Of a stretch of 64,000 bases of DNA, positions 1 to 64,000 are shown one piece after another. Every line of letters begins with the position of its first letter. The stretch's first letter is position 1. The notes under the pieces are model-generated. The model saw only the letters and a program-made list of their open reading frames with translations, did not search any database and was not told where the DNA came from. Source of the stretch: Bacteroidetes bacterium 43-16 (GTDB taxonomy: Bacteria; Bacteroidota; Bacteroidia; Chitinophagales; Chitinophagaceae); assembly GCA_001897525.1 (NCBI GenBank), contig MKTB01000015.1, positions 248,001 through 312,000 on the forward strand. The letters run 5' to 3'. The translations under genes and the position numbers were made by a program.

Positions 1-260
1 ACTTTGGTGGCAATGACCATCTCTTTACGGTTGTTGCGTGCTTTCATCCATTTACCGATGATGGTTTCGGATTGGCCGCCCACACCATTTACCCACCAGG
101 AATAGGTATCTGCGGTATCTACAAAATTGCAGCCGGCAGCTACAAATTGATCCAGGATAGCAAAGGATGCCTGTTCATCTAAGGTCCAGCCAAATACATT
201 ACCGCCAAAGTTTAGGGGTGCGACCTGCAGGTCTGTGTTCTTTATACTTACTTTGTTCAT
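1..260 (-). CDS. Aldo/keto reductase, N-terminal part (runs off the window)
   Basis: The start codon ATG is at 258-260 and the reading frame stays open to base 1, giving the first 86 residues of a longer protein. The N-terminus reads as a (beta/alpha)8 NADPH-dependent oxidoreductase: a strand with LNFGGNVFGW near residue 17 is the usual cofactor-side glycine stretch, and DTADTYSWW near residue 48 carries the conserved Asp and the catalytic Tyr of the aldo/keto reductase family. The catalytic Lys is the K of the final visible ATKV segment. Substrate cannot be told from this fragment. It is divergently arranged to the acetyltransferase gene that follows. Family assignment is firm; full length and function beyond the family are not visible. 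Confidence 0.85.
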   Translation of the reverse strand, partial: MNKVSIKNTDLQVAPLNFGGNVFGWTLDEQASFAILDQFVAAGCNFVDTADTYSWWVNGVGGQSETIIGKWMKARNNRKEMVIATK

Positions 261-443
261 GTTTCATTTTTTATGGAGTTACAAATTTACCGGCTTCTGC
301 CTGGTATTACTTGTAATTAAACACTATTCTCTTGTAAAAACAGGCGTACATTTATGAAGTCTTTGTTAAAGCAAAAGCGGATTTTCCTTATCTTTAAGGC
401 TTGCAATTTCCCCGGATTGCTCCATTAAAAAACAATTTTGATC

Positions 444-938
444 ATGCCATTAAGCAAGGATACCTCTTCAGAACATTTAACAACAACAAAACCGGTACAG
501 ATACGCCCGGCCAGGCCGGAAGACTGTGCGCCTATGATGGATCTCGTGCGGGAGCTGGCTCTCTATGAAAAAGCCGGGGATGAGGTAACGGTAAGCCTGG
601 AAGCCTTTACTGATGCAGGTTTTGGCCAGAATCCTATCTGGACGGCATTTGTAGCGGAGCTGGAAGGAGCCATCGTGGGGCTGTCTTTATTCTATCCCAG
701 GTATTCCACCTGGAAAGGTAAAAAATTATATCTGGAAGATATTGTCGTAAGGGAAAGCCTGCGCGGGCAAAAGATAGGCAAACAACTGTTCGACCAGACT
801 TTAGCCTATGCAAAAGCACATCATTACCATAGCTTGTACTGGCAGGTGCTGGACTGGAATGAACCGGCCATTAATTTCTACCGTAAATATGGGGCCACCT
901 TTGACGGGGAATGGCTCAACGTCCATATAGATTGTTAG
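444..938 (+). CDS. GNAT acetyltransferase, spermidine/spermine or thialysine N-acetyltransferase-like
   Basis: A single-domain GNAT protein of 164 residues. The acetyl-CoA pyrophosphate-binding motif A is RGQKIG at about residues 107-112, preceded by the strand LYLEDIVV, and the C-terminal block WNEPAINFYRKYGA follows at about 138. This combination (IRPA-x-x-x-DC near the N-terminus, ELA-x-YE, YLED, WNEP-x-INFY) is the pattern of eukaryotic-type diamine/thialysine N-acetyltransferases (SSAT family), so a polyamine or thialysine substrate is likely, by homology only. ATG at 444 was chosen; a TTG two codons upstream is possible, and neither has a clear Shine-Dalgarno. The MFS transporter begins shortly downstream in the same direction, and the two could form a detoxification or polyamine unit, which is inference. 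Confidence 0.85.
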   Translation: MPLSKDTSSEHLTTTKPVQIRPARPEDCAPMMDLVRELALYEKAGDEVTVSLEAFTDAGFGQNPIWTAFVAELEGAIVGLSLFYPRYSTWKGKKLYLEDIVVRESLRGQKIGKQLFDQTLAYAKAHHYHSLYWQVLDWNEPAINFYRKYGATFDGEWLNVHIDC

Positions 939-960
939 CACAACACAAGCGGACAAATGT

Positions 961-968
961 TACCTTTG
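961..968 (+). promoter_or_regulatory. Candidate -7 box (TACCTTTG) just ahead of the MFS gene
   Basis: TACCTTTG matches the Bacteroidota -7 consensus TAnnTTTG. It lies inside the longest possible reading frame of the MFS transporter, so if it is used, translation would have to start at 990 rather than 957. No well-spaced -33 TTTG is visible. Confidence 0.35.
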
Positions 969-989
969 CCCCCACTTTCACAGCAAATA

Positions 990-2195
990 ATGATGAACGG
1001 GGAGCAAGGGATCAAATCTTCAAGGATTTTATTTTTCATTAATGTTTTAGTCGTTTTCTGGGTATCGAGCAATCTGCGTGCGCCTATAACGTCGGTAGGG
1101 CCTGTGCTTACGGAAATAAGCGCGGCGCTGGACCTGAGTCATTTTCAATCCAGCCTGCTCACCTCTATCCCGCTCCTGATGTTTGCAGGTTTTTCTATTA
1201 TCATCAGCAGGATCGCTGCGGGGAGGAATATCAGCCATATGTTGCTGACGGGCCTCATCATCTTAGGTATGGGCACGCTGTTAAGGGTGTATGGCAATGT
1301 GTTCACTTTATTATCGGGCTCTGTGCTCGTGGGCCTGGGGATCTGTATCGGCAATGTTGTCACCCCGGGATATATAAAGAGCAACCTGCCGGGACATATC
1401 GGTATCATGACGGGCTTATTTGCCGTTGCCATGAACCTCACTGCGGCTTTTGCCTCGGGATTTAGTATTAATGTGGGCAAATGGACAGATTGGCACTGGC
1501 GCGGCTCTATCGGTATCTGGATCGGCTTTGTAGCCATTGCCATCCTCATTATTTTAATGGAGCTGAGTTTCAAAAAGAGGAAAACACTGCTTACAGCGCC
1601 AACGGAGCGCTCAAGCCTGAACCTGTTCCGGTCCAGGCAAGCCTGGCAGGTAAGTATTTTCCTGGGCCTGCAATCGGTGATTTATTACAGCATTGTATCC
1701 TGGCTGCCTTCGGTACTGGTGACTTATGGGATTCCGGAAGCGGAGACCGGATGGGTCTTGTTTACCTTCCAGATCTCCACACTGCCTATTACTTTCATAG
1801 GGCCGGTGATCGCCAATAAAATGAAAGACCAAAGGGCTATGATCATTTTTATTGCTGTACTAATGCTGAGCAGTATTTTGCTTTTTGCCTGGCATGGGGT
1901 GGACTATGCTTACCCGGCGGCCATATTACTGGGCATTTCCAACGGGCTGGCTTTTAGTTTATCCCTTTTGTTCTTTTCTATCAAGACTAAAAGTAGTGCC
2001 ACTGCGATCAAGTTATCGGGTATGGCGCAGTCTATAGGTTATTTCATCGCGGCCTTCGGCCCTGCAGTATTCGGTGCATTACATGATACGGATGCGTCCT
2101 GGAAGGTTTCTTTTTACTTTCTGGCATTCAGTGTCGCCCTGCTTTTGTTTTTCGGGCTGAGTGCTGCGCGCAACCGCTTTGTGGAAGATCATTAA
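990..2195 (+). CDS. MFS transporter, CynX/NimT family
   Basis: A membrane transporter of about 401 residues with some twelve hydrophobic segments and an 11-residue RAPITSVGPVL block just after the first helix, typical of the cyanate/2-nitroimidazole exporter subfamily (CynX/NimT) of the major facilitator superfamily. It acts in the inner membrane; the real substrate is unknown. Two adjacent ATG codons at 990 and 993 are the preferred start because a TAnnTTTG promoter box at 961-968 would otherwise be inside the gene; an ATG at 957 would add 11 hydrophilic residues. It follows the acetyltransferase by about 50 bp on the same strand and ends before a strong palindromic terminator shared with the convergent glucosaminidase gene. 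Confidence 0.88.
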   Translation: MMNGEQGIKSSRILFFINVLVVFWVSSNLRAPITSVGPVLTEISAALDLSHFQSSLLTSIPLLMFAGFSIIISRIAAGRNISHMLLTGLIILGMGTLLRVYGNVFTLLSGSVLVGLGICIGNVVTPGYIKSNLPGHIGIMTGLFAVAMNLTAAFASGFSINVGKWTDWHWRGSIGIWIGFVAIAILIILMELSFKKRKTLLTAPTERSSLNLFRSRQAWQVSIFLGLQSVIYYSIVSWLPSVLVTYGIPEAETGWVLFTFQISTLPITFIGPVIANKMKDQRAMIIFIAVLMLSSILLFAWHGVDYAYPAAILLGISNGLAFSLSLLFFSIKTKSSATAIKLSGMAQSIGYFIAAFGPAVFGALHDTDASWKVSFYFLAFSVALLLFFGLSAARNRFVEDH

Positions 2196-2213
2196 AGAAA
2201 TTTTGTTGTAAAC

Positions 2214-2249
2214 AAAAGCGCGTGTTTGTGATCACAAACACGCGCTTTT
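2214..2249. terminator. Bidirectional terminator (36-bp perfect palindrome)
   Basis: A perfect palindrome centred on TGATCA, with GCGCGTGTTTG arms flanked by A4 on the left and T4-5 on the right. It sits between the convergent ends of the MFS transporter and the glucosaminidase gene and gives a stem with a U-tract on both strands. Confidence 0.9.
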
Positions 2250-2269
2250 TATTTTTGGCTTTAACCAGC

Positions 2270-4207
2270 TTATTTCAATTTTAATTTCATGCCGGGCTTT
2301 ACAGCACCATTAGCAGAAAGTTTGTTGAGCTTAATCACCTCTTTGGTAGTTAAATTGTATTTATCAGCGATCGCTGTTACGGTCTCTCCTTTCTTAACGG
2401 TATGTGAGCCTGGTTTTACGGGTTTCTTTTCTGCTTTTTTAGCTGCAACTTTCTTATCGTTCTCCTTCTTATCGGCACCTTTTTTCTCTGTTCCTTTCTT
2501 CTCGGCCACTTTCTTTTCTGCTGCCTTAGGCTTTTCTTTCACCGGTGCCGCTGCTACTACGGGGGGTCTTACCTGCTCTGGTTTAATAATGGCTGCATTG
2601 GAATGATTGGCCACCACAGGTGTTTCACGCTCTGCTTTGCGGTTAGCTTCTATTCTTTTCTTCAGCTCATCCTGGCTCATCGCTTTACCGGAGTTGCCAG
2701 ACTCTGCGGCATAGGTACTGCTTGCCACAGGTCTTGTTGTAGTGCTTTGCGCAGCAGGACGGGTCTCATAAGTACTCGTCGTGGTAGCAGGCTTGCTTGC
2801 ACTCGTAGTGTTACTGTTATTAACCGTTTTCGCAGGAGCCTGGTTATTTTTGGCATTTTGTGACCCGTAAACAGAACGGTCCAGTTTTGCTTTAAGCCTG
2901 TCCAGGTCGCTCATTTCTTCTGCAGGTTCTGCTTCGCTAGCCTTGCTCACCGGCTCGGGCTGGCGGTTGGTCGCCACCTGGGTATTTTGCTCGGCAGCGA
3001 TCTGCTCTTCTACAGCCGGTTCATCGGCAATATTATAGGTTTCTTCTTTGCTTTCTGTTAATGGTGCAGCTTCAAGCGCTGTATTATCGGCTTCTTCTGC
3101 TACCACGACACCATCATCTTGGGCTGCTGCTTTTTTACCTCCTGATACATAAGCAGGATTATTTTCCTTTGCTTTGGTGTATTCCGGATTGGCGTTTTTA
3201 CCAAATAAAGGCGCTCTGAGCAATGGTTTTTTAGGGGCTGTATTTTTAAGGTACAATACGGCACCTACTTCCGGCTCTTCAGTTCCTCTCAGGTGGTTGT
3301 ATTGTCTTAATTCTTTCACCCTGATGCCTTGCTCCTGCGCTACGATAATCAAGGATTCTCCTTCTCTGAGCTCGTAAGTACTGGTGGTGCCTTCTTTATT
3401 TTTTCTTTCGAGGTAGATGAACATATCTGCCGGTAAGGGTTCATCGGAAAGATCGTTCAGGTCCAGGAGTTTTGCATAGCGGATATTGTTCTGGTAAGCT
3501 GCATTTAACAGCAGGTCTCCTTTACGTCCGTAGAATCCCTTCAGGCCGTTCTTTACCGTGAGTATATAGTATTCTCTTTCTGCAGACTGGGCAGCTATAA
3601 GCACTGCAGGTTTTGTTTCCGGGATAGCCATTGTTGCTGTAGTGGCTACCATGATGTCGTCGTCACCTTCTTCATCGCCCATACCGCCACGCTCTTCCAG
3701 CATAGAGTATTGGTTCAGTTCATATTTCTCAATAAGGTCTACTATTTTTTGTGCATACTTGGGGTTAGTAGCATAGCCACATTTTTTCAAGCCATAGGCC
3801 CAGCCTTTATAGTCGGTGGCATCCAGGGTAAATAAGGTGGCGTAGCGTGCATTGCTTTTCAAAAAATCGGAGTGGTCCATATAGGAGCTCCTGTCGTTAT
3901 CGTATTTCCTGAAGCACTCATTCTTCGCATCGTCGGTATAGGTATAGGTTGCCCCGGTCCAGCTTGTTTTGCATTTGATGCCGAAATGGTTCATGGCATT
4001 AAGGCTCAGCTCGCTTTCTCCGCAACCGGACTCATGTATGCCCTGGGCCAGTTTAATGGCTGCAGGTACACCGGTCCTTTTTTGCTCTGCAATGGCCAGG
4101 TCTTTATACTTTGCAATATAGGCATACACACTGCTCGCCTGTTGTCCAAAGCTGATGCCGGAACTCAGTGCTAAAATGGAGGCAGTAAGAATAAATTTGA
4201 AATTCAT
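2270..4207 (-). CDS. Secreted glucosaminidase-domain (GH73-like) protein with LysM domain
   Basis: A 645-residue exported protein. Residues 1-21 are a signal peptide ending SGISFG before QQ. Residues about 25-170 form a peptidoglycan endo-beta-N-acetylglucosaminidase domain, with the likely catalytic Glu59 in AQGIHESGCGES. Residues 205-330 contain divergent LysM-like segments (TYELREGESLIIVAQEQGI). A long low-complexity stretch rich in Ala, Glu, Thr and Lys (about 350-595, ending in repeated AEKK-type motifs) links to a clear C-terminal LysM domain (HTVKKGETVTAIADKYNL, 600-645). It should cleave peptidoglycan in the periplasm or at the cell surface. It is the last gene of a minus-strand run after the LOG-family and O-methyltransferase genes, with a 51-bp gap, and ends at a shared terminator. 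Confidence 0.9.
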   Translation of the reverse strand: MNFKFILTASILALSSGISFGQQASSVYAYIAKYKDLAIAEQKRTGVPAAIKLAQGIHESGCGESELSLNAMNHFGIKCKTSWTGATYTYTDDAKNECFRKYDNDRSSYMDHSDFLKSNARYATLFTLDATDYKGWAYGLKKCGYATNPKYAQKIVDLIEKYELNQYSMLEERGGMGDEEGDDDIMVATTATMAIPETKPAVLIAAQSAEREYYILTVKNGLKGFYGRKGDLLLNAAYQNNIRYAKLLDLNDLSDEPLPADMFIYLERKNKEGTTSTYELREGESLIIVAQEQGIRVKELRQYNHLRGTEEPEVGAVLYLKNTAPKKPLLRAPLFGKNANPEYTKAKENNPAYVSGGKKAAAQDDGVVVAEEADNTALEAAPLTESKEETYNIADEPAVEEQIAAEQNTQVATNRQPEPVSKASEAEPAEEMSDLDRLKAKLDRSVYGSQNAKNNQAPAKTVNNSNTTSASKPATTTSTYETRPAAQSTTTRPVASSTYAAESGNSGKAMSQDELKKRIEANRKAERETPVVANHSNAAIIKPEQVRPPVVAAAPVKEKPKAAEKKVAEKKGTEKKGADKKENDKKVAAKKAEKKPVKPGSHTVKKGETVTAIADKYNLTTKEVIKLNKLSANGAVKPGMKLKLK

Positions 4208-4258
4208 TTTGCTGTCGGTTTATTGATGCAATTCGGTTTTTAATAATTTATGGGACCG

Positions 4259-4912
4259 TTATTTTATTTTCCTGATGATGCTGATCCCGTCCCGGATCGG
4301 CAACATAACGGTTTCTACGCGATCGCTTGCCTGTACATGGTCATTAAATGCCTGTATATGCTTAGCCGCTTTACTTTGCTCTTCTTCGGGCTTCAACACA
4401 TCGCCGTGGAACATTACATTGTCTGCCAGGATGACCGCGCCTACAGGCAGGGTATCCATCAACAGGTCAAAATAGTTGATATAGTTACCTTTATCTGCGT
4501 CGAGGAAGACCAGGTCAAACTCGGCCTCCAGCGTAGGGATCACGTCTAAAGCGGGGGCAATATGCAGGATGATCTTTGCCTGCAAACCTGCGGCATGCCA
4601 ATACTGCAAGCGCATCTCATTAAGCCGGTCATCGATATCGATGGTATGTACTTTGCCTTCTTCCGGTAATCCGTCGGCAAGACAGATGGCAGAGTAGCCG
4701 GTATAGGTACCCAGTTCCAGGACATTGCGCGGCTTTATGAGCTTACTCAGCATACTCAGTATGGCACCCTGGTGGGCACCGGAGAGCATTTGTGCTCCTT
4801 TCACACTTTCGTTGGTTTCCTTATTGAGTGCTTTCAATACTTCTGTTTCCGCTATGGAATAGTGTAAAACATACTGATGTACTTCTTCTGAGGTGATCCA
4901 ATTGTGTTCCAT
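4259..4912 (-). CDS. SAM-dependent O-methyltransferase, family 3
   Basis: A 217-residue class I methyltransferase of the catechol/caffeoyl-CoA O-methyltransferase family. The SAM-binding glycine loop is LELGTYTGYSAICLA (about 65-79), the ribose-binding acidic residue sits in IDIDDR, and the metal-ligand region is VFLDADKGNYINYF followed by LADN. Members of this family methylate catechols, small hydroxylated metabolites or hydroxyuridine in tRNA (TrmR); which applies is not visible. Start at 4912 lies 5 bp after the stop of the LOG-family gene, so both are surely co-transcribed. Confidence 0.9.
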   Translation of the reverse strand: MEHNWITSEEVHQYVLHYSIAETEVLKALNKETNESVKGAQMLSGAHQGAILSMLSKLIKPRNVLELGTYTGYSAICLADGLPEEGKVHTIDIDDRLNEMRLQYWHAAGLQAKIILHIAPALDVIPTLEAEFDLVFLDADKGNYINYFDLLMDTLPVGAVILADNVMFHGDVLKPEEEQSKAAKHIQAFNDHVQASDRVETVMLPIRDGISIIRKIK

Positions 4913-4917
4913 ACTGA

Positions 4918-5613
4918 TTAGAAGTTAGGCATGATTTTTTTATTGGTATAAAATTCATTGATATAGTCGACCACTTCATCAGCAGTATCGTATATCTTGA
5001 TCAGGTCCAGGTCATGTGGGTTAATGTTGGCAAAACCGTCCATCATGGTCGTTTTCATCCAGTCAAACAAGCCCTGCCAGTATTCTTTACCTACGCAAAC
5101 CAGGGGCAGGTTGATCGATTTCTCGGTCTGCACCAAAGTAGCAATTTCAAAAAATTCGTCCATGGTACCAAAGCCGCCCGGCATCATGATAAAGCCCTGG
5201 GCATACTTGGTGAACATTAATTTACGGGTAAAGAAGTAATCGAAATTCAGGCTTTTATCGGAATCTATATAGGGATTATTATGCTGTTCAAAGGGTAAAA
5301 AGATGTTCAATCCTACGGATTTTCCACCGGCCTCAAAAGCACCTTTATTGGCGGCTTCCATGATGCCCGGACCACCACCGCTGATGATACCAAAGCCTAT
5401 CTGGGAAAGCTTTTGCGCTATTTCTACGGTTAATTTATAATATTTCTGATCGGGCTTGGTCCTTGCAGAACCGAAAATAGAAATACAGGGGCCTATTTTA
5501 TTTAATTTTTCGAATCCGTCCACGAATTCTGCCATGATCTTAAAGATCTGCCAGCTTGAATGTGCTTTAGATTCTGTCCAGTCTCTCAGTTTTACTTTTT
5601 TCAAATACTCCAT
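4918..5613 (-). CDS. LOG-family (TIGR00730) nucleotide 5'-monophosphate phosphoribohydrolase-like protein
   Basis: A 231-residue Rossmann-fold protein. The signature PGGFGTMDEFFE of the LOG/lysine-decarboxylase-like family is present in the middle, preceded by GIISGGGPGIMEAANKGA. In plants and several bacteria these enzymes hydrolyse cytokinin riboside monophosphates or other nucleotide monophosphates to base and ribose 5-phosphate; in most bacteria the physiological substrate is not established. It is first gene of the minus-strand run leading to the O-methyltransferase and the glucosaminidase. A CAAAGATA at 5646-5653, the complement of a TAnnTTTG box, lies upstream. Confidence 0.88.
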   Translation of the reverse strand: MEYLKKVKLRDWTESKAHSSWQIFKIMAEFVDGFEKLNKIGPCISIFGSARTKPDQKYYKLTVEIAQKLSQIGFGIISGGGPGIMEAANKGAFEAGGKSVGLNIFLPFEQHNNPYIDSDKSLNFDYFFTRKLMFTKYAQGFIMMPGGFGTMDEFFEIATLVQTEKSINLPLVCVGKEYWQGLFDWMKTTMMDGFANINPHDLDLIKIYDTADEVVDYINEFYTNKKIMPNF

Positions 5614-5799
5614 GTATCGGGTAAATTATTGCTTTTTACAATCCCCAAAGATAGTTTTTTATACGCAATCGATCCGGGATCAGGGTACATTTTAAGTTTT
5701 TCTTTAAAGACTTACCGGCAGGGCTGCTGACGGTTTTTTGACCATGTTATGGAATATCGTCTTACCTTAGTGTTCTATTTCGGAATCATTGGAGCATAA

Positions 5800-7176
5800 A
5801 TGAGTAATCTTAAAACAACATTCTTAGAAAAAAGTGAAACAAAGGTGTTTGATGACAAGCACCGGCGCACGATTGCCTTTAATATTGACAAATACAATAC
5901 TGCGGTTGTAAACGGCAAATTGCAGTACAGCCACCTGGACTATGCACGTAAGAAAGCCAAGAATTTAAAGTGGAAGGCCATAGAGTCGCTGGACAAAAAC
6001 CTGGAGGCTTTTGAAAAAAAGTTTACGGAGCATGGGGGCAAGGTGATCTGGGCCGAAAACACGGATGATGCCCTGCGCGCCATTGCAGACATCGTGGATA
6101 AGGTGAAAGCGAAAACGGTGGTAAAGTCTAAGTCGATGGTTACGGAAGAGCTGCACCTGAATGCTTTCCTGGAGAAGCTAGGGGTAAGCTCTGTGGAGAC
6201 GGACCTGGGAGAGTATATACAGCAACTGGACGGGGAACCGCCTTACCATATTGTGACCCCGGCTATGCACAAGAGTAAAGAGGACATCGCAGAACTGTTT
6301 ACTAAAAAACTGGGTACTCCGCCCAACTTAAGCCCTAAAGAACTTACTTTAATTGCCCGCGAGAAACTCCGGGAAGCCTTCCTGAATGCGGATATAGGCA
6401 TTACCGGGGCCAATTTCATTGTAGCCGATTCCGGCGCTATTGCGCTCACAGAGAATGAAGGTAATGTGCGGCTGACGACTTCATTGCCGAAAGTACATAT
6501 TGCGATCGTGGGTATAGAAAAAGTGATCCCTTCCTTGAAAGACCTGGCGCATTTCTGGCCTTTATTGTCCACTTTTGGCACCGGGCAAAAATTAACGGTT
6601 TATAATTCAATTTTTTTTGGTCCTAAATCGGCCGGAGAAAGTGATGGCCCGGAAGAGATGTATGTTATCCTGCTGGACAATGGCCGCACGAGGCTGTTGC
6701 GCAAGGAAGTACGGGAAAGTATGTACTGCATCCGCTGCGGCTCCTGCCTGAATGCCTGCCCGGTCTATAAAAATATTGGCGGTCATACTTACGGGACGAC
6801 TTACAGCGGCCCTATCGGTGCCGTGATCACGCCACACCTGAAATCGATGTCGGAATTCGGTCACCTGAGTTTCGCTTCCAGTCTTTGCGGCAACTGTACG
6901 GAGGTCTGCCCGGTGAAGATCAATATTCATGAGATGCTGCTGGAGAACAGGGCCATCTTTGTGGATGAAGGGAATGCAGACATGAAGGAGAAGCTGAGCT
7001 GGAAATTGTTCAAGATCGGCACTTCTTCAAAAATGTTTTTAGACATTGCCCCTTCTTCGATCAAGAATAAAGTATTTAATAAATTTTTCGAACCGCTCTG
7101 GGGCAGCCACAGGGCACCGCTCAGTTTCCCCAAAAAGAGTTTCGCTAAGCTATGGAAGGAGCAGCATAAATCATAA
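5800..7176 (+). CDS. lutB: LutB-like lactate utilisation iron-sulfur protein
   Basis: A 458-residue cytoplasmic protein with the LUD/LutB architecture: an N-terminal DUF162-type domain (roughly 60-290) and a C-terminal ferredoxin-like part with two 4Fe-4S motifs, C310-x2-C313-x2-C316-x3-C320 and C363-x2-C366-x3-C370 (both ending CPV). In Bacillus and others LutABC oxidises L-lactate to pyruvate. Neither LutA (CCG-domain protein) nor LutC is next to it: the downstream neighbour is convergent, the upstream one divergent. So either the partners are elsewhere on the chromosome or this protein works alone. The gene is followed by a strong terminator. Confidence 0.88.
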   Translation: MSNLKTTFLEKSETKVFDDKHRRTIAFNIDKYNTAVVNGKLQYSHLDYARKKAKNLKWKAIESLDKNLEAFEKKFTEHGGKVIWAENTDDALRAIADIVDKVKAKTVVKSKSMVTEELHLNAFLEKLGVSSVETDLGEYIQQLDGEPPYHIVTPAMHKSKEDIAELFTKKLGTPPNLSPKELTLIAREKLREAFLNADIGITGANFIVADSGAIALTENEGNVRLTTSLPKVHIAIVGIEKVIPSLKDLAHFWPLLSTFGTGQKLTVYNSIFFGPKSAGESDGPEEMYVILLDNGRTRLLRKEVRESMYCIRCGSCLNACPVYKNIGGHTYGTTYSGPIGAVITPHLKSMSEFGHLSFASSLCGNCTEVCPVKINIHEMLLENRAIFVDEGNADMKEKLSWKLFKIGTSSKMFLDIAPSSIKNKVFNKFFEPLWGSHRAPLSFPKKSFAKLWKEQHKS

Positions 7177-7219
7177 AAAAACATAGCCGGCTGAGTTCAG
7201 CCGGCTATGTTTTTTTATG
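7172..7219. terminator. Bidirectional terminator, 23-bp perfect stem
   Basis: Inverted arms 7172-7194 and 7197-7219 pair perfectly; the inner part is CATAGCCGGCTGA and the outer part is a run of seven A on one side and seven T on the other. It separates the convergent lutB and MCE-protein genes and should work on both strands. Confidence 0.93.
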
Positions 7220-7230
7220 CACTAATCCAT

Positions 7231-8211
7231 TTAGTCTTTTCTTGATTTTGAAGGGAAAAGGGAGATGTTGATATATCTTCCGGGATGTTCTTTCAGATCG
7301 GCAGATAGCTTGCCCAGGTCTGTAACAGTCTGGTTTAAGCTGTTGTATAATTTTGGATCATTCACCAGCAGGCCCAGCGTACCGTCATTGCGGTCCAGCT
7401 TGCTGATCAGGCCATTCAGTTTTTGGGTGGTGGCTTCCAGGTTGTTGATGGTATGCTCGATCTTGGCCTGGGAGAACTGTTGGGTTGCCTGCTCGGCATT
7501 GCCCAGGATCCTGTCTATACGGCCGTCATTGGCCAGTCCATTACTTACTTTTTGCAGGTTAGTGATGGTCCCGTTTGCATTTGTCATTAAGGTATTGATG
7601 TTACCGGACTGTTTGGCCAGGGCTTGAGACAATACCTCGATCTGTTTCATTGCCAATTCTATAGAGGATAATATCTGTTCAATATGTTTCCCGGTATTAT
7701 CGCTGACGATGCCCTTGAGGTTGGCCATCAAGGTATCGGCATTATTAGTCACTCTGCCCAGGTTATCCATCACTCCGGGTACTCCTTTTGTGATGCCATC
7801 CATAATACCTACAGCTTCTACGCCTGCCAGTACGGTACCTTCTTTAGCTTCTGTTTTACTGGTGGAAGGCACCATGCCTACGTTCTTAGCCCCGGATAAG
7901 AGGTCGGAACCTACCTGCTCTACCACAGAACCTTCTGTAACGGTAAATTTATGGTTCACCAGCATCACGACTTTAAACCTGTGATCGGGCTGCATCTCTA
8001 CTTCTGATACTTTTCCTATCTGGTAGCCATTCAGCATTACTTTTGAAGAAGTGGTCAATCCTTCAACATTATCAAAATAAGTGATGTACTCTTTTTCCCT
8101 GGAGAAAAGGTTGTTTCCTTTAAAGAAGTTGAATCCCAGGAATAATGCCAATATAGAAACCAAAGCTAATATACCTATCTTAACCTCATATCTTTTCTTA
8201 GTTTCTGCCAT
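7231..8211 (-). CDS. MCE/MlaD-family lipid transport protein
   Basis: A 326-residue protein anchored by one N-terminal membrane helix (about residues 10-27, IGILALVSILALFLGFNFF), followed by an MCE domain (about 38-115) with the usual VMLNGYQIGKVSEVEM block. The remainder is a long predicted helical, Asn/Gln-rich periplasmic tail. In the Mla and related systems MCE proteins form hexameric rings that shuttle phospholipids between inner and outer membrane, working with an MlaE permease and MlaF ATPase; those are not in this window. The gene stands alone, with a good promoter upstream and terminator downstream. Confidence 0.9.
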   Translation of the reverse strand: MAETKKRYEVKIGILALVSILALFLGFNFFKGNNLFSREKEYITYFDNVEGLTTSSKVMLNGYQIGKVSEVEMQPDHRFKVVMLVNHKFTVTEGSVVEQVGSDLLSGAKNVGMVPSTSKTEAKEGTVLAGVEAVGIMDGITKGVPGVMDNLGRVTNNADTLMANLKGIVSDNTGKHIEQILSSIELAMKQIEVLSQALAKQSGNINTLMTNANGTITNLQKVSNGLANDGRIDRILGNAEQATQQFSQAKIEHTINNLEATTQKLNGLISKLDRNDGTLGLLVNDPKLYNSLNQTVTDLGKLSADLKEHPGRYINISLFPSKSRKD

Positions 8212-8239
8212 AACGTTGCGTGTTTTTAGTTTATAGGTG

Positions 8240-8266
8240 CAAAAATAGCTTCAATATTGCTTCAAA
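8240..8266 (-). promoter_or_regulatory. Promoter of the MCE/MlaD gene
   Basis: On the minus strand TTTG (8266-8263) is followed by TATTTTTG (8247-8240), matching the Bacteroidota TTTG / TAnnTTTG pair at normal spacing. The start codon is about 29 bp downstream of the -7 box. Confidence 0.55.
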
Positions 8267-8291
8267 CAGCAATTTATTACAATATTTTGAT

Positions 8292-9401
8292 TTACCAGTT
8301 GGGATAGTTGTTATTCCAGCCCCAGGATTCTGTCTTGGCACCTACTTTGAAGAACTTATCGAGGCTGATATTGATCCCTAATTCGTTATATGCACCGGCA
8401 GTAGCCATCACGGAGCGGCCGTAATGCACCTGTAATTTGTTTAAGTACAAACTGCCACCGAAACTGAAGCCTGCCATACCTTTCACTTCCAGGGTACTCA
8501 ACTCAGACCTGCGCAGATGGCTGTAGGCCACCATAATGCCCAGCCTCTTGCCTAAGGTCAGCTCTGCTCCCAGGTTGATGTGACGGAATAATTTATCGGC
8601 AAAATAGCTTTTATCATCGGTCACTGCGGAATCGGTATCGAAGAAGTTTTTCTTTTTATCTGCCGGGTTATTATACCGGATATCCCACTTATAGAGGTGA
8701 TGTGCCACTACAAAGATCTTGAGAGGTAAATTCTTCAATTCTTTGGTAATGCCTATATTGAGGTCAAAGGGTAAGGGTTCGGCCGTATTATTGGGATTGT
8801 AGCGCTTGGTCATAACTCCCATATTGCGCCCTACGATACCAATGGTAATTTTATTGGTGGTATCCATATAAGTGACCCCGACATCTGCCAGTAAAGCACC
8901 GGCTGTACGATCGGCCAGTATGGAGTGGGCATATTTAAGGGTAGCACCATAACGCCAGCGCTCCCCGTAACTCCTGGAGGCGGAGAGGTTCACCACCATA
9001 TCATTAGCCCGTACTACGCCCATAAAATTCCCGTAAATATCTGCAGCCGCGAAGGTGCCGTAATTCAGGCTTTGCACGCCGCCCCCAAAGGTGGTATTCC
9101 ACTTAGGGACATGATAGGCATATTGCAGATTTATGGCTTTGATATCTGCATAATACATATTGTAGTTAAAAGACAGTTGATTATGTAGTCCCGGCCGGTA
9201 CATGGAGGGGTTTTGCCAGGCCAGGCTCACATCTTGTGTAGGCATAGCAGGTGCAAGTCCACCCAAAGCGGTCACATGAGCACTATTCGCCACATTCAGG
9301 AACTCCATTGCATGTGTACCACCCACCACCTGGGCATAAACAGCATTCCCCAATGAGGAGCATATTGCAGCACCTAAGAATAATTGTTTCAATAATCTCA
9401 T
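8292..9401 (-). CDS. porQ: Type IX secretion system protein PorQ
   Basis: A 369-residue outer-membrane beta-barrel protein. ATG at 9401 gives a good signal peptide (MRLLKQLFLGAAICSSLGNAVYA before QVVGG); an upstream ATG at 9425 would add eight residues. The mature N-terminus GGTHAMEFLNVANSAHVTALGG and the AWQNP block are typical of PorQ-family proteins, which take part in the T9SS attachment complex that fixes cargo proteins to surface lipopolysaccharide in Porphyromonas. The two T9SS cargo proteins in this window make such a role plausible. Its neighbour PorU or other Por genes are not adjacent. Confidence 0.85.
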   Translation of the reverse strand: MRLLKQLFLGAAICSSLGNAVYAQVVGGTHAMEFLNVANSAHVTALGGLAPAMPTQDVSLAWQNPSMYRPGLHNQLSFNYNMYYADIKAINLQYAYHVPKWNTTFGGGVQSLNYGTFAAADIYGNFMGVVRANDMVVNLSASRSYGERWRYGATLKYAHSILADRTAGALLADVGVTYMDTTNKITIGIVGRNMGVMTKRYNPNNTAEPLPFDLNIGITKELKNLPLKIFVVAHHLYKWDIRYNNPADKKKNFFDTDSAVTDDKSYFADKLFRHINLGAELTLGKRLGIMVAYSHLRRSELSTLEVKGMAGFSFGGSLYLNKLQVHYGRSVMATAGAYNELGINISLDKFFKVGAKTESWGWNNNYPNW

Positions 9402-9610
9402 AAAATAGCTAACGTAAAAGCCCAAAAATCAGGTATATTTCTATGCAAAGTACGTCAATTTAAAATAAAGGCCTGCAAGTAGTCTGCTTTCATTTCGCTC
9501 AATACAAAGTTAAATTTCGCGAACACTAAGCCTTTAATCTTCATTTTTAGCCTATAAAATGCATAGATTCTGTATTTTACACCTTGAAAATAAATTATCC
9601 CGACAGATTA

Positions 9611-11068
9611 ATGAAAAACATAATTGCTACCCTGTTTCTATTGCATGCTGTGGTCATTGGATACGGACAGTCGCTGAGTTTCTCTAAGACCCAAAAATTC
9701 AATCCCAAAAAAGAACTGTTTTCAATCGGGGGCTGGGTCCAGGACCATTTAATGATCTATTATACGGAAAAGAACAAATCGTTTCTTGACCTGTATGATG
9801 CCAATATGGAGCGCAAGGCCATCGTTTCGTTAAACTTTATGCCCAGTGCACCCAAGCAGGTACAATTATTGCCGCAGGCGCAGCAGAGTTTGCTGATCTA
9901 CAGTGCACAGATCAACAATAAGGAATTCTTTTATGTTTCCAGGCTGGATAAAGACGGGAAAATACTGGGCAGACCTAAAAGTGTGGACACGGCTTCTCAG
10001 AATTTCTTCGGCAATACTAAATTCAGTTACCAGTTTATCCACTCTGAGGCCAATGATAAGGTTGGTGTTTTCAGTTACCGCATCAAGGACAGCAAGCTGG
10101 ATTTCCGGATAACGGTGGTGGATGACTCTTTAAACGTGGTCCATAGTTCTGCCCACACGGTGCCTATCAAAAGTTTTTACGAGGTGGCCCAGGTTATTTT
10201 AAAAGATGATGGCCGCTTTGTGATCCTGGTTACAGACCTTTCTACAAATAAAAATGATGAGGTGGCAGAAGCCATGGTCTATGTGGTGCAGCCGGAAGAC
10301 AAAAGAAATGCTGCCATCAAAGCATTCCCTTTTGACTTCGGTGATGTGTTTGTGGCGAATATTTTCCTGAAAGAGGACATTAATAATACGAATATCATAC
10401 ACTTTGCAGGGCTTACTAAAGGAAAAATGGGCACCTTGGATGGTGTATATTCCGGGAAGATCGACATGACTGCTTTAAATAATGAGCCTGTTGCCGGTAA
10501 GAATATCATGTTTGATAATAATATCAATGGTGCGGCTTTAAACCAGCGGGGCATCATCAGGAATTTTGTGATCCAGGATATTGTGGTAAAGAATGATGGC
10601 GGCATGGTACTTGTTTCGGAAGCTTTTGCGAAAATCGTAAGAACCAATTATGCAGGTCCCGGTTATTATAATGTAGGCTATGGCAGCATGGGCACGACCA
10701 GGTATATTGAATATTATTATGGCAATATCCTGATCCTGGACCTGAATGCTGACCAACGCCTTAAGGCTTACAGTACGATTCCTAAATGGCAAAAGTCTGT
10801 AGATGATTATGGTATTTATGCTTCTTATAGTTTATTGAATACGGGTAGCAATATGGCCTTTGTCTATAATGACCTGCTCAATAAGGGCTATAAAGTGAAC
10901 AGCACTATTGTTAACTTAGATGGTAAACAGGAGACCGCTGAAATTACTGCACAGATGAAGGGGGATGGTAAATGGATTCCTAAAATGGGTACACAGACCA
11001 GCGCCAAAGAACTGGTGATCCCGGTGCTCGGGGGTAATAAATTACAATTCGTAAAGGTTAATTTCTAA
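9611..11068 (+). CDS. Secreted protein of unknown function
   Basis: A 485-residue exported protein. ATG at 9611 gives the signal peptide MKNIIATLFLLHAVVIGYG before QSLSF; an upstream start at 9584 would add nine residues that spoil it. The mature protein is rich in beta-strand patterns with repeated motifs of alternating hydrophobics (LMIYYTEKNKSFLDLYD, DFRITVVDDSLNVV), which suggests a beta-propeller-like or sandwich protein of the periplasm or outer membrane. No enzymatic motif, sorting domain or lipobox is seen. It is followed after 20 bp by the CDP-alcohol phosphatidyltransferase gene on the same strand. Confidence 0.75.
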   Translation: MKNIIATLFLLHAVVIGYGQSLSFSKTQKFNPKKELFSIGGWVQDHLMIYYTEKNKSFLDLYDANMERKAIVSLNFMPSAPKQVQLLPQAQQSLLIYSAQINNKEFFYVSRLDKDGKILGRPKSVDTASQNFFGNTKFSYQFIHSEANDKVGVFSYRIKDSKLDFRITVVDDSLNVVHSSAHTVPIKSFYEVAQVILKDDGRFVILVTDLSTNKNDEVAEAMVYVVQPEDKRNAAIKAFPFDFGDVFVANIFLKEDINNTNIIHFAGLTKGKMGTLDGVYSGKIDMTALNNEPVAGKNIMFDNNINGAALNQRGIIRNFVIQDIVVKNDGGMVLVSEAFAKIVRTNYAGPGYYNVGYGSMGTTRYIEYYYGNILILDLNADQRLKAYSTIPKWQKSVDDYGIYASYSLLNTGSNMAFVYNDLLNKGYKVNSTIVNLDGKQETAEITAQMKGDGKWIPKMGTQTSAKELVIPVLGGNKLQFVKVNF

Positions 11069-11088
11069 ATCCTGATCTGCTCCCGGCT

Positions 11089-11700
11089 ATGTCGCTCAAA
11101 CACAAGATCCCTATTGCTTTAATCCTTTCCCGGCTGGTAATAGGTTTTGTATTGATCATGCTCAGCCTCCTGGACATAGCTCATTTCAAGTGGATCGCGC
11201 TTACGCTGGTCAGCTTCGGCCTGCTCAGCGATATTTTCGATGGCATCATTGCCCGGAAACTGAATATTTCCAACCAGAAGCTCCGTCGCCTGGATTCCAG
11301 CGTGGACCAGGTATTTTTCATTTGTACCGCGATCGCTGCTTACCTGCATTGCCCGGCTTTCTTTAGCGATAATTTTTTGAAGATAGGCATCCTGCTTGGT
11401 TTTGAGGCCCTGTGCTATATTGTAAGTTTTGTAAAGTTCAGGAAGGAGATTGCCACGCACTCTATTGGTGCCAAAATATGGACCTTGTTCTTATTTGCGA
11501 CACTGGTTCAGGTGATTGCACAGTGCCGCTCGGGTATTGTGTTTGAGCTTTGTTTCTGGATAGGGCTGGTCAGCCGTGCCGAGATCATTGCCATTATCCT
11601 GGTCCTTAAAAAGTGGACCAATGATGTGCCCAGCATTGTACACGCCTTCCAGTTGAGAAAAGACAAACCGATCAAAAGGAATAAACTGTTTAACGGCTAA
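11089..11700 (+). CDS. CDP-alcohol phosphatidyltransferase-family protein with altered motif
   Basis: A 203-residue integral membrane protein with about five to six helices. Near residue 47 it carries the CDP-alcohol phosphotransferase signature D-x2-D-G-x2-A-R-x8-G-x3-D-x3-D. All four Asp, the first Gly, Ala and Arg are present (DIFDGIIAR ... LDSSVD), but the second Gly is replaced by Leu (NQKLRRLD). Members join CDP-diacylglycerol with glycerol 3-phosphate, serine or inositol phosphate and act in phospholipid synthesis; the acceptor here is not apparent. It probably shares a transcript with the secreted protein upstream (20-bp gap), and converges on murB. Confidence 0.85.
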   Translation: MSLKHKIPIALILSRLVIGFVLIMLSLLDIAHFKWIALTLVSFGLLSDIFDGIIARKLNISNQKLRRLDSSVDQVFFICTAIAAYLHCPAFFSDNFLKIGILLGFEALCYIVSFVKFRKEIATHSIGAKIWTLFLFATLVQVIAQCRSGIVFELCFWIGLVSRAEIIAIILVLKKWTNDVPSIVHAFQLRKDKPIKRNKLFNG

Positions 11701-11706
11701 GGACTG

Positions 11707-12723
11707 CTAAATGATCTGTACTTCACGCTCCAGCGTGATCCCGAATTTTTCTTCTACAGATGCAATGATGCGGGTAGACAATTCAAATATCTCAGTCCCT
11801 GATGCAGTGCCGTAATTGACCAGTACCAAAGGTTGTTTGGGATGCACCCCTGCATCTCCCTCCCGAAATCCTTTCCAGTTGCATTGTTCAATCAGCCAGG
11901 CGGCCGGTATTTTTGTTTTATCCTGCCCTACTTTATAGCCGGGAGCTGTGCTGTATTGAGCTCTGATGGCTTCATACACTTCGTTCTTCACTTCAGGATT
12001 TTTAAAAAAGCTGCCTGCATTACCCACCACTTTAGGATCAGGCAATTTTGAGCTCCGGATAGCGATCACGGCTTCTGCCACGTCTTTAATACCAGGTTGG
12101 GTGATCTGCCTGCTGTCCAGCTCTTCTTTAATATTCCCGTAAGAAGTATTCAGGGAAGGTGTTTTGGAGAGTTGCCACTCTACCTCTGTAATGATGTATT
12201 TGCCTTTAAGCTCCTGCTTGAATATGCTGTCCCTGTAGCCAAAGCGGCAATCTTTATTGTCCAGGTAGTCAAAAGTTTCTTTTTCTATATCCCAGTAATG
12301 CACTTTTGTGATCAACTGTTTTACTTCAACACCATAAGCCCCTATATTCTGAATGGGCGCAGCTCCTACCGTCCCGGGGATCAAGGCCAGGTTTTCAATA
12401 CCGCAATAGTTGTGGGCAATACAGTACAGCACAAATTCATGCCAGACCTCTCCTGCGCCCACTTTGAGCCGGATGTGCGTTTCATCTTCCCCGATCAGTT
12501 CAATGCCTTTTATCTCATTTTTAATGACCCATTTATCCGGCTGTTGCGTGAACAGCATATTGCTGCCTCCGCCCAGGATCAATACAGGCAAGCCTTCCGG
12601 CGCATTTGCAGCCAGGGAACTACAGTCTGCTCTTTCCCTGATCACAGAAAAATAAGGTGCCTTTACCGGCATACCGAAGGTATTGAGTTGATCTAAAGCG
12701 TAATCTTTTTCAATGTTTATCAT
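11707..12723 (-). CDS. murB: UDP-N-acetylmuramate dehydrogenase MurB (type I)
   Basis: A 338-residue FAD enzyme that reduces UDP-N-acetylglucosamine enolpyruvate to UDP-N-acetylmuramate in the cytoplasmic stage of peptidoglycan synthesis. The FAD-binding domain shows GGGSNML (about 52) and LIPGTVGAAPIQNIGAYG (about 115-132). The Tyr of the CRFGYRDS loop marks the type I (E. coli-like) form, and NAGSFFKNP contains the Ser proton donor. The start at 12723 (ATG, MINIEKDYALDQLNTFG) fits the family; a GTG three codons earlier is less likely. It follows the LDH2-type dehydrogenase by 40 bp in the same direction. Confidence 0.95.
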   Translation of the reverse strand: MINIEKDYALDQLNTFGMPVKAPYFSVIRERADCSSLAANAPEGLPVLILGGGSNMLFTQQPDKWVIKNEIKGIELIGEDETHIRLKVGAGEVWHEFVLYCIAHNYCGIENLALIPGTVGAAPIQNIGAYGVEVKQLITKVHYWDIEKETFDYLDNKDCRFGYRDSIFKQELKGKYIITEVEWQLSKTPSLNTSYGNIKEELDSRQITQPGIKDVAEAVIAIRSSKLPDPKVVGNAGSFFKNPEVKNEVYEAIRAQYSTAPGYKVGQDKTKIPAAWLIEQCNWKGFREGDAGVHPKQPLVLVNYGTASGTEIFELSTRIIASVEEKFGITLEREVQII

Positions 12724-12763
12724 GAAGCACACGGTGTGATGAGTAATAATTGGGGAATCAAAT

Positions 12764-13840
12764 TTATTGCAGGCGGTCTAGTGCAAATTTATCGGCCAGA
12801 CTATGCAGATCGGCCAGCACCTCCTCATGTAAGGGAATCCCATTTGCAGCACGCTCTTTTTCATATTCTCGCTCCGGGTCTCCCGGTATCAATACTTTTT
12901 GCGCCGCATCTACCGGCTCCGCATCTCTGAAACGGCCGATCCAGCGGTCCATCTCTTCCAGGAAGCTTTCTTTGGAGCGGAAGGCATCTACACGCATAGC
13001 GCCTAAGAAATGGCCCAGTCCTTCTCCCGGCATATTTTGCGGTAAAGGAACGTAGGCAGGAAAAGGAGGTGCCCAGGGGCCATAAGAGGCCCCGCCCAGC
13101 ACACCGGAGAGGATATCCACGATACTTCCCATAGCATATCCCTTATGGCTGCCGTGCAGGCGGTCTCCGCCCAGGGGCAGTAATGCACCTTGCTGTTTTA
13201 ATATATTGGCATCACTGGAGGCGGATCCGTCTTTATCCTGTACCCAGCCATCGGGTGTATCTTCTTTTTTTCTCTGGAGGATCTCCAGTTTGCCATTCGC
13301 TGCGGTGGTCGTTGCCATATCGGCCACAAAAGCAGGCTGATGTTTTGCCGGGATGGCCACGGCAATAGGATTGGTCCCCAGCATTCTTTCTTTAGAAAAG
13401 GTAGGTGCTACCAGTGCGCTCGCATTGGTGAGGGCGATGCCGATCATATCTTCTTCCAGGGCCATCATGGCATGAATGCCGGCAATCCCGAAATGGTTGC
13501 TGTTTTTAACGGCTACCCAACCGGTGCCTACTTCTTTAGCTTTCTTAATGGCAAGCTCCATAGCATAAGGGGCTACTACGAGTCCCAGTCCGCGGTCTCC
13601 GTCTACCGTAGCTGTAGAGGGGGTTTCATGGACAATACTTACCTGGGGTATTGCATTTACTCTTCCCGTTTCCCAGAGCCTCACATAACCGACCAGGCGC
13701 GCAATGCCGTGGCTGTCTATACCGCGCATATCTGCGCTGAGCAATACTTTGGTAGCTACATGGGCATCTTCTTTAGGGCAGCCCATTTTCAAAAAAATGG
13801 TATTTGCAAAATCAAATAAGGTCTGGTAACTGAAACTCAT
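12764..13840 (-). CDS. Malate/L-lactate dehydrogenase (LDH2/MDG2 family)
   Basis: A 358-residue NAD(P)-dependent 2-hydroxyacid dehydrogenase of the LDH2 family (malate, L-lactate, ureidoglycolate or sulfolactate dehydrogenases), unrelated to ordinary Rossmann-type LDH. The typical early block LLSADMRGIDSHGIARL (about 40-56) includes the catalytic His region, followed by VKNSNHFGIAGIHAM, GTNPIAVAIP and the HKGYAMGSIVDILSG segment. ATG at 13840 (MSFSYQTLFDFA) was preferred over 13864, which would add eight residues not typical of the family. The exact substrate cannot be called from sequence. It likely shares a transcript with murB, an unrelated function. Confidence 0.9.
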   Translation of the reverse strand: MSFSYQTLFDFANTIFLKMGCPKEDAHVATKVLLSADMRGIDSHGIARLVGYVRLWETGRVNAIPQVSIVHETPSTATVDGDRGLGLVVAPYAMELAIKKAKEVGTGWVAVKNSNHFGIAGIHAMMALEEDMIGIALTNASALVAPTFSKERMLGTNPIAVAIPAKHQPAFVADMATTTAANGKLEILQRKKEDTPDGWVQDKDGSASSDANILKQQGALLPLGGDRLHGSHKGYAMGSIVDILSGVLGGASYGPWAPPFPAYVPLPQNMPGEGLGHFLGAMRVDAFRSKESFLEEMDRWIGRFRDAEPVDAAQKVLIPGDPEREYEKERAANGIPLHEEVLADLHSLADKFALDRLQ

Positions 13841-13927
13841 ATCCTGTATATTCTTTCCTTCCAATATGGAACGGTGAAATTAGTTATTTTTAAAGTAGAG
13901 CGTTACCAAAAATTTATATAAAAGCCC

Positions 13928-13959
13928 TTGTTGTAGAAAAGATCATTCACTTATTTTTG
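13928..13959 (+). promoter_or_regulatory. Promoter of the repeat lipoprotein gene
   Basis: TTG copies at 13928-13933 are followed by TATTTTTG at 13952-13959, an exact TAnnTTTG match at about 21 bp between box starts. The start codon is 26 bp downstream. Confidence 0.55.
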
Positions 13960-13985
13960 TAACAGTATTTAAAGCATACATAATT

Positions 13986-14438
13986 ATGAAACGTATATTT
14001 TTAATTGCCGGAGCGGCCACATTTTTATTGAGCGCCTGTGGCGAAGAAGACAACAAGACCCCGGGGCAGCACCTGGATGCGGCTATAGACAGCAGTAAGG
14101 AGTTCAGCAAAGAAGCCGTGCAAGCGACCGATAAAGCCGCAACAGAGTTGGGCGAGGACGTAAAGGCGGGCACGCAGGCTGCCGGGCAAAAGATTGAAGA
14201 AGGTAGTAAAAACCTGGCCGAAGATGCCAGACATGCCGGCGAAAAGACAGTGAATGGTGCCAAAGAACTGGGTAAAGACATAAAAGACGGGGTAAAGGCT
14301 GCGGGTAAAGAAACCGCAGAGGGTGCTAAAGAATTAGGCAAAGACATAAAGGACGGCACGAAAGCGGCCGGTAAAGAGATCAAAGAAGGTGCTATAAAAA
14401 CAAAAGATGCCGTGAAAGATGCGGTAAAAAATAATTAA
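13986..14438 (+). CDS. Lipoprotein with LEA/apolipoprotein-like amphipathic repeats
   Basis: A 150-residue protein with a lipoprotein signal (FLLSAC, Cys18) and a mature part made almost only of Lys, Glu, Ala, Asp and Gly in 11-residue amphipathic helical repeats, such as AAGKETAEGAK and ELGKDIKDGVK. Two 22-residue units (coded at 14256-14321 and 14322-14387) are nearly identical. This composition is like late-embryogenesis-abundant (LEA) and YtxH-type proteins: extended, hydrophilic and possibly stress-protective or membrane-associated. No enzymatic role is suggested. The gene is monocistronic with its own promoter. Function is inferred from composition only. Confidence 0.8.
   Translation: MKRIFLIAGAATFLLSACGEEDNKTPGQHLDAAIDSSKEFSKEAVQATDKAATELGEDVKAGTQAAGQKIEEGSKNLAEDARHAGEKTVNGAKELGKDIKDGVKAAGKETAEGAKELGKDIKDGTKAAGKEIKEGAIKTKDAVKDAVKNN
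14256..14387 (+). repeat. Two tandem 66-bp units in the lipoprotein gene
   Basis: Units 14256-14321 and 14322-14387 encode 22-residue copies that begin GAKELGKDIKDG and differ at only a few residues, while many third codon positions differ. The duplication is therefore old or selected at protein level. Confidence 0.8.
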
Positions 14439-14456
14439 GTCATACATTTCATTAAG

Positions 14457-14496
14457 CCACACAGGGAATAGCCGCAAGGACTTAATCGCTGTGTGG
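14457..14496 (+). terminator. Possible terminator hairpin after the repeat lipoprotein gene
   Basis: CCACACAG (14457-14464) pairs with CTGTGTGG (14489-14496), and pairing continues imperfectly outwards. There is no U-tract after the stem, so this may be a weak terminator or mRNA-end structure. Confidence 0.4.
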
Positions 14497-14511
14497 TTCA
14501 TGAAAATAGAT

Positions 14512-14519
14512 TAATTTTG
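14512..14519 (+). promoter_or_regulatory. Candidate -7 box (TAATTTTG) for the Cys-containing lipoprotein
   Basis: TAATTTTG fits TAnnTTTG and lies 23 bp before the start codon at 14543. The -33 box is not clear. Confidence 0.4.
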
Positions 14520-14542
14520 CAGGCTTACATATCCTGATCCAG

Positions 14543-14902
14543 ATGAGCTACTTTAAAACCACTTTATGCTTTATCGCCATTGCCTTTACTCTATCCTCCT
14601 GCGGATCTTCTGAACCACAGGAAAAAGAAGCATGGACCGATGCACAGAAGAAAGAGTTTAAAGATAATTGCTTCACCTCTACCCGCTTTAGTTTCCAGCA
14701 ACTGGGCAAGCCGCTGGCAGATGACCAGATCAATAGGATCTGTGACTGTACGGCACAGGAAATAGAAAGCCAGTATAGCTATAAGGCTACTTCACGTATT
14801 CCTAAAGCCAAAGTACAGGCGATCCTGAGCGCAGCACTGGAAAAATGTGCCCCGGATGTGATGGCCCAGGCTGCCGCTGACACGATTGTTCCTGCAAAAT
14901 AA
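14543..14902 (+). CDS. Small lipoprotein of unknown function
   Basis: A 119-residue exported protein with a lipobox (TLSSC, Cys20). The mature domain has four further Cys (NCFTS, ICDCTAQ and KCAPDV), which might form two disulfides in the periplasm. The spacing resembles small helical proteins of about 100 residues in Bacteroidota (a helix, IxxICDC, a long helix, then LEKC) but I do not recognise a named family with certainty. It is monocistronic and converges on the response regulator gene. Confidence 0.75.
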   Translation: MSYFKTTLCFIAIAFTLSSCGSSEPQEKEAWTDAQKKEFKDNCFTSTRFSFQQLGKPLADDQINRICDCTAQEIESQYSYKATSRIPKAKVQAILSAALEKCAPDVMAQAAADTIVPAK

Positions 14903-14915
14903 TCGCAGGAAAACT

Positions 14916-15566
14916 TCATAAAGCCACTATGCCATTTTTGATGGCAAACAAAACCAGGCCTGTCCTGGATTTAATATCCAGTTTTTCAAATAAAGCATCC
15001 CGGTAACCATCTACTGTTCTCGGGCTTACAAACATGGCACGCGCTATTTCTGCATAGGTCATCTCGGAACAGGCATGTTGTAAAAAATTTATTTCCCGCT
15101 CGGTCAGCTTTTCTGTAATTGCGGCATCTTTATGCCTTACGATTTGCTGCATGACGCTATGGCTGAGCATATCGTTATAAAAATAACCGTCTTTATGAAT
15201 GGTCGTAATGGCCCTTCTCAGCTCCTCGGTGTCTGCATTCTTTAAGACATAGCCCCGGGCACCATTACGGATCATTTTAACTACAGATAATTCATCATCC
15301 AGGGTAGAGAGCGCCAGAACGCCGATCTGCGGAAATGTTTCATAGAGAGAACTGGCGGTCTCAAAGCCGTTCATTTCGGGCATCCTGATGTCCAGCAGGG
15401 CCACATCCGGCCGGTCTTTTTGCCGGAGTTGCTCCATGAGTTCGGCCCCGTTATTGACATCGCACACGACCTCGAAACCGGGGATCTGTCCCAGCAGCAT
15501 GGAGAGTCCTTTTCTAAACAGTACATGATCATCCGCTATCGCTATTTTGATGGATATTTCTTTCAT
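14916..15566 (-). CDS. NarL/LuxR-family response regulator
   Basis: A 216-residue two-component response regulator. The receiver domain (1-125) has the acidic pair D12-D13, the phosphoacceptor D59 (LLDIRMPEMNG), the Ser/Thr switch in LALSTL and Lys in YVLKNA. The output domain (about 148-216) is a LuxR-type helix-turn-helix with LTEREINFLQHACSEMTYAEIA and VSPRTVDGYRDALFEKL. It should be phosphorylated by the kinase whose gene overlaps its own start by 38 bp, and then bind DNA as a dimer. Target genes are unknown. Confidence 0.93.
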   Translation of the reverse strand: MKEISIKIAIADDHVLFRKGLSMLLGQIPGFEVVCDVNNGAELMEQLRQKDRPDVALLDIRMPEMNGFETASSLYETFPQIGVLALSTLDDELSVVKMIRNGARGYVLKNADTEELRRAITTIHKDGYFYNDMLSHSVMQQIVRHKDAAITEKLTEREINFLQHACSEMTYAEIARAMFVSPRTVDGYRDALFEKLDIKSRTGLVLFAIKNGIVAL

Positions 15567-16359
15567 ATGGAATCGTTAAGGTTATTGTAGTTCCATCTCC
15601 GGGTGCTGAGCGCAAGTCGAAGACACCTTTCAGCAGCGCCATCCTATGCTCCATAGTTTTCAGCCCCAGGCCGTTCTGCGCAGTAGTATTGAAGGTCTCT
15701 GCCTCAAACCCTTTCCCATCGTCCCGGACCTCGATGCTCACGTTTTGCGCATCAGTAATATAAGCACTTAAATACAAGGAAGTGGCCCCGGCATGTTTCA
15801 GGCTATTCTGGATACATTCCTGGACCATCCTGAATAGGATGATCTTTTGCTCCTGTGGCAATACGATGCCCTGTGCTACCTGCACTGCACACCTGAGGAT
15901 ACCGGATTTGTTGACTTTTTCGCACTGGCTCTCCAGAAAGGCCTTTAAGCTGACCTTTTTTAAATGTTCGCCATTGATATTCCGGGCCAGGTACCTGAGC
16001 TCATTCAAGGCAATGCCTACATTTTCTTTAATGTCTGTGGTGCTTACTTTCTTCGGATCGTTTTCCCAGATATTCAACTGTACGGAAGCGAGGCTGAGCA
16101 ATTGCCCTACATGATCATGAATTTCGCTGCTCAGGTTACTGAAGGTGATCTCCTGGATCTCTATCTGTGACTGGAGCATTTGTTCTTTAAAGCTTCTTTG
16201 CAGCATCGCTTTTTCTACAAAATGTGTTCTCTTTTTCTTGTTGTACACGACTACAAATGCCAGCAAAGCGGATACCATGATCAGGGAGATCACCGTAAGC
16301 ACGGTTATGATGATGATGATATTCGAGACTGATACCTGCATAGGAAAGCGTATATCCAA
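15529..16359 (-). CDS. Sensor histidine kinase (HisKA_3/DegS-LiaS type)
   Basis: A 276-residue membrane kinase. One N-terminal helix (about 12-38) is followed by a coiled segment, a HisKA_3 dimerisation domain with phosphoacceptor H81 in SEIHDHVGQLL, and an HATPase domain with VQECIQNSLKHAGA (N box), VRDDGKGF (G1) and NGLGLKTMEHR (G2). There is no periplasmic sensor domain: at most a few residues precede the helix. The gene overlaps both neighbours, 55 bp with the membrane protein upstream and 38 bp with the response regulator downstream, so the three are translationally linked. A start at 16341 would still overlap. Confidence 0.92.
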   Translation of the reverse strand: MDIRFPMQVSVSNIIIIITVLTVISLIMVSALLAFVVVYNKKKRTHFVEKAMLQRSFKEQMLQSQIEIQEITFSNLSSEIHDHVGQLLSLASVQLNIWENDPKKVSTTDIKENVGIALNELRYLARNINGEHLKKVSLKAFLESQCEKVNKSGILRCAVQVAQGIVLPQEQKIILFRMVQECIQNSLKHAGATSLYLSAYITDAQNVSIEVRDDGKGFEAETFNTTAQNGLGLKTMEHRMALLKGVFDLRSAPGDGTTITLTIPYERNIHQNSDSG

Positions 16360-16961
16360 AAACTATACATGATAAAATTAAGGAAAATGTAAATCACTTG
16401 CTTTAAAGGCAGTTTATAAGTATAATAAATTTCTATAAGTGATTGATAGAAAATGAGGGTCATGGTGGAACCCAAGGCGTGGAACAAAATACCGGACAGT
16501 ATCCAGAAGGGAGGATAAGTGCCTAAGCTAAAGTAATCTTCGCGCTTGAGCAAGAGAAAGAAGTACAGGCAGCAGAGGATAAAGAACCAGATATTGCTCC
16601 ATGCAATGCTCCGGTAGGCCAGTTGGCTAAAACCGTCGCTGTAGATCTCCAAAGCATACACGAGGAAGATGAGACAGATACCTGCTATAATGACGCGCTT
16701 AGCTATACTGCGCTTAAAGCCGAGCAGGTTTTTAAACAGGTAGAAATAGAAGATGTACTGGAGCGGGAGGTAGAGGTTAAAGATCCAGTTATTGGTCTTT
16801 ACCCCTTCAACGATGATAAGGTAGGTGGCGCTGCCTTCTGTGAGGACCACAACTGCCAGGTAGTAGATAAAATACCTCCACCATGTTCTATCTTTTGATA
16901 GAAAAATGATGGAGGCAATTAAGGCCAATAGTTCTATAATGGGGTTAACAATTAAAAACAT
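16305..16961 (-). CDS. Membrane protein, candidate sensory subunit of the adjacent kinase
   Basis: A 218-residue polytopic protein with about seven predicted membrane helices and short loops, rich in Phe, Tyr and Leu. No catalytic motif is evident. Its stop codon lies inside the histidine kinase gene (55-bp overlap), and the kinase itself has only one membrane helix and no extracytoplasmic domain. By analogy with 7TM-type sensors, this protein may supply the sensory input; that is inference from gene order. Its small size and helix count also resemble other uncharacterised membrane proteins common in Bacteroidota. Confidence 0.8.
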   Translation of the reverse strand: MFLIVNPIIELLALIASIIFLSKDRTWWRYFIYYLAVVVLTEGSATYLIIVEGVKTNNWIFNLYLPLQYIFYFYLFKNLLGFKRSIAKRVIIAGICLIFLVYALEIYSDGFSQLAYRSIAWSNIWFFILCCLYFFLLLKREDYFSLGTYPPFWILSGILFHALGSTMTLIFYQSLIEIYYTYKLPLKQVIYIFLNFIMYSFWIYAFLCRYQSRISSSS

Positions 16962-17003
16962 AGAGGCAGCTCTGTGTATTGAGTTTCATCAAACCATGTT
17001 TTG

Positions 17004-17501
17004 CTAAGGGCAGCTACTCCCTAGGTCAAATATATACCCTCTATCATTTCTATAGAACGGCACATTAGGATCATCCGGAAAATCTGGGCCAACAATTATA
17101 TGCTTAGCAAAATCAACGATATTGCCTTTCATTGGCTGACCAGATCTGAATGTACCTCTTTTAATCCATGTGGGAATGAAATAAAAATTCAGCAACTTAG
17201 TGTCCTTATCTATTGCCGGATAAACGCTCAAAGTAATCTCATAATGCACCGACCAGGTAGCGCTAGCTTCCCATTTTTCTTTAATAATTTTCAACAAAAC
17301 CATTCCAATGGCCATATTATTCAAATCATAGGTATAAAAATTGGCGACTGTCAGATCTAATTTTTTATAGTTGTTCCGAAAATCCTCAATCTCTGCCGCG
17401 ACCTCAATCGGCCATTTAGGAGTTGGGAGCATTTTAATATCGAGCAATGTAAGTGCATCACAAATTCTGCTTAAATCGTGTAGTTGTTTTTCGTCATTCA
17501 T
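17004..17501 (-). CDS. Hypothetical protein
   Basis: A 165-residue soluble protein with no signal peptide or membrane segment. It starts with an acidic helical part and later has beta-rich segments (ITLSVYPAIDKDTKLLNFYFIPTWI), ending FDLGSSCP. I recognise no family. Base composition and codon use look somewhat more A/T-rich than the surrounding genes. It lies between the kinase operon and a small divergent gene, with its own candidate promoter, and could be recently acquired accessory sequence. The Phe/Trp-rich beta segments hint at an immunity-type or lipocalin-like fold, which is guesswork. Confidence 0.65.
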   Translation of the reverse strand: MNDEKQLHDLSRICDALTLLDIKMLPTPKWPIEVAAEIEDFRNNYKKLDLTVANFYTYDLNNMAIGMVLLKIIKEKWEASATWSVHYEITLSVYPAIDKDTKLLNFYFIPTWIKRGTFRSGQPMKGNIVDFAKHIIVGPDFPDDPNVPFYRNDRGYIFDLGSSCP

Positions 17502-17534
17502 AGATATTGAATTTTTAAGTTATTAAATCTTACT

Positions 17535-17559
17535 CAAAAGTAGGTTTGCAGGGAGCAAA
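17535..17559 (-). promoter_or_regulatory. Candidate promoter of the hypothetical gene ending at 17004
   Basis: On the minus strand TTTG (17559-17556) precedes TACTTTTG (17542-17535), a TAnnTTTG match. Box starts are 17 bp apart, slightly short of the usual spacing. The start codon is 34 bp downstream. Confidence 0.4.
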
Positions 17560-17722
17560 AAGCAAGCGTGAAAACACCCTTTTAATACCGTTAAAAGAAT
17601 GCACCAAACCCGTCAAAACACCATACGAACCATTATAACAATTAAAGACCTTCGGGTTGATGATACACACCAACCGGGAAGCCGAAAACGGAGCAGAGTA
17701 GGCAAACAATAAATTATATTTT

Positions 17723-17974
17723 ATGAATAAAGCAAACCTTAGCGTGATTGAGCAGGAAATGATCAATTTCGATTTTGCATCCTTAAAGGCTGAAGTAAGC
17801 AGTTGTCAGGAAACAATGTCCCTTAAAGCAAGTACAAAAGAAGATGTATTGACAAAAATCTGCAACATCTGGAGAAAGATCAGAACTTTTGTAAAAATCG
17901 CAGAAAAATTGCCTTTAGCGGGTAAATATATTAAGATACTGGCAGACCTGTTAGATAGCCTCTGCCCTTCTTAA
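17723..17974 (+). CDS. Small hypothetical protein with cationic amphipathic C-terminal helix
   Basis: An 83-residue protein. The first 35 residues are acidic (LSVIEQEMINFDFASLKAEV), and residues about 44-80 form a Lys/Arg-rich, strongly amphipathic stretch (NIWRKIRTFVKIAEKLPLAG then KYIKILADLLDSLC). There are three Cys. An acidic leader before a cationic helical part is the usual layout of peptide precursors such as bacteriocins, but there is no double-Gly cleavage site, and no exporter or modification gene lies nearby. The ATG at 17723 is preceded by an A/T-rich spacer without a Shine-Dalgarno. A strong terminator follows the stop. Coding status is likely, function unknown. Confidence 0.6.
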   Translation: MNKANLSVIEQEMINFDFASLKAEVSSCQETMSLKASTKEDVLTKICNIWRKIRTFVKIAEKLPLAGKYIKILADLLDSLCPS

Positions 17975-17983
17975 ATGTCTATC

Positions 17984-18023
17984 AAAAAAAGGCCCACAAT
18001 CAAAAGATCAGGGGCCTTTTTTT
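17984..18023. terminator. Bidirectional terminator
   Basis: A7-GGCCC (17984-17995) pairs with GGGCC-T7 (18012-18023). It separates the small hypothetical gene from the convergent DUF2480 gene and overlaps the last two bases of the latter's stop codon. Confidence 0.88.
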
Positions 18024-18528
18024 ATCTCTTTTTATAAACCGGTACGGTAGAGCAGGGTTCTCCGTACATCAGGCTTTTCACTACAGGTATCAGGCGTTCA
18101 CTGATCGCCAGGAAAGCGCTTTCGGACAGGGGAATATCGCCGCAACCTTTGATCACGATCCTTCCATCTGTATAGGTACTGATATCAAAAGCAGCGATAT
18201 GCTGCAGCATTAATTTTTCTTTTAATTGACCTACAGTACAATGATGAGCGGTTGCCTTGCACTGCTGTAAATGAACAGCCAGCAGCATATAGGCCCACAT
18301 CGGGATGATAGCATCTGCCGAACAATAAACGGCTACCTGCTTACCTTCATATTGTGACCAGTCTGTTTCCGGCAAGGCCGCGCGGAAGTCTTTTTCCCGC
18401 AAGATCATCCCTTTAAACAAAAAAGGAGCGATATCCAGGCCAGCATAAGTTTCCTGCCCCGGTAAAAATTGTTCTAAGTTCAAGGTCACCAGTCCGCTCT
18501 GTGCTACTTTGTTCACTATTTCTTCCAT
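18022..18528 (-). CDS. DUF2480-family protein
   Basis: A 168-residue cytoplasmic protein of the DUF2480 family, widespread in Bacteroidota and without an assigned function. Recognisable features are MEEIVNKVAQSGLVTLNLEQF at the start, FKGMILREKDFR in the first third, AVYCSADAIIPMWAYML in the centre (with a Cys-Ser next to Asp), and CGDIPLSESAFL followed by MYGEPCSTVP at the end. The conserved CGD and EPCS cysteines could be functional. A TAATTTTG box on the minus strand (18541-18534) lies so close to the start codon that the mRNA may be nearly leaderless. Confidence 0.85.
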   Translation of the reverse strand: MEEIVNKVAQSGLVTLNLEQFLPGQETYAGLDIAPFLFKGMILREKDFRAALPETDWSQYEGKQVAVYCSADAIIPMWAYMLLAVHLQQCKATAHHCTVGQLKEKLMLQHIAAFDISTYTDGRIVIKGCGDIPLSESAFLAISERLIPVVKSLMYGEPCSTVPVYKKR

Positions 18529-18595
18529 AAATGCAAAATTACGATTCGTTTTGTCAATGTACTATCCTTTATCAAGATAGCAGCATTGGTTCTTT

Positions 18596-19396
18596 TTATT
18601 TCCTTTTGATCAATGCGCCCATGGGATGTTTCAAGCCGGAAAAGCCCATCATATCCACTTTTATGCTGCCCACCAATATAGGGCTGTTGATGCGCACGGG
18701 CACCAGGTTCTGATCATCGGTCACATAGATATCCATCTTTTCCCCGCCCCTGAAAATGGTGCCTTCTACCAGCAGGGGGCGTATTTTAATGGTCTTAAAA
18801 GTACCGTATTTAGTGCTGATGGTTTCCCGGCCCATATACCGGATGTAGAGGTGATGCACTTCTCCGTCTATGAACATATCGAAAGGGATCTTCTCCCCTG
18901 GCTTGTACTGATCATAATTGATGTTACGGGCATAATATATGGCCGAAAGCACATCCTGGATACATTCCGACACGGTATATTGTTTATTGTTGGAGAAGGC
19001 CAGTTTTTGATCATGTGCAAACTTCACGGATTCTACTTTGCTGCGCCCGTTCTCATTGACGGTTCTCTGGAAGCGCCGCGGCAGCATGGTATTGGTATCT
19101 ATAAAGGATTCGTAGCGATCATCTACCTTATAGATCCAGTCATAAGATTTATAGGTCTTCCCGGCACCTATGATATGGAATACGGGCTGCCCTTCCAGGG
19201 TTTCCAGCTTTGTGGTAAAACTGGCCTGGCCTGCGGCTACCCATACGGCACTCAGGTTGTAATAAACGGTAAAGTTGACCTGCTCTCCTGCATTGATCAC
19301 TTTATTGTCTGATCCGCAAAAGCTGGACTGTGCCTGCCCTCCATAGGCTTGCACTAGCAATAAGCCACTCAATCCCCATCTCCACAAGCACTTCAT
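18596..19396 (-). CDS. DUF3108-domain exported protein
   Basis: A 266-residue protein with a signal peptide (cleavage likely after GGQA before QSSF). The mature part matches the DUF3108 family: GEQVNFTVYYNLSAVWVAAGQASFTT at the start, Y-x-SYDWIYKVDDRYESFID in the middle, CIQDVLSAIYYAR, and the block FRGGEKMDIYVTDDQNLVPVRI near the end. The fold is a closed beta-structure related to lipid-binding envelope proteins; the function in Bacteroidota is not settled. The gene starts 12 bp after the TPR gene stop, so the two are co-transcribed. Confidence 0.87.
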   Translation of the reverse strand: MKCLWRWGLSGLLLVQAYGGQAQSSFCGSDNKVINAGEQVNFTVYYNLSAVWVAAGQASFTTKLETLEGQPVFHIIGAGKTYKSYDWIYKVDDRYESFIDTNTMLPRRFQRTVNENGRSKVESVKFAHDQKLAFSNNKQYTVSECIQDVLSAIYYARNINYDQYKPGEKIPFDMFIDGEVHHLYIRYMGRETISTKYGTFKTIKIRPLLVEGTIFRGGEKMDIYVTDDQNLVPVRINSPILVGSIKVDMMGFSGLKHPMGALIKRK

Positions 19397-19408
19397 ATGT
19401 AATCTGTA

Positions 19409-21247
19409 TTAAGTCTTAGGGTTAGATAAAGCTTCAAAGCGCGCCCTGGCCTGCTGCACAAAGCTGCTGCCCGGGTATTTCAGGACGAGGTTTTCATACT
19501 CGGCCTTTGCTTTCTCTTTATCTTTGTACCGCTTTTCATAAATTTCTGCCAGGCGCATGCAGGCATCATCTGCCAGCACATCGTCGCCATATTTATCCTG
19601 GATCACCTTCAACTGTATTACGGCCTTATCATAATCCTGCATTTTCATGGCTATATTGGCCCTTTGCAGATGAATATCATCCTGCAGATCATTGTCGGGA
19701 TATGCTTTGGAGAGGCTGTCCAGCAACTGGTCTGCTTCGGCATATTTATGCTGGAACTGCAGCAAGTCCGCTTTGGCAAAACGGCTCAATGCTTCAAAGT
19801 TTTTATCCTCGGGTGTATTTTCTGTGATGAGCACAGAAAGGTATAGGGCATCATTGGCGATCAATTCTGTGGTGGAGGCTTTGAGGACAGAGAGCTGCCC
19901 CTGGGCATACTCAAAATCGCCCCGGTAGTAGGAAAGTTTGGCATTCCTGAAGCGGGCTTCCTCGCCCAGCATATCTTCTTTAAATGCTTTGTCTACCTGG
20001 CTGTAGAGCAAGGCGGCCTGCCATATATTGCCCAGCAGGACCTGGTAGTCGCCCATATCTAATTGTGCTTCGCCTCTCAGCTCGGCAGGTATATAAGCCG
20101 TGTTGATGCACACCTGCAAGGTGTCAATGGCGGCCTGGGGCTGATCGGCATACAGGGCCAGGGTTTTGGCATAGCCCAGGATAGCTTTCCCGTTTTTCAA
20201 ATCAGGATATTCTGTAAAAAATTCTTTATATTCTGCCAATATCTTAGTCACATTGTCCTGCTGCACCGGGAAGGTCTGTTCCAGCTTTCTTTGACGTAGG
20301 TCGAGTATCGCCTGCATGGCAGATGGCCTCAATGGATTTTGCCGGGGTAATTTTTTCAGATAATCCAGGCCTTGCAGGGCATGTTCCCACTCTTCTTTCT
20401 GGTATTGCTCTACAGCCCAGTTATAGACCATTTTCCCGTCCTGCGCCTGCTCCTGGTCGAGTTTAATAATATCTTTCAACTGCTCAGATTTATCGCCTTT
20501 ACCGGATTGCAGCCAGGTAAAGAGTTCGCGCCACAGGTAGTTGCCCGGCTCTTCTTTCAGTTTCCGGGATACAGCATTTTCGGCTTTCTTTTGCTTCTTA
20601 GGGTTATTGTTGATCACGCTTTCCATAGCCTGCTTGGCATTTTCCATACCATAGGGGCGCACGGCCAGCGAGAGCAGCAGCATATCCAGTGCCTTATCGG
20701 TCTCTCCTTTAGCATCATAAAGTATGGCCAGCTCATAGGCAAAGGCATAAGGGTTATTTATTTTCTGCTGGAAGGCTTCATAGGTTTTGAGCTCATAATC
20801 GGTGTAGCCAAAATAGCGGAAAGCAGCAGCCAGGCCGGTGGCCTGGAATTCATTGCCCACCATCAGGGAGATGGCCTCCTGGAAGGTTTTTTCGCCTTGT
20901 TTCTTATCGCCTTTCAAGACCTGGGCCTGCCCTTTATCTACCCAGATGGACAGGTCTTCTTTGCGGATCCGGGTCATGTACTGGCTTAAAGCAATGGCGG
21001 TATCATAAGATTTGAGTTCGATGAGCGCTTTGTAATAGCTGTCATAATATTTTTTATCATAGGGAGCCATCTGGAACAGTTGCCCCAGCAAGGGCATCGC
21101 GCTCTTATAGTCTTTCTGGGAAAGGAAAGAAAAAGCATCTTTTTCCATTTCCATAATGCCTCCACCCTGCGCATAGCTGTTGCCGGAAACGCAGCAGGTA
21201 CCTATGACCAATAATAAGCCTGTAATTATTTTATGAAATGCTTTCAT
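19409..21247 (-). CDS. Exported TPR-repeat protein
   Basis: A 612-residue protein with a signal peptide (MKAFHKIITGLLLVIGTCCVSGNSYA before QGGG) from the ATG at 21247; an upstream start at 21292 would add 15 polar residues. It contains many tetratricopeptide repeats across the whole chain, clearest near the C-terminus (ADQLLDSLSKAYPDNDLQDD, YDKAVIQLKVIQDKYGDD and KAKAEYENLVLKYPGSSF), the last resembling YbgF/BamD-like repeats. It probably acts as a periplasmic scaffold. It is first gene of a two-gene operon with the DUF3108 protein, which suggests a shared envelope role. Confidence 0.87.
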   Translation of the reverse strand: MKAFHKIITGLLLVIGTCCVSGNSYAQGGGIMEMEKDAFSFLSQKDYKSAMPLLGQLFQMAPYDKKYYDSYYKALIELKSYDTAIALSQYMTRIRKEDLSIWVDKGQAQVLKGDKKQGEKTFQEAISLMVGNEFQATGLAAAFRYFGYTDYELKTYEAFQQKINNPYAFAYELAILYDAKGETDKALDMLLLSLAVRPYGMENAKQAMESVINNNPKKQKKAENAVSRKLKEEPGNYLWRELFTWLQSGKGDKSEQLKDIIKLDQEQAQDGKMVYNWAVEQYQKEEWEHALQGLDYLKKLPRQNPLRPSAMQAILDLRQRKLEQTFPVQQDNVTKILAEYKEFFTEYPDLKNGKAILGYAKTLALYADQPQAAIDTLQVCINTAYIPAELRGEAQLDMGDYQVLLGNIWQAALLYSQVDKAFKEDMLGEEARFRNAKLSYYRGDFEYAQGQLSVLKASTTELIANDALYLSVLITENTPEDKNFEALSRFAKADLLQFQHKYAEADQLLDSLSKAYPDNDLQDDIHLQRANIAMKMQDYDKAVIQLKVIQDKYGDDVLADDACMRLAEIYEKRYKDKEKAKAEYENLVLKYPGSSFVQQARARFEALSNPKT

Positions 21248-21352
21248 TGAATGTTTTCTACCCGGAATTTTCTTATCCGTTAAAAATACCAAGATTTAGG
21301 CTTTTTACCAGTAAACCGGCTGTTAAATTAATTTTTGTACCCTGCCGCAAAG

Positions 21353-21383
21353 AAAAAAGCGTTGAACCGGTGGTCCAACGCTT
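21353..21383 (-). terminator. Terminator of the thioredoxin-like gene
   Basis: On the minus strand AAAGCGTTGGACC pairs with GGTTCAACGCTTT (one mismatch), followed by a T-rich run (TTTTTTC). It lies 21 bp after the stop at 21404. Confidence 0.8.
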
Positions 21384-21403
21384 TCCTATTCTGCCGCTAA
21401 AAA

Positions 21404-22843
21404 CTAGCTTTTCTTTTTCTTCATATCTATATCGTGATCGATCACTGCTTTGATGGAAGTAGCTCCCAGCTTCTTACCAATGATCTTTTTGTCTTTATCC
21501 AGTACATAGATCACCGGTGTTGCATAGACATCATAGAGTTCTCTGAACTTACCTATATTGTTGGCATCTACCAAGGTAACCCAATCGCTTATGTTCCATT
21601 TCTGGTAGATCTCGCGGATATCATTACCACCTTCAACTTTGGTAGGGACAGATATCACCTGTACGCCCAGTTTCTTCAGTTCTTTTTTATAGAGGTCTAC
21701 CACTTTAGGCATTTCTTCCATACAGTGTCCACAGTTTGATGCCCAGAAGGCCACGATGGTATAAGGTGAATTAGTGGCTTTGGTAATGTCTACATCCTGT
21801 AGCGTGGCTAAATCCTGGAGGACCAGTTCCGGGGCTTTGCTGCCTAAAACGTTTGGCGCTATTTTCTCGGCCCTGTCCTGGTAGCGTGCAATAGCTGCTG
21901 AATCCAGCCAATAAGCTTTTCCTTTGGAATAATAGTTTTCTACCAGGTGTACAAATGAGGCATCTACTCCCATCATTTTATTATCTACGGTCCAGTTGCC
22001 TAACCAGTGTAATACGTATTTATAGAGTTCTTTGGCCGGTTCTGCACGTTTCAGGAGCTTATCCATCTCGTAATTAATAGAATCCGGGATCGGGTACACC
22101 AGGTTATTAAAATATTCACCTAAGCGGCCGTCTAATAAGGCGGTCTTGATGAGGCGGTTATCATTAAAATCGAATTTATCCCAGAAGTGCTGCTTGTAAT
22201 AACGAAGTGCGTAGAGGGAGTCTACCGTTTTCCCGTCTTCCAGGTAATGCTTTTCTTTAGGCATATCCGGCGCATCCATGGCATTAAATATCTGCGACAA
22301 GAGATTACCCGGGTTTTTCGCTACATAAGCTCTGCGGTATGCTTTTTCCTCTTCTACAACTTTATTGAATTTAACCTCCAGCTTGGAAGAGTCCGACTTT
22401 TTCTTAGCCAGTTTCAGCTCGTCTCTAAGCTTATTACGCTCTTTTTGAAACACGGCCATTTTATCTTCATGTACTTCAAAGTCCTTATTGATCTGGTTTT
22501 GCCTGAAATGGGCTTTATGCCCGGTATCTACCGTTATATCTACATTATAGCCATTGTCGAGCAGAAAATGAAAGTATTTGGTATTGCCGTCATACATGAC
22601 CATATGCATGCCGCCCAGGATGCTGTCTGTTCTTTGAAAGGTCGCTTTCGTACCCCCGACCACGGTTGCCGAATCCAATTTGTAAATGGTAGGCAGCCCT
22701 TTACCAAAATAGTGTGCGATATACACTTTCTGGTCTTTGATGGGCTGATCAAATTTTACGTCTACTTTATAGCCGTATTGCTTTTGTGCAACAACCGCCA
22801 ATGCTCCCAAGCCGAGCAGTGCAGTCATGAGTAATTTCTTCAT
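21404..22843 (-). CDS. TlpA/ResA-like thioredoxin-family protein with long N-terminal domain
   Basis: A 479-residue exported protein with a signal peptide ending AVVA before QKQ. The N-terminal 330 residues combine a DUF4369-like beta domain (TIYKLDSATVVGGTKATF) with a helical DUF5106-like part. Residues about 340-479 form a thioredoxin fold of the AhpC/TSA-TlpA type with active site CGHC in FWASNCGHCMEEMPKV and the cis-Pro motif ATPVIYVLD. It likely works as a periplasmic thiol-disulfide reductant. This layout is very common in Bacteroidota; a specific partner is not evident here. It is divergently arranged to rlmD and ends in its own terminator. Confidence 0.88.
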   Translation of the reverse strand: MKKLLMTALLGLGALAVVAQKQYGYKVDVKFDQPIKDQKVYIAHYFGKGLPTIYKLDSATVVGGTKATFQRTDSILGGMHMVMYDGNTKYFHFLLDNGYNVDITVDTGHKAHFRQNQINKDFEVHEDKMAVFQKERNKLRDELKLAKKKSDSSKLEVKFNKVVEEEKAYRRAYVAKNPGNLLSQIFNAMDAPDMPKEKHYLEDGKTVDSLYALRYYKQHFWDKFDFNDNRLIKTALLDGRLGEYFNNLVYPIPDSINYEMDKLLKRAEPAKELYKYVLHWLGNWTVDNKMMGVDASFVHLVENYYSKGKAYWLDSAAIARYQDRAEKIAPNVLGSKAPELVLQDLATLQDVDITKATNSPYTIVAFWASNCGHCMEEMPKVVDLYKKELKKLGVQVISVPTKVEGGNDIREIYQKWNISDWVTLVDANNIGKFRELYDVYATPVIYVLDKDKKIIGKKLGATSIKAVIDHDIDMKKKKS

Positions 22844-22936
22844 GCGTTTCTTAAATCAAAGATTTTATATTTCTTCTAAAATGAACAAATAGCCAAAGCT
22901 ATTAAACTATCTTTTTACCTAAACAAAAATTCGAGT

Positions 22937-22944
22937 TAAATTTG
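22937..22944 (+). promoter_or_regulatory. Candidate -7 box (TAAATTTG) of rlmD
   Basis: TAAATTTG fits TAnnTTTG and ends 29 bp before the TTG start codon at 22974. No clear -33 element is seen. Confidence 0.45.
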
Positions 22945-22973
22945 CTTTTTCTGATTAAACACAAAAATACAAA

Positions 22974-24389
22974 TTGGCTCGTAAAAACAAAAAGACCGCG
23001 GTAAAAGGCATAAGGTTGGAAAAATATGCAGCGGAAGGTAAGTGTATTGCCCACCTGGAAGATGGCAAGACCCTGATGGTCGAGGGTGGTATACCCGGTG
23101 ATATAGCCGAAGTTTTTGTCTTCAAAAACAAGAAAAGTTATGCAGAAGCAAAGGTATTGCGTATTGAAACGCCTGCTCCTGACCGCTTAACGCCTTTCTG
23201 TGAACATTTCGGATTATGCGGTGGCTGTAAGTGGCAGATGCTGCCTTACGAACAGCAATTAGTGTATAAACAGCAACAGGTTAAAGATCAGTTAACAAGG
23301 ATCGGGCATATTGATCTGCCCGAATTTGAACCGATTTCGGGCTCTGAGCGTACACAATTTTACCGCAACAAGCTTGAGTTCACTTTTTCTACCCAGCAAT
23401 ACCTGAGTAAAGAGGTACTGGATGCGGCAGAAGGTGCCTTTATAGAACGTAAACCGGCGCTTGGCTTCCATGCTCCCGGTATGTTTGATAAGGTGGTGGA
23501 CATTGATACCTGCTACCTGCAGGATGAACCTTCCAACAAGGTGAAGAACCTGTTGAGAAAGCTTGCTTTTGAACATGATCTGCCTTTCTATGACTTCAAG
23601 CAACAGGAAGGCTGGCTGCGCAATGTTATTGTACGTGTAGCTACTACGGGAGAGGTGATGGTCAACCTGATCGTTCACCACAATCGACCGGAGCTGTTCC
23701 TGCTTTTAGATGCACTTGATGAGCAGATCCCGGAGATCTCTTCGCTGAACTATACCATCAATCCCAAACGTAATGATACGATCTATGACCTTGAGGTAGT
23801 GTGCTATAAAGGCAAGGCTTATATTGAAGAGTACCTGGAGCATTTCAAGTTCAAGATCTCTCCTAAATCTTTTTTCCAGACCAACAGCAGGCAGGCGGAG
23901 AAGCTGTACCAGATCACCCGGGAATTTGCCGGGCTGACGGGTTCGGAGGTTTTGTATGACCTGTATTGCGGTACGGGAAGTATCGGGATTTTCTTATCTC
24001 AGCAGGCCAAGCGTGTGGTGGGTATAGAAGTGGTGGAAGATGCAATCAAAGATGCTAAGATCAATGCTGCATGGAACAACCTGGAGCATTGCGATTTCTA
24101 TGCAGGTGATGTTTCAGATATAGCTACGGACGAGTTTTTTGAAAAGCATGGCAAACCGGATGTGATCATTACCGATCCGCCAAGGGCAGGTATGCATGAA
24201 AAACTGGTGAATCAATTGCTCAAAATGCGTGCACCAAGGGTGGTCTATGTTAGTTGTAATCCTGCGACACAGGCCAGGGACCTGCAATTGCTGGATGCGG
24301 CCTATGAGGTCAAAAGAGTGCGGCCGGTAGATATGTTCCCGCATACCCATCATATTGAGAATGTAGTATTGCTGGAATTGAGGAAATAA
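22974..24389 (+). CDS. rlmD: 23S rRNA (uracil-C5)-methyltransferase RlmD-type
   Basis: A 471-residue rRNA/tRNA m5U methyltransferase. It has an N-terminal TRAM domain (about 9-65), an iron-sulfur cluster motif with C76, C82 and C85 (CEHFGLCGGCKW) plus a later Cys (DIDTCYLQ), and a C-terminal SAM-dependent methyltransferase domain with LYDLYCGTGSIGIFL, DPPRAG and the catalytic SCNPATQARDL. The TTG at 22974 is the start: an in-frame TAA lies six codons upstream (22956-22958), there is no ATG between, and the N-terminus MARKNKK fits homologues. RlmD versus the related RlmC/TrmA is judged by the TRAM domain and the cluster motif. Confidence 0.92.
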   Translation: MARKNKKTAVKGIRLEKYAAEGKCIAHLEDGKTLMVEGGIPGDIAEVFVFKNKKSYAEAKVLRIETPAPDRLTPFCEHFGLCGGCKWQMLPYEQQLVYKQQQVKDQLTRIGHIDLPEFEPISGSERTQFYRNKLEFTFSTQQYLSKEVLDAAEGAFIERKPALGFHAPGMFDKVVDIDTCYLQDEPSNKVKNLLRKLAFEHDLPFYDFKQQEGWLRNVIVRVATTGEVMVNLIVHHNRPELFLLLDALDEQIPEISSLNYTINPKRNDTIYDLEVVCYKGKAYIEEYLEHFKFKISPKSFFQTNSRQAEKLYQITREFAGLTGSEVLYDLYCGTGSIGIFLSQQAKRVVGIEVVEDAIKDAKINAAWNNLEHCDFYAGDVSDIATDEFFEKHGKPDVIITDPPRAGMHEKLVNQLLKMRAPRVVYVSCNPATQARDLQLLDAAYEVKRVRPVDMFPHTHHIENVVLLELRK

Positions 24390-24404
24390 TTCCTTTAAAC
24401 GCTA

Positions 24405-24443
24405 AAAAAGCCATCTTTCTTTATCCGGGAAAGATGGCTTTTT
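24405..24443. terminator. Bidirectional terminator between rlmD and aat
   Basis: A5-GCCATCTTTC (24405-24419) pairs with GAAAGATGGC-T5 (24429-24443). It lies between the convergent rlmD and aat genes. Confidence 0.9.
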
Positions 24444-24476
24444 CATTATAAAATTATTTGTCCAATTGATGCACCC

Positions 24477-25121
24477 TTACTTTTCCAGGCGTTCCAGTAA
24501 ATCCAGGAACGCTTGCCTGGGCAGGAGTTCTGCACCCATGCTCATCAAATGTGGGTTCTCGACCTGGCAATCGATCAGCTTATAATCATACCGGGTACAC
24601 AAATGGATCAAAGCGGCCTTGGAAGCATTAGGCACCAGGCTAAACATACTCTCTCCGCAAAATACGGCTCCCTGCTCTATCCCATACAAGCCTCCGACTA
24701 ATCGTTCTCCCTGCCATACTTCTATAGAGGAGGCATGACCTAAGGTATGCATTTGCTTATAGGCTGCCTGCATCTCCTCCACAATCCAGGTACCGTCCTG
24801 GTCGGGACGAAAAACACCGGCACAGTGTTCAATCACCTGATCAAAGGCCTGGTTGCGTGTGATCGTAAACACCTGTTTTTTCAATAGCTGCTGCATGCTT
24901 TTGGAGATTTTGATCTTATCCGGGAAGATCACGCAACGCTCCCCGGGGCAGAACCAGCAGATAGGCTCGTCTTCATTGTACCAGGGAAAGATCCCGGAAC
25001 GGTATGCTTTCAGTAAAGTTTCAGGCGCTAAATTGCCACCTACGGCCAGTAATCCCGATTCATCTGCCTGCCCGGGATCGGGGAATTGATCAAACTCTGC
25101 TGATAAAAAAAATATGGCCAT
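24477..25121 (-). CDS. aat: Leucyl/phenylalanyl-tRNA-protein transferase
   Basis: A 214-residue Aat enzyme, which moves Leu or Phe from tRNA to the N-terminus of proteins with N-terminal Lys or Arg and so marks them for ClpAP degradation. Family motifs are visible: FPDPGQADESGLLAVGGNL near the N-terminus, AYRSGIFPWYNEDEPICWFCPGERCVIF, GTWIVEEMQAAY, GHASSIEVWQGERLVGGLYG and CGESMFSLVPNASKAAL. ATG at 25121 (MAIFFLSAEFDQFP) was chosen over an upstream start at 25166 that would add 15 unlikely residues. The nearest minus-strand gene upstream is separated by a terminator. Confidence 0.95.
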   Translation of the reverse strand: MAIFFLSAEFDQFPDPGQADESGLLAVGGNLAPETLLKAYRSGIFPWYNEDEPICWFCPGERCVIFPDKIKISKSMQQLLKKQVFTITRNQAFDQVIEHCAGVFRPDQDGTWIVEEMQAAYKQMHTLGHASSIEVWQGERLVGGLYGIEQGAVFCGESMFSLVPNASKAALIHLCTRYDYKLIDCQVENPHLMSMGAELLPRQAFLDLLERLEK

Positions 25122-25169
25122 TTGCTGCTGATGCTTTGTTGCTACCCGCAAAAATACAGGAAACAAAAG

Positions 25170-25214
25170 AAGAACCGTTTACCGGGAGCATAATGCTTCC
25201 GGCAAACGGTTCTT
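25170..25214 (-). terminator. Terminator of the T9SS cargo gene
   Basis: AAGAACCGTTTACCGG (25170-25185) pairs with CCGGCAAACGGTTCTT (25199-25214), with one A/C mismatch. It is 46 bp after the stop of the minus-strand cargo gene; the following minus-strand sequence is T-rich. Confidence 0.75.
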
Positions 25215-25260
25215 AAAACACTACTCATTCAAGGTTGGCGATACCCGTCCTCGGTTGATT

Positions 25261-28200
25261 TTATTTTTTAACCAGCTTAAAGGTACTTGCAGCACCACTT
25301 TCGCTCCTGATGATAACGGTATAGATACCTTCAGGAAGTGTTGCAATATTTAAGCTGCTGTTATTGGCATCTACCTCAGCAGTCATCATCACTCTTCCGG
25401 TCACATCATATAAAGCTACAGTATGCTTAGCTGATAAACCTAAAACAGTAACTGAATTGCTTGCCGGGTTAGGATAGATACTTAAACCGGAATTTTTAAT
25501 GTTGACCATACGCACTTCTGAAATGCTGAATACGCCATCAAAATCCAGTTGTTTCAACCTGTAATAAACATTACCCGGTGTTACTTCTTTATCTGTAGCC
25601 AGGTAATCTAATTTTTCTTTAGATTGACCATTAGCTGCTTTACTTGCTTCGAAGATCACTTCTTTCCATGATTTGGCATCAAAACTTCTTTCGATAGCAA
25701 ATCCTTTATTGTTGCTTTCAAACAATGTGCTCCAGGTCAGCGTTACATTACGGTCGTTTGCCGTTGCATTAAAGCCGATCAGTGAAACCGGTAAAGGAGT
25801 AGTAGTCGTAATTGAATAAGCTACTGCAGAACTTGTTGCACCTGCTTTATCAATAATAGAATAGGTAAAGGCAAACGGAGTACCGGCAGAACCACCGCCG
25901 TTTTGTGCATAGATCACCATTTTGGCAGGATCGAAATTATCAATTCTTGCTGTAGCTGTTCCTGCAACGACTTCCTGGATACCGGTAGTACCGCCAAAGT
26001 TGTAATACAATTTAGTCCTGGTATTGATGCTATTAATCCTGAAGCTGCTGCCTGTAGAACAAGCTGCTGCTGCCGGACAATCTTCGGGATCTGTACCGCT
26101 TAATGAGCCGATCGCTGCATTGGACATTTGAATGTGTGCATAACCAACCAAAGTAGGGTATCCACTTAATGATCCGGAAGGCGGAGCATAGTTAAATGAA
26201 CTGTTGGATACACTATATGATTTCGCATCTGCGGTTGGTGTACGTTGGATACCGAAGTTAGTATTTACTTTATTCGTAGTCACGGTTCCCAGGTCTAGTA
26301 CATTTGTTGTATTGGTAGTTGAAGCCGTACCATTGTTATTGACACCGGTAGCTACCCATCCTGTTGTATTAGAACCTGCAGTCAGGGTGGAGGTGACAGC
26401 AGGAGCCGTAGTGCCTGAAGTCAGGATCAATTTATAGCCTGCACCACTTGGTATATTAGTGAACGCATAAGTACCGTCTGCATTAACGCGCATAGAGGCT
26501 ACTACTTTGTTATCTGAAGTGCTGACCACACTGGCAAAAAGGTCTGATGTAGTGGCAACACTATTACCTGAATTGGTACTGTTTTTATCGCCGCTTACCG
26601 GCTTTTCTGAATTGTTCAATATGGCATCGCCATTCGCATCATTCCACACCTGGCCGCTGATATTGGCACCGAAAGTCATAGTAGCAGTACCGTTAGCCGT
26701 ACTTGCCTGACCTGCATTATCTACAGATTTAAAAGTAATCACGACACTACCTGGTCCGTCAAAGTTAGGATCAACAGTGATCGTTTGCGTAGGCGTACCG
26801 GAAGTATTGGTAGGAACCAGGATGCCAGCCGGAGGCCATGTTGTACTGTTGTAGCTCGTTCCGTTAATCACAATAGTAGTTGTATTAGTAGGGAAAGATA
26901 CGATACGGATATTGCTGATGCTACCGCCATCATAATCAGAGCTTGCTGTTGTATTGCTAAATGTATTAGCCGGTACCGTTACCTGAGTTGTTCCGCCAGG
27001 GTTTCCTGCTGTATTCGCACCTGCACCTACTTCCGGTAAGCGCTGTATACCGAAGTTATGGCTGGTTTTATTAGCATCCAGTACTATAGACAGGATACCA
27101 TCTGCAGTAGCATCGATACCTACGTTAGCGGTAGTACCTATTTGCTCGCCTACATTGCTCCATCCGGCAGGTAAAGTCACCTGGGTAGCATAGTTCAATT
27201 TGGTATTCACCGTTAACTGAGTACTGCTGATCACTACATTGTAGTTGGCACCAGGAATATTGGTAAAGCTGTAAGCTCCGTTTGTACCCACTGTAGCTAC
27301 TGCGCGGATCACGCTGTCAGAAGACACCATGTAAGCATATAAGGTCGGTAAAGCGATCGGGTTGGTAGCAGACTGGTCGATCAGGTTATTGCTTCTTCCG
27401 TTCACGTCATTGAAGACACTACCGGTTACACTGAAACATCCGAAAGTAACATTCACCAATTGGCCATCAGCTTCCAGAGCCCAGCCCCAGGTATTCAATA
27501 CACGTATGTTACCAAAATCATCACATTGGTTATCATTCGCATCATTTTGGCCTCCTCCCCTGGTTACAGTTGGAGCTGGCGAAACATTAGCAAAGTTTCC
27601 ATCTCCGTTCCAGGCACGGGTAGGGCTGGTAAGCGAAGAAACTGTTCCTACAAATGAGTTATTGATACCTTTTCCTGTTACATTTATATTATTATTAGAA
27701 CAGGCTCCCGGAGTTACCGTTGCAGGAAGACTATCATCATCCCAGTACAACCTGTTAGACGGTGAGCTCAATGGTGCTATGGTTTGAATATACATACCAT
27801 CGGCATTCACCTCAGCATCATAAATAGGGAGGTTAAAACGACCTCTTCGGTAAGTAGCAGAAATTTTTACGGCAGTTCCCTGGGCCAGGTTATTACCTAA
27901 TCCATCTTTACCATCCCAGGTAATGCTACCCGGACCGGCAGGGCGGTTAAAAGCTTCCAGTACAAAGTCACGGGTACCGGGTGTATAGCCGGCAGCTCCG
28001 TCAATATCAAATACAATCCTTACATCACCGGCTTCAGGCATAGTATAATTAGCCGTCAGGTTACTACCCGGGCAACCGGTAATAGGTACCGCTCCAAAAG
28101 CAGGAGAGCCACTGATCTGGGCAATCGGGTATAAGGTGGCATTCGGCTGGTTTAAGAAAACCTTAAAGCCTTTTGTCAATGGGACATTGGCAGAACCAGA

Positions 28201-29079
28201 CTCTTTCGATCTACGGGATTGTGCCCAGCTAAGGTTAGCGGCAGTATCCACACCATAATTAGTAAAGGCAATATCATAAGCCAGTGGTGCCAGACCTGCC
28301 GTGGTAGATACAAAACCCAGCTTGATCAGGGTAGAATCATGAGAATAGGAGTAAAAAGCAGGTGCTGCTTTTGCCGTAGAAGTCAGGATCTCCGCAGAGT
28401 TGATAGCTAATAAACCCCAGTTCTGAGAAAATACACGGCCGGTAAATTTCTGAGTAGTACTCGCTACGGTAATGTCCCAGAATGAAGCCCTGAATATCTG
28501 GTTATTAGCAGTTGCTACAGCGGTAGCATCCGTTCCATTCCCCGTTACTTTATAAAATACCATGGAATACTCCCCGTTCATTGTAGGGGTGAAGCTTAAA
28601 GGTGTATAACCATTGCTTGTAGTGAGGATATTAGGACCATTGACAGCCTGTGTAAAGTTAGCAATGTAGCCATTTGTCGTGTTGTCAAACCGCTGCCTGG
28701 CTGCCGTCACTTCATTACCGTTCGGATCGTAGATACGCATCCATACGTTAGCGCCGTTTTCCGCACCTATCACTCCGATATTACCATATTCTCTCCACTT
28801 AAAGCCATAGTAGATCTTCTCTGTATTAAAGTTCGAAATCCGAACCCTAACCCTGTTCTCTTCAATGTTACTCAGGTAAGGGCCGGTACCCCTGCTTGCC
28901 CAAATCAATAATGCAGAATTGGTATTGGCATCATTGTTAGAAATTTCTTTCGTTCCTTCAGCGAAAGTGTTGCCTGCAGCTAATGCAAGACCACCAAAGA
29001 CTAAAGCAAGCCTTCGGAGCTTGGCGGCGAAATTTCGCCTGCCCGGATTTAATGTTACGTGTTTAAAAGTGTTGTTCAT
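25261..29079 (-). CDS. Large secreted SdrD-B-like protein with T9SS type A sorting domain
   Basis: A 1272-residue surface or secreted protein. ATG at 29079 gives an unusually long basic N-region (MNNTFKHVTLNPGRRNFAAK then LRR) before the hydrophobic core LALVFGGLALAAGNTFA and EGTK; the upstream start at 29118 would be longer still. The middle has at least two carboxypeptidase/SdrD-B-like modules (VTGSVFNDVNGRSNN..., ISGQVWNDANGDAILNN...), each ending NFGIQR(L/T)P. It also has a gliding-type beta domain (LPVSLIGFNATANDRNVTLTW) and ends with a type IX sorting domain (SIYPNPASNSVTVLG ... FKLVKK). T9SS cargo is exported to the surface and usually anchored there. Adhesion is a guess. It is preceded by a long gene-free region. 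Confidence 0.88.
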   Translation of the reverse strand: MNNTFKHVTLNPGRRNFAAKLRRLALVFGGLALAAGNTFAEGTKEISNNDANTNSALLIWASRGTGPYLSNIEENRVRVRISNFNTEKIYYGFKWREYGNIGVIGAENGANVWMRIYDPNGNEVTAARQRFDNTTNGYIANFTQAVNGPNILTTSNGYTPLSFTPTMNGEYSMVFYKVTGNGTDATAVATANNQIFRASFWDITVASTTQKFTGRVFSQNWGLLAINSAEILTSTAKAAPAFYSYSHDSTLIKLGFVSTTAGLAPLAYDIAFTNYGVDTAANLSWAQSRRSKESGSANVPLTKGFKVFLNQPNATLYPIAQISGSPAFGAVPITGCPGSNLTANYTMPEAGDVRIVFDIDGAAGYTPGTRDFVLEAFNRPAGPGSITWDGKDGLGNNLAQGTAVKISATYRRGRFNLPIYDAEVNADGMYIQTIAPLSSPSNRLYWDDDSLPATVTPGACSNNNINVTGKGINNSFVGTVSSLTSPTRAWNGDGNFANVSPAPTVTRGGGQNDANDNQCDDFGNIRVLNTWGWALEADGQLVNVTFGCFSVTGSVFNDVNGRSNNLIDQSATNPIALPTLYAYMVSSDSVIRAVATVGTNGAYSFTNIPGANYNVVISSTQLTVNTKLNYATQVTLPAGWSNVGEQIGTTANVGIDATADGILSIVLDANKTSHNFGIQRLPEVGAGANTAGNPGGTTQVTVPANTFSNTTASSDYDGGSISNIRIVSFPTNTTTIVINGTSYNSTTWPPAGILVPTNTSGTPTQTITVDPNFDGPGSVVITFKSVDNAGQASTANGTATMTFGANISGQVWNDANGDAILNNSEKPVSGDKNSTNSGNSVATTSDLFASVVSTSDNKVVASMRVNADGTYAFTNIPSGAGYKLILTSGTTAPAVTSTLTAGSNTTGWVATGVNNNGTASTTNTTNVLDLGTVTTNKVNTNFGIQRTPTADAKSYSVSNSSFNYAPPSGSLSGYPTLVGYAHIQMSNAAIGSLSGTDPEDCPAAAACSTGSSFRINSINTRTKLYYNFGGTTGIQEVVAGTATARIDNFDPAKMVIYAQNGGGSAGTPFAFTYSIIDKAGATSSAVAYSITTTTPLPVSLIGFNATANDRNVTLTWSTLFESNNKGFAIERSFDAKSWKEVIFEASKAANGQSKEKLDYLATDKEVTPGNVYYRLKQLDFDGVFSISEVRMVNIKNSGLSIYPNPASNSVTVLGLSAKHTVALYDVTGRVMMTAEVDANNSSLNIATLPEGIYTVIIRSESGAASTFKLVKK

Positions 29080-29232
29080 ACTACTTTTTTTGTTTGAAAA
29101 TATCTTAGCACTCCCCATCGTGAAGGGGGAAGCGTTTTTAATGTATTTGTGAACGTGATACTTTATTAACCGATCGAAAGCTCAATCTATACCCGGAATG
29201 TTTATAAAAGAAAGGCAGTAGACGATACCCGC

Positions 29233-29274
29233 TTTCTATTGCATCATAAGGCAATAGAAAATTGTACGTACAAT
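29233..29274. promoter_or_regulatory. Hairpin plus 14-bp palindrome upstream of the T9SS cargo gene
   Basis: A ten-bp stem TTTCTATTGC / GCAATAGAAA (29233-29242, 29251-29260) is followed at once by the perfect palindrome ATTGTACGTACAAT (29261-29274). They lie 150-200 bp upstream of the cargo start, where an operator or leader structure would be. No known regulator site is matched. Confidence 0.35.
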
Positions 29275-29372
29275 GACATTATTTAACAATAATGATCCAT
29301 GTACCGATGTCTGCAGACTCAATAATACCGGGCTTTAAAGCACACGAGGGCCTGTATTAAACCCTGAAAAAA

Positions 29373-29501
29373 TCAGGTGTCAATAAATGCCAATTTATAA
29401 GATAGAATAAGATCGCCGGAGGGCATTACCCGCATTCGGCCATGAGCAGAAATCCTTCGTCGCTGAGGACGAATGGAATGTTTTGTAAAATGTTTGTTCA
29501 T
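29373..29501 (-). pseudogene. Short reading frame resembling the N-terminus of the downstream T9SS cargo gene
   Basis: A 42-codon frame starting with ATG at 29501. Its first residues MNKHFTKHSIRPQRRRIS resemble the start of the large cargo protein (MNNTFKHVTLNPGRRNFA), and the DNA before both start codons is a similar T-rich tract on the plus strand (gttcatacta followed by T7-T9). After about 20 residues the frame loses the hydrophobic core and ends. I read it as a remnant of a duplicated paralogue rather than a working gene; a leader peptide is an alternative. Confidence 0.4.
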
Positions 29502-30011
29502 ACTATTTCTTTTTTTTTGATAAATATTTTCTCGCATTTGTGTCCACAGGACCGCATTTGCTCAAAACTATATGTTTATCAGAATTCTAATGGAATGTAA
29601 AAGCTCCGGCGATATAAATCGGAGGTGCTTAGGGGTAATTATTGCTATATGACTGCACATTACATCACACATATGTAATCATATTCACTCAAATTTGGGC
29701 ATTCAAGACTATATCCTTCGATATAAGTTCCACTAAGAAGGCTGACTCAAAAATATGTACGTTTTAGTATTTATATAGTCAAAATAAGTACTAAAATATA
29801 CTCAAATGCAAAACTATACCCTTTGATTCAAACAGCCAAAGCATTAAATATATACATTATTTTACAATATTTAATATATTAATTAACATTAACTTCAATA
29901 ATAACATGATTACTCTATGAAAAAAGTGGAGTACTGTGTGGAAAAATAAGCTTGCTATGATATACCAGCACTACTCCAATATAATTGACACAAAAAGAAC
30001 AATGATATGCC
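29502..30011. other. A/T-rich gene-free region
   Basis: About 510 bp with no plausible coding frame. It is clearly more A/T-rich than the surroundings, above all 29640-29960. It contains a weak inverted repeat near 29603-29634 (CTCCG / CGGAG) but no RNA gene I can recognise. It separates the T9SS cargo unit from the ChaN-like gene and probably holds promoters for both. Confidence 0.5.
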
Positions 30012-30019
30012 TAAATTTG
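30012..30019 (+). promoter_or_regulatory. Candidate -7 box (TAAATTTG) of the ChaN-like gene
   Basis: TAAATTTG fits TAnnTTTG and lies 33 bp before the start codon at 30053. A TTG at 29985-29987 may be the -33 element, although 27 bp between box starts is long. Confidence 0.45.
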
Positions 30020-30052
30020 CAGCTTTAAATGCTACAAAAAACTGCTGATACA

Positions 30053-30913
30053 ATGAAAGACTTACTGTTTACCTTCTTCTGTGCTACTTTTTTCGTTTTG
30101 CAAGCAAGTGCCCAGACCTCCAAAGAGCTTTATGAGATCTATGATACAAAATCGGGGAATAAAATAGACTGGGATACCTGGGTGACCAAAAACCTCGCTG
30201 AGCAGCAGATCATACTTTGGGGAGAGGAACACAATGACAGTATCGGCCATCTTCTACAAAAGGATATGCTGCAATCTTTACAAGAGCACAGCAAGAGCAC
30301 ACCGCTAGCCTTCTCTATGGAAATGTTCCAAACGGATGTGCAATTGATCATGGATGAATATCTTTCCGGCTGGATCAGTGAAAAGAATTTTAAAACCGAG
30401 AGCCGTGTCTGGAACAACTATAAAGATTATGCAGCAATGGTTAATTTTTCCAAAGAAAATAAAATCCCGGTGATCTGCGCCAATACGCCCTCACGCTATA
30501 CCAACATGGTGACCCGGGGCAATTTCAAGGCTTTGGATGTGTTACCTAAGCATACCAAAAAGGCTTATTTACCGCCTTTCCCCCTGGATACTTTAAGCGG
30601 TCGCTATGCAGAAAAATTCCTGGAAGCTATGGGTGGTCATGTGAATCCTAATATGTTCATTTACCAGTCACAAAATCTCTGGGATGCCACCATGGCGCAC
30701 AATATCTTAAAGGCTTCAAAAAAGCATCGTGTTTTTCATATAGTAGGCCGTTTCCACACGGATGAATACCAGGGAACTGCTGCACGTGTATTAAAAGGGA
30801 CAAAGAAGAAAGTAGCTACGGTATCCTGCTTCCCTGCTGCTACCTATAAAGCTGATGAATACAAAAAGCTGGCAGACTATGTGGTGCTCACAAAAGGAGC
30901 ACAGCCGGAATAA
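30053..30913 (+). CDS. ChaN-family haem-binding-like exported protein
   Basis: A 286-residue protein with a signal peptide (MKDLLFTFFCATFFVLQASA before QTSKE) and a DUF399/ChaN domain. Visible family blocks are ILWGEEHNDSIGHLLQKDML, AFSMEMFQTDVQ, IPVICANTPSRYTNMV, QNLWDATMAHNI and VFHIVGRFHTDEYQG. ChaN of Campylobacter is an iron-regulated lipoprotein that binds haem between two subunits; here the usual lipobox Cys is missing, so it may be soluble in the periplasm. The start at 30053 fits the signal peptide. It ends 6 bp from the end of the convergent DUF692 enzyme gene. A link between the two through iron is possible but only inferred. Confidence 0.85.
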   Translation: MKDLLFTFFCATFFVLQASAQTSKELYEIYDTKSGNKIDWDTWVTKNLAEQQIILWGEEHNDSIGHLLQKDMLQSLQEHSKSTPLAFSMEMFQTDVQLIMDEYLSGWISEKNFKTESRVWNNYKDYAAMVNFSKENKIPVICANTPSRYTNMVTRGNFKALDVLPKHTKKAYLPPFPLDTLSGRYAEKFLEAMGGHVNPNMFIYQSQNLWDATMAHNILKASKKHRVFHIVGRFHTDEYQGTAARVLKGTKKKVATVSCFPAATYKADEYKKLADYVVLTKGAQPE

Positions 30914-30919
30914 TTCCGC

Positions 30920-32059
30920 CTATTTCCATTTTTGTGCTATATGGATAGCCGTATCTACCATGGCAGGATGCCAGTTTTCTATATGCCAGTCGCTGCCGGC
31001 CAGGGAAGTGTGCTGCATCTTATCGATCACATCTTTATGATCCGATGCTGTTTCCAGGATATGGCTGATGATCTGCTGCTGGGCAAATAATGCCTCATCT
31101 GAAAGCGCCGCCGGGGCAAGCTGAATCTGATCTGCCCGGAAAGCGGCAATATCCCTCGGCCATTGCTGTTGCCGGTTGTACTGCTCTATGATGGTTTTCA
31201 TCGTATTGAAATCCTGCTGAAACTGTACTCTTTGGGCAGGGCTGCTCAATGCGATACCCAACTGCTCCAATACAACAAATTTCAAATTAGGGCATTGTGC
31301 TAAGGCCATTCGCAATAGTTCAAACACTGCTGCAGGCACGGCATCATCATGGGTATCTCTTCTCACTTTCATGAAAGGAGCCTGGGGATGCGACTCCCAG
31401 GAGCCACCGGAAATATGTATTTCCCGGACTTTATCCAAGGGATACAATGCCAGTAATGTGGCTATATCCAGGTTAAAATTATGTAGCTGGCAGTACAGGT
31501 TATGCAAATCGAGAATGATGAACCCGTTCACAGGTGTTAGGAGTTCATCCAGGAACCGGCCTTGTATCTTCACTTCCTCCAGGTCGTAGGCAAAGGCCAG
31601 GTTTTCCAGCCCTACCGGGCATTGAGCAGCATCGGCAATCCGGCTGATCCGGTCCCGGCCAATGGCTAAGGTACTAGGTGTATAAGGCACACTCAGGGGT
31701 GCTCCCTTGTGAAAGTCCTGGCCGGTCATAAATCCAAAATGCTCGGTAATATGATCAAATTGATATACTTTAGTCAAAGCACTCAGGCGCTTGAGCCAGG
31801 CTTGCTGAGCTTCGGAAAAGCGGCCGGAGAACAGGGAGAAGAAGACCCCGTGCCCTACCAGCCTTTCGGCATCACTATAGGCCAGCAGGAGCTCATGAAA
31901 CCAATCCGGCACCTGGTAATTACGTGCATGAAGGGCATCAAATGACCATTCCAGGCCACCTACCACACCGGCTTCAAATAAAGGTAAGGATGCCGATAAC
32001 ATATCGGCATCCAGGTTACAAGCTATGCTCGGTATTATTCCTTCAATCATTTGTTCCAT
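30920..32059 (-). CDS. DUF692/MNIO-family peptide-modifying oxidase with C-terminal extension
   Basis: A 379-residue protein. Residues 1-275 match the DUF692 TIM-barrel family of multinuclear non-heme iron oxidases (MbnB, TglH, ChrH). Candidate metal ligands and conserved blocks are H70 (VGHGVFFS), H103, E106 and H107 (DHITEHFGF), E152-N153 (GLENL), D184, H186 and N187 (ILDLHNLY), H215 (EIHISGG), D235, H237 and D238 (DTHDDAVP) and E265 (VLEQ). These enzymes rearrange Cys or Asp in ribosomal precursor peptides. Residues 276-379 are an extra helical region ending HIENWHPAMVDTAIHIAQKWK, with no match I know; it could replace the separate partner protein (MbnC or TglI type), which is absent here. 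Its ATG directly abuts the stop codon of the third precursor gene. Confidence 0.88.
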   Translation of the reverse strand: MEQMIEGIIPSIACNLDADMLSASLPLFEAGVVGGLEWSFDALHARNYQVPDWFHELLLAYSDAERLVGHGVFFSLFSGRFSEAQQAWLKRLSALTKVYQFDHITEHFGFMTGQDFHKGAPLSVPYTPSTLAIGRDRISRIADAAQCPVGLENLAFAYDLEEVKIQGRFLDELLTPVNGFIILDLHNLYCQLHNFNLDIATLLALYPLDKVREIHISGGSWESHPQAPFMKVRRDTHDDAVPAAVFELLRMALAQCPNLKFVVLEQLGIALSSPAQRVQFQQDFNTMKTIIEQYNRQQQWPRDIAAFRADQIQLAPAALSDEALFAQQQIISHILETASDHKDVIDKMQHTSLAGSDWHIENWHPAMVDTAIHIAQKWK

Positions 32060-32236
32060 TTATCCCATACCACAGGCCGGGCAATAGTCCGGGTTAGGTT
32101 TTCCAGAGTCATCAATAGTTTTTGTACCGGATTTTTTCTCCGGAACGACATCGTCTTTTTTGTTGCATGAAGTCATGCTACCGGCGATCAGCAGACCTAT
32201 GGTCATAGAGCCGATCAGTTTTTTTGAAAGTTTCAT
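32060..32236 (-). CDS. Candidate RiPP precursor 3 (C-terminal CPACGMG)
   Basis: A 58-residue peptide. ATG at 32236 gives MKLSKKLIGSMTIGLLIAGS with lipobox-like MTSC (Cys24), then a short polar linker (NKKDDVVPEKKSGTKTIDD) and the tail PNPDYCPACGMG. The TAA stop is followed directly by the ATG of the DUF692 enzyme, so the two are translationally coupled. The tail is the same as in the neighbouring precursor 2 and similar to precursor 1, which suggests the two Cys near the C-terminus are the modification site. The signal region is homologous to that of precursor 2. A plain small lipoprotein is the alternative reading. Confidence 0.8.
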   Translation of the reverse strand: MKLSKKLIGSMTIGLLIAGSMTSCNKKDDVVPEKKSGTKTIDDSGKPNPDYCPACGMG

Positions 32237-32316
32237 ATTTATGGTTTTAAAGGGGTACGCGGGCATTATTACCCTGTACCCTATAAGACGTTAAAAAAGA
32301 AACATTGCTTAGTATC

Positions 32317-32511
32317 TTAGCCCATGCCGCAAGCCGGGCAATCATCAGGATTCCTGAGTACAGGTACACTTCCGGTATCCTCCCGGCCTATCGCCGGGTG
32401 CTGTCCCTGAGTCTCAGGTTGTTGCTTCACTGGCTGCCCCGTATCACAGGAGGCTACTGCGAGGCTTAATCCTAATGCTACGCTGCTCAAAAGTTTATTA
32501 TCCAGTTTCAT
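32317..32511 (-). CDS. Candidate RiPP precursor 2 (C-terminal CPACGMG)
   Basis: A 64-residue peptide. From ATG at 32511 it reads MKLDNKLLSSVALGLSLAVA with a lipobox-like VASC (Cys22), a polar Gln/Pro/Gly linker, and the tail RNPDDCPACGMG at the very C-terminus. The pattern MKL-x2-KL-x2-S-x3-GL is shared with precursor 3. It starts 11 bp after the stop of precursor 1 and ends 80 bp before precursor 3, in the same operon. The lipobox would anchor the mature peptide to a membrane with the modified tail free; that is inference. Confidence 0.8.
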   Translation of the reverse strand: MKLDNKLLSSVALGLSLAVASCDTGQPVKQQPETQGQHPAIGREDTGSVPVLRNPDDCPACGMG

Positions 32512-32522
32512 CTTATTTTTAT

Positions 32523-32798
32523 TTAGCCCCTGCCACAAGTGATACAGGGATGTTTATCAATTACTCCTGTTGAGTCGTTTATTGCCTGTACTACAGGACT
32601 TGTTGCCGTATGCTGCGGCCGATAGCTGACACCGGGGTTTGGCTTAGGACAGTTGACCTGTAAGGTATCTTTTTGCTGATGTGTTTTCACAGGAGCTTTC
32701 TTTCCTTTTTGTGCAGCAGCTTCTGTATGCGTTGCTGCCAGGCTTATTGTGCCTAGTCCAATCAGTACGCCTTGCAGGATATTTTTTGAAATGATCAT
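32523..32798 (-). CDS. Candidate RiPP precursor 1 (C-terminal CITCGRG)
   Basis: A 91-residue peptide, first in the operon. It has a signal peptide (MIISKNILQGVLIGLGTISL, then a cleavage region TEAAA before QKGKK) without a lipobox, a basic linker, one extra Cys in VNCPKPNPGVSYRP, and the tail DKHPCITCGRG at the C-terminus. The C-x2-C-G-x-G tail is the feature shared with precursors 2 and 3, although the rest of the sequence differs. The PNP of the linker also recurs in precursor 3. Upstream is the atpDC terminator, so the operon has its own promoter, which I could not place. Confidence 0.78.
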   Translation of the reverse strand: MIISKNILQGVLIGLGTISLAATHTEAAAQKGKKAPVKTHQQKDTLQVNCPKPNPGVSYRPQHTATSPVVQAINDSTGVIDKHPCITCGRG

Positions 32799-32854
32799 AT
32801 ACCGGGTGTTTTTGTTCTTTTAAGATGCAACAAGGCCGGGTATTCCATAAGCAA

Positions 32855-32887
32855 AATCGGGAAGACCCGTTTTGGATCTTCCCGATT
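32855..32887 (-). terminator. Terminator of the atpD-atpC operon
   Basis: AATCGGGAAGA (32855-32865) pairs with TCTTCCCGATT (32877-32887), and the minus-strand transcript continues TTTTGCTT. It separates atpDC from the peptide operon. Confidence 0.82.
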
Positions 32888-32908
32888 GATTAAAATTTAA
32901 AGTCTTTT

Positions 32909-33169
32909 TTATTCAGCAGCAGTTGCTCCTTCTAAAAGCACAGATGTTTTATTGTTTAAAACCTCTACAAAACCTCCAGAGATCTGGAAATGTTCTGTTT
33001 TAGTCTGGGCTTTATCAATAATTATTTTCATTTTGCCTTCGCCCAAAGCAGCTACCATTGCAGCGTGGTTTTCCAGGATCTCGAAAGAACCTTCTACACC
33101 GGGTAATTGTACCCCATACACTTCACCGCTATAAATTGCCTTTTCCGGAGTTAATATTTCTAAATGCAT
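32909..33169 (-). CDS. atpC: F-type ATP synthase epsilon subunit, short form
   Basis: An 86-residue epsilon subunit containing only the N-terminal beta-sandwich (MHLEILTPEKAIYSGEVYGVQLPGVEGSFEIL, ISGGFVEV). The C-terminal two-helix domain that inhibits ATP hydrolysis in E. coli is missing, as is usual in Bacteroidota. It lies in the central stalk of F1. It is co-directional with atpD, and the two form a unit separate from the rest of the atp genes, an arrangement seen in this phylum. Confidence 0.95.
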   Translation of the reverse strand: MHLEILTPEKAIYSGEVYGVQLPGVEGSFEILENHAAMVAALGEGKMKIIIDKAQTKTEHFQISGGFVEVLNNKTSVLLEGATAAE

Positions 33170-33184
33170 ACCTTTAAGTTTAGC

Positions 33185-33220
33185 AATTAGCTAATTAGCA
33201 AATTCACTAATTAGCTAATT
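33185..33220. repeat. Inverted and direct A/T-rich repeats in the atpD-atpC spacer
   Basis: The 12-bp palindrome AATTAGCTAATT occurs at 33185-33196 and 33209-33220, and CAAATTCACTAATT (33199-33212) lies between. The last 14-mer also occurs twice in the frdA spacer near 46.5 kb, so this is a dispersed intergenic repeat. Confidence 0.75.
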
Positions 33221-33223
33221 AAA

Positions 33224-35128
<1,905 letters not shown>

Positions 35129-35136
35129 TAGCTTTG
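35129..35136 (+). promoter_or_regulatory. Candidate -7 box (TAGCTTTG) of the Ycf48-like gene
   Basis: TAGCTTTG fits TAnnTTTG and lies 15 bp before the start codon at 35152. No clear -33 element is visible. Confidence 0.45.
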
Positions 35137-35151
35137 TAAAAAATTATTATC

Positions 35152-36423
35152 ATGAAAAACAAATTCTTTCCCATCATCGCCGCGCTCTCCTTTATGAGCG
35201 CCGCCGCACAAGCACAATGGCAGTTACAGCATCCTTCTCCTACTGCCGGTATCGGGCATTTACAGGTCTTTGGCACCGACACACTATTTGCTTCCACTCA
35301 AAGCAGTGAAGCCTTTGTATTAAGATCTTACAATGGAGGCAGTACTATAGATTCCATAACTTTCCCTAATATGAGTATGATCAGGCAGCATTTTATCAAT
35401 GGTACAACAGGGTTTGTTACCGGTTATATACCCTTCAGTTCAGGAAGCAGTTTATTTAAAACTACTAATGGAGGCAATACCTGGCAAACCATAAACCTTA
35501 GCATTGACATAAACACACAGCACTTAAACATCCATTTTATTGACACCGCAAAAGGATTTATCAGCAAAGACAATACACTGTACCAAACCTCTGACGGGGG
35601 TGCTACCTTCATTGCAAGGGAATTGATCTCCGAACCTCATTACATTAGTAATATCCACTTCATCAATCCACAAACAGGCTTTGTGAGCCTAGTGAGAACC
35701 CAGACTGATGGTGAGCTATACAGGGACATGATCTTTAAAACGGCTGATGCAGGTGCTAGCTGGCAACAAGTCTACAGCCGGCAAACGCCCGGACAGGTCG
35801 TATTTGTCTATCCCGGCATTTCAAATATGCAGTTCATCAATAACCAAACCGGCTTTGCTGTAGCCAGCGGCGTGCCCAGCACTTTATTAAAAACGGAAAA
35901 TGGCGGACAAAGCTGGGATACCCTCCCCTTCTCTTTTGCAAACGAATTTGAAAGTATGGCTGATGTGCATTTCATTACAGAACAAACTGGCTACACAGCA
36001 GTAGGCCAGCATATTTACAAAACGGTGAATGGCGGGCAAAGCTGGGAACAGCAAACGATCAATCCTGCAGGGGATTATTTTATTTCTGACCTTACCCTGG
36101 TAAATGAAAACCTGGGCTATGCCAGTGGCAGCGGTCTGTTTAAAACAACAAACGGGGGCGGCACGGTGAGCGTAAGCACACCCAAAGTAAATGCTTTAGG
36201 CATCAGTATCTACCCTAACCCTGCTTCGGGAACACTGAATATCCTGAAACCGGCAGATCTGACCCTGGAACAGGTCAATATCATTGATGCTTCAGGAAGG
36301 GTGATGCTAAATGCTACAGGCAGCCTGGAAAAAATAAATACCCAATCCTTTTCAAAAGGCAATTATTGGCTGAACATTAGTACTCAGAAAGGAAGAGTAA
36401 GTATTCCCTTCTTAGTGCAATAA
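35152..36423 (+). CDS. Secreted Ycf48/BNR-repeat-like protein with T9SS sorting domain
   Basis: A 423-residue secreted protein with a signal peptide (MKNKFFPIIAALSFMSAAAQA before QWQLQ). It carries about six repeats of the Ycf48/sialidase-like propeller type, each with a phrase such as LFKTTNGGNTWQTI, TSDGGATFIA, KTADAGASWQQV, KTENGGQSWDTL and KTVNGGQSWEQ (Asp-box-like), and phrases like NIHFINPQTGFV between them. Residues about 345-423 are a type A T9SS sorting domain (SIYPNPASGTLNIL ... GNYWLNIS). It is likely surface-exposed or released. Propellers of this kind are common in T9SS cargo; a function cannot be named. Confidence 0.87.
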   Translation: MKNKFFPIIAALSFMSAAAQAQWQLQHPSPTAGIGHLQVFGTDTLFASTQSSEAFVLRSYNGGSTIDSITFPNMSMIRQHFINGTTGFVTGYIPFSSGSSLFKTTNGGNTWQTINLSIDINTQHLNIHFIDTAKGFISKDNTLYQTSDGGATFIARELISEPHYISNIHFINPQTGFVSLVRTQTDGELYRDMIFKTADAGASWQQVYSRQTPGQVVFVYPGISNMQFINNQTGFAVASGVPSTLLKTENGGQSWDTLPFSFANEFESMADVHFITEQTGYTAVGQHIYKTVNGGQSWEQQTINPAGDYFISDLTLVNENLGYASGSGLFKTTNGGGTVSVSTPKVNALGISIYPNPASGTLNILKPADLTLEQVNIIDASGRVMLNATGSLEKINTQSFSKGNYWLNISTQKGRVSIPFLVQ

Positions 36424-36446
36424 ACGGGCAATAATTCTATATAAAT

Positions 36447-36477
36447 AATGGCACCTTTCACATCGGAAGGTGCCATT
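36447..36477. terminator. Bidirectional terminator
   Basis: AATGGCACCTT (36447-36457) pairs with AAGGTGCCATT (36467-36477). It lies between the Ycf48-like gene and the convergent retropepsin-like gene. The flanking U-tracts are short. Confidence 0.72.
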
Positions 36478-36545
36478 GTTTGTAAAGGGATATTTGAGGT
36501 GGTAACCGGGAACCTGATCCCCATAAATCAATACTGCTTATCGAT

Positions 36546-37691
36546 TTAAAAATAGGTCTGCAGATCGAGCTTCTTCACGGTCACTCTTGTACCATCAGAT
36601 TTGGTCAGTACCAGGGTATCTTTTTGCTTACGGAGTTCTATCACCCGGCACAATTGCAGCTTGTCCAGCTTTTCTGTTTCAATATCATTAACGGCTATGA
36701 TCTGGTCGCCTACTTTAAATTGTGCCTGCAATTCAGGGATATTAAAGAGATTGATCACAATCAGTTTACCTTCTTTGCCTGCCAGTCCGAATCCCCAGGA
36801 AGATACCGGGTGGCTTGCAGGTTCCTTTTCGGTAAGCAGTAATAATTTATTGGCTTTATAGTCAAATATAGGTTGATAATGTTTCAGGAAATCTATACCC
36901 AGCAGGGCCATCTCATTGCCCTGCACCGTTGTATGTATCCCTTTAAAGATTTGCGTAGGCTGGGAGGCAAAGCTGATGTTCATAGAGTCTTCATAAAAGA
37001 CCCCCTCATTGTTGCCAAAAAGAGAGGTGGCACTAGCCCCTGTTCCTTCCAGGAAGGTTTCATCCTTGATCTTATCAAAGGTAGTCTTGCCTATAGTCAG
37101 CGCATCGCCTGCACCGGTGTCCAGCACCAGGTCTATGAGTTCTCCGCGGATATTCAATTTGGTGTAGGGCACATTGGAGAAGGCCTCTTTTTCAAATGAG
37201 ATGGCTACATCTCTGTGCTCTGTAAAAGACTGATCTGAAACGATGAGCACTTTCCTGGCGAAATCTATTTTCCACACCAGGTTATTCATGAGATTGGAAC
37301 CAAAGATACCGGCAATAGGCACGCAGCTTCGTTCATTAATCGCATCAAAATCGTGCACGGCAAAGTAGCCGTCCTTGAAGTTGATGTTTTCCAGTTTTAA
37401 AGAAGGTACCTGGACCACATCCAGTTTTTTCTTTTGCTCATTGGCATCCTCCGCCTGCAGGTCAATGGCTACATTTTTTGCTTTCTTCATATTGACCACA
37501 TCCAGGTCCAGCAAAGACATTGCCCCGGAATCAAACACAAAATTGTATTTCTTCTTTTCGATCACTACCTCTATCAGTATCTTGTTTTCATATAGGGTAA
37601 AAGGAATGGTGTACTCAAATGCCTGGCTCAAAAAGCTACAAAGCATACATCCCAGTAAAAGCAGGTATTTATATTTCCTATTCGATCGCAT
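36546..37691 (-). CDS. Retropepsin-like aspartic protease with PDZ domain
   Basis: A 381-residue exported protein. From ATG at 37691 it has a signal peptide (MRSNRKYKYLLLLGCMLCSF then LSQA); an ATG two codons upstream is also possible. Two aspartic-protease half-sites are visible in one chain: NFVFDSGAMSLLDLDV (about 53-65) and DLVLDTGAGDALTIG (about 190), as in Bacteroidota clan AA proteases, which resemble a fused retropepsin dimer. A C-terminal PDZ domain (about 300-370; FKVGDQIIAVNDIETEKLD) probably binds substrate C-termini. It should work in the periplasm. It lies downstream of the GtrII-like gene on the same strand with a 30-bp gap. Confidence 0.88.
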   Translation of the reverse strand: MRSNRKYKYLLLLGCMLCSFLSQAFEYTIPFTLYENKILIEVVIEKKKYNFVFDSGAMSLLDLDVVNMKKAKNVAIDLQAEDANEQKKKLDVVQVPSLKLENINFKDGYFAVHDFDAINERSCVPIAGIFGSNLMNNLVWKIDFARKVLIVSDQSFTEHRDVAISFEKEAFSNVPYTKLNIRGELIDLVLDTGAGDALTIGKTTFDKIKDETFLEGTGASATSLFGNNEGVFYEDSMNISFASQPTQIFKGIHTTVQGNEMALLGIDFLKHYQPIFDYKANKLLLLTEKEPASHPVSSWGFGLAGKEGKLIVINLFNIPELQAQFKVGDQIIAVNDIETEKLDKLQLCRVIELRKQKDTLVLTKSDGTRVTVKKLDLQTYF

Positions 37692-37721
37692 AAACATTTA
37701 TTTTTTGTTCTACAGATACCA

Positions 37722-39206
37722 TTAATATTTAAAGATCACCTTATAAGCCGTTCTCCCGTCAAAGTAAAGATCATATTCCGGCCGGCTCATCAGCAGGGTA
37801 AATGGCCTGCTTTCGTCATACAGTTCAGTCTTGCCATAAACAGGCTGGATGAATGCTTCGAGGTTTAACTGATCAAACCCGATATCCATATCGCGGACCA
37901 AAGCAGTAATGATCTTGTTGTGATGACGTTTTCCCTGGTAAGGTGTGCTGTCTGTATTAAATAACCGGGGGTCTCTAGTGCCCGGAACTCTTCTTACCTC
38001 ATAAAGTTCATAAGGCTGATCATTCACTATCTGTTTGAAGTCATAGACAAATTCCCGGTAAATACTTTCCCGGTAATTGTTCTTTGCCTTCAGCGCATTG
38101 CCATAACCATTCGCAAGGTTCAGGAAATACATTAAGATCAATACATTTGTTACGCCTGCAATTTTATAATTGCTCTTCATCCCATAGATTGCCAGCAAGC
38201 CGATGGCAAAACTTAATACAATGTAGTAACGTACTTTCATTTCCGGAAGTTCGGCCAGGTAAATATAAGGGCCTGCAGTTAACACAACAACCAGGAGCAG
38301 TACACCGAATACGAGCAGTCCTGTTATACCTATATTCCTTTGAGTGCGCTTGTACACAGAAAGGGCGAAGAAGAGCACACATACCGCAATAACGACCAGG
38401 TTAGCCACATCTAAAAGCCGGATGGTAAATTTCAGGTAGGCCAGAAAGTTGGCCCAGAGGCCGGGAAGAAACCCGGAAGAAAAGTGAATGCCTGTCTTTA
38501 CAGCCCCGACATTTTCCAATTCCGGAAAGGAAAATTTATAGATCAGCATACCAGCGAAGAAGAAAGCTGCTGCTATAAAAAACTGTTTGAACACTATACG
38601 TTCACGGCTGATCATCCTGTCCATCATAATGATGAGCCAGGTGATATAATAGGCGGTAAAAGATAGCTGGTAAAAGGTCAGCACTAAAAATCCGGACAGC
38701 AAAGAGGACAGTAAAAAAAGCCGTTTATTATTCAGACAGAGAAAAGGAAACACTGCCACCAATAGTGATGCGATCATAAAAGGCGCATCTACGGTGTACA
38801 CCATATTGCCATACAGCAAAGGAAACAAGCCTGTAAAAGCAGCAGTAGCCAATGTGAGGTAAGAACGTCTCACCCTGAGCAGGGCGCAGAGCATCAGGGA
38901 TAAACCGGCGAGTAATAATATGGCATATAACTGAAATAAGGGGGCTGCATCTAACATGCTCTCCGAAAAATTCCATAACCTGATCACATATTCACTGGAA
39001 ACTCTTCCTACCTCGCGATAGGCAATACCTCCATTCAACCGTCTTACGTGATCATCGGCATAATAAAAATTAGACACGATCAATGAACTATACCCGAGCA
39101 GATAAATGCCGATGAGCACAAGAAAATTGCGCAAGGTAAAGTATGCTTTTACCCCTTCATCTAATGTAAAGAAAGATACCCGTTCAGCCTGTTGTTCTGT
39201 GTTCAA
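37722..39206 (-). CDS. GtrII-like membrane glycosyltransferase (DUF/Glucos_trans_II type)
   Basis: A 494-residue integral membrane protein with 10-12 helices. After the first helix it has the loop NFYYADDHVRRLNGG, with the adjacent Asp pair typical of polyprenyl-phosphate-sugar-using (GT-C) enzymes. The block WNFSESMLDAAPLFQLYAILLL and YTVDAPFMIASLLV follow. It is similar along its length to the protein at 60.8-62.3 kb, so the two are paralogues. GtrII enzymes transfer glucose from undecaprenyl-phosphate to O-antigen outside the cell; the sugar and acceptor here are unknown. No GtrA or GtrB is next to this copy. Confidence 0.83.
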   Translation of the reverse strand: MNTEQQAERVSFFTLDEGVKAYFTLRNFLVLIGIYLLGYSSLIVSNFYYADDHVRRLNGGIAYREVGRVSSEYVIRLWNFSESMLDAAPLFQLYAILLLAGLSLMLCALLRVRRSYLTLATAAFTGLFPLLYGNMVYTVDAPFMIASLLVAVFPFLCLNNKRLFLLSSLLSGFLVLTFYQLSFTAYYITWLIIMMDRMISRERIVFKQFFIAAAFFFAGMLIYKFSFPELENVGAVKTGIHFSSGFLPGLWANFLAYLKFTIRLLDVANLVVIAVCVLFFALSVYKRTQRNIGITGLLVFGVLLLVVVLTAGPYIYLAELPEMKVRYYIVLSFAIGLLAIYGMKSNYKIAGVTNVLILMYFLNLANGYGNALKAKNNYRESIYREFVYDFKQIVNDQPYELYEVRRVPGTRDPRLFNTDSTPYQGKRHHNKIITALVRDMDIGFDQLNLEAFIQPVYGKTELYDESRPFTLLMSRPEYDLYFDGRTAYKVIFKY

Positions 39207-39373
39207 CTCAAATTATGATTAGTAAACATTAAAAAATGCGCTTTCCCTGTTGTTTTTTGGAATATAAGCAGCGTAAAAATAGCAGTTTCCCGGCAATTCA
39301 AAAACTCCGCTCTTTAATTGATGAAGACAAACTTCAGGCATCTGCTGCAATAAGTTAATAAATTTTAACAAAT

Positions 39374-39395
39374 AATAGTTGTTTGACTAACTATT
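39374..39395. promoter_or_regulatory. Candidate MarR operator over the promoter of the efflux operon
   Basis: AATAGTT (39374-39380) and AACTATT (39389-39395) form an inverted repeat with an 8-bp spacer that contains the -33 TTTG. A second short dyad, GTTGT / ACAAC, lies at 39413-39426 over the likely start site. MarR proteins usually bind such 16-22-bp dyads in their own promoters. Confidence 0.5.
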
Positions 39396-39410
39396 TTCAT
39401 ATTAACTTTG
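39382..39410 (+). promoter_or_regulatory. Promoter of the marR-tolC-hlyD-ABC operon
   Basis: TTTG at 39382-39385 and TAACTTTG at 39403-39410 form a full Bacteroidota promoter with 21 bp between box starts, the best match in the window. The start codon of marR is 24 bp downstream. Confidence 0.7.
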
Positions 39411-39433
39411 CAGTTGTCTAAACAACCATTAAT

Positions 39434-39874
39434 ATGACAACTATATTATCTTTTGAAGAGCAATACAATTTACTGACCGGCCGGATCTTTATGTATATCA
39501 CCCGTTTCCTGAACCAGAATTTCAAATCTGCAGGTATCGAGATCACGAAAGAGCAATGGACAGTACTGGCAGTACTCTGGAAACAGGACGGTGTATCGCA
39601 GCAAGTGATCGCAGACGAGACAGGCCGCGATAAACCCAGCACCACCCGCCTGCTGGACAATCTTGAAAAGCTGGGCTATATAGAACGCCGCCCGGATGCT
39701 ACGGACAGAAGGATCAATAATATCTACCTGACCCATCAAGGCATTCATGCGGAAAAAAAGATCATGAAAACGGTAACAGCAACTTTCGATATGCTGAGTG
39801 AGGGGATCAGCAACAAGGAGCAGGAAACGATGAGAAAGGTGTTCCGCACTATTTATAAAAACTTAGAAAAATAA
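39434..39874 (+). CDS. MarR-family transcriptional regulator
   Basis: A 146-residue winged-helix regulator. The DNA-binding part is VSQQVIADETGRDKPSTTRLLDNLEKLGYIERRPDATDRRINNIYLT, with the recognition helix DKPSTTRLLDNL and the wing DATDRR containing the conserved Asp-Arg. MarR proteins work as dimers and usually repress a neighbouring exporter until a ligand binds. It is first gene of a four-gene operon with TolC, HlyD and ABC-2 permease genes and has a candidate operator in its own promoter. The ligand is unknown. Confidence 0.93.
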   Translation: MTTILSFEEQYNLLTGRIFMYITRFLNQNFKSAGIEITKEQWTVLAVLWKQDGVSQQVIADETGRDKPSTTRLLDNLEKLGYIERRPDATDRRINNIYLTHQGIHAEKKIMKTVTATFDMLSEGISNKEQETMRKVFRTIYKNLEK

Positions 39875-39879
39875 TTACG

Positions 39880-41265
39880 ATGAAAAAGAAAATCGTAGCA
39901 GCACTATTACTCAGCAGCCTGGGATGGACAGCCACACAGGCCCAGATCAATGTATCGCCTTCCCTGAAAGAGGCCATTGATGCTGCTGTGTCCAGCAGTA
40001 AAGTGATCAAAAATGAAGACCTGGCACTGCAAAAAGCAGGGAATGAAGCCAGGGCGGTATGGAATAAATATTTACCCGTGGTCTCTGCAAATGCCACTTA
40101 TGCTTATTTAAATAATGATTTGCAGCTGGACATCCCGACGGTAAGCTTACCCCTCACCGGGGCGCAACTTTTCGAAGGAAGCACAAGGACACATAATGAG
40201 GGTAATGTATTTGCAGCAGGTGTTACGGCCAAGCAGGTCATTTTCAGTGGCGGGCAGATCATGAACGGGGCCAAAGCCCTGGAAGCTAAAAACGAGGGCA
40301 GCCAATATATGGCCGAGCTCAAAAAAGATGAACTGGTGAAGGACGTGATCTATTCTTTTGATCAATTGAGGCTCTTAGACCAGGCTGAGCTGCTGCTCCG
40401 GGAAAGTGAAGTACGGTTGAAAAAAGAAACAGAACGGGTAGAGAAAGCAATTGAGCAGGGCCTGGCCGTTCCATATGACCGCGATAAAATTAAACTGGCC
40501 AGCCTGAACCTGGAATCTAAAAAAGCAGAGATCTCCGGCAAGAAGGCCTTATTGTATATTAAAATAAGCAGTCTTACCGGTTATGATGATGTGCAGATAG
40601 CAGCCGTAGATTATGCATTAGTGCCTATCCAGGTAGATACGGAGCTGGACATTAATGAGCGTAATGAGTTAAAAGCAATGCAATCTTTTTCGAAGGCATT
40701 GGACTATAGCCTGAAAAAAGAGAAAGGAAGCCTGCTGCCCACTGTAGGGGCCTTTGCCAGCTACAGTTATGCCAGCCTTTTTAATGCAAATACGACTTTC
40801 CCACTGCCTATCTCCGGCAACCAGGCGCAGTTAAATATCAACCAGGCGACCTTGTCTCCTAACTGGATCGTCGGTGGTATGCTTAAATGGGAATTGTTTG
40901 GAGGCTTTGAACGTAAGCATAAAATTGAGGCGGTAAAAATTGACCAGCATATACTGAGCAATAAACAGGAAGATGCCGCACGCATGATGAACCTGCAACT
41001 CAGGAACAATATGGTGAATTATAAAGTACAAACGGACCAGTTGTCTATTGCAGACCAAAAAGAAAAGATCGCAGGCAACAATTTAATCACTGCAGAGAAG
41101 CAATATAAATTAGGCCTGATCGGTGTTACCGAAAGGATCAGTGCAGAAACGGATATTTATGAAGCCTCGCTGAACAAGGTACAAACATTAATCAACCAAA
41201 GACAGGCTGCTTTAGAATCTTATGCTGCAGCGCAACCATTAATCCATTTTATCCAGGTAAAATAA
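39880..41265 (+). CDS. TolC-family outer-membrane efflux protein
   Basis: A 461-residue outer-membrane channel with a signal peptide (SLGWTATQA before QINVS). The two halves have the long coiled helices of the TolC family, for instance ALQKAGNEARAVWNKYLPVV in the first and LQLRNNMVNYKVQTDQLSI in the second, and the Tyr-rich KQYKLGLIGVTERISAETDIYEA motif near the end. It should trimerise and connect with the HlyD-type adaptor coded next. It starts 5 bp after the marR stop. Confidence 0.92.
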   Translation: MKKKIVAALLLSSLGWTATQAQINVSPSLKEAIDAAVSSSKVIKNEDLALQKAGNEARAVWNKYLPVVSANATYAYLNNDLQLDIPTVSLPLTGAQLFEGSTRTHNEGNVFAAGVTAKQVIFSGGQIMNGAKALEAKNEGSQYMAELKKDELVKDVIYSFDQLRLLDQAELLLRESEVRLKKETERVEKAIEQGLAVPYDRDKIKLASLNLESKKAEISGKKALLYIKISSLTGYDDVQIAAVDYALVPIQVDTELDINERNELKAMQSFSKALDYSLKKEKGSLLPTVGAFASYSYASLFNANTTFPLPISGNQAQLNINQATLSPNWIVGGMLKWELFGGFERKHKIEAVKIDQHILSNKQEDAARMMNLQLRNNMVNYKVQTDQLSIADQKEKIAGNNLITAEKQYKLGLIGVTERISAETDIYEASLNKVQTLINQRQAALESYAAAQPLIHFIQVK

Positions 41266-41274
41266 ATCAAAACA

Positions 41275-42234
41275 ATGAAAAAGTATATCAGCATTTTTAT
41301 AGGCAGCCTGCTCCTTACTGCCTGCGGCAATAAAGAAAATACACAAGGTTTTATCCAGGGCAAAACAGAGAAGGAGCAGATTGCCGTAGTAGGAAAAATT
41401 GCAGGCCGCATCCAGAAAATCAATGTAAGCCAGGGCGATTTTGTCCACAAAGGTGATACACTGGCCGTGCTTGACATTCCGGAAGTGGAAGCTAAAAAAG
41501 TACAGGCACAAGGTGCCGTAACCTCGGCCAGCGCTCAATATCAAATGGCGCAGCACGGTGCTACTGCCAACCAGTTAAAGCAACTGAATGCCAAGAAAAG
41601 TGCATTGGAAGAGCAATATGCTTTTGCTCAGAAATCGTTGAAAAGGCTGGATGCTATGGTAAAAGATTCTTTGATCCCGCAACAGCAATATGATGAGGTC
41701 TTCGCGAAATACCAGGGTGCACAGGCCCAGCTCACTGCTGTAAATGCGGAGATTGCCGACGTTCAGAACGGGGTACGCATGGAGCAACAGGTAATGGCAT
41801 TGGGCCAGCAGGACCGCGCCCAGGGGGCTTTACAGGAAGTAAAGACGGCAGAAAAAGAACGTTATATTATCGCCCCTCAGGACATGAGCATAGAGACCAT
41901 TACCATGAAGGTGGGAGAACTGGCATTGCCCGGCTATACCTTATTCAACGGCACTTTAGACAATGCTACTTATTTCCGCTTTACGGTTCCTGAATCTAAA
42001 TTAAACAACTATAATAAAGGAGCGGATATTGAAGTTACGGTTCCTTACAAGGACAACTTAAAAGTAGCAGGTGTGATCAAAAACATTAAGCAGATCGGTG
42101 CTTATGCCAATATTGCCACGGCTTATCCCGACTATGATATGCAGGACCCTTTGTATGAAATTACGATTGATCCTAAAGATCAGGGTGTAGCAAGGAATAT
42201 CTTAAATAAGACTACTGTAACTATAAAAAAATAA
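41275..42234 (+). CDS. HlyD-family periplasmic adaptor (membrane fusion) lipoprotein
   Basis: A 319-residue adaptor with a lipobox (LLLTAC, Cys17), so it is anchored by lipid rather than a membrane helix. The biotinyl-lipoyl-like domain begins VGKIAGRIQKINVSQGDFVHKGDTLAVLD (about 41-69), then a coiled-coil hairpin (about 75-190) and a beta-barrel domain (FRFTVPESKLNNYNKGADIEV). It links the ABC-2 inner-membrane protein to the TolC-like channel. It is 9 bp downstream of the TolC gene. Confidence 0.92.
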   Translation: MKKYISIFIGSLLLTACGNKENTQGFIQGKTEKEQIAVVGKIAGRIQKINVSQGDFVHKGDTLAVLDIPEVEAKKVQAQGAVTSASAQYQMAQHGATANQLKQLNAKKSALEEQYAFAQKSLKRLDAMVKDSLIPQQQYDEVFAKYQGAQAQLTAVNAEIADVQNGVRMEQQVMALGQQDRAQGALQEVKTAEKERYIIAPQDMSIETITMKVGELALPGYTLFNGTLDNATYFRFTVPESKLNNYNKGADIEVTVPYKDNLKVAGVIKNIKQIGAYANIATAYPDYDMQDPLYEITIDPKDQGVARNILNKTTVTIKK

Positions 42235-42237
42235 ACT

Positions 42238-43407
42238 GTGAAAAGCTTTTTAAAATTACTCAAAAGAGAGTTCAGGTTATTCTGGGGCAATAGTGTGCTG
42301 CGTATATTATTTATCGGTGCGCCCCTGCTCTATGGCATTCTCCTGGGCTATGTATATGGCAAGGGTAAGGTAACACAGCTGCCCATCATTGTGGTAGACG
42401 AGGATCATAGTACCTTAAGCCAGCGCGCTATCGAGATGATGGGCGACAATGAGGTGCTTCATGTGATTGCGGTAAAACCGGACCAGACGGGGCTGACGAC
42501 TTTAAGTATCAAAGAAGAGGCTGCCTGTATTGTGATCATTCCTAAGGATTTTGAAAAGGATGTGCTCACCAAGCGCTACCCGGAAGTAACTACTGTGGTC
42601 AACACGGCCAATGTTTTAACGGCCAATTATGCCTCTTCGGCTTTGCAGGTAGTCTTAGGCACTTTAAAGGCGGGCACGCAACTGGAGGGAATGCGTAAGC
42701 AGGGTGTCCCGGAAAGTATGCTCATGAGCCAATATGAGCCTTTTAAAACGACTTTTATCAAAAAGAATAACCGGGCGACCAATTATATGTATTTTTTATG
42801 GCCAGGCATCCTGGCCACTGTATTGCAACAGGTGCTTTTACTGGGACTGGCGCTTTCTTTTGCTGCCGAGTTTGAAAACAATACGTTTAAAGACCTGGTC
42901 GGCCAGACCCGGAATACTTTTTCACTGATCATGGTTAAAGTAATCCCTTACCTGATCATGAGCTTCGGGATATGGCTTATTTACTGGTTGTTTACTTTAT
43001 GGTTTAAAATACCTTTTACGGAGAACCTGGGTATGCTTACGCTCATTGCAGGGGTATTTGTGATCGCTGTGAGCTTCATGGGTATCTTAGTGAGCATTTT
43101 ATTGCCCAACCAGTTAAAGGCTACGGAAGTATTGATGGTGATTGCCACCCCGAGCTTTATCTTATCGGGCTTTACCTGGCCGCTGAGCCAGATGCCTAAA
43201 GTGATACAATATATCGCGGACATTATTCCGTTAACGCATTTCTTACCTGCTTTCAGGATATTGATCATAGAGAACGGACCTGCTGCACTTACTTATCCTT
43301 ATATCATCAATATGCTTATTATAGGCGCTGTTTCTTTTGTATTGGCATTTATAGCTTTAAAGATCAAGATGAATAAAGTAAAGGTGGTGAAAATGGAGAA
43401 GCGTTAA
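42238..43407 (+). CDS. ABC-2 type permease (GTG start), no ATPase in the operon
   Basis: A 389-residue permease of the ABC-2/YhgE type: one N-terminal helix (about 23-42), a large periplasmic domain (about 45-190) and five helices toward the C-terminus. GTG at 42238 is taken as start; it is 3 bp after the adaptor's stop and gives MKSFLKLLKREFRLFWGNS, the usual start of this family. The loop IATPSFILSGFTWPLSQMP is a family hallmark. An ATP-binding subunit should be needed, but none is in the operon, which ends here. Confidence 0.9.
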   Translation: MKSFLKLLKREFRLFWGNSVLRILFIGAPLLYGILLGYVYGKGKVTQLPIIVVDEDHSTLSQRAIEMMGDNEVLHVIAVKPDQTGLTTLSIKEEAACIVIIPKDFEKDVLTKRYPEVTTVVNTANVLTANYASSALQVVLGTLKAGTQLEGMRKQGVPESMLMSQYEPFKTTFIKKNNRATNYMYFLWPGILATVLQQVLLLGLALSFAAEFENNTFKDLVGQTRNTFSLIMVKVIPYLIMSFGIWLIYWLFTLWFKIPFTENLGMLTLIAGVFVIAVSFMGILVSILLPNQLKATEVLMVIATPSFILSGFTWPLSQMPKVIQYIADIIPLTHFLPAFRILIIENGPAALTYPYIINMLIIGAVSFVLAFIALKIKMNKVKVVKMEKR

Positions 43408-43413
43408 TAGTGG

Positions 43414-43567
43414 GTGATGAGTGATGAGTGATGAGTGATGAGTGATGAGTGATGAGTGATGAGTGAAAAGTGAAAAGTGAAGTGTGAAGTGTGAGTGGTG
43501 TAAGTGATGAGTAAGAAGTAAAAAGTGTGAAGTGTGAAGTGTGAGTAAGAAGTGAAAAGTAAAAAAG
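43414..43567. repeat. Heptamer tandem repeat array (GTGATGA) downstream of the efflux operon
   Basis: Seven perfect GTGATGA units (43414-43462) are followed by decayed seven-base units such as GTGAAAA, GTGAAGT and GTAAGAA to about 43567. It begins with AATAGTGGGTGATG (43406-43419), which is also the start of the second array at 44986. Confidence 0.9.
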
Positions 43568-43575
43568 TGAAATGT

Positions 43576-43623
43576 GCGCAGGCCTGGTGGTGATGAACTA
43601 TTTCATCGTTTCAAGGCCTGCGC
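43576..43623. terminator. Terminator between the efflux operon and nhaA
   Basis: GCGCAGGCCT (43576-43585) pairs with AGGCCTGCGC (43614-43623), with a second small stem (GATGAA / TTCATC) in the loop. It lies 21 bp from the stop of the convergent nhaA gene. U-tracts are weak. Confidence 0.7.
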
Positions 43624-43643
43624 TCTAAATGTTTTTATGACCT

Positions 43644-44960
43644 CTATTTTTTATTTTTGCTAAGAATGAGGTAGCCGATAACACCTCCAATGATGGAAGC
43701 GATGAAAATACCGATCTTGGCTTGTGTCTTAAAGGCTTCATCGGCAAAAGCCAGTTCGGTAACGAACAGGGACATGGTAAATCCTATAGCGGCTAAAAAG
43801 CCCAGCCCCAACAGGTTTTTAAAAGTCATGCCAGCCGGTAAAGCTGATGTTTTAAAACGTACAAAAAGCAGGGTAAAGCCTACCACACCAATCACTTTAC
43901 CCAACAGCAAGCCCAGCCCTACACCGAATGCGACATTGGTTTCCAGCAATCCGGACCAATCCATATCTAATGAAACCCCGGCATTGGCCAGCGCAAAAAT
44001 GGGAATGATAATAAAGCTAACCAGGGGATGCATGCTGTGCTCCAGCTTTTGCAAGGGGGTCATTGCAGCCTGCGTATCTTTTTGAATCTCTTCCAGCACC
44101 TGCTGTTGCTCATGGGTCAGGGTGGGCATACTGTCCTTAGGGTCCAGTCTTTTGAACAGGGATAAATGTTTTTGAATTTTATCCATATAGACCTGCTCCC
44201 TGATCTTTACATCTGCAGGAATGGTAAATGCGGCCAAAACCGCTGCAATAGTGGCATGCACGCCGGACAACAGGAAAGCGGTCCAGACTCCCCCAATACC
44301 CAGGATGGCATAAAAAATAATGCTGCGTATCCCCATTTTATTCCCGATAAACATGATCACGACAAAACCTAAGCCTATCAACAGGTTGGTTAAAGAAATA
44401 TCTGAGGTATAAAAGAGGGCGATGACGATCACTGCCCCGAGATCATCTACGATAGCCAGGGCGGTCAGGAAGATCTTCAGGGATAGAGGTATTCTGTCGC
44501 CCAGCAGGTATAGAACGCCTAAGGCAAAAGCGATGTCTGTAGCCATAGGTATCCCCCAGCCTGCATGTGCCGCACCGGAAGGGTTCAGCAACAGGTAGAT
44601 CAGCGCCGGCACCAGCATACCGCCTATCGCGGCCATTATAGGCAACATGGCTTTGCGCGGATTGGAGAGTTCTCCGCCTACAATCTCACGCTTGAGTTCC
44701 AGGCCCACCACAAAAAAGAATACGGCCATCAAGCCATCATTGATCCAGTGATGCAGATTGTATTCTAGGTAGGCCTTCCCATCAAAAACAAAGCCCAGCT
44801 TGTGTTCTAAAAAATGATGATAGGCTGTTGCCAGGGATGTATTTGCGATGATCAAGGCCAGCACCACACTGATGCCTAACACGATCCCGCCGGACTTTTC
44901 GTTGCGGATAAATCGCTGTATAGGATGGGTCAGGTAAGTTATTGTTGTTTTGTTTGCCAT
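43644..44960 (-). CDS. nhaA: Na+/H+ antiporter NhaA
   Basis: A 438-residue inner-membrane antiporter with about 11-12 helices. The ion-binding Asp pair is in ALAIVDDLGAVIVIALFY; the assembly motif ATDIAFALGVLYLLG and LELKREIVGGELSNPRKA are also typical. It exchanges internal Na+ or Li+ for external protons and helps with salt and alkaline stress. An insertion of about 45 residues (RLDPKDSMPTLTHEQQQVLE) in the cytoplasmic middle makes it longer than E. coli NhaA (388). The gene stands alone on the minus strand between two heptamer repeat arrays. Confidence 0.95.
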   Translation of the reverse strand: MANKTTITYLTHPIQRFIRNEKSGGIVLGISVVLALIIANTSLATAYHHFLEHKLGFVFDGKAYLEYNLHHWINDGLMAVFFFVVGLELKREIVGGELSNPRKAMLPIMAAIGGMLVPALIYLLLNPSGAAHAGWGIPMATDIAFALGVLYLLGDRIPLSLKIFLTALAIVDDLGAVIVIALFYTSDISLTNLLIGLGFVVIMFIGNKMGIRSIIFYAILGIGGVWTAFLLSGVHATIAAVLAAFTIPADVKIREQVYMDKIQKHLSLFKRLDPKDSMPTLTHEQQQVLEEIQKDTQAAMTPLQKLEHSMHPLVSFIIIPIFALANAGVSLDMDWSGLLETNVAFGVGLGLLLGKVIGVVGFTLLFVRFKTSALPAGMTFKNLLGLGFLAAIGFTMSLFVTELAFADEAFKTQAKIGIFIASIIGGVIGYLILSKNKK

Positions 44961-44985
44961 ATATTAAAAGTAAGGAGTAATCGTG

Positions 44986-45130
44986 AATAGTGGGTGATGG
45001 GTGATTAGTGATTAGTGATTAGTGATTAGTGAATGGTGAATAGTGAATAGTGAATAATAAGTAGTGATAGGTGATATGTGATATGTGATATGTGATAGGT
45101 GATAGGTGATATGTGATTAGTGGTGAATGC
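44986..45130. repeat. Second heptamer tandem repeat array (GTGATTA/GTGATAT)
   Basis: Seven-base units GTGATTA, GTGAATA, GTGATAT and GTGATAG repeat about 18 times. The array starts with AATAGTGGGTGATG (44986-44999), identical to the first array at 43406. It lies between frdB and nhaA. Confidence 0.9.
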
Positions 45131-45233
45131 TGGTATTTTGCTCATTATATTTGGGCTATACCTACACGAAAAGGCAGAGGCTGCCAATGATTTGACAGCC
45201 TCCACCTAAAATATTAAATTATGTTGTTTTAAA

Positions 45234-46004
45234 TTATCTCGCGATGCTTCCGCTTAATCCTGCTCTTAGGTATTCTGCGTTCAGGCGACGGATATTCATG
45301 ATAGAAATACCTTTAGGGCATTCTGCCTCACAAGCTCCGGTATTGGTACAAGCACCAAATCCTTCTTTATCCATCTGGTCTACCATATTCAGTACACGTG
45401 TCTTGCGCTCGGCATCTCCCTGTGGCAATAAGGCCAGGTGAGCCACTTTCGCAGAAAGGAACAAGCTTGCTGATGCATTTTTACAAGAAGCCACACAAGC
45501 TCCGCAACCAATACAGGTTGCTGCTGCGAAGGATTCATCTGCCTTGTCTTTTGCAATCGGTAAATTGTTCGCATCTTGTGCATTACCGGTATTTACAGAA
45601 ATATAACCTCCGGCCTGGATAATGCGGTCAAAAGAAGTACGGTCTACCATCAGATCTTTGATCACCGGGAATGCCGCTGCTCTCCATGGCTCTACCACGA
45701 TGGTATCGCCGTCTTTAAACGCGCGCATATGCAATTGACAGGTAGTAGTCTCATGCCATGGACCGTGCGCTTGCCCGTTGATGTGCATGGAACAGGCACC
45801 ACAAATACCTTCACGGCAATCGTGATCGAAAGTGATCGGCTCTTTACCTTCGTGAATCAACTGCTCGTTCAAAACGTCAAACATTTCCAAGAATGACATT
45901 TCAGAAGAAATATCTTTTACGGAGTAGGTTTCAAAACCTCCCTGGGATTGTGCATTTTGCTGACGCCAAACTTTTAGCGTGAGGTTCATATTATAATGTT
46001 CCAT
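45234..46004 (-). CDS. sdhB: Succinate dehydrogenase/fumarate reductase iron-sulfur subunit
   Basis: A 256-residue electron-transfer subunit. It has a 2Fe-2S domain with [17 protein letters not shown] and a later Cys in ETTTC, then the ferredoxin-like domain with [15 protein letters not shown] and [17 protein letters not shown], for the 4Fe-4S and 3Fe-4S clusters. It passes electrons between the flavoprotein and the cytochrome b subunit. ATG at 46004 ([13 protein letters not shown]) is preferred; a TTG at 46052 would add 16 residues with no homologue support. It is separated from the flavoprotein gene by an inserted four-helix-bundle gene. Confidence 0.93.
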
Positions 46005-46068
46005 TTTACTGAATTTGTGAATTCGGGAATGTGCAAATGTGCCAATGCCCAAATAAAATTATTAGAAA

Positions 46069-46434
46069 CTATTTTTGATTAATGTTTTTACTACTTGCTA
46101 TTATTCGATTAATAATTCGTTTTATTACTTCTAATTTTTCCTGTAATCCGGAAGCATCAGGATAATGTGATGAACTATTACAAAGAATAAGCCAGTATTT
46201 TGTTTCTTCGACTTCCTTTGCCGCGATCTTGAATTTGTGAATGAAATCAAGCTTACTTTCTGCATTTTGAGCTTCGTGGGCATTGACCCCTATAGAAGTT
46301 GCACTTTTCAGCAGTTGATTTGCGATCACATATTGTCTTTGTGATTCAAGAATAGCAACATAGTCTATAACCTCCAATGAAAATTCTATGGTAAGCTTTA
46401 ATATTATATTGCTTTCTGTTGATTCAACTGACAT
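46069..46434 (-). CDS. Four-helix-bundle protein (S23/IVP family) inside the sdh operon
   Basis: A 121-residue protein of the family first described from intervening sequences of 23S rRNA genes. It has four amphipathic helices, with the family pattern FSLEVIDYVA, QRQYVIANQLLKSATSIGVNAHEAQNAESKLDF in two pieces, then HKFKIAAKEVEETKYWLILC and KLEVIKRIINRII. Related helical bundles include the Avd protein of diversity-generating retroelements, but no reverse transcriptase is present here. The gene is placed between frdA and frdB, which are normally next to each other, with A/T-rich repeats on both sides. Its function is unknown. Confidence 0.87.
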   Translation of the reverse strand: MSVESTESNIILKLTIEFSLEVIDYVAILESQRQYVIANQLLKSATSIGVNAHEAQNAESKLDFIHKFKIAAKEVEETKYWLILCNSSSHYPDASGLQEKLEVIKRIINRIIASSKNINQK

Positions 46435-46484
46435 AAATCTTTTTGCTTTAATTCTGTCATTTAAAAGAACTACATAACAATTTG

Positions 46485-46516
46485 CAAATTCACTAATTTA
46501 CAAATTCACTAATTTT
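46485..46516. repeat. Tandem 16-bp repeat (CAAATTCACTAATTT) next to the four-helix-bundle gene
   Basis: CAAATTCACTAATTTA (46485-46500) is followed directly by CAAATTCACTAATTTT (46501-46516), overlapping the frdA stop codon. The same 14-mer CAAATTCACTAATT is in the atpD-atpC spacer. A related AATTTGTGAATTC stretch lies on the other side near 46012-46025. Confidence 0.8.
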
Positions 46517-48491
46517 ATTTATAAGAACGCTGGCTTGGTTTTACAACGTCGTATTTCAGCTCTTCTTTATGTAAGGTCCAGTTACTGTCGCTGTTGTATT
46601 CCCAGGCGGCTACGTACATAAACTCTTCGTCATTACGCTGTGCTTCACCATCCGGTGTTTGTGACTCTTCACGGAAGTGACCGCCACAAGATTCTTCACG
46701 GTTCAGGGCATCTTTACACATCAACTCTCCTAACTCGATAAAGTCAGCAACACGTTGTGCTTTATCCAGCTCATTGTTCATGCCTTCAACGGTACCGGGA
46801 ATGAATACATCAGACCAGAATTCTTTTTTCAAAGCCTGGATCTCTAAGATGGCTTCTTTCAATCCTTCTGCTGTACGGCCCATACCACACTTGTTCCACA
46901 TGATCAATCCCAGGCGCTTGTGAATGCTTTCTACAGACTGCTTTCCTTTGATGTTCATCAATTGATTGATACGGCCTTCCACTTCTTTTTCTGCTGCTAC
47001 GAAAGCAGGGTGATCGGTAGGAATAGCTTTGGTACGGATATCGTCTGCCAGATAGTTACCTAAAGTGTAAGGAATTACGAAGTAGCCATCTGCCAGGCCC
47101 TGCATCAATGCAGAGGCTCCTAAGCGGTTAGCACCGTGATCAGAGAAGTTAGCCTCACCTAAGCAATACAAACCTTCTACTGTGGTCATCAATTCATAAT
47201 CTACCCAAAGTCCGCCCATGGTATAGTGTACCGCAGGATAAATACGCATAGGTACTTCATATGGATCTTCGCCGGTGATCTTGGCGTACATATCAAATAA
47301 GTTACCGTATTTCTCTTTTACAACAGCCAGACCGTATTTACGTACTTCATCCGCACTCGGGTTATGATTACCATGTTTGCTACATTCAATAGTACCGTAA
47401 CGGATCACGGCAGCAGCAAAGTCCAGGTAAACGGCCTGCTTGGAAGTACCTACGCCATAACCGGCATCGCAACGCTCTTTAGCCGCACGGGAGGCTACGT
47501 CACGTGGCACGAGGTTACCGAATGCAGGGTATCTTCTTTCCAGGTAATAATCTCTTTCGTCTTCAGGAATTTCACTCGCTTTCCTGTTATCATTCTGTTT
47601 TTTAGGCACCCAGATACGACCATCATTACGCAGTGATTCTGACATCAGGGTCAGCTTGGACTGGTGATCTCCGGAAACCGGGATACAGGTCGGGTGAATT
47701 TGTGTATAACAAGGGTTACCGAAGTAAGCACCTTGCCTGTGCGCTTTCCAGGCAGCAGTTACGTTGCTACCCATAGCGTTTGTAGATAAATAGAATACGT
47801 TACCATAACCACCGGAACAGATCAATACGGCATGACCGAAGTGACGCTCTAATTTACCGGTAATAAGGTTACGGGCAATGATACCGCGTGCTTTACCATC
47901 GATCTTTACAATGTCCAGCATCTCGTGGCGGCTGTACATGGTCACGTTACCTAAGGCTACCTGGCGCTCCAGGGCCTGGTAAGCACCGATCAGCAGTTGC
48001 TGACCTGTTTGTCCAGCTGCATAGAAAGTACGTTGTACCTGTGTACCGCCGAAGGAACGGTTAGACAACATACCACCATATTCACGGGCAAAAGGTACAC
48101 CCTGAGCCACACATTGGTCAATGATGTTTGCACTTACCTCTGCCAGGCGGTGTACATTGGACTCACGGGCACGGTAGTCACCTCCTTTAATGGTATCATA
48201 GAAAAGGCGATAAACACTATCACCGTCATTCTGGTAGTTCTTTGCGGCATTGATACCTCCCTGTGCAGCGATAGAGTGCGCGCGACGTGGAGAATCCTGG
48301 AAGCAAAATGCTTTTACTTTATACCCCAGCTCACCTAAAGCAGCCGCAGCAGAAGCACCGGCAAGACCGGTACCGATCACGATCACCTCTAAGCTACGCT
48401 TATTGGCAGGGTTTACAATTTTACAGTTATTTTTATATAGTGACCATTTTTGCGATAATTCGCCTGCAGGTATTTTGGAATTTAAAGACAT
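46515..48491 (-). CDS. sdhA: Succinate dehydrogenase/fumarate reductase flavoprotein subunit
   Basis: A 658-residue FAD subunit. The dinucleotide-binding motif is [19 protein letters not shown] (about 36-54), the covalent-FAD region is [18 protein letters not shown], and the active site includes the [14 protein letters not shown] stretch, VPRDVASRA and the GGLWVDYE segment. It oxidises succinate or reduces fumarate on the cytoplasmic face, delivering electrons to the iron-sulfur subunit. Length and motifs match the Bacteroidota/epsilonproteobacterial type with one cytochrome subunit. It is second in the operon after sdhC, 60 bp downstream of it. Confidence 0.95.
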
Positions 48492-48551
48492 AATTTAAAA
48501 TTATTGTAAGCTGGAAACTTTATTATTTTGTACGCAATGGATAAATTGTGC

Positions 48552-49244
48552 TTAGTGACTCGGTACATAGCTGGATGCCGGGGGTAACCATCCGAAGTAG
48601 AATGCTACTGGCATTGCGATGAAGATAAGCGGAACAATAATCGAAAATGCAGTACCCAAACCTTTAATTAAAGGCGCATACTTTGGCGTATATAAACCTA
48701 AAGTCTGAAAAGCAGACCAGAAGCCATGTAACAAGTGCCATGCCAAAGAAATACATCCTAATACATACACCAGTACTACAATAGGATCCTGGAACACCAT
48801 TTCCATTTTTTCGTACAAATTAATTTCATACCCGGTACCGAAATGTTGCTCATAACGGTTAGGCACCCAGAAGTGAGACAAGTGCATCACGAGGAACAAC
48901 AAGACCAAAGTACCTAACAGGCCCATAGAACGGGAATACCATTTACTGCTTTTGTTGCCCGGGCTTACGTTGTAGCCAACAGGGCGCTTGCTTTTATTTT
49001 GAAAAGTCAGCATCAGACCTTGCACAATATGCAGGATGATCCCTAAAAACAAACCAATCTCCAGCGTTCTCACTACCGGATTAGTGCCCATGAAGTGACC
49101 TGCATCTAAAAATCTGCGGATCCCATCCGGCAAAAAGATTAACGCGTTAATATAACAGTGAACCACCAGGAACCCGATTAAGGAAACTCCCGTGATACCC
49201 ATTATCAGTTTTTTACCGATCGAAGATGTTAAAAAGTTGTTCAT
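48552..49244 (-). CDS. sdhC: Succinate dehydrogenase cytochrome b subunit (class B type)
   Basis: A 230-residue membrane subunit with five helices, the form typical of di-haem succinate:quinone oxidoreductases with one membrane protein. Candidate haem-ligand His are H29 (LVVHCYIN), the one in GIILHIVQGLM, LVMHLSHFW and SLAWHLLHGFWS. It passes electrons to or from menaquinone. It starts the sdhC-sdhA-(four-helix-bundle)-sdhB operon; a promoter-like box lies about 50 bp upstream. Confidence 0.93.
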   Translation of the reverse strand: MNNFLTSSIGKKLIMGITGVSLIGFLVVHCYINALIFLPDGIRRFLDAGHFMGTNPVVRTLEIGLFLGIILHIVQGLMLTFQNKSKRPVGYNVSPGNKSSKWYSRSMGLLGTLVLLFLVMHLSHFWVPNRYEQHFGTGYEINLYEKMEMVFQDPIVVLVYVLGCISLAWHLLHGFWSAFQTLGLYTPKYAPLIKGLGTAFSIIVPLIFIAMPVAFYFGWLPPASSYVPSH

Positions 49245-49555
49245 TCTGAATTGTGAAAAAGTTGAATTGTAATTTTTTTGTCAAAAAATGCTGTGCAAAG
49301 ATACCACTCAATTTTCAAAAATACAAAGGCCTGTAAAAAAAATAAAACCAATACAGTAAAGAATTTGAGCCAAATGTATTGTCATTTAAACTAATATATA
49401 GGCCTTAATTATATTGTTTTACAGTATTTAAATAAGGCGTTCAAAGTGTTAAATTCTCATGACAATTATGACAAGCGACTCCCCCTGAACTATACTATTT
49501 TGGCAAAATGAAAAGAATAAGTTTAAAACAAATGACACTTGCAGCAACTAATTTC
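49245..49555. other. Divergent promoter region between sdhC and the cyclase gene
   Basis: About 310 bp without coding sequence, A/T-rich, with promoter-like boxes for both directions (listed apart) and a short T7/A7-type dyad near 49272-49287 (TTTTTTG / CAAAAAA) inside the sdhC leader. No RNA gene is visible. Confidence 0.5.
49296..49319 (-). promoter_or_regulatory. Candidate promoter of the sdh operon
   Basis: On the minus strand TATCTTTG (49303-49296) fits TAnnTTTG, with TTTG upstream at 49319-49316 (short spacing) or 49327-49324 (long spacing). The sdhC start is 51 bp downstream of the box. Confidence 0.4.
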
Positions 49556-49563
49556 TATTTTTG
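49538..49563 (+). promoter_or_regulatory. Candidate promoter of the TPR-cyclase gene
   Basis: TTG at 49539-49541 and TATTTTTG at 49556-49563 form a near-consensus pair. The proposed start codon at 49587 is 23 bp downstream. Confidence 0.45.
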
Positions 49564-49586
49564 TGCGATAAAATCTGAACGTGGTC

Positions 49587-51911
49587 TTGAAATTTTTTCG
49601 CTTTTGTTTATTTATTGCTGCCTGCATCTGCTTACAACACACGGCTACTGCTCAAATGAGTAAGGTAGATTCTATTAAAAGCAATTTCAAACAGAACTCC
49701 TCACACGACACTGCCGAGTACTACAGAGCCCTTACCAATGCATATTTTGGTGCCAGCCAATACGATAGCGGACAGGTCTATGGCTATAAATTAGTTGATT
49801 TTCATAAAAAGAAAAAAGATCCGGAAAAGGCTTATACTACGCTCCTAAAGTTATGCCAGGTTTTAAGCGGACTGGGCAAGAAAGAAGAATGTTTAACCTG
49901 CATCGAAAAAGCGGAAGAATATTATAAGAACACTACCGATTACGCAGCGATTTCCAAAATCAATGCCATGAGGGGCGATTATTACTTAAACCAGCTTAAA
50001 GACATGGATAAGAGTGCTGTTTATTTTAATAAAAATATACAGTTGCATCATTCCGGGAAGACCCTGGATGCCTGGGCGCTCCAGTTCTCCTTCCAGAGCC
50101 TTTCGGTTATTTACACCATTCAGAAAAAATATACAGAGGCCTTAAAGCTCAACCAGGAAAATCTAAAATATAATGAGAAAAGTGCACCGGACCAGAAGGC
50201 CAACACATTACTGGCATTAGGTTTTTTATATAAGGAAGTAAAAGAATATCCAAAGTCGCTGAAGGCTATAAGGGAGGCAATCTATATTTATGAGCAATCT
50301 CCCCAAAAGTATGAACTTGGAGATGTGTACCGCCAGCTGGCAGAGGCTTTTGAAAATACAGCCCAGGCAGACTCTGCTTATTTTTATTACAAGAAGGGTA
50401 TTGAATCCTTCAAGAAAGATGGAGATAATAATAGTGCAGCCAACCTGTTGAATTACCTGGCTATAGTAAAGGAAAAAGAGGGGAAGCTGGCCGAAGCGCA
50501 GCAGTTTTCTGAAGAGGCCATGCGCCTGGTGGACAAGAGTTCAAGCACTTACCAGGTTTTTCAGCACCGCAGGCTTTTTAATCAATTAAACCAGCGCTTA
50601 AAAGACAGCGAAGGCCGTAACTTAAGTCAACAGGAGCAGGCGGATCTGCTTAAGATCCTTCGGGAAACGGAAGAGGTCAATGAGCATTGGAAAAAGATCT
50701 ATCCCCAATATGAAGAGACCAATTACCTGAGCATCTACCAACTCCTGGCCAAAGGCTTCCAGGCGGCTGGAAGGGCGGAAGAGGCCGTGCCTTACTTAAC
50801 TAAATCATTAGCTTTAAAGGACAGCCTGTATAATATTGATAAATTAAAAGAATTCTCGGAACTGGAAGCCAGCATTAACCTGGAAAAAGAACGCAGCAAA
50901 ATACTATTTGAAGAAGCTACCAAAAGGCTTAAAATAGAGAAGGAAATGGAACTGGCAAGTTTAAGGCATGAATATGACCGTAAACAGGCTGCTGCAAAAA
51001 CGGAAGAGGAAAGGCAGAAACTGATCCATGAAGAGGAGCTGAAACGCAAAGAAATCGAGATAAAGTATGCCGCCGAACAGAAGGCTATTGCTTTAAAGTT
51101 TGAACAGGAAAAACAGATTGCACAGATAGAACAGGAGAAGAAGGATGCTTTAGCCAATGCCGAACTGCAAAGTGCGCGTAATGTACGTAATCTTTCTGCA
51201 TTGGGTGTAGGCCTGGCTACCTTATTACTGGGCATCACTTCCTGGTCTTATTTCCAGAAAAGGAAAGACAACAAACGTATTGCTTTGGAAAAAAGCAAAT
51301 CAGATGAATTGCTCTTAAACATCCTACCACTCGAGGTGGCTGAAGAGCTTAAAGAAAAAGGCACGACCAGTGCACAGCTTCACGATGAAGTATCTGTGCT
51401 GTTCACCGATTTTGTCAACTTTACCGCAAATGCGGAGCGAATAGGCGTACAGGAATTGCTCAATGAGCTGAATGAATGCTTTACGGCTTTTGACCAGATC
51501 ATGGAGCGGTACGGCCTGGAAAAGATCAAAACCATAGGTGATGCTTATCTTGCGGTAAGCGGCCTCCCGGCATCTAATCCGCAACATGCAAAGAATGCCA
51601 TACTTGCGGCTAAAGATATCCTGGCTTTTGTACAGGAAAGAAGGGCCCGCAAGGCTAATGCACTGGACATACGGATCGGGATCAACTCCGGGCCCGTCGT
51701 TGCCGGTATTGTAGGGGTTAAAAAGTTTGCTTTTGATATCTGGGGAGATGCCGTAAATACAGCGGCCCGTATGGAACAGAACAGTATGCCCGGGAAGATC
51801 AACATATCTGCCTCTACCTATCAACTGGTCAAAAATGATTTTGATTGTGTAGCAAGGGGTACGATACAAACAAAAGGAAAAGGGGCCATTGAAATGTATT
51901 TTGTACATTAA
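49587..51911 (+). CDS. TPR-containing membrane adenylate cyclase (class III)
   Basis: A protein of about 774 residues: signal peptide, TPR region (about 30-420, for example ALKLNQENLKYNEKSAPDQK), long charged coiled coil (about 425-530), a membrane helix (about 537-557) and a cytoplasmic class III cyclase domain (about 590-774). Metal-binding Asp residues are in VLFTDFVNFT and KTIGDAYLAVSG; the substrate pair Lys (EKIKT) and Asp (FDIWGD) points to ATP, and NTAARM holds the transition-state Asn and Arg. The N-terminal part would sense a periplasmic signal. The start is non-ATG: an in-frame TAA is at 49569, and TTG (49587) or GTG (49581) both give the signal peptide. Confidence 0.87.
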   Translation: MKFFRFCLFIAACICLQHTATAQMSKVDSIKSNFKQNSSHDTAEYYRALTNAYFGASQYDSGQVYGYKLVDFHKKKKDPEKAYTTLLKLCQVLSGLGKKEECLTCIEKAEEYYKNTTDYAAISKINAMRGDYYLNQLKDMDKSAVYFNKNIQLHHSGKTLDAWALQFSFQSLSVIYTIQKKYTEALKLNQENLKYNEKSAPDQKANTLLALGFLYKEVKEYPKSLKAIREAIYIYEQSPQKYELGDVYRQLAEAFENTAQADSAYFYYKKGIESFKKDGDNNSAANLLNYLAIVKEKEGKLAEAQQFSEEAMRLVDKSSSTYQVFQHRRLFNQLNQRLKDSEGRNLSQQEQADLLKILRETEEVNEHWKKIYPQYEETNYLSIYQLLAKGFQAAGRAEEAVPYLTKSLALKDSLYNIDKLKEFSELEASINLEKERSKILFEEATKRLKIEKEMELASLRHEYDRKQAAAKTEEERQKLIHEEELKRKEIEIKYAAEQKAIALKFEQEKQIAQIEQEKKDALANAELQSARNVRNLSALGVGLATLLLGITSWSYFQKRKDNKRIALEKSKSDELLLNILPLEVAEELKEKGTTSAQLHDEVSVLFTDFVNFTANAERIGVQELLNELNECFTAFDQIMERYGLEKIKTIGDAYLAVSGLPASNPQHAKNAILAAKDILAFVQERRARKANALDIRIGINSGPVVAGIVGVKKFAFDIWGDAVNTAARMEQNSMPGKINISASTYQLVKNDFDCVARGTIQTKGKGAIEMYFVH

Positions 51912-51987
51912 TTCAATGTTTCGAAATATCTTTACGGAGCATTTTGCTTAATTTAAAGTTTCTAATGTTAATTATCATTCATCAATA

Positions 51988-52809
51988 ATGAAGCAGCGTA
52001 CAAAATGGATATTGCTTATCCTTCTTTTAGCCGGTATCGGCATTGCCTATTATTTCTATTCTACACGCGAGCAGGAAGTCATTGCTGAGCCTGACCCGGT
52101 AAGCGCCTCGAAGGTGAGCATGATCAATTATGCGGTCAAGAAGACCTATCCTCATGATACGGGATCTTATACGCAGGGCCTGATCATTTACAAAGGAAAT
52201 ATGTATGAAGGTACCGGCCTTAACGGCTCTTCCCGGCTCATGATGGTAGACCTGAACAGTGGTAAAGCGCAAAAAACACATGCTTTAGATAAAGAGTTTT
52301 TCGGGGAAGGGATCGTGATCTTAAACGACACGATTTACCAGTTGACCTGGCAGAACAAGGTGGTATTTGTGTACACGCTTCATGACTTTAAAAAGGTAAA
52401 AGAATTCAAGCTGGATACTGAAGGATGGGGCATCACAACGGATGGCAGCAACCTGCTGGTAAGCGATGGTACCAACAATATTTACTTTTATGAACCGGCC
52501 ACTTTCCGTCTTTTGAAAACGGTACCGGTACAGGAAGATGGTTATGCTACACAGTATTTAAATGAACTGGAATATATAGACGGCTTTGTGTATGCCAACC
52601 AATATACCAGCCCTTATATTTTAAAGATCGATCCTAAAGACGGCAATGTAGTAGGTAAGATAGACCTTATAGAACTTTGGAAAAGGGCAAAAACAATTCA
52701 TCCTGATGTGGACGTACCTAATGGTATCGCTTATGATGAAGCGACTAAAAAGATCTATGTCACCGGTAAATTATGGCCGGAGCTTTATGAGATCGAGTTA
52801 AGCAAATAA
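51988..52809 (+). CDS. Glutaminyl-peptide cyclotransferase, plant/bacterial propeller type
   Basis: A 273-residue glutamine cyclotransferase of the beta-propeller family. It has an N-terminal membrane anchor (WILLILLLAGIGIAYYFY, about 6-24) and the family blocks PHDTGSYTQGLII, GTGLNGSSRL, EFFGEGIVILNDTIYQLTWQ, EGWGITTDG, YLNELEYIDGFVYANQY and PNGIAYDEATKKIYVTGKLWP. It turns N-terminal Gln of exported proteins into pyroglutamate in the periplasm. Many exported proteins in this window have Gln as the predicted first mature residue, so substrates are plentiful. It is followed by a strong terminator. Confidence 0.92.
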   Translation: MKQRTKWILLILLLAGIGIAYYFYSTREQEVIAEPDPVSASKVSMINYAVKKTYPHDTGSYTQGLIIYKGNMYEGTGLNGSSRLMMVDLNSGKAQKTHALDKEFFGEGIVILNDTIYQLTWQNKVVFVYTLHDFKKVKEFKLDTEGWGITTDGSNLLVSDGTNNIYFYEPATFRLLKTVPVQEDGYATQYLNELEYIDGFVYANQYTSPYILKIDPKDGNVVGKIDLIELWKRAKTIHPDVDVPNGIAYDEATKKIYVTGKLWPELYEIELSK

Positions 52810-52831
52810 TATTATCTGAATACAGAGGCGA

Positions 52832-52892
52832 GTCCCTCCACATGTCATATTGAGTTGTATCTAAATATAGACATTTGGAGGGTCTTTTTTTT
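52832..52892 (+). terminator. Terminator of the glutaminyl cyclase gene
   Basis: GTCCCTCCACATGTC (52832-52846) pairs with GACATTTGGAGGGTC (52870-52884) with two mismatches, followed by eight T. Confidence 0.88.
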
Positions 52893-52940
52893 GCCCCATT
52901 TCAACAAGCTCAATGGGACAGATATTTTGTTTCTTAAATT

Positions 52941-53906
52941 TTATTTCAGGTAGAAGTAATGTTGTATCCCGAAATTGACCTGGGGATAGATGCGTGCATA
53001 AGACATTTTTACGCCCTGGAATTGCATGGACAGGTCGATACGGGTATTGGAATTAAAAATAAACTGTATGCCCGGCACGATATCCAGGTAATAGCCTTTT
53101 CGTAAAGCCGGAGGGATCAGCACGGTCTCGACCAGGTACTCGGGCACTCCGGCAGGGGTTACCCAAACCCGGGTATCTCCATAGTATTTCCCCATCAACT
53201 CGCAATAGAGATTAATATTGGTCTGCTTATAACTGTTATAAGTCCTGGGCCATAGCAGATAGCCCATAGACAGGCTATAGTTTAAGGTATTGGGATATTT
53301 AACCCTGGTAGGGATATTGGGCATCCCCTCAATCACATCTACCTGCTCGCCTTTGAACTGACCGGGAAAGATGCCTCCTAAGGTAAGGGATACGGCAAAT
53401 TTATTTTTCAAATAGGTGCCTATATAACCAAAGCCGAAACCCCTGGTATCGTCCATCAGCCGGGGCTCGCCCTCATCGTGGGCCGAGTTGACGGCAGAGC
53501 CTTCTGCATACACGGCCATGCGCAAGTGCGTTTTTTCGTCATCGATGCTCAGGAAGCGGTATTTGGCATACATACTTACACCGTTAAACTCATAAGGCTT
53601 GAATACACCACGCTCCGGTGTATTATGGTAAGGATAATCTGAGGGTAATGTTTTCTTATGGTGGTTGGAACTTGCTGCGGTCAGGTAAACGGACAATCTT
53701 GGCGTAAGCCCGTACATTAGTCTTAAGGCATTGGTATTCCGGATAAAGCCTTTACCTTCACTGTAGGCCTCTCCCATTAAACGTACACCCAGCGTCTTTT
53801 TGGGAATATTACTGGCCGGCTCTGTATTGGGGAACAGTTCCTGAGCCTGCAATCTGAAACTGCAGAAAACCAAACTCAATAATATACCTGCTTTAGCTCC
53901 TTTCAT
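52941..53906 (-). CDS. Predicted outer-membrane beta-barrel protein
   Basis: A 321-residue protein with a signal peptide (SFRLQA before QELFP) and repeated amphipathic beta-strand patterns (TLGVRLMGEAY, LRLMYGLTPRLSVYLTAASS, FGFGYIGTYLKNKFAVSLTLGG), ending HYFYLK with an aromatic residue, as outer-membrane barrels do. His-containing segments (SSNHHKKTL, NSAHDEGEP) might bind metal. It is last in a co-directional group after an ABC-2 permease gene and an HMA-domain gene (71-bp gap), so a link to metal handling is suggested, not shown. Confidence 0.75.
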   Translation of the reverse strand: MKGAKAGILLSLVFCSFRLQAQELFPNTEPASNIPKKTLGVRLMGEAYSEGKGFIRNTNALRLMYGLTPRLSVYLTAASSNHHKKTLPSDYPYHNTPERGVFKPYEFNGVSMYAKYRFLSIDDEKTHLRMAVYAEGSAVNSAHDEGEPRLMDDTRGFGFGYIGTYLKNKFAVSLTLGGIFPGQFKGEQVDVIEGMPNIPTRVKYPNTLNYSLSMGYLLWPRTYNSYKQTNINLYCELMGKYYGDTRVWVTPAGVPEYLVETVLIPPALRKGYYLDIVPGIQFIFNSNTRIDLSMQFQGVKMSYARIYPQVNFGIQHYFYLK

Positions 53907-53977
53907 CTGGTTCCGGTACTTCGTTTATTGTAAATATTATTTAGGCTGTAGCCATTTTCTTTCCTCAGGCAGCACGT

Positions 53978-54490
53978 TTACTGTAACAGCAGGAATGGCA
54001 CTTCTTTGGTCGCATTTTTATCACAAGGTGCAGGAGCAGCTTGCCTGATATGGCTTTTATGCTTATCCAGCTCTGCTTTACTGATCAGGTCTTTTCCCAG
54101 CAACAATAATTCTGCACCTGAATGGGCAGACTGCGAATTGCCTGCATTATAATACATGATCTTATTGTACACAAAACAGGCACTTTCTTCATTAAGAGAT
54201 TGTGGCAACCTGGTTTTTATAGAACGCACATCGAAACCGGCATCCCGCACAGCACTGGCCAGCTTAGCGAAATCGATTGCTTTATTTTTTTTAAATACAA
54301 TATGTGCGGTGGGCTGTTGCAGGTCCATCTCTACTTTTGCAATAAAGTCCAGTCTCTTCAAGGCCATTTCCACACTGCGGCTGCACTGGGAGCAGGTAAG
54401 TCCGTTCACCGACACTTCTGCCTGTGTAAATTGCGCCTGTGCCTGTATACTGCATATAAACAGCAGGAAAGGAATCAAATATTTCAACAT
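53978..54490 (-). CDS. Exported protein with heavy-metal-associated (HMA) domain
   Basis: A 170-residue protein with a signal peptide (CSIQAQA before QFTQA). Residues about 22-95 form an HMA domain with the metal-binding motif GLTCSQCSRSVEMAL and the second half ALASAVRDAGFDVRSIK typical of copper-chaperone folds. After it comes a tail of about 75 residues with AHSGAELLLLGKDLISKAELDKHK and two additional Cys (SACFV, APCDK). It probably binds Cu(I) or a related ion in the periplasm. It lies between an ABC-2 permease and an outer-membrane protein gene on the same strand. Confidence 0.86.
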   Translation of the reverse strand: MLKYLIPFLLFICSIQAQAQFTQAEVSVNGLTCSQCSRSVEMALKRLDFIAKVEMDLQQPTAHIVFKKNKAIDFAKLASAVRDAGFDVRSIKTRLPQSLNEESACFVYNKIMYYNAGNSQSAHSGAELLLLGKDLISKAELDKHKSHIRQAAPAPCDKNATKEVPFLLLQ

Positions 54491-54554
54491 AAAATCAACA
54501 TCTGTCCTTACAAATTTACTAAAGAAATCCCAGACCGATCGTTAACATTCCTGA

Positions 54555-55820
54555 TCAGGTGGTTCTCTTTTTGGTGATGAACAGGCTCAGCATGGTGAGT
54601 AAGAAACCAAACAGCAAGAGTAAACCTATGGAGGACAAAGTAGATCCGAAACCAAGGCCGCGGACAAATAAATTATTGATGCCGTTAAAGCTCCAGTACA
54701 AAGGGGTAAGGTTTGCAATGCTGGTCATCATCCGGGGCAGGATCTCCAGGGGTACCCAGATGCCGCCTAATGCCGCTAATATGACTACAGAAACAGCCCC
54801 GATGGGCATGGCCTGGTTGGCTGTTTTAAAGGCGGTACCGATAAAGAAACCATAAGAAGTCGCTGCATAGGAAGTAGCGATAACCAATGGAAAGGAATGC
54901 CAGGGCTGAGTCCCCATGGCCAGCCTGGGCAGATCGAAAAGTGGTAATATGTAAATGCCGATCAGGATCAGGATATAGAACTGCAGGGTGCATACCATTA
55001 CATAGAACAGCATCATACCTAAGGTAGACTTTTGAAGTGCGCCGGGGATCAGGCGCAGGCGCGTGATGCTGCCTTCTTCTCTTTCGCGCAACATATTGCC
55101 TGCTATGGGCACCACGATCAGGAACATGGCAAAGATGGTCCAGGAAGGCACATTGTGCTGCACCGAGTTCAGCGGCATACTATGACCACCTGCATTCAGG
55201 TCTTGTGATTCTTTGAGTGATAAGGCATTGGTCATTTGCTGTACCAGTAAGGTATCCATCGTAGCACCTTCACCAGACATATTGCCCAGTCGCTGCATCA
55301 GGGTATTCATCTTTACCTGGGTGGTGTACTGACTCAGGGCAAACCTGAAGCCGTTCTTCAAAGCTGGTTTTAAGGCAGGGTCTATATATAACTCCACCTG
55401 TACGCTGTCTAATGCCGCATTTGCGGAGAAAACGGAAGGTATACCGGAGCCGGAGGAGACTGCATTGACTATTTTATTGGATACGTTTACCAGCGCTGCA
55501 CTTGCATTGGCCGGGATCACTACGGCGATCTTTATATCGCCCTTATTCACCAGTGCTGCAAGACCCGTAGTATCTGTGCCCAGCTCTTTTACTTTAAACT
55601 TGTCGCTTTTATCTATAGCAGCTGCTATTTCAGCCCCTGTCTTCCCTTTATCCAGGTTGGCTATTGCCACTTCAAATTCAATATCCTGCAAGTCTTTATA
55701 GGAACTGTCCTGTGTCACTGCCATCACAATAATGAGTATTCCGGGCATAATGAGCAACAGCAGAAATCCTACCGGATCCCGCAGCAACAATTTGAATTCT
55801 TTACTAATGGTAGCTAACAT
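54555..55820 (-). CDS. ABC-2 type permease, second copy without adjacent ATPase
   Basis: A 421-residue permease with one N-terminal helix (LLLLIMPGILIIVMA), a large periplasmic domain (about 40-245) and five C-terminal helices. GNMLREREEGSITRLRLIPGA is the typical cytoplasmic coupling segment of ABC-2 (NatB/YhhJ-like) permeases, and GGIWVPLEILPRMM is the equivalent of the family P-rich loop. The ATP-binding partner is absent from the window. The HMA-domain gene follows 64 bp downstream on the same strand; export of a metal complex is speculative. It is separated from the M16 genes by a terminator. Confidence 0.87.
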   Translation of the reverse strand: MLATISKEFKLLLRDPVGFLLLLIMPGILIIVMAVTQDSSYKDLQDIEFEVAIANLDKGKTGAEIAAAIDKSDKFKVKELGTDTTGLAALVNKGDIKIAVVIPANASAALVNVSNKIVNAVSSGSGIPSVFSANAALDSVQVELYIDPALKPALKNGFRFALSQYTTQVKMNTLMQRLGNMSGEGATMDTLLVQQMTNALSLKESQDLNAGGHSMPLNSVQHNVPSWTIFAMFLIVVPIAGNMLREREEGSITRLRLIPGALQKSTLGMMLFYVMVCTLQFYILILIGIYILPLFDLPRLAMGTQPWHSFPLVIATSYAATSYGFFIGTAFKTANQAMPIGAVSVVILAALGGIWVPLEILPRMMTSIANLTPLYWSFNGINNLFVRGLGFGSTLSSIGLLLLFGFLLTMLSLFITKKRTT

Positions 55821-55872
55821 CCGGCAAAAATAGAAAAGTAAAATTCAAAATCAGGAAAGTCCATATTAAAAT

Positions 55873-55902
55873 AAAAAAGGACAGGTATACACCTGCCCTT
55901 TT
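55873..55902 (-). terminator. Terminator of the M16 peptidase operon
   Basis: AAAAGGACAGGT (55875-55886) pairs with ACCTGCCCTTTT (55891-55902), with one mismatch; the minus-strand transcript ends in a run of T. It lies 28 bp past the stop of the larger M16 gene. Confidence 0.82.
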
Positions 55903-55929
55903 ATCTATATTCTGTAAAAAATAGAAAGC

Positions 55930-58065
55930 TTATTTAAATACGCTGTCTTTAATGGTTGCATTGGCTTCCATTTTCTGAACTTTTACTTCCTGGCTGCCCT
56001 GGGCACCCTGGATTTTCAACGTAAACGGAGCTTTATAGCCATTACCGTTTTTCACTGCTTTGTAGTTATCATAAACCACTGTAGAAGCTTCGCCTTTGGC
56101 ATTTGAGCTATTGTCTTTTACTTTCAGTCCGGTTGCTTTATCAAAGTAGCTGACAATTTTAGTGCCTTTATCGTTTGTTTTTTCGATCACATAGCACTCT
56201 TTACCATCTACTTTTTCAATGCCTTTAACTTTAGAAGTAAAGCCAAATTTCTCCGGGTGCAGATCAGCCTGTAAGTCGGCCTGCATCATTTGGTCTTCCA
56301 GCATTTCAGCAGGCACTTCCTGTGTTTGTCCCATCTGGCTTACAGATCCTTTAGCGCCATTCACCACCATTCTGAACACTTCTCCGGCCTGCGGATGATT
56401 CATAGACATAGAGTACTTGTCCGGGCTTACGATCTTCTGGCTTACAAACACTTCATTGCCCTGCATTTCCATAGAGGATTCTGCACTTAAGGATTTAAGG
56501 CCCTCAATGGCAGCTTTACCACCTATAGCGTCAAAATATTTATTCATTACAGTCTCTACAGTCACTTTTTCTACTGCAGGTGCATCGTAATTATAGTTAC
56601 CGGATTTACCAGCAGCCGTATTAGTTGCTTCTTCAACAGGCTGGGTTACGGGCGCTTCAATGGCATTACCGTAGTTATCGAAGTAATTGATCTTACCATC
56701 GGTGGCAAAACGCTTTAACTTAAGCGCTTCGTCTTTATCACCCACGACAATGATCCTTGATGCTTCGGGTTTTACATATTTCTTGGCAGTAGCCTGGATA
56801 TCATCAACGGTCACTTCATTTACTGCTTTCAGATAGTTTTTATAGTAATCTTTCGGCATTTTGTAGCGGTCGATATTGATGGCATAACGGGCAATCGTTT
56901 GCGGGCTTTCCAGTCCGATGGCGAAGGTACCGCTTACATAGCTTTTCATATCCTGAAGGGTCTGTGCATCTACTTTCTCATCGCGGATACGCTTCATCTC
57001 GCCCAGAATCTCGCTTACAGAAGAATCGGTAACGGCATTTCTTGCTTTTGCATAAGCCTGGAAGCTACCTACTTCTTTATCATTATCAAAAGAAGAGTAA
57101 GAGCCATAAGTCCAGCCATGTTTTTCACGAAGGTTCATGAACAAACGACCGGTACCGCTGCCACCCAGGATCTCGTTCAGCATTCTTACTTTCACCACAT
57201 CAGGTGTACCTGGTTTCAGGTCAATAGGGTAAGAAACGCCGATCACACTTTGTACGGCATTATCTCTTGGTACGAAATCTACCGTGGTCTTGGAAGGATA
57301 ATTAGCTTTAGGATAAGCTACTTTAGGCACCTCACCTTTTTCCCAATCTCCGAAATATTTAGTCACCAGTGTTTTTGCTTCCGCTAAAGTAATATCTCCC
57401 ACAACGGCCAGGTAAGCTACGTTAGGACGATAGTAAGTGCTGTAATACTCCTGGCAATCTGCCAGTGTAGCATTTTCAATCGTTTTTTCTGTAGTTAACT
57501 GGGCATAAGGGTGAGACTTACCATAGTTCAATACTTTGGTAACATTAGACAGCATCTCATCCGGATCTACTTTAGATTGCTCCAGGCCTGCTTTTCCTTG
57601 CTTTTTCAGTTTATCCAGTTCCTCTTGCTTGAAATCGGCATTCATAATGGCATCAGACATCAAAGTCAGTAAGCCGTTCTGGTGCTTCTTCATAGCGCTT
57701 CCGAAAAGTCCGCCGCCACTGGCAGCGATGGTAGCGCCTATTTTATCTTTTGCTTCGTCAAACTGTTGTTTGGTCTTTGTTTTGGTACCTGCGGTAACCA
57801 ATGAACCGATAAATTCATCCAGCCCTGCTTTCTCCTGGTCGATGGCCGGGTCAATATCAAACTGGAAAGAATAAGAAACAACGGGTATTTTATGATTTTC
57901 TACCACAAATACTTTTAAGCCATTAGGCAAGGTAAAGCTTTGGGCATCTTTTAATTTTATTTCCGGAGCAGGGCCTGCTTTAGGACGTACACTTCTATCC
58001 AAAGTTTGTGCAAAGCTTGCAGTAAACAAGGCCAATGCTGCTATCGATAATGTGATCTTTTTCAT
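55930..58065 (-). CDS. M16-family protein without zinc motif, with LolA-like C-terminal domain
   Basis: A 711-residue exported protein (signal peptide ending TASFA before QTLDR). Residues about 35-460 are an M16 peptidase double unit. The zinc motif HxxEH is not kept: the matching place reads GLDEFIGSLVTAG, so this subunit cannot bind zinc there. The Arg/Tyr substrate-positioning region (GGSGTGRLFMNLREKHGWTYG) is intact. This fits the inactive partner of a heterodimer with the next gene. Residues about 500-711 are an added domain like outer-membrane lipoprotein-sorting (LolA/DUF4292) folds: YFDAIGGKAAIEGLKSLSAE and YFDKATGLKVKDN. It is second in an operon with the active M16 gene (84-bp gap). 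Confidence 0.88.
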   Translation of the reverse strand: MKKITLSIAALALFTASFAQTLDRSVRPKAGPAPEIKLKDAQSFTLPNGLKVFVVENHKIPVVSYSFQFDIDPAIDQEKAGLDEFIGSLVTAGTKTKTKQQFDEAKDKIGATIAASGGGLFGSAMKKHQNGLLTLMSDAIMNADFKQEELDKLKKQGKAGLEQSKVDPDEMLSNVTKVLNYGKSHPYAQLTTEKTIENATLADCQEYYSTYYRPNVAYLAVVGDITLAEAKTLVTKYFGDWEKGEVPKVAYPKANYPSKTTVDFVPRDNAVQSVIGVSYPIDLKPGTPDVVKVRMLNEILGGSGTGRLFMNLREKHGWTYGSYSSFDNDKEVGSFQAYAKARNAVTDSSVSEILGEMKRIRDEKVDAQTLQDMKSYVSGTFAIGLESPQTIARYAINIDRYKMPKDYYKNYLKAVNEVTVDDIQATAKKYVKPEASRIIVVGDKDEALKLKRFATDGKINYFDNYGNAIEAPVTQPVEEATNTAAGKSGNYNYDAPAVEKVTVETVMNKYFDAIGGKAAIEGLKSLSAESSMEMQGNEVFVSQKIVSPDKYSMSMNHPQAGEVFRMVVNGAKGSVSQMGQTQEVPAEMLEDQMMQADLQADLHPEKFGFTSKVKGIEKVDGKECYVIEKTNDKGTKIVSYFDKATGLKVKDNSSNAKGEASTVVYDNYKAVKNGNGYKAPFTLKIQGAQGSQEVKVQKMEANATIKDSVFK

Positions 58066-58149
58066 TTTTTATATTTTGAATTCCGCGGCATAAAGCGGAA
58101 GGATCGTTAAAAATATTAGACTTCTAAATTAAGATGGTTTAGTGATTGA

Positions 58150-59481
58150 TTATTTTTTTTCCATTGATTTTGGAAGATAATAAACAACCAGGCGGTTATC
58201 TTTATTAAAATATTTGTTGGCAACCCTTGTAATATCTGCAGGTGTTACCTTTTGATATTTTGCCAGTTCAGAATTCACTAAATTAGTATTTCTGAAATAG
58301 GTGTAGGAAGTAGCCAGGTTTTCTGCAACACCGGCGATTTTAGCATTTTGCTGTACAAAGTCAGTTTCAACCTGGGTTTGTACTCTTTCAAATTCTTCTT
58401 TGGATACCGGATTTTTCTGGATCTTTTCAATTTCCGCATCTACATCTTTCAAGGCATCTTTGTAATCTACGCCCTGGTTAGGGATACAGAACATTACAGA
58501 CAAGCCAGGATCGGCTTCCAATGGGTAAGCAAAAGACATTACAGCAAGTGCTTTCTGGCTTTTATCTACCAATTGTGTCTGCAACCTGGAGCTGGAGCTT
58601 CCGGCCAGGATCTTGTTCAATATTTCCATCGCATAAGCATCATCAGAACCTAATTTAGGAGAATGGTATCCTAAGATCACAGCAGGCAATGGTGCATTAG
58701 CATAGTGGTATACTTCTTTTTGTTTTCCGAATGCAGGCTCTACCACGTCTGGTCTTGGAATAGTTTGTGTTCCCTTAGGAATACCTCCGTAATATTTCTC
58801 GATCCATTTTTTAGTTTGATCCAGTTTGATATCACCGGCTACTACCAATACCGCATTGTTCGGCACATAGAACAATTTATAGAAATCCATAAATTCGCTG
58901 TACTTGGCTTCATCTATGTATTGTGCAGAACCGATCGGCATCCAGTTGTAAGGGTGCTTGCTGTAGGCATTTTTAAAGACAACTTCCATCAGGTCTCCGT
59001 AAGGACGGTTGTCATAGCTTTGTTTCTTTTCTTCTTTTACTACCTTACGTTGCGTTTCGATACCGGTACTGTCTACTTTGGCATGTAACATACGTTCTGC
59101 TTCCATCCACAAAGCCAGTTCTTCCTGGTTGGAAGGTAAGGTCTGGAAATAATAGGTACGGTCATGAGATGTATTTGCATTTAACACACCGCCATTGGCC
59201 TGGATCATTTTAAAGTATTCTCCACGACCGATATTGTCTGTTCCTTCAAACATCAGGTGTTCGAAAAAGTGAGCAAAACCGGTACGTTTCGGATCTTCGT
59301 TCTTGGATCCTACATGATACATTACCGCTACGTTTACGATTGGTGTCGAATGGTCTTCGTGAAGGATCACGTGTAAACCATTTGGCAGATCATATTCTGT
59401 AAACTTGATATTCTGTCCTTGAGCAAAGCCGCCCAATACAGCTGTTGTCAAAAACGACAAGCTTAAAATGATACGCTTCAT
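58150..59481 (-). CDS. M16-family zinc peptidase, active subunit
   Basis: A 443-residue exported metallopeptidase with a signal peptide (VLGGFA before QGQ). The zinc motif HxxEH is intact in KRTGFAHFFEHLMFEGTDN (about 70-88), and the third ligand Glu should lie about 75 residues downstream (EEKKQSYDN region or near KNAYSKHPY). The C-terminal half (LAGSSSSRLQTQLVDKSQ) has the family fold but little of the Arg/Tyr motif. It probably degrades peptides in the periplasm with the partner coded downstream. The gene is upstream of the inactive partner in a two-gene operon. Confidence 0.92.
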   Translation of the reverse strand: MKRIILSLSFLTTAVLGGFAQGQNIKFTEYDLPNGLHVILHEDHSTPIVNVAVMYHVGSKNEDPKRTGFAHFFEHLMFEGTDNIGRGEYFKMIQANGGVLNANTSHDRTYYFQTLPSNQEELALWMEAERMLHAKVDSTGIETQRKVVKEEKKQSYDNRPYGDLMEVVFKNAYSKHPYNWMPIGSAQYIDEAKYSEFMDFYKLFYVPNNAVLVVAGDIKLDQTKKWIEKYYGGIPKGTQTIPRPDVVEPAFGKQKEVYHYANAPLPAVILGYHSPKLGSDDAYAMEILNKILAGSSSSRLQTQLVDKSQKALAVMSFAYPLEADPGLSVMFCIPNQGVDYKDALKDVDAEIEKIQKNPVSKEEFERVQTQVETDFVQQNAKIAGVAENLATSYTYFRNTNLVNSELAKYQKVTPADITRVANKYFNKDNRLVVYYLPKSMEKK

Positions 59482-59710
59482 ATCCCTTTATTGTTTTTAT
59501 TGATGAATTTTCTTGCGCAAAGATATTTTTTAAAATCATGATTTCAATCCCCCAAAAAGGGGGAATTTTTCCCCCTTTCCAGACTTGGCACAATATTATT
59601 ATGAGCATCGGGCAAACAATTAGCTGCTTACAAATTGAAATTTATCACATAATATTTTGAGGATAAGTTAGGGATGCGCATAAGGACAGATTGCTTAATT
59701 TTATAATCAG

Positions 59711-60775
59711 ATGCAGGACGATCAGCAATATATTAAAGGCAGGGGCGCACAGTTCAACCCGGGAAACAGGTTTGCCGCGAAGCATTATACGCAGGAGGAG
59801 GGGATCGACCTCTGGGAGCAGACGGATAAAATAGAGACACAGATTTTCCTGGATAAGAGTAAAACCATCATCAATAAAGTGGTGTCTGCGGATGTACCGC
59901 TGGAGTTGTCGGCCAATCCCTACCAGGGATGTGAACATGGCTGTATCTATTGCTATGCCCGCAACACGCATGAATACTGGGGCTATAGTGCCGGACTGGA
60001 TTTTGAAACTAAAATAATCGCCAAGACGAATGCCCCGGAGTTGCTGAGGAAAACTTTTGAGAAAAAAGGCTACCAGGCTAAGGTGCTTTCTTTTTCGATG
60101 AATACGGATTGCTATCAACCGGTAGAACGCAAGCTCAAAATAACCCGGCAACTGCTGGAGATCTGCCTGGAATACAAACACCCGGTGAATATCTTAACCA
60201 AGAATGCATTGGTTTTAAGAGATATCGATATCCTCACGGAAATGCACAAGTACCGTCTAGTACACGTGAGCACTTCGATCACAGCTGCTGATGATAGCTT
60301 AAGGAAGGTACTGGAGCCCCGGACAAGTACTATTGCTACAAGGCTGAAAATTGTAGCGGCCTGTGCGGCTGCCGGCATTCCCACCGGGATCATGTTTGCC
60401 CCTATTATCCCCGGGCTGAATGATGCAGATATGTTTGAGGTACTGCAGCGGGCCAGGGAAGCAGGAGCTTTCTGGGCAGGCTATACCATCGTGCGGCTGA
60501 ATGGGGCTATTGAAGCTATTTTCCGGGATTGGCTGGAGAAAAACTTCCCCGACAAAACGGAAAAAGTATGGCATATGATCCAGGATTGTCATGGTGGTAA
60601 GGTAAGTGATTCCCGTACCGGTATCCGCATGCGTGGTGAGGGTAAGATCGCGGAGATGATCCGCTCACAGTTTAAACTGTATTGCCATAAACTGGGTTTA
60701 AATAAAGAAAGCCATCCACATAACCTGGATGACTTTAAAGTACCGTTTAAGGGTGGCCAGATGAGCCTGTTTTAG
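59711..60775 (+). CDS. Radical SAM protein of the PA0069/SplB-like family
   Basis: A 354-residue cytoplasmic protein. The 4Fe-4S/SAM motif C-x3-C-x2-C is in NPYQGCEHGCIYCYARNTHEYWG (about 73-95), and the SplB-like context VLSFSMNTDCYQPVERKLKITR and HPVNILTKNALVLRDIDIL follows. The N-terminus IKGRGAQFNPGNRF is typical of this group. Members are related to spore photoproduct lyase but lie in non-sporulating bacteria, and their role is not established. It starts a plus-strand single gene that converges on the GtrII-like gene. Confidence 0.9.
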   Translation: MQDDQQYIKGRGAQFNPGNRFAAKHYTQEEGIDLWEQTDKIETQIFLDKSKTIINKVVSADVPLELSANPYQGCEHGCIYCYARNTHEYWGYSAGLDFETKIIAKTNAPELLRKTFEKKGYQAKVLSFSMNTDCYQPVERKLKITRQLLEICLEYKHPVNILTKNALVLRDIDILTEMHKYRLVHVSTSITAADDSLRKVLEPRTSTIATRLKIVAACAAAGIPTGIMFAPIIPGLNDADMFEVLQRAREAGAFWAGYTIVRLNGAIEAIFRDWLEKNFPDKTEKVWHMIQDCHGGKVSDSRTGIRMRGEGKIAEMIRSQFKLYCHKLGLNKESHPHNLDDFKVPFKGGQMSLF

Positions 60776-60820
60776 ACCATTGAATTTGAAATCATTGTTT
60801 CCTGGTTAATCTTAAATTCA

Positions 60821-62308
60821 TCAGTTCAAATATTTCAATCTCAATCTATAGATTCCTTTTCCATTTGATAGAATATCATAACTACTCTTTGAAAGCAGTA
60901 TTGCAAACTCACTTTCTTCAGTTTTTTCCTGGCTGTTCTTTGTACTATGATGCTGATTTAAAAATAATCTAATATAGTTCTCAAAGCTATAATCCATATC
61001 GTTCATAAGGTTTTTCACCATACCTATATGATGAACTGCCCTTAAGCCCTCCAAATTGCTCCCTGTATTAAATGCCTGCGCATTATAACTTTCGCTACGA
61101 TCATTTACAATCTCCACATTATTATAGGGTTGATCCTTAACAATGTCCTGGAAATCATAGAGCATTTGATTAGTGATCATCTTTTTCCGCTCATTCTGAG
61201 TCTTCAGCGCATTCCCAATACCATTATCAAAGTTCAGGAAATACATAAATATTACCGTGTAGAGGACAGTAGTAAAAATTGATTTCTGTTTTGACGCTAA
61301 GATTGCCACAATAGCAATAAAGAAACTTACCAACAAAAAATACCTCGCATTGTTTGGGAAATTATTCAATAGCAAATTAATACTTCCGGTACATATAAAA
61401 GACACACAAATGCTGGCTAAGCCAATGATAACAGTAAGTAATTTATTTTGTTTAGAGTGTTGCACAAAAGTCACCAGGAACAATAGCATTAATACAACAA
61501 CAATAGCAAAGCTTCCTGTTCCAAGCAGTTCTTTTAATTGAAGTGACAAGGATTTTATATTACTAAGCACACCGGGCAATATGGTTGCAACAGATAATTG
61601 CCCTCCCACATGGCTAAAATCAATCAAAGGCACAATTACAATTCTATAACACACAACTCCGATAATAAAAAATCCGCTGCCCCATAATAGTGTCTTTATA
61701 TCACAGTCTCTTTTACTACTCCAGCGGTCAATAGCAAACATGATGCCCAGTATAAAATAGCCTGCTAATGCAGTCTGGTAGGTTGAAAGTACCAATAAGG
61801 AACTTAACAATGAAAGAATAATAAATGTTCTTTTATGTTCAAAAAACAAAAATGGCAACACACAGAAAAAAAGAGCCATAGCCATAAACGGAGCATCTAC
61901 TTTATATACCATATTGGCATAATAAAGAGGAAATATGCCAATAAATGAAGCGGCAATTATTTGTTTGTACCCGGCTTTTATTTTAAATATGGCCAGAAGA
62001 GCGAGCGAAGTCAGTGCGAGAATGAGCATTGAATACAACTGGTATAAGGGCGAACTATCTAAAATAGTCCGGGAAAAGTTCCAAAGAACGATCACCAGTT
62101 CATCAAAAATACGCCCCAAACCACCTAATGTAATTTTACCTGTAAACCTTCTGACATTATCATCCGCAAAATAAACATCTGCTATCAGTAATGAACTGTA
62201 GGCAAATAAATTTATAATAAATAATACGACAAAGGTTTTAAACTTAAAATATGAAGACAATTGTTCTCTTGTTTCATTTATCGTCTTACTAAAATAAGAT
62301 AGTTGCAT
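60821..62308 (-). CDS. GtrII-like membrane glycosyltransferase, second copy
   Basis: A 495-residue integral membrane protein with 10-12 helices, a paralogue of the protein coded at 37722-39206. Shared blocks are YSSLLIADVYFADDNVRRFTG (two pieces), VLWNFSRTILDSSPLYQLYSML and YKVDAPFMAMAL, including the Asp pair after helix 1. It should move a sugar from a polyprenyl-phosphate carrier to a surface glycan outside the inner membrane. This copy is next to a GtrB-type glycosyltransferase gene, which makes the polyprenyl-phosphate sugar, a classic pairing. It is more A/T-rich than the 37-kb copy. Confidence 0.85.
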   Translation of the reverse strand: MQLSYFSKTINETREQLSSYFKFKTFVVLFIINLFAYSSLLIADVYFADDNVRRFTGKITLGGLGRIFDELVIVLWNFSRTILDSSPLYQLYSMLILALTSLALLAIFKIKAGYKQIIAASFIGIFPLYYANMVYKVDAPFMAMALFFCVLPFLFFEHKRTFIILSLLSSLLVLSTYQTALAGYFILGIMFAIDRWSSKRDCDIKTLLWGSGFFIIGVVCYRIVIVPLIDFSHVGGQLSVATILPGVLSNIKSLSLQLKELLGTGSFAIVVVLMLLFLVTFVQHSKQNKLLTVIIGLASICVSFICTGSINLLLNNFPNNARYFLLVSFFIAIVAILASKQKSIFTTVLYTVIFMYFLNFDNGIGNALKTQNERKKMITNQMLYDFQDIVKDQPYNNVEIVNDRSESYNAQAFNTGSNLEGLRAVHHIGMVKNLMNDMDYSFENYIRLFLNQHHSTKNSQEKTEESEFAILLSKSSYDILSNGKGIYRLRLKYLN

Positions 62309-62489
62309 ATAATTTTTTATTGTTAAGGCTGAATAAAAGTTTAGATCTGGCAGTAATTGCTCTGCTACCCTTTCAATGGTACAGGCAGGCTTTTAACCAG
62401 GAAATATTAAGGACATAATGGCTATCCTTATATCGGATTGAATGTACTATGATCGCAGATCAGGAGCGCTTTGTATTTTTTAGCAAAGG

Positions 62490-63419
62490 TTACAAATTTA
62501 TTTTCCTGTCCACGACATATTTAGGTCTTTGTTTCACTTCCATATATATCCGCCCGATATACTCTCCCAATATTCCTATCCCCATCATAATAAATCCTCC
62601 AAGCAGCAATACAGATACCATAATGGAAGCGTATCCCGTGATAGAAATTCCGAAAAAAACCTTTTCTATTATAACTTTAAGAATGAGTATAAAAGATATA
62701 AAAGATAAGCCAAAGCCTAAGTAGGTCCAGATTTTTAAAGGTAAAGTTGAGAAAGATGTAATCCCTTCCAGGGCCAGGTTCCAAAGCTTCCAGCCATTGA
62801 ATTTGCTTTGACCGGCACTCCTGGCATCTCTTTTGTATTCAACGATCGCAGTCTTGAAACCAACCCAGCTAAGCAGTCCTTTCATAAATAATTGACTTTC
62901 GCTTAACTTAATCAGTTCATTAACCACTTTGCGGCTCATCAGCCTGAAATCGCCGACATTTTCTTCAATTTTTGGTTTTGAAATTTTATTATGAAAACGG
63001 TAAAAAAGCTCAGCAGACTTTTTCTTCAAAAAGCTATCACTGGACCTGTCCGCTCTTTTCCCCAAGACAACTTCATACCCTTCCTCATATTTTTTGATCA
63101 TTTCATGAACAACAGCAATAGGGTCTTGCAGATCAACATCTATAGGCACTACTAAATCTCCGGTGGCATGTTGCAATCCGGCAAACAAAGCAGCCTCTTT
63201 ACCAAAATTCCTGGAAAATGAAACTACTTTTACCTGCTCATCTCTTGAGCCCAATATTTGCAGACAGTGGAAAGATCCATCCTGACTTCCATCATCCACA
63301 AAAACAATATCAAGCGTATATCCTGTCTTTAACTCTTCCTTAAATTGCTGAATGGCATCATAAAAAATAGGAATAGTTTGTTCTTCATTGAAAACAGGCA
63401 CGACAAATGATATAAGCAT
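62490..63419 (-). CDS. GtrB-type glycosyltransferase family 2 (polyprenyl-phosphate sugar synthase)
   Basis: A 309-residue protein: GT-A domain (1-225) with [12 protein letters not shown], the nucleotide-binding [11 protein letters not shown] and the metal-binding DVDLQDP, followed by two membrane helices (about 230-255 and 265-290) and the C-terminal tail [16 protein letters not shown]. It matches GtrB/DPM1-like enzymes that make undecaprenyl-phosphate-linked glucose or another hexose on the cytoplasmic side. The GtrII-like transferase coded downstream (181-bp gap) would use its product. A GtrA flippase is not seen next to it. Confidence 0.93.
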
Positions 63420-63467
63420 AGTAATAAGATATTTTAGACAAGAATGAATTAAATAAAATTGAGCAGT

Positions 63468-64000
63468 CTACTTGTTTAATTCTCCTTTCAAATAATCAAT
63501 CACATTCACTTCTACGGCATCCACGCCTCTTAATTCGGCCAGGAACCAGCTACACCAATCTCCGAAGAGGATCAGGTAGACCGCTCTTTCCAGGAAACTG
63601 TCGCCCTTGGCTACCACCTCGAAGATGGCATTGGTAAAGTTGCAGATCACCGATCTGTTGATATCAAATCTTAGTTTTACACGATCCAGTTCGGCCCCGG
63701 TATGGAGGAAAATAACTGCCAGGCTTTCCGCATTATCTTTCCAGCCTACCAATTCATTATGGTTCATTTCCGGGAAAGGACGCTCCCAGCCCAATACCTT
63801 ACTGTTTTCATTGAACTGCTGCCGCCACCTGGTGGCTATGCCTGCAATTCTTTGATCGGAATAGATTATGGGTAATTTACCCTGCAACTTTTCTGCAAGC
63901 AGACGGGCATCGTTCTTGATATCAGCTTCTTCGGTTCTTAAAAGCGCAACCGCTGCTTTGAGTTCCCCGATAAATTCTTCCCCAATAATATTATAATGCT
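63468..64000 (-). CDS. Bifunctional phosphoglucose/phosphomannose isomerase, C-terminal part
   Basis: The frame is open from the stop at 63468 to the edge of the window, giving about 177 C-terminal residues; the N-terminal part and start are outside. The segment LPIIYSDQRIAGIATRWRQQ followed by FNENSKVLGWERPFPEMNHNELVGW is the SIS-domain signature of archaeal/bacterial bifunctional phosphoglucose/phosphomannose isomerases, which interconvert fructose 6-phosphate with glucose or mannose 6-phosphate. The His in PEMNHNE is the likely catalytic one. It is co-directional with the GtrB gene (48-bp gap), so it could supply the sugar phosphate for it. Confidence 0.85.
   Translation of the reverse strand, partial: HYNIIGEEFIGELKAAVALLRTEEADIKNDARLLAEKLQGKLPIIYSDQRIAGIATRWRQQFNENSKVLGWERPFPEMNHNELVGWKDNAESLAVIFLHTGAELDRVKLRFDINRSVICNFTNAIFEVVAKGDSFLERAVYLILFGDWCSWFLAELRGVDAVEVNVIDYLKGELNK

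Follow-up and report, generated by a model that had tools for sequence, protein, structure and literature searches.

Which product is encoded by three small genes whose proteins end in similar Cys-containing tails and which lead directly into a gene for an MNIO (DUF692) enzyme? In the window, i.e. the whole analysed stretch of 64,000 nucleotides, these genes lie on the minus strand and are transcribed in the order 91, 64 and 58 aa precursor, followed by the MNIO gene. We propose, with a probability of about 0.87, that they form a chryseobasin-like (DAG-RiPP) operon, in which the tails would undergo a DybH-like −4 Da chemistry and the 58- and 64-mer would be lipidated. The chryseobasin-like family has been described recently, and what the operon contributes to this known class is a further genus and a further arrangement of precursors, not new chemistry. 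The novelty is small and lies in the presence of three precursors, the first of which is without lipobox and carries a CITCGRG tail without Pro and Met.

The initial annotation had called the operon uncharacterised and knew of no product with a terminal CPACGMG. This statement is out of date: CPACGMG, the tail of ChrA, is the substrate motif of ChrH (PMC10214503), DybH, ChsH and HymH are reported to modify such tails (PMC12636315), and NCBIfam NF050125 already models these precursors.

Gene layout and neighbourhood

The three small genes with the tails CITCGRG, CPACGMG and CPACGMG, and the last stop abutting the ATG of the MNIO gene, were found on the minus strand as first annotated. The features are:

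32855..32887, minus strand: terminator-like hairpin with a 14-pair stem that follows atpC and separates the ATP synthase genes from the peptide operon
32523..32798, minus strand: first precursor, 91 aa, ORF ending in ...HPCITCGRG, tail CITCGRG, no lipobox Cys
32317..32511, minus strand: second precursor, 64 aa, ORF ending in ...DDCPACGMG, tail CPACGMG, lipobox-like VASC with Cys22
32060..32236, minus strand: third precursor, 58 aa, ORF ending in ...DYCPACGMG, tail CPACGMG, lipobox-like MTSC with Cys24, then NKKDD
30920..32059, minus strand: MNIO (PF05114), 379 aa, placed in the ChrH-like subfamily, non-Chryseobacterium clade, by profile scores, alignment, tree and predicted model
30029-30913, plus strand: ChaN-like haem-binding protein (PF04187), converging on the MNIO gene, with the stops 6 bases apart

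The gaps between the genes of the operon are 11, 80 and 0 bases in the order of transcription, the TAA of the 58-mer gene ending at 32060 and the ATG of the MNIO gene starting at 32059. In the close relative L034, a Taibaiella MAG, the stop of the 58-mer-type gene and the MNIO start overlap as TAATG. The enzyme of L034 is the best match among named records (82% identical), and the host of the operon, with a genome of 4.7 Mb, is a Taibaiella-like member of the Chitinophagaceae.

Upstream of the operon lie atpD and atpC, separated from it by the hairpin, which was identified by its consensus alone (the stretch has 6 sites of this kind, shuffles 3.1, sd 1.9). The promoter search gave nothing above background (6 in the stretch vs 4.6 in shuffles), and at Rfam gathering thresholds no RNA element was matched near the operon within window positions 29000-36000. 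In all five loci of the genus the operon lies between the ATP synthase beta gene and the ChaN-like gene, and neither cluster is represented in the inspected loci of other genera. A functional link to these neighbours was considered and rejected; since the pairing was seen only in the loci of the genus, we take it as shared gene order.

Genes for ChrI, ChrE and ChrP are absent from the neighbours scanned between 22974 and 39206, a set that includes atpC, atpD and the ChaN-like gene; the minimal Bacteroidota clusters described in PMC12636315 are likewise without them. As a candidate partner protein we considered a lipoprotein-like gene of 134-136 aa that lies by the operon in G031, G125 and G192. 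It is not counted as a part of the system, because its copy in G125 (locus L043) has no Pfam match, it bears no tail motif and it is absent from the window operon.

The MNIO enzyme and its relatives

PF05114 (MbnB_TglH_ChrH) matches the window enzyme with 108 bits (cut-off 25), and the MNIO core is present. The best NCBIfam model is NF050165 (ChrH) with 369 bits against a cut-off of 600, so that the equivalog score is not reached; BufB gives 93 bits (cut-off 310), HvfB 69 bits (cut-off 360) and ApyH 32 bits. The description of NF050165 reads "chryseobactin maturase", where the papers and NF050124 say chryseobasin, which is probably a naming slip. Among 195 genomes of the family the ChrH model has matches in 24, of which 13 are full-length (>360 bits) and one is a fragment in G162; all are under 600 bits. 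The other matches (<70 bits) look like different MNIOs by motif, L002 being the only one of them scanned. Thus, with 369 vs 600 bits and like all matches in the 195 family genomes, the window enzyme is not a ChrH equivalog. Among 395 genomes drawn from the phylum, six ChrH matches reached an E-value of 1e-40 or better. Two of them, from one genus of another family, exceed 600 bits, and both of these loci encode a ChrA-like peptide without lipobox. At L060, where the enzyme reaches 707 bits with NF050165, all three of ChrI, ChrE and ChrP are present: the locus has a ChrA over the cut-off together with PF08592 (which we take to be the former DUF1772), a ribulose-phosphate 3-epimerase and an M42 peptidase, a combination that corresponds to the chr genes as published.

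In a tree of 21 enzymes, which does not include DybH and ChsH themselves, the window enzyme and 18 others, among them three rows from Chitinophaga, are set apart from the two >600-bit Chryseobacterium-type enzymes by a 100/100 split. Nine residues (H70, H107, E152, D184, H186, H215, D235, H237 and E265), presumably metal ligands, are invariant in 21 of 21 homologues, and several of them align with TglH or 3bww. The predicted model (pLDDT 88.4) has TglH and MbnB (8hi7, 7tcr, 7fc0) as nearest solved folds and top structural matches, in agreement with the MNIO TIM-barrel fold that it shares with them. Its secondary structure suggests that the additional C-terminal helical bundle of the subfamily is present, with predicted helices at 274-297, 322-337, 341-349 and 365-378 (10-residue pLDDT means 79-98, and 72 for 301-310). 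In contrast, TglH and MbnB act on other substrates with other partners and are described as having no C-terminal bundle (PMC12636315). Judged by its sequence, the window enzyme is a member of the ChrH-like MNIO subfamily of the DybH/ChsH type; a CPxCGxG tail is found on two of the three adjacent precursors.

With chryseobasin (ChrA/ChrH/ChrI) the operon shares the tail motif and a homologous enzyme, 40-41% identical to the two Chryseobacterium-type rows, whose ChrA peptides are without lipobox as is the window 91-mer. It differs by neighbours lacking ChrI (DUF1772), epimerase and M42 peptidase and by an enzyme below the ChrH cut-off, and methylation is not expected. An S-methylated product of the chryseobasin type, for which the enzyme would also methylate with SAM as donor (+10 Da overall) like ChrH of Chryseobacterium, is very unlikely in our view. 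The subfamily and the tail are those of ChrH, and Archangium ArlAH is reported to yield both products, but the separation in the tree, the low identity and the score far under the ChrH cut-off argue against methylation, as do the reported Bacteroidota members outside Chryseobacterium (DybH, ChsH and HymH), which give −4 Da (PMC12636315).

The initial annotation had favoured a metal-binding peptide, for which we find no direct support. Such a product, binding copper or another metal in the manner of bufferins, oxazolins or methanobactin, is very unlikely in our view. The MNIO class as such, the Cys-bearing tails, the free thiol reported for the DybA product and the ChaN-like haem-binding neighbour, which converges on the operon in five of five genus members, are consistent with it. 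However, the best family of the enzyme is ChrH and not BufB (369 vs 93 bits), no BufB/HvfB-type enzyme scores over its cut-off, no bufferin model is among the precursor matches, no EGKCG repeat was seen by eye, no metal-resistance gene occurs among the scanned neighbours from 22974 to 39206, and the inspected loci of other genera do not show the ChaN-like pairing. The published DybA product, a macrocycle plus hydantoin whose function its authors call unknown, lacks the UV feature of methanobactin or bufferin heterocycles (PMC12636315), and the discussion of copper concerns bufferins and oxazolins rather than chryseobasin-like products (PMC12636315, PMC10214503).

Precursor peptides and their tails

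The 58-mer matches NF050125 (ChrA_rel_RiPP) with 60.6 bits (58.9 in the whole-genome search) and passes the cut-off of 40, while the 64-mer, which has an orthologue in L034, falls just below it with 37.7 bits (33.7 in the whole-genome search). A pattern search of the 195 family genomes for CxxCGMG followed by TRR gave 24 sites in 21 genomes, in comparison to 2 for the reversed pattern. For fifteen of the 24 sites, a full-length ChrH-type gene follows directly downstream, and these sites cover 13 of the 13 genomes that have such a gene. None of the nine remaining sites is near a ChrH-type match or has the form CPxCGMG, and in three of the nine the codon in the stop position is TGG (Trp). With 24 sites against 2 in the backward control and 15 beside the enzyme gene, the pairing of tail and enzyme is not due to chance. 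Together with the matches to NF050125 and NF050165, this adjacency bears out the first reading as an RiPP operon with an MNIO. Tails occurring mostly without a DUF692 neighbour, named at the outset as evidence to the contrary, are not what the CxxCGMG form displays in these genomes.

The tails are under purifying selection, as had been supposed from their constancy beside differing linkers. Between the window and L034, the one genome pair compared, the three tails (21 codons) differ by 6 synonymous and 0 nonsynonymous changes and the linkers by about 48 and 83 (Nei-Gojobori counts rounded to whole numbers; Fisher p 0.003, or 2e-7 on nonsynonymous sites). The 29 peptides collected end in CPACGMG (20), CPGCGMG (3), CITCGRG (3), CPPCGRG, CLACGMG and CPACSMG (1 each). 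This collection leaves out L055 and L059, taken as the L031 genome (the L055 peptide is identical), L058, taken as L034, the G162 fragment (L049) and the split-type loci L056 and L061; the identical peptides of L041 and L044 are both counted, as is the peptide of L036, which owing to its short frame was excluded from the enzyme alignment and tree. CLACGMG is the sole tail found in G149, which suggests, at the level of sequence, that the Pro of the tail is not always required in nature. In the CPACSMG precursor of Chitinophaga rhizosphaerae (L030, upstream of 5992), Ser replaces the Gly after the second Cys.

A feature that the initial annotation did not mention is the lipobox-like Cys of the 58- and 64-mer, which is absent from the 91-mer. 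By a permissive rule, which asks only for G, A, S, T or P before the Cys, it is present in 20 of 20 MNIO-proximal peptides from loci other than the two of Chryseobacterium type. Because of this Cys, the 58- and 64-mer are probably DAG-RiPPs, i.e. lipidated RiPPs. Lys at position +3 after the Cys was found in 18/20 MNIO-proximal peptides, in 0/5 upstream peptides with such a Cys and in 5/19 other predicted lipoproteins of the loci; for the upstream peptide of L043, Cys17 was taken as lipobox, with Cys24 an equal candidate, and K is missing from +3 in both cases. The surface export signal in its strict form, C-X-K-(D/E)2 (PMC5080379), occurs in L039 alone. Since the strict signal is limited to L039 and the peptides are homologous, we read surface export as a hint only.

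The 91-mer differs from the other two precursors. Its signal-like N-terminus is related to the signal of the 64- and 58-mer, but NF050125 matches it weakly (21 bits vs the cut-off of 40, residues 1-51) and did not find it in the whole-genome search. Its tail fits only CxxCGxG and departs from the published CPxCGxG at the Pro; the Met is also absent. The L034 orthologue has the same CITCGRG tail and the same signal-like start, likewise without lipobox Cys, and G125 (L043) encodes a diverged CITCGRG paralogue with two candidate lipobox Cys (17 and 24). CITCGRG is thus found in three of five genus members (window, L034 and G125), and no such peptide was found in G031 and G192. A locus of another genus has a CPPCGRG counterpart. 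Of the 7 upstream paralogues 4 have a tail with Arg, vs 0 of 22 enzyme-proximal peptides. All CGRG-tailed peptides are below the cut-off of NF050125, with 21 bits for the window, 16.9 for L034 and 27.7 for L043; the one of L047 matches NF050124 only (20.5 bits vs a cut-off of 50). As a DNA pattern in the 195 genomes, CITCGRG gave one further match, with Ser in place of Arg (G062), and 0 in the backward control. The wider CxxCGRG pattern, applied to 16 genomes, was rejected as not specific, since it gave 7 sites, of which 3 lie at the operon, vs 6 in the backward control; the four sites away from the operon therefore need no explanation. The spellings CITCGRG, CPPCGRG and CxxCGRG returned no paper in the open-licence literature, and Arg is not among the tail variants reported as tested in PMC12636315.

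The 91-mer could be a precursor copy in decay that has ceased to be modified, given its non-consensus tail, missing lipobox Cys and weak model match and its apparent absence from G031 and G192. We consider decay unlikely, because the tail is conserved with L034 in 7/7 residues while the linker is identical in only 27/59; the tail has 2 synonymous and 0 nonsynonymous changes, the linker about 23 and 49 (nonsynonymous-site p = 0.0016). The signal stretch is conserved as well (18/25), and the same seven residues terminate the diverged peptide of G125. A further possibility, which we hold tentatively and at somewhat less than even odds, is that one enzyme serves three substrates and places a like ring both on two membrane-anchored peptides and on a third that is freely secreted. 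The latter would carry a new ring variant, Cys-Ile-Thr-Cys-Gly-Arg-Gly, with Arg for Met and the turn-forming Pro lost. If so, the anchored and the released forms would serve different targets.

Proposed maturation and related loci

DybH, from Dyadobacter, forms a macrocycle and a hydantoin (−4 Da) without a partner protein, and the DybA product is a triacylated lipoprotein with a thioether macrocycle and a hydantoin in which one free thiol remains (PMC12636315, a 2025 preprint). Triacylation of DybA occurs via its lipobox, and an acylated N-terminal Cys is reported in E. coli for DybA and NedA (PMC12636315). ChsH from Chitinophaga sancti and HymH from Hymenobacter give the same −4 Da shift, the tail of HymA being CPGCGLG; the 7-aa tail alone on GFP is sufficient for modification, and CPPCGMG and CPAACGMG are tolerated (PMC12636315). 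The window operon resembles DybA/DybH and ChsA/ChsH in its Bacteroidota host, the precursor directly upstream of a stand-alone MNIO, the C-terminal helices, the lipobox and the lack of a partner, and it shares the CPACGMG tail stated for DybA (PMC12636315). It differs from them by three precursors instead of the minimal one, one of which is without lipobox and ends in CITCGRG. The main text of PMC12636315 mentions neither Taibaiella nor "multiple precursor".

By analogy, a chryseobasin-like maturation would begin in the cytoplasm, where the MNIO, without a partner, would use O2 and a multi-iron site to oxidise the C-terminal Cys-x-x-Cys-Gly-x-Gly by four electrons (−4 Da). The two Cys would be joined in a thioether (thioaminal) macrocycle and the backbone after the second Cys converted to a hydantoin, leaving one thiol free. 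The 58- and 64-mer would then enter the lipoprotein pathway (Lgt, LspA, Lnt), so that the ring would land on a lipid-anchored envelope peptide, and the 91-mer, having no lipobox Cys, might be released by signal peptidase I. The four-electron oxidation, ring, hydantoin and lipidation are carried over from the characterised homologues; we infer that CITCGRG, too, is modified and that no methyl group is added, as well as where the product finally resides and how the 91-mer is released. As to the role of the product, we offer an envelope or extracellular one and nothing beyond. Anchored and apparently secreted precursors in one operon, with a conserved Arg tail upstream, offer a natural way to ask which part of the product is important and how far the enzyme is tolerant beyond the CPxCGxG motif.

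Other MNIO loci were noted in passing. In G162, a ChrH-type gene fragment (L049, contig C19, near 147611-147880) shares its gene order with the intact G085, and no peptide tail was found at this locus. The genome of the window has a second MNIO locus outside the window, L002 (G000 contig C7, around 62438-62968). Its MNIO (L002:1486-2376, minus strand) has BufB as best NCBIfam match (158 bits, under the cut-off of 310), and a candidate precursor of 71 aa (L002:2466-2681, minus strand) has two CP[ET]CRSGFTG repeats; an ORF of 241 aa without NCBIfam match may be a partner. Similar CPxC[RL]SG peptides lie beside MNIO-like genes in G125 (L028), G101 (L026) and G001 (L027), in the latter two with a leader ending in VKGG, and L025 and L019 have CPGCHSG and CQACLSG. 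A literature search for the CPxC[RL]SG motif returned nothing relevant; the adjamnio-7 family, which also has CxxC (PMC12452194), may be related to these peptides. The locus L056 of G236 (L056:123-371 and 401-1279) resembles the published MelH/MelHc arrangement: its ChrH-like enzyme has 292 aa and is followed by a small separate ORF, and the ORF upstream of this enzyme ends in TGACGMG, i.e. the tail minus its first Cys.
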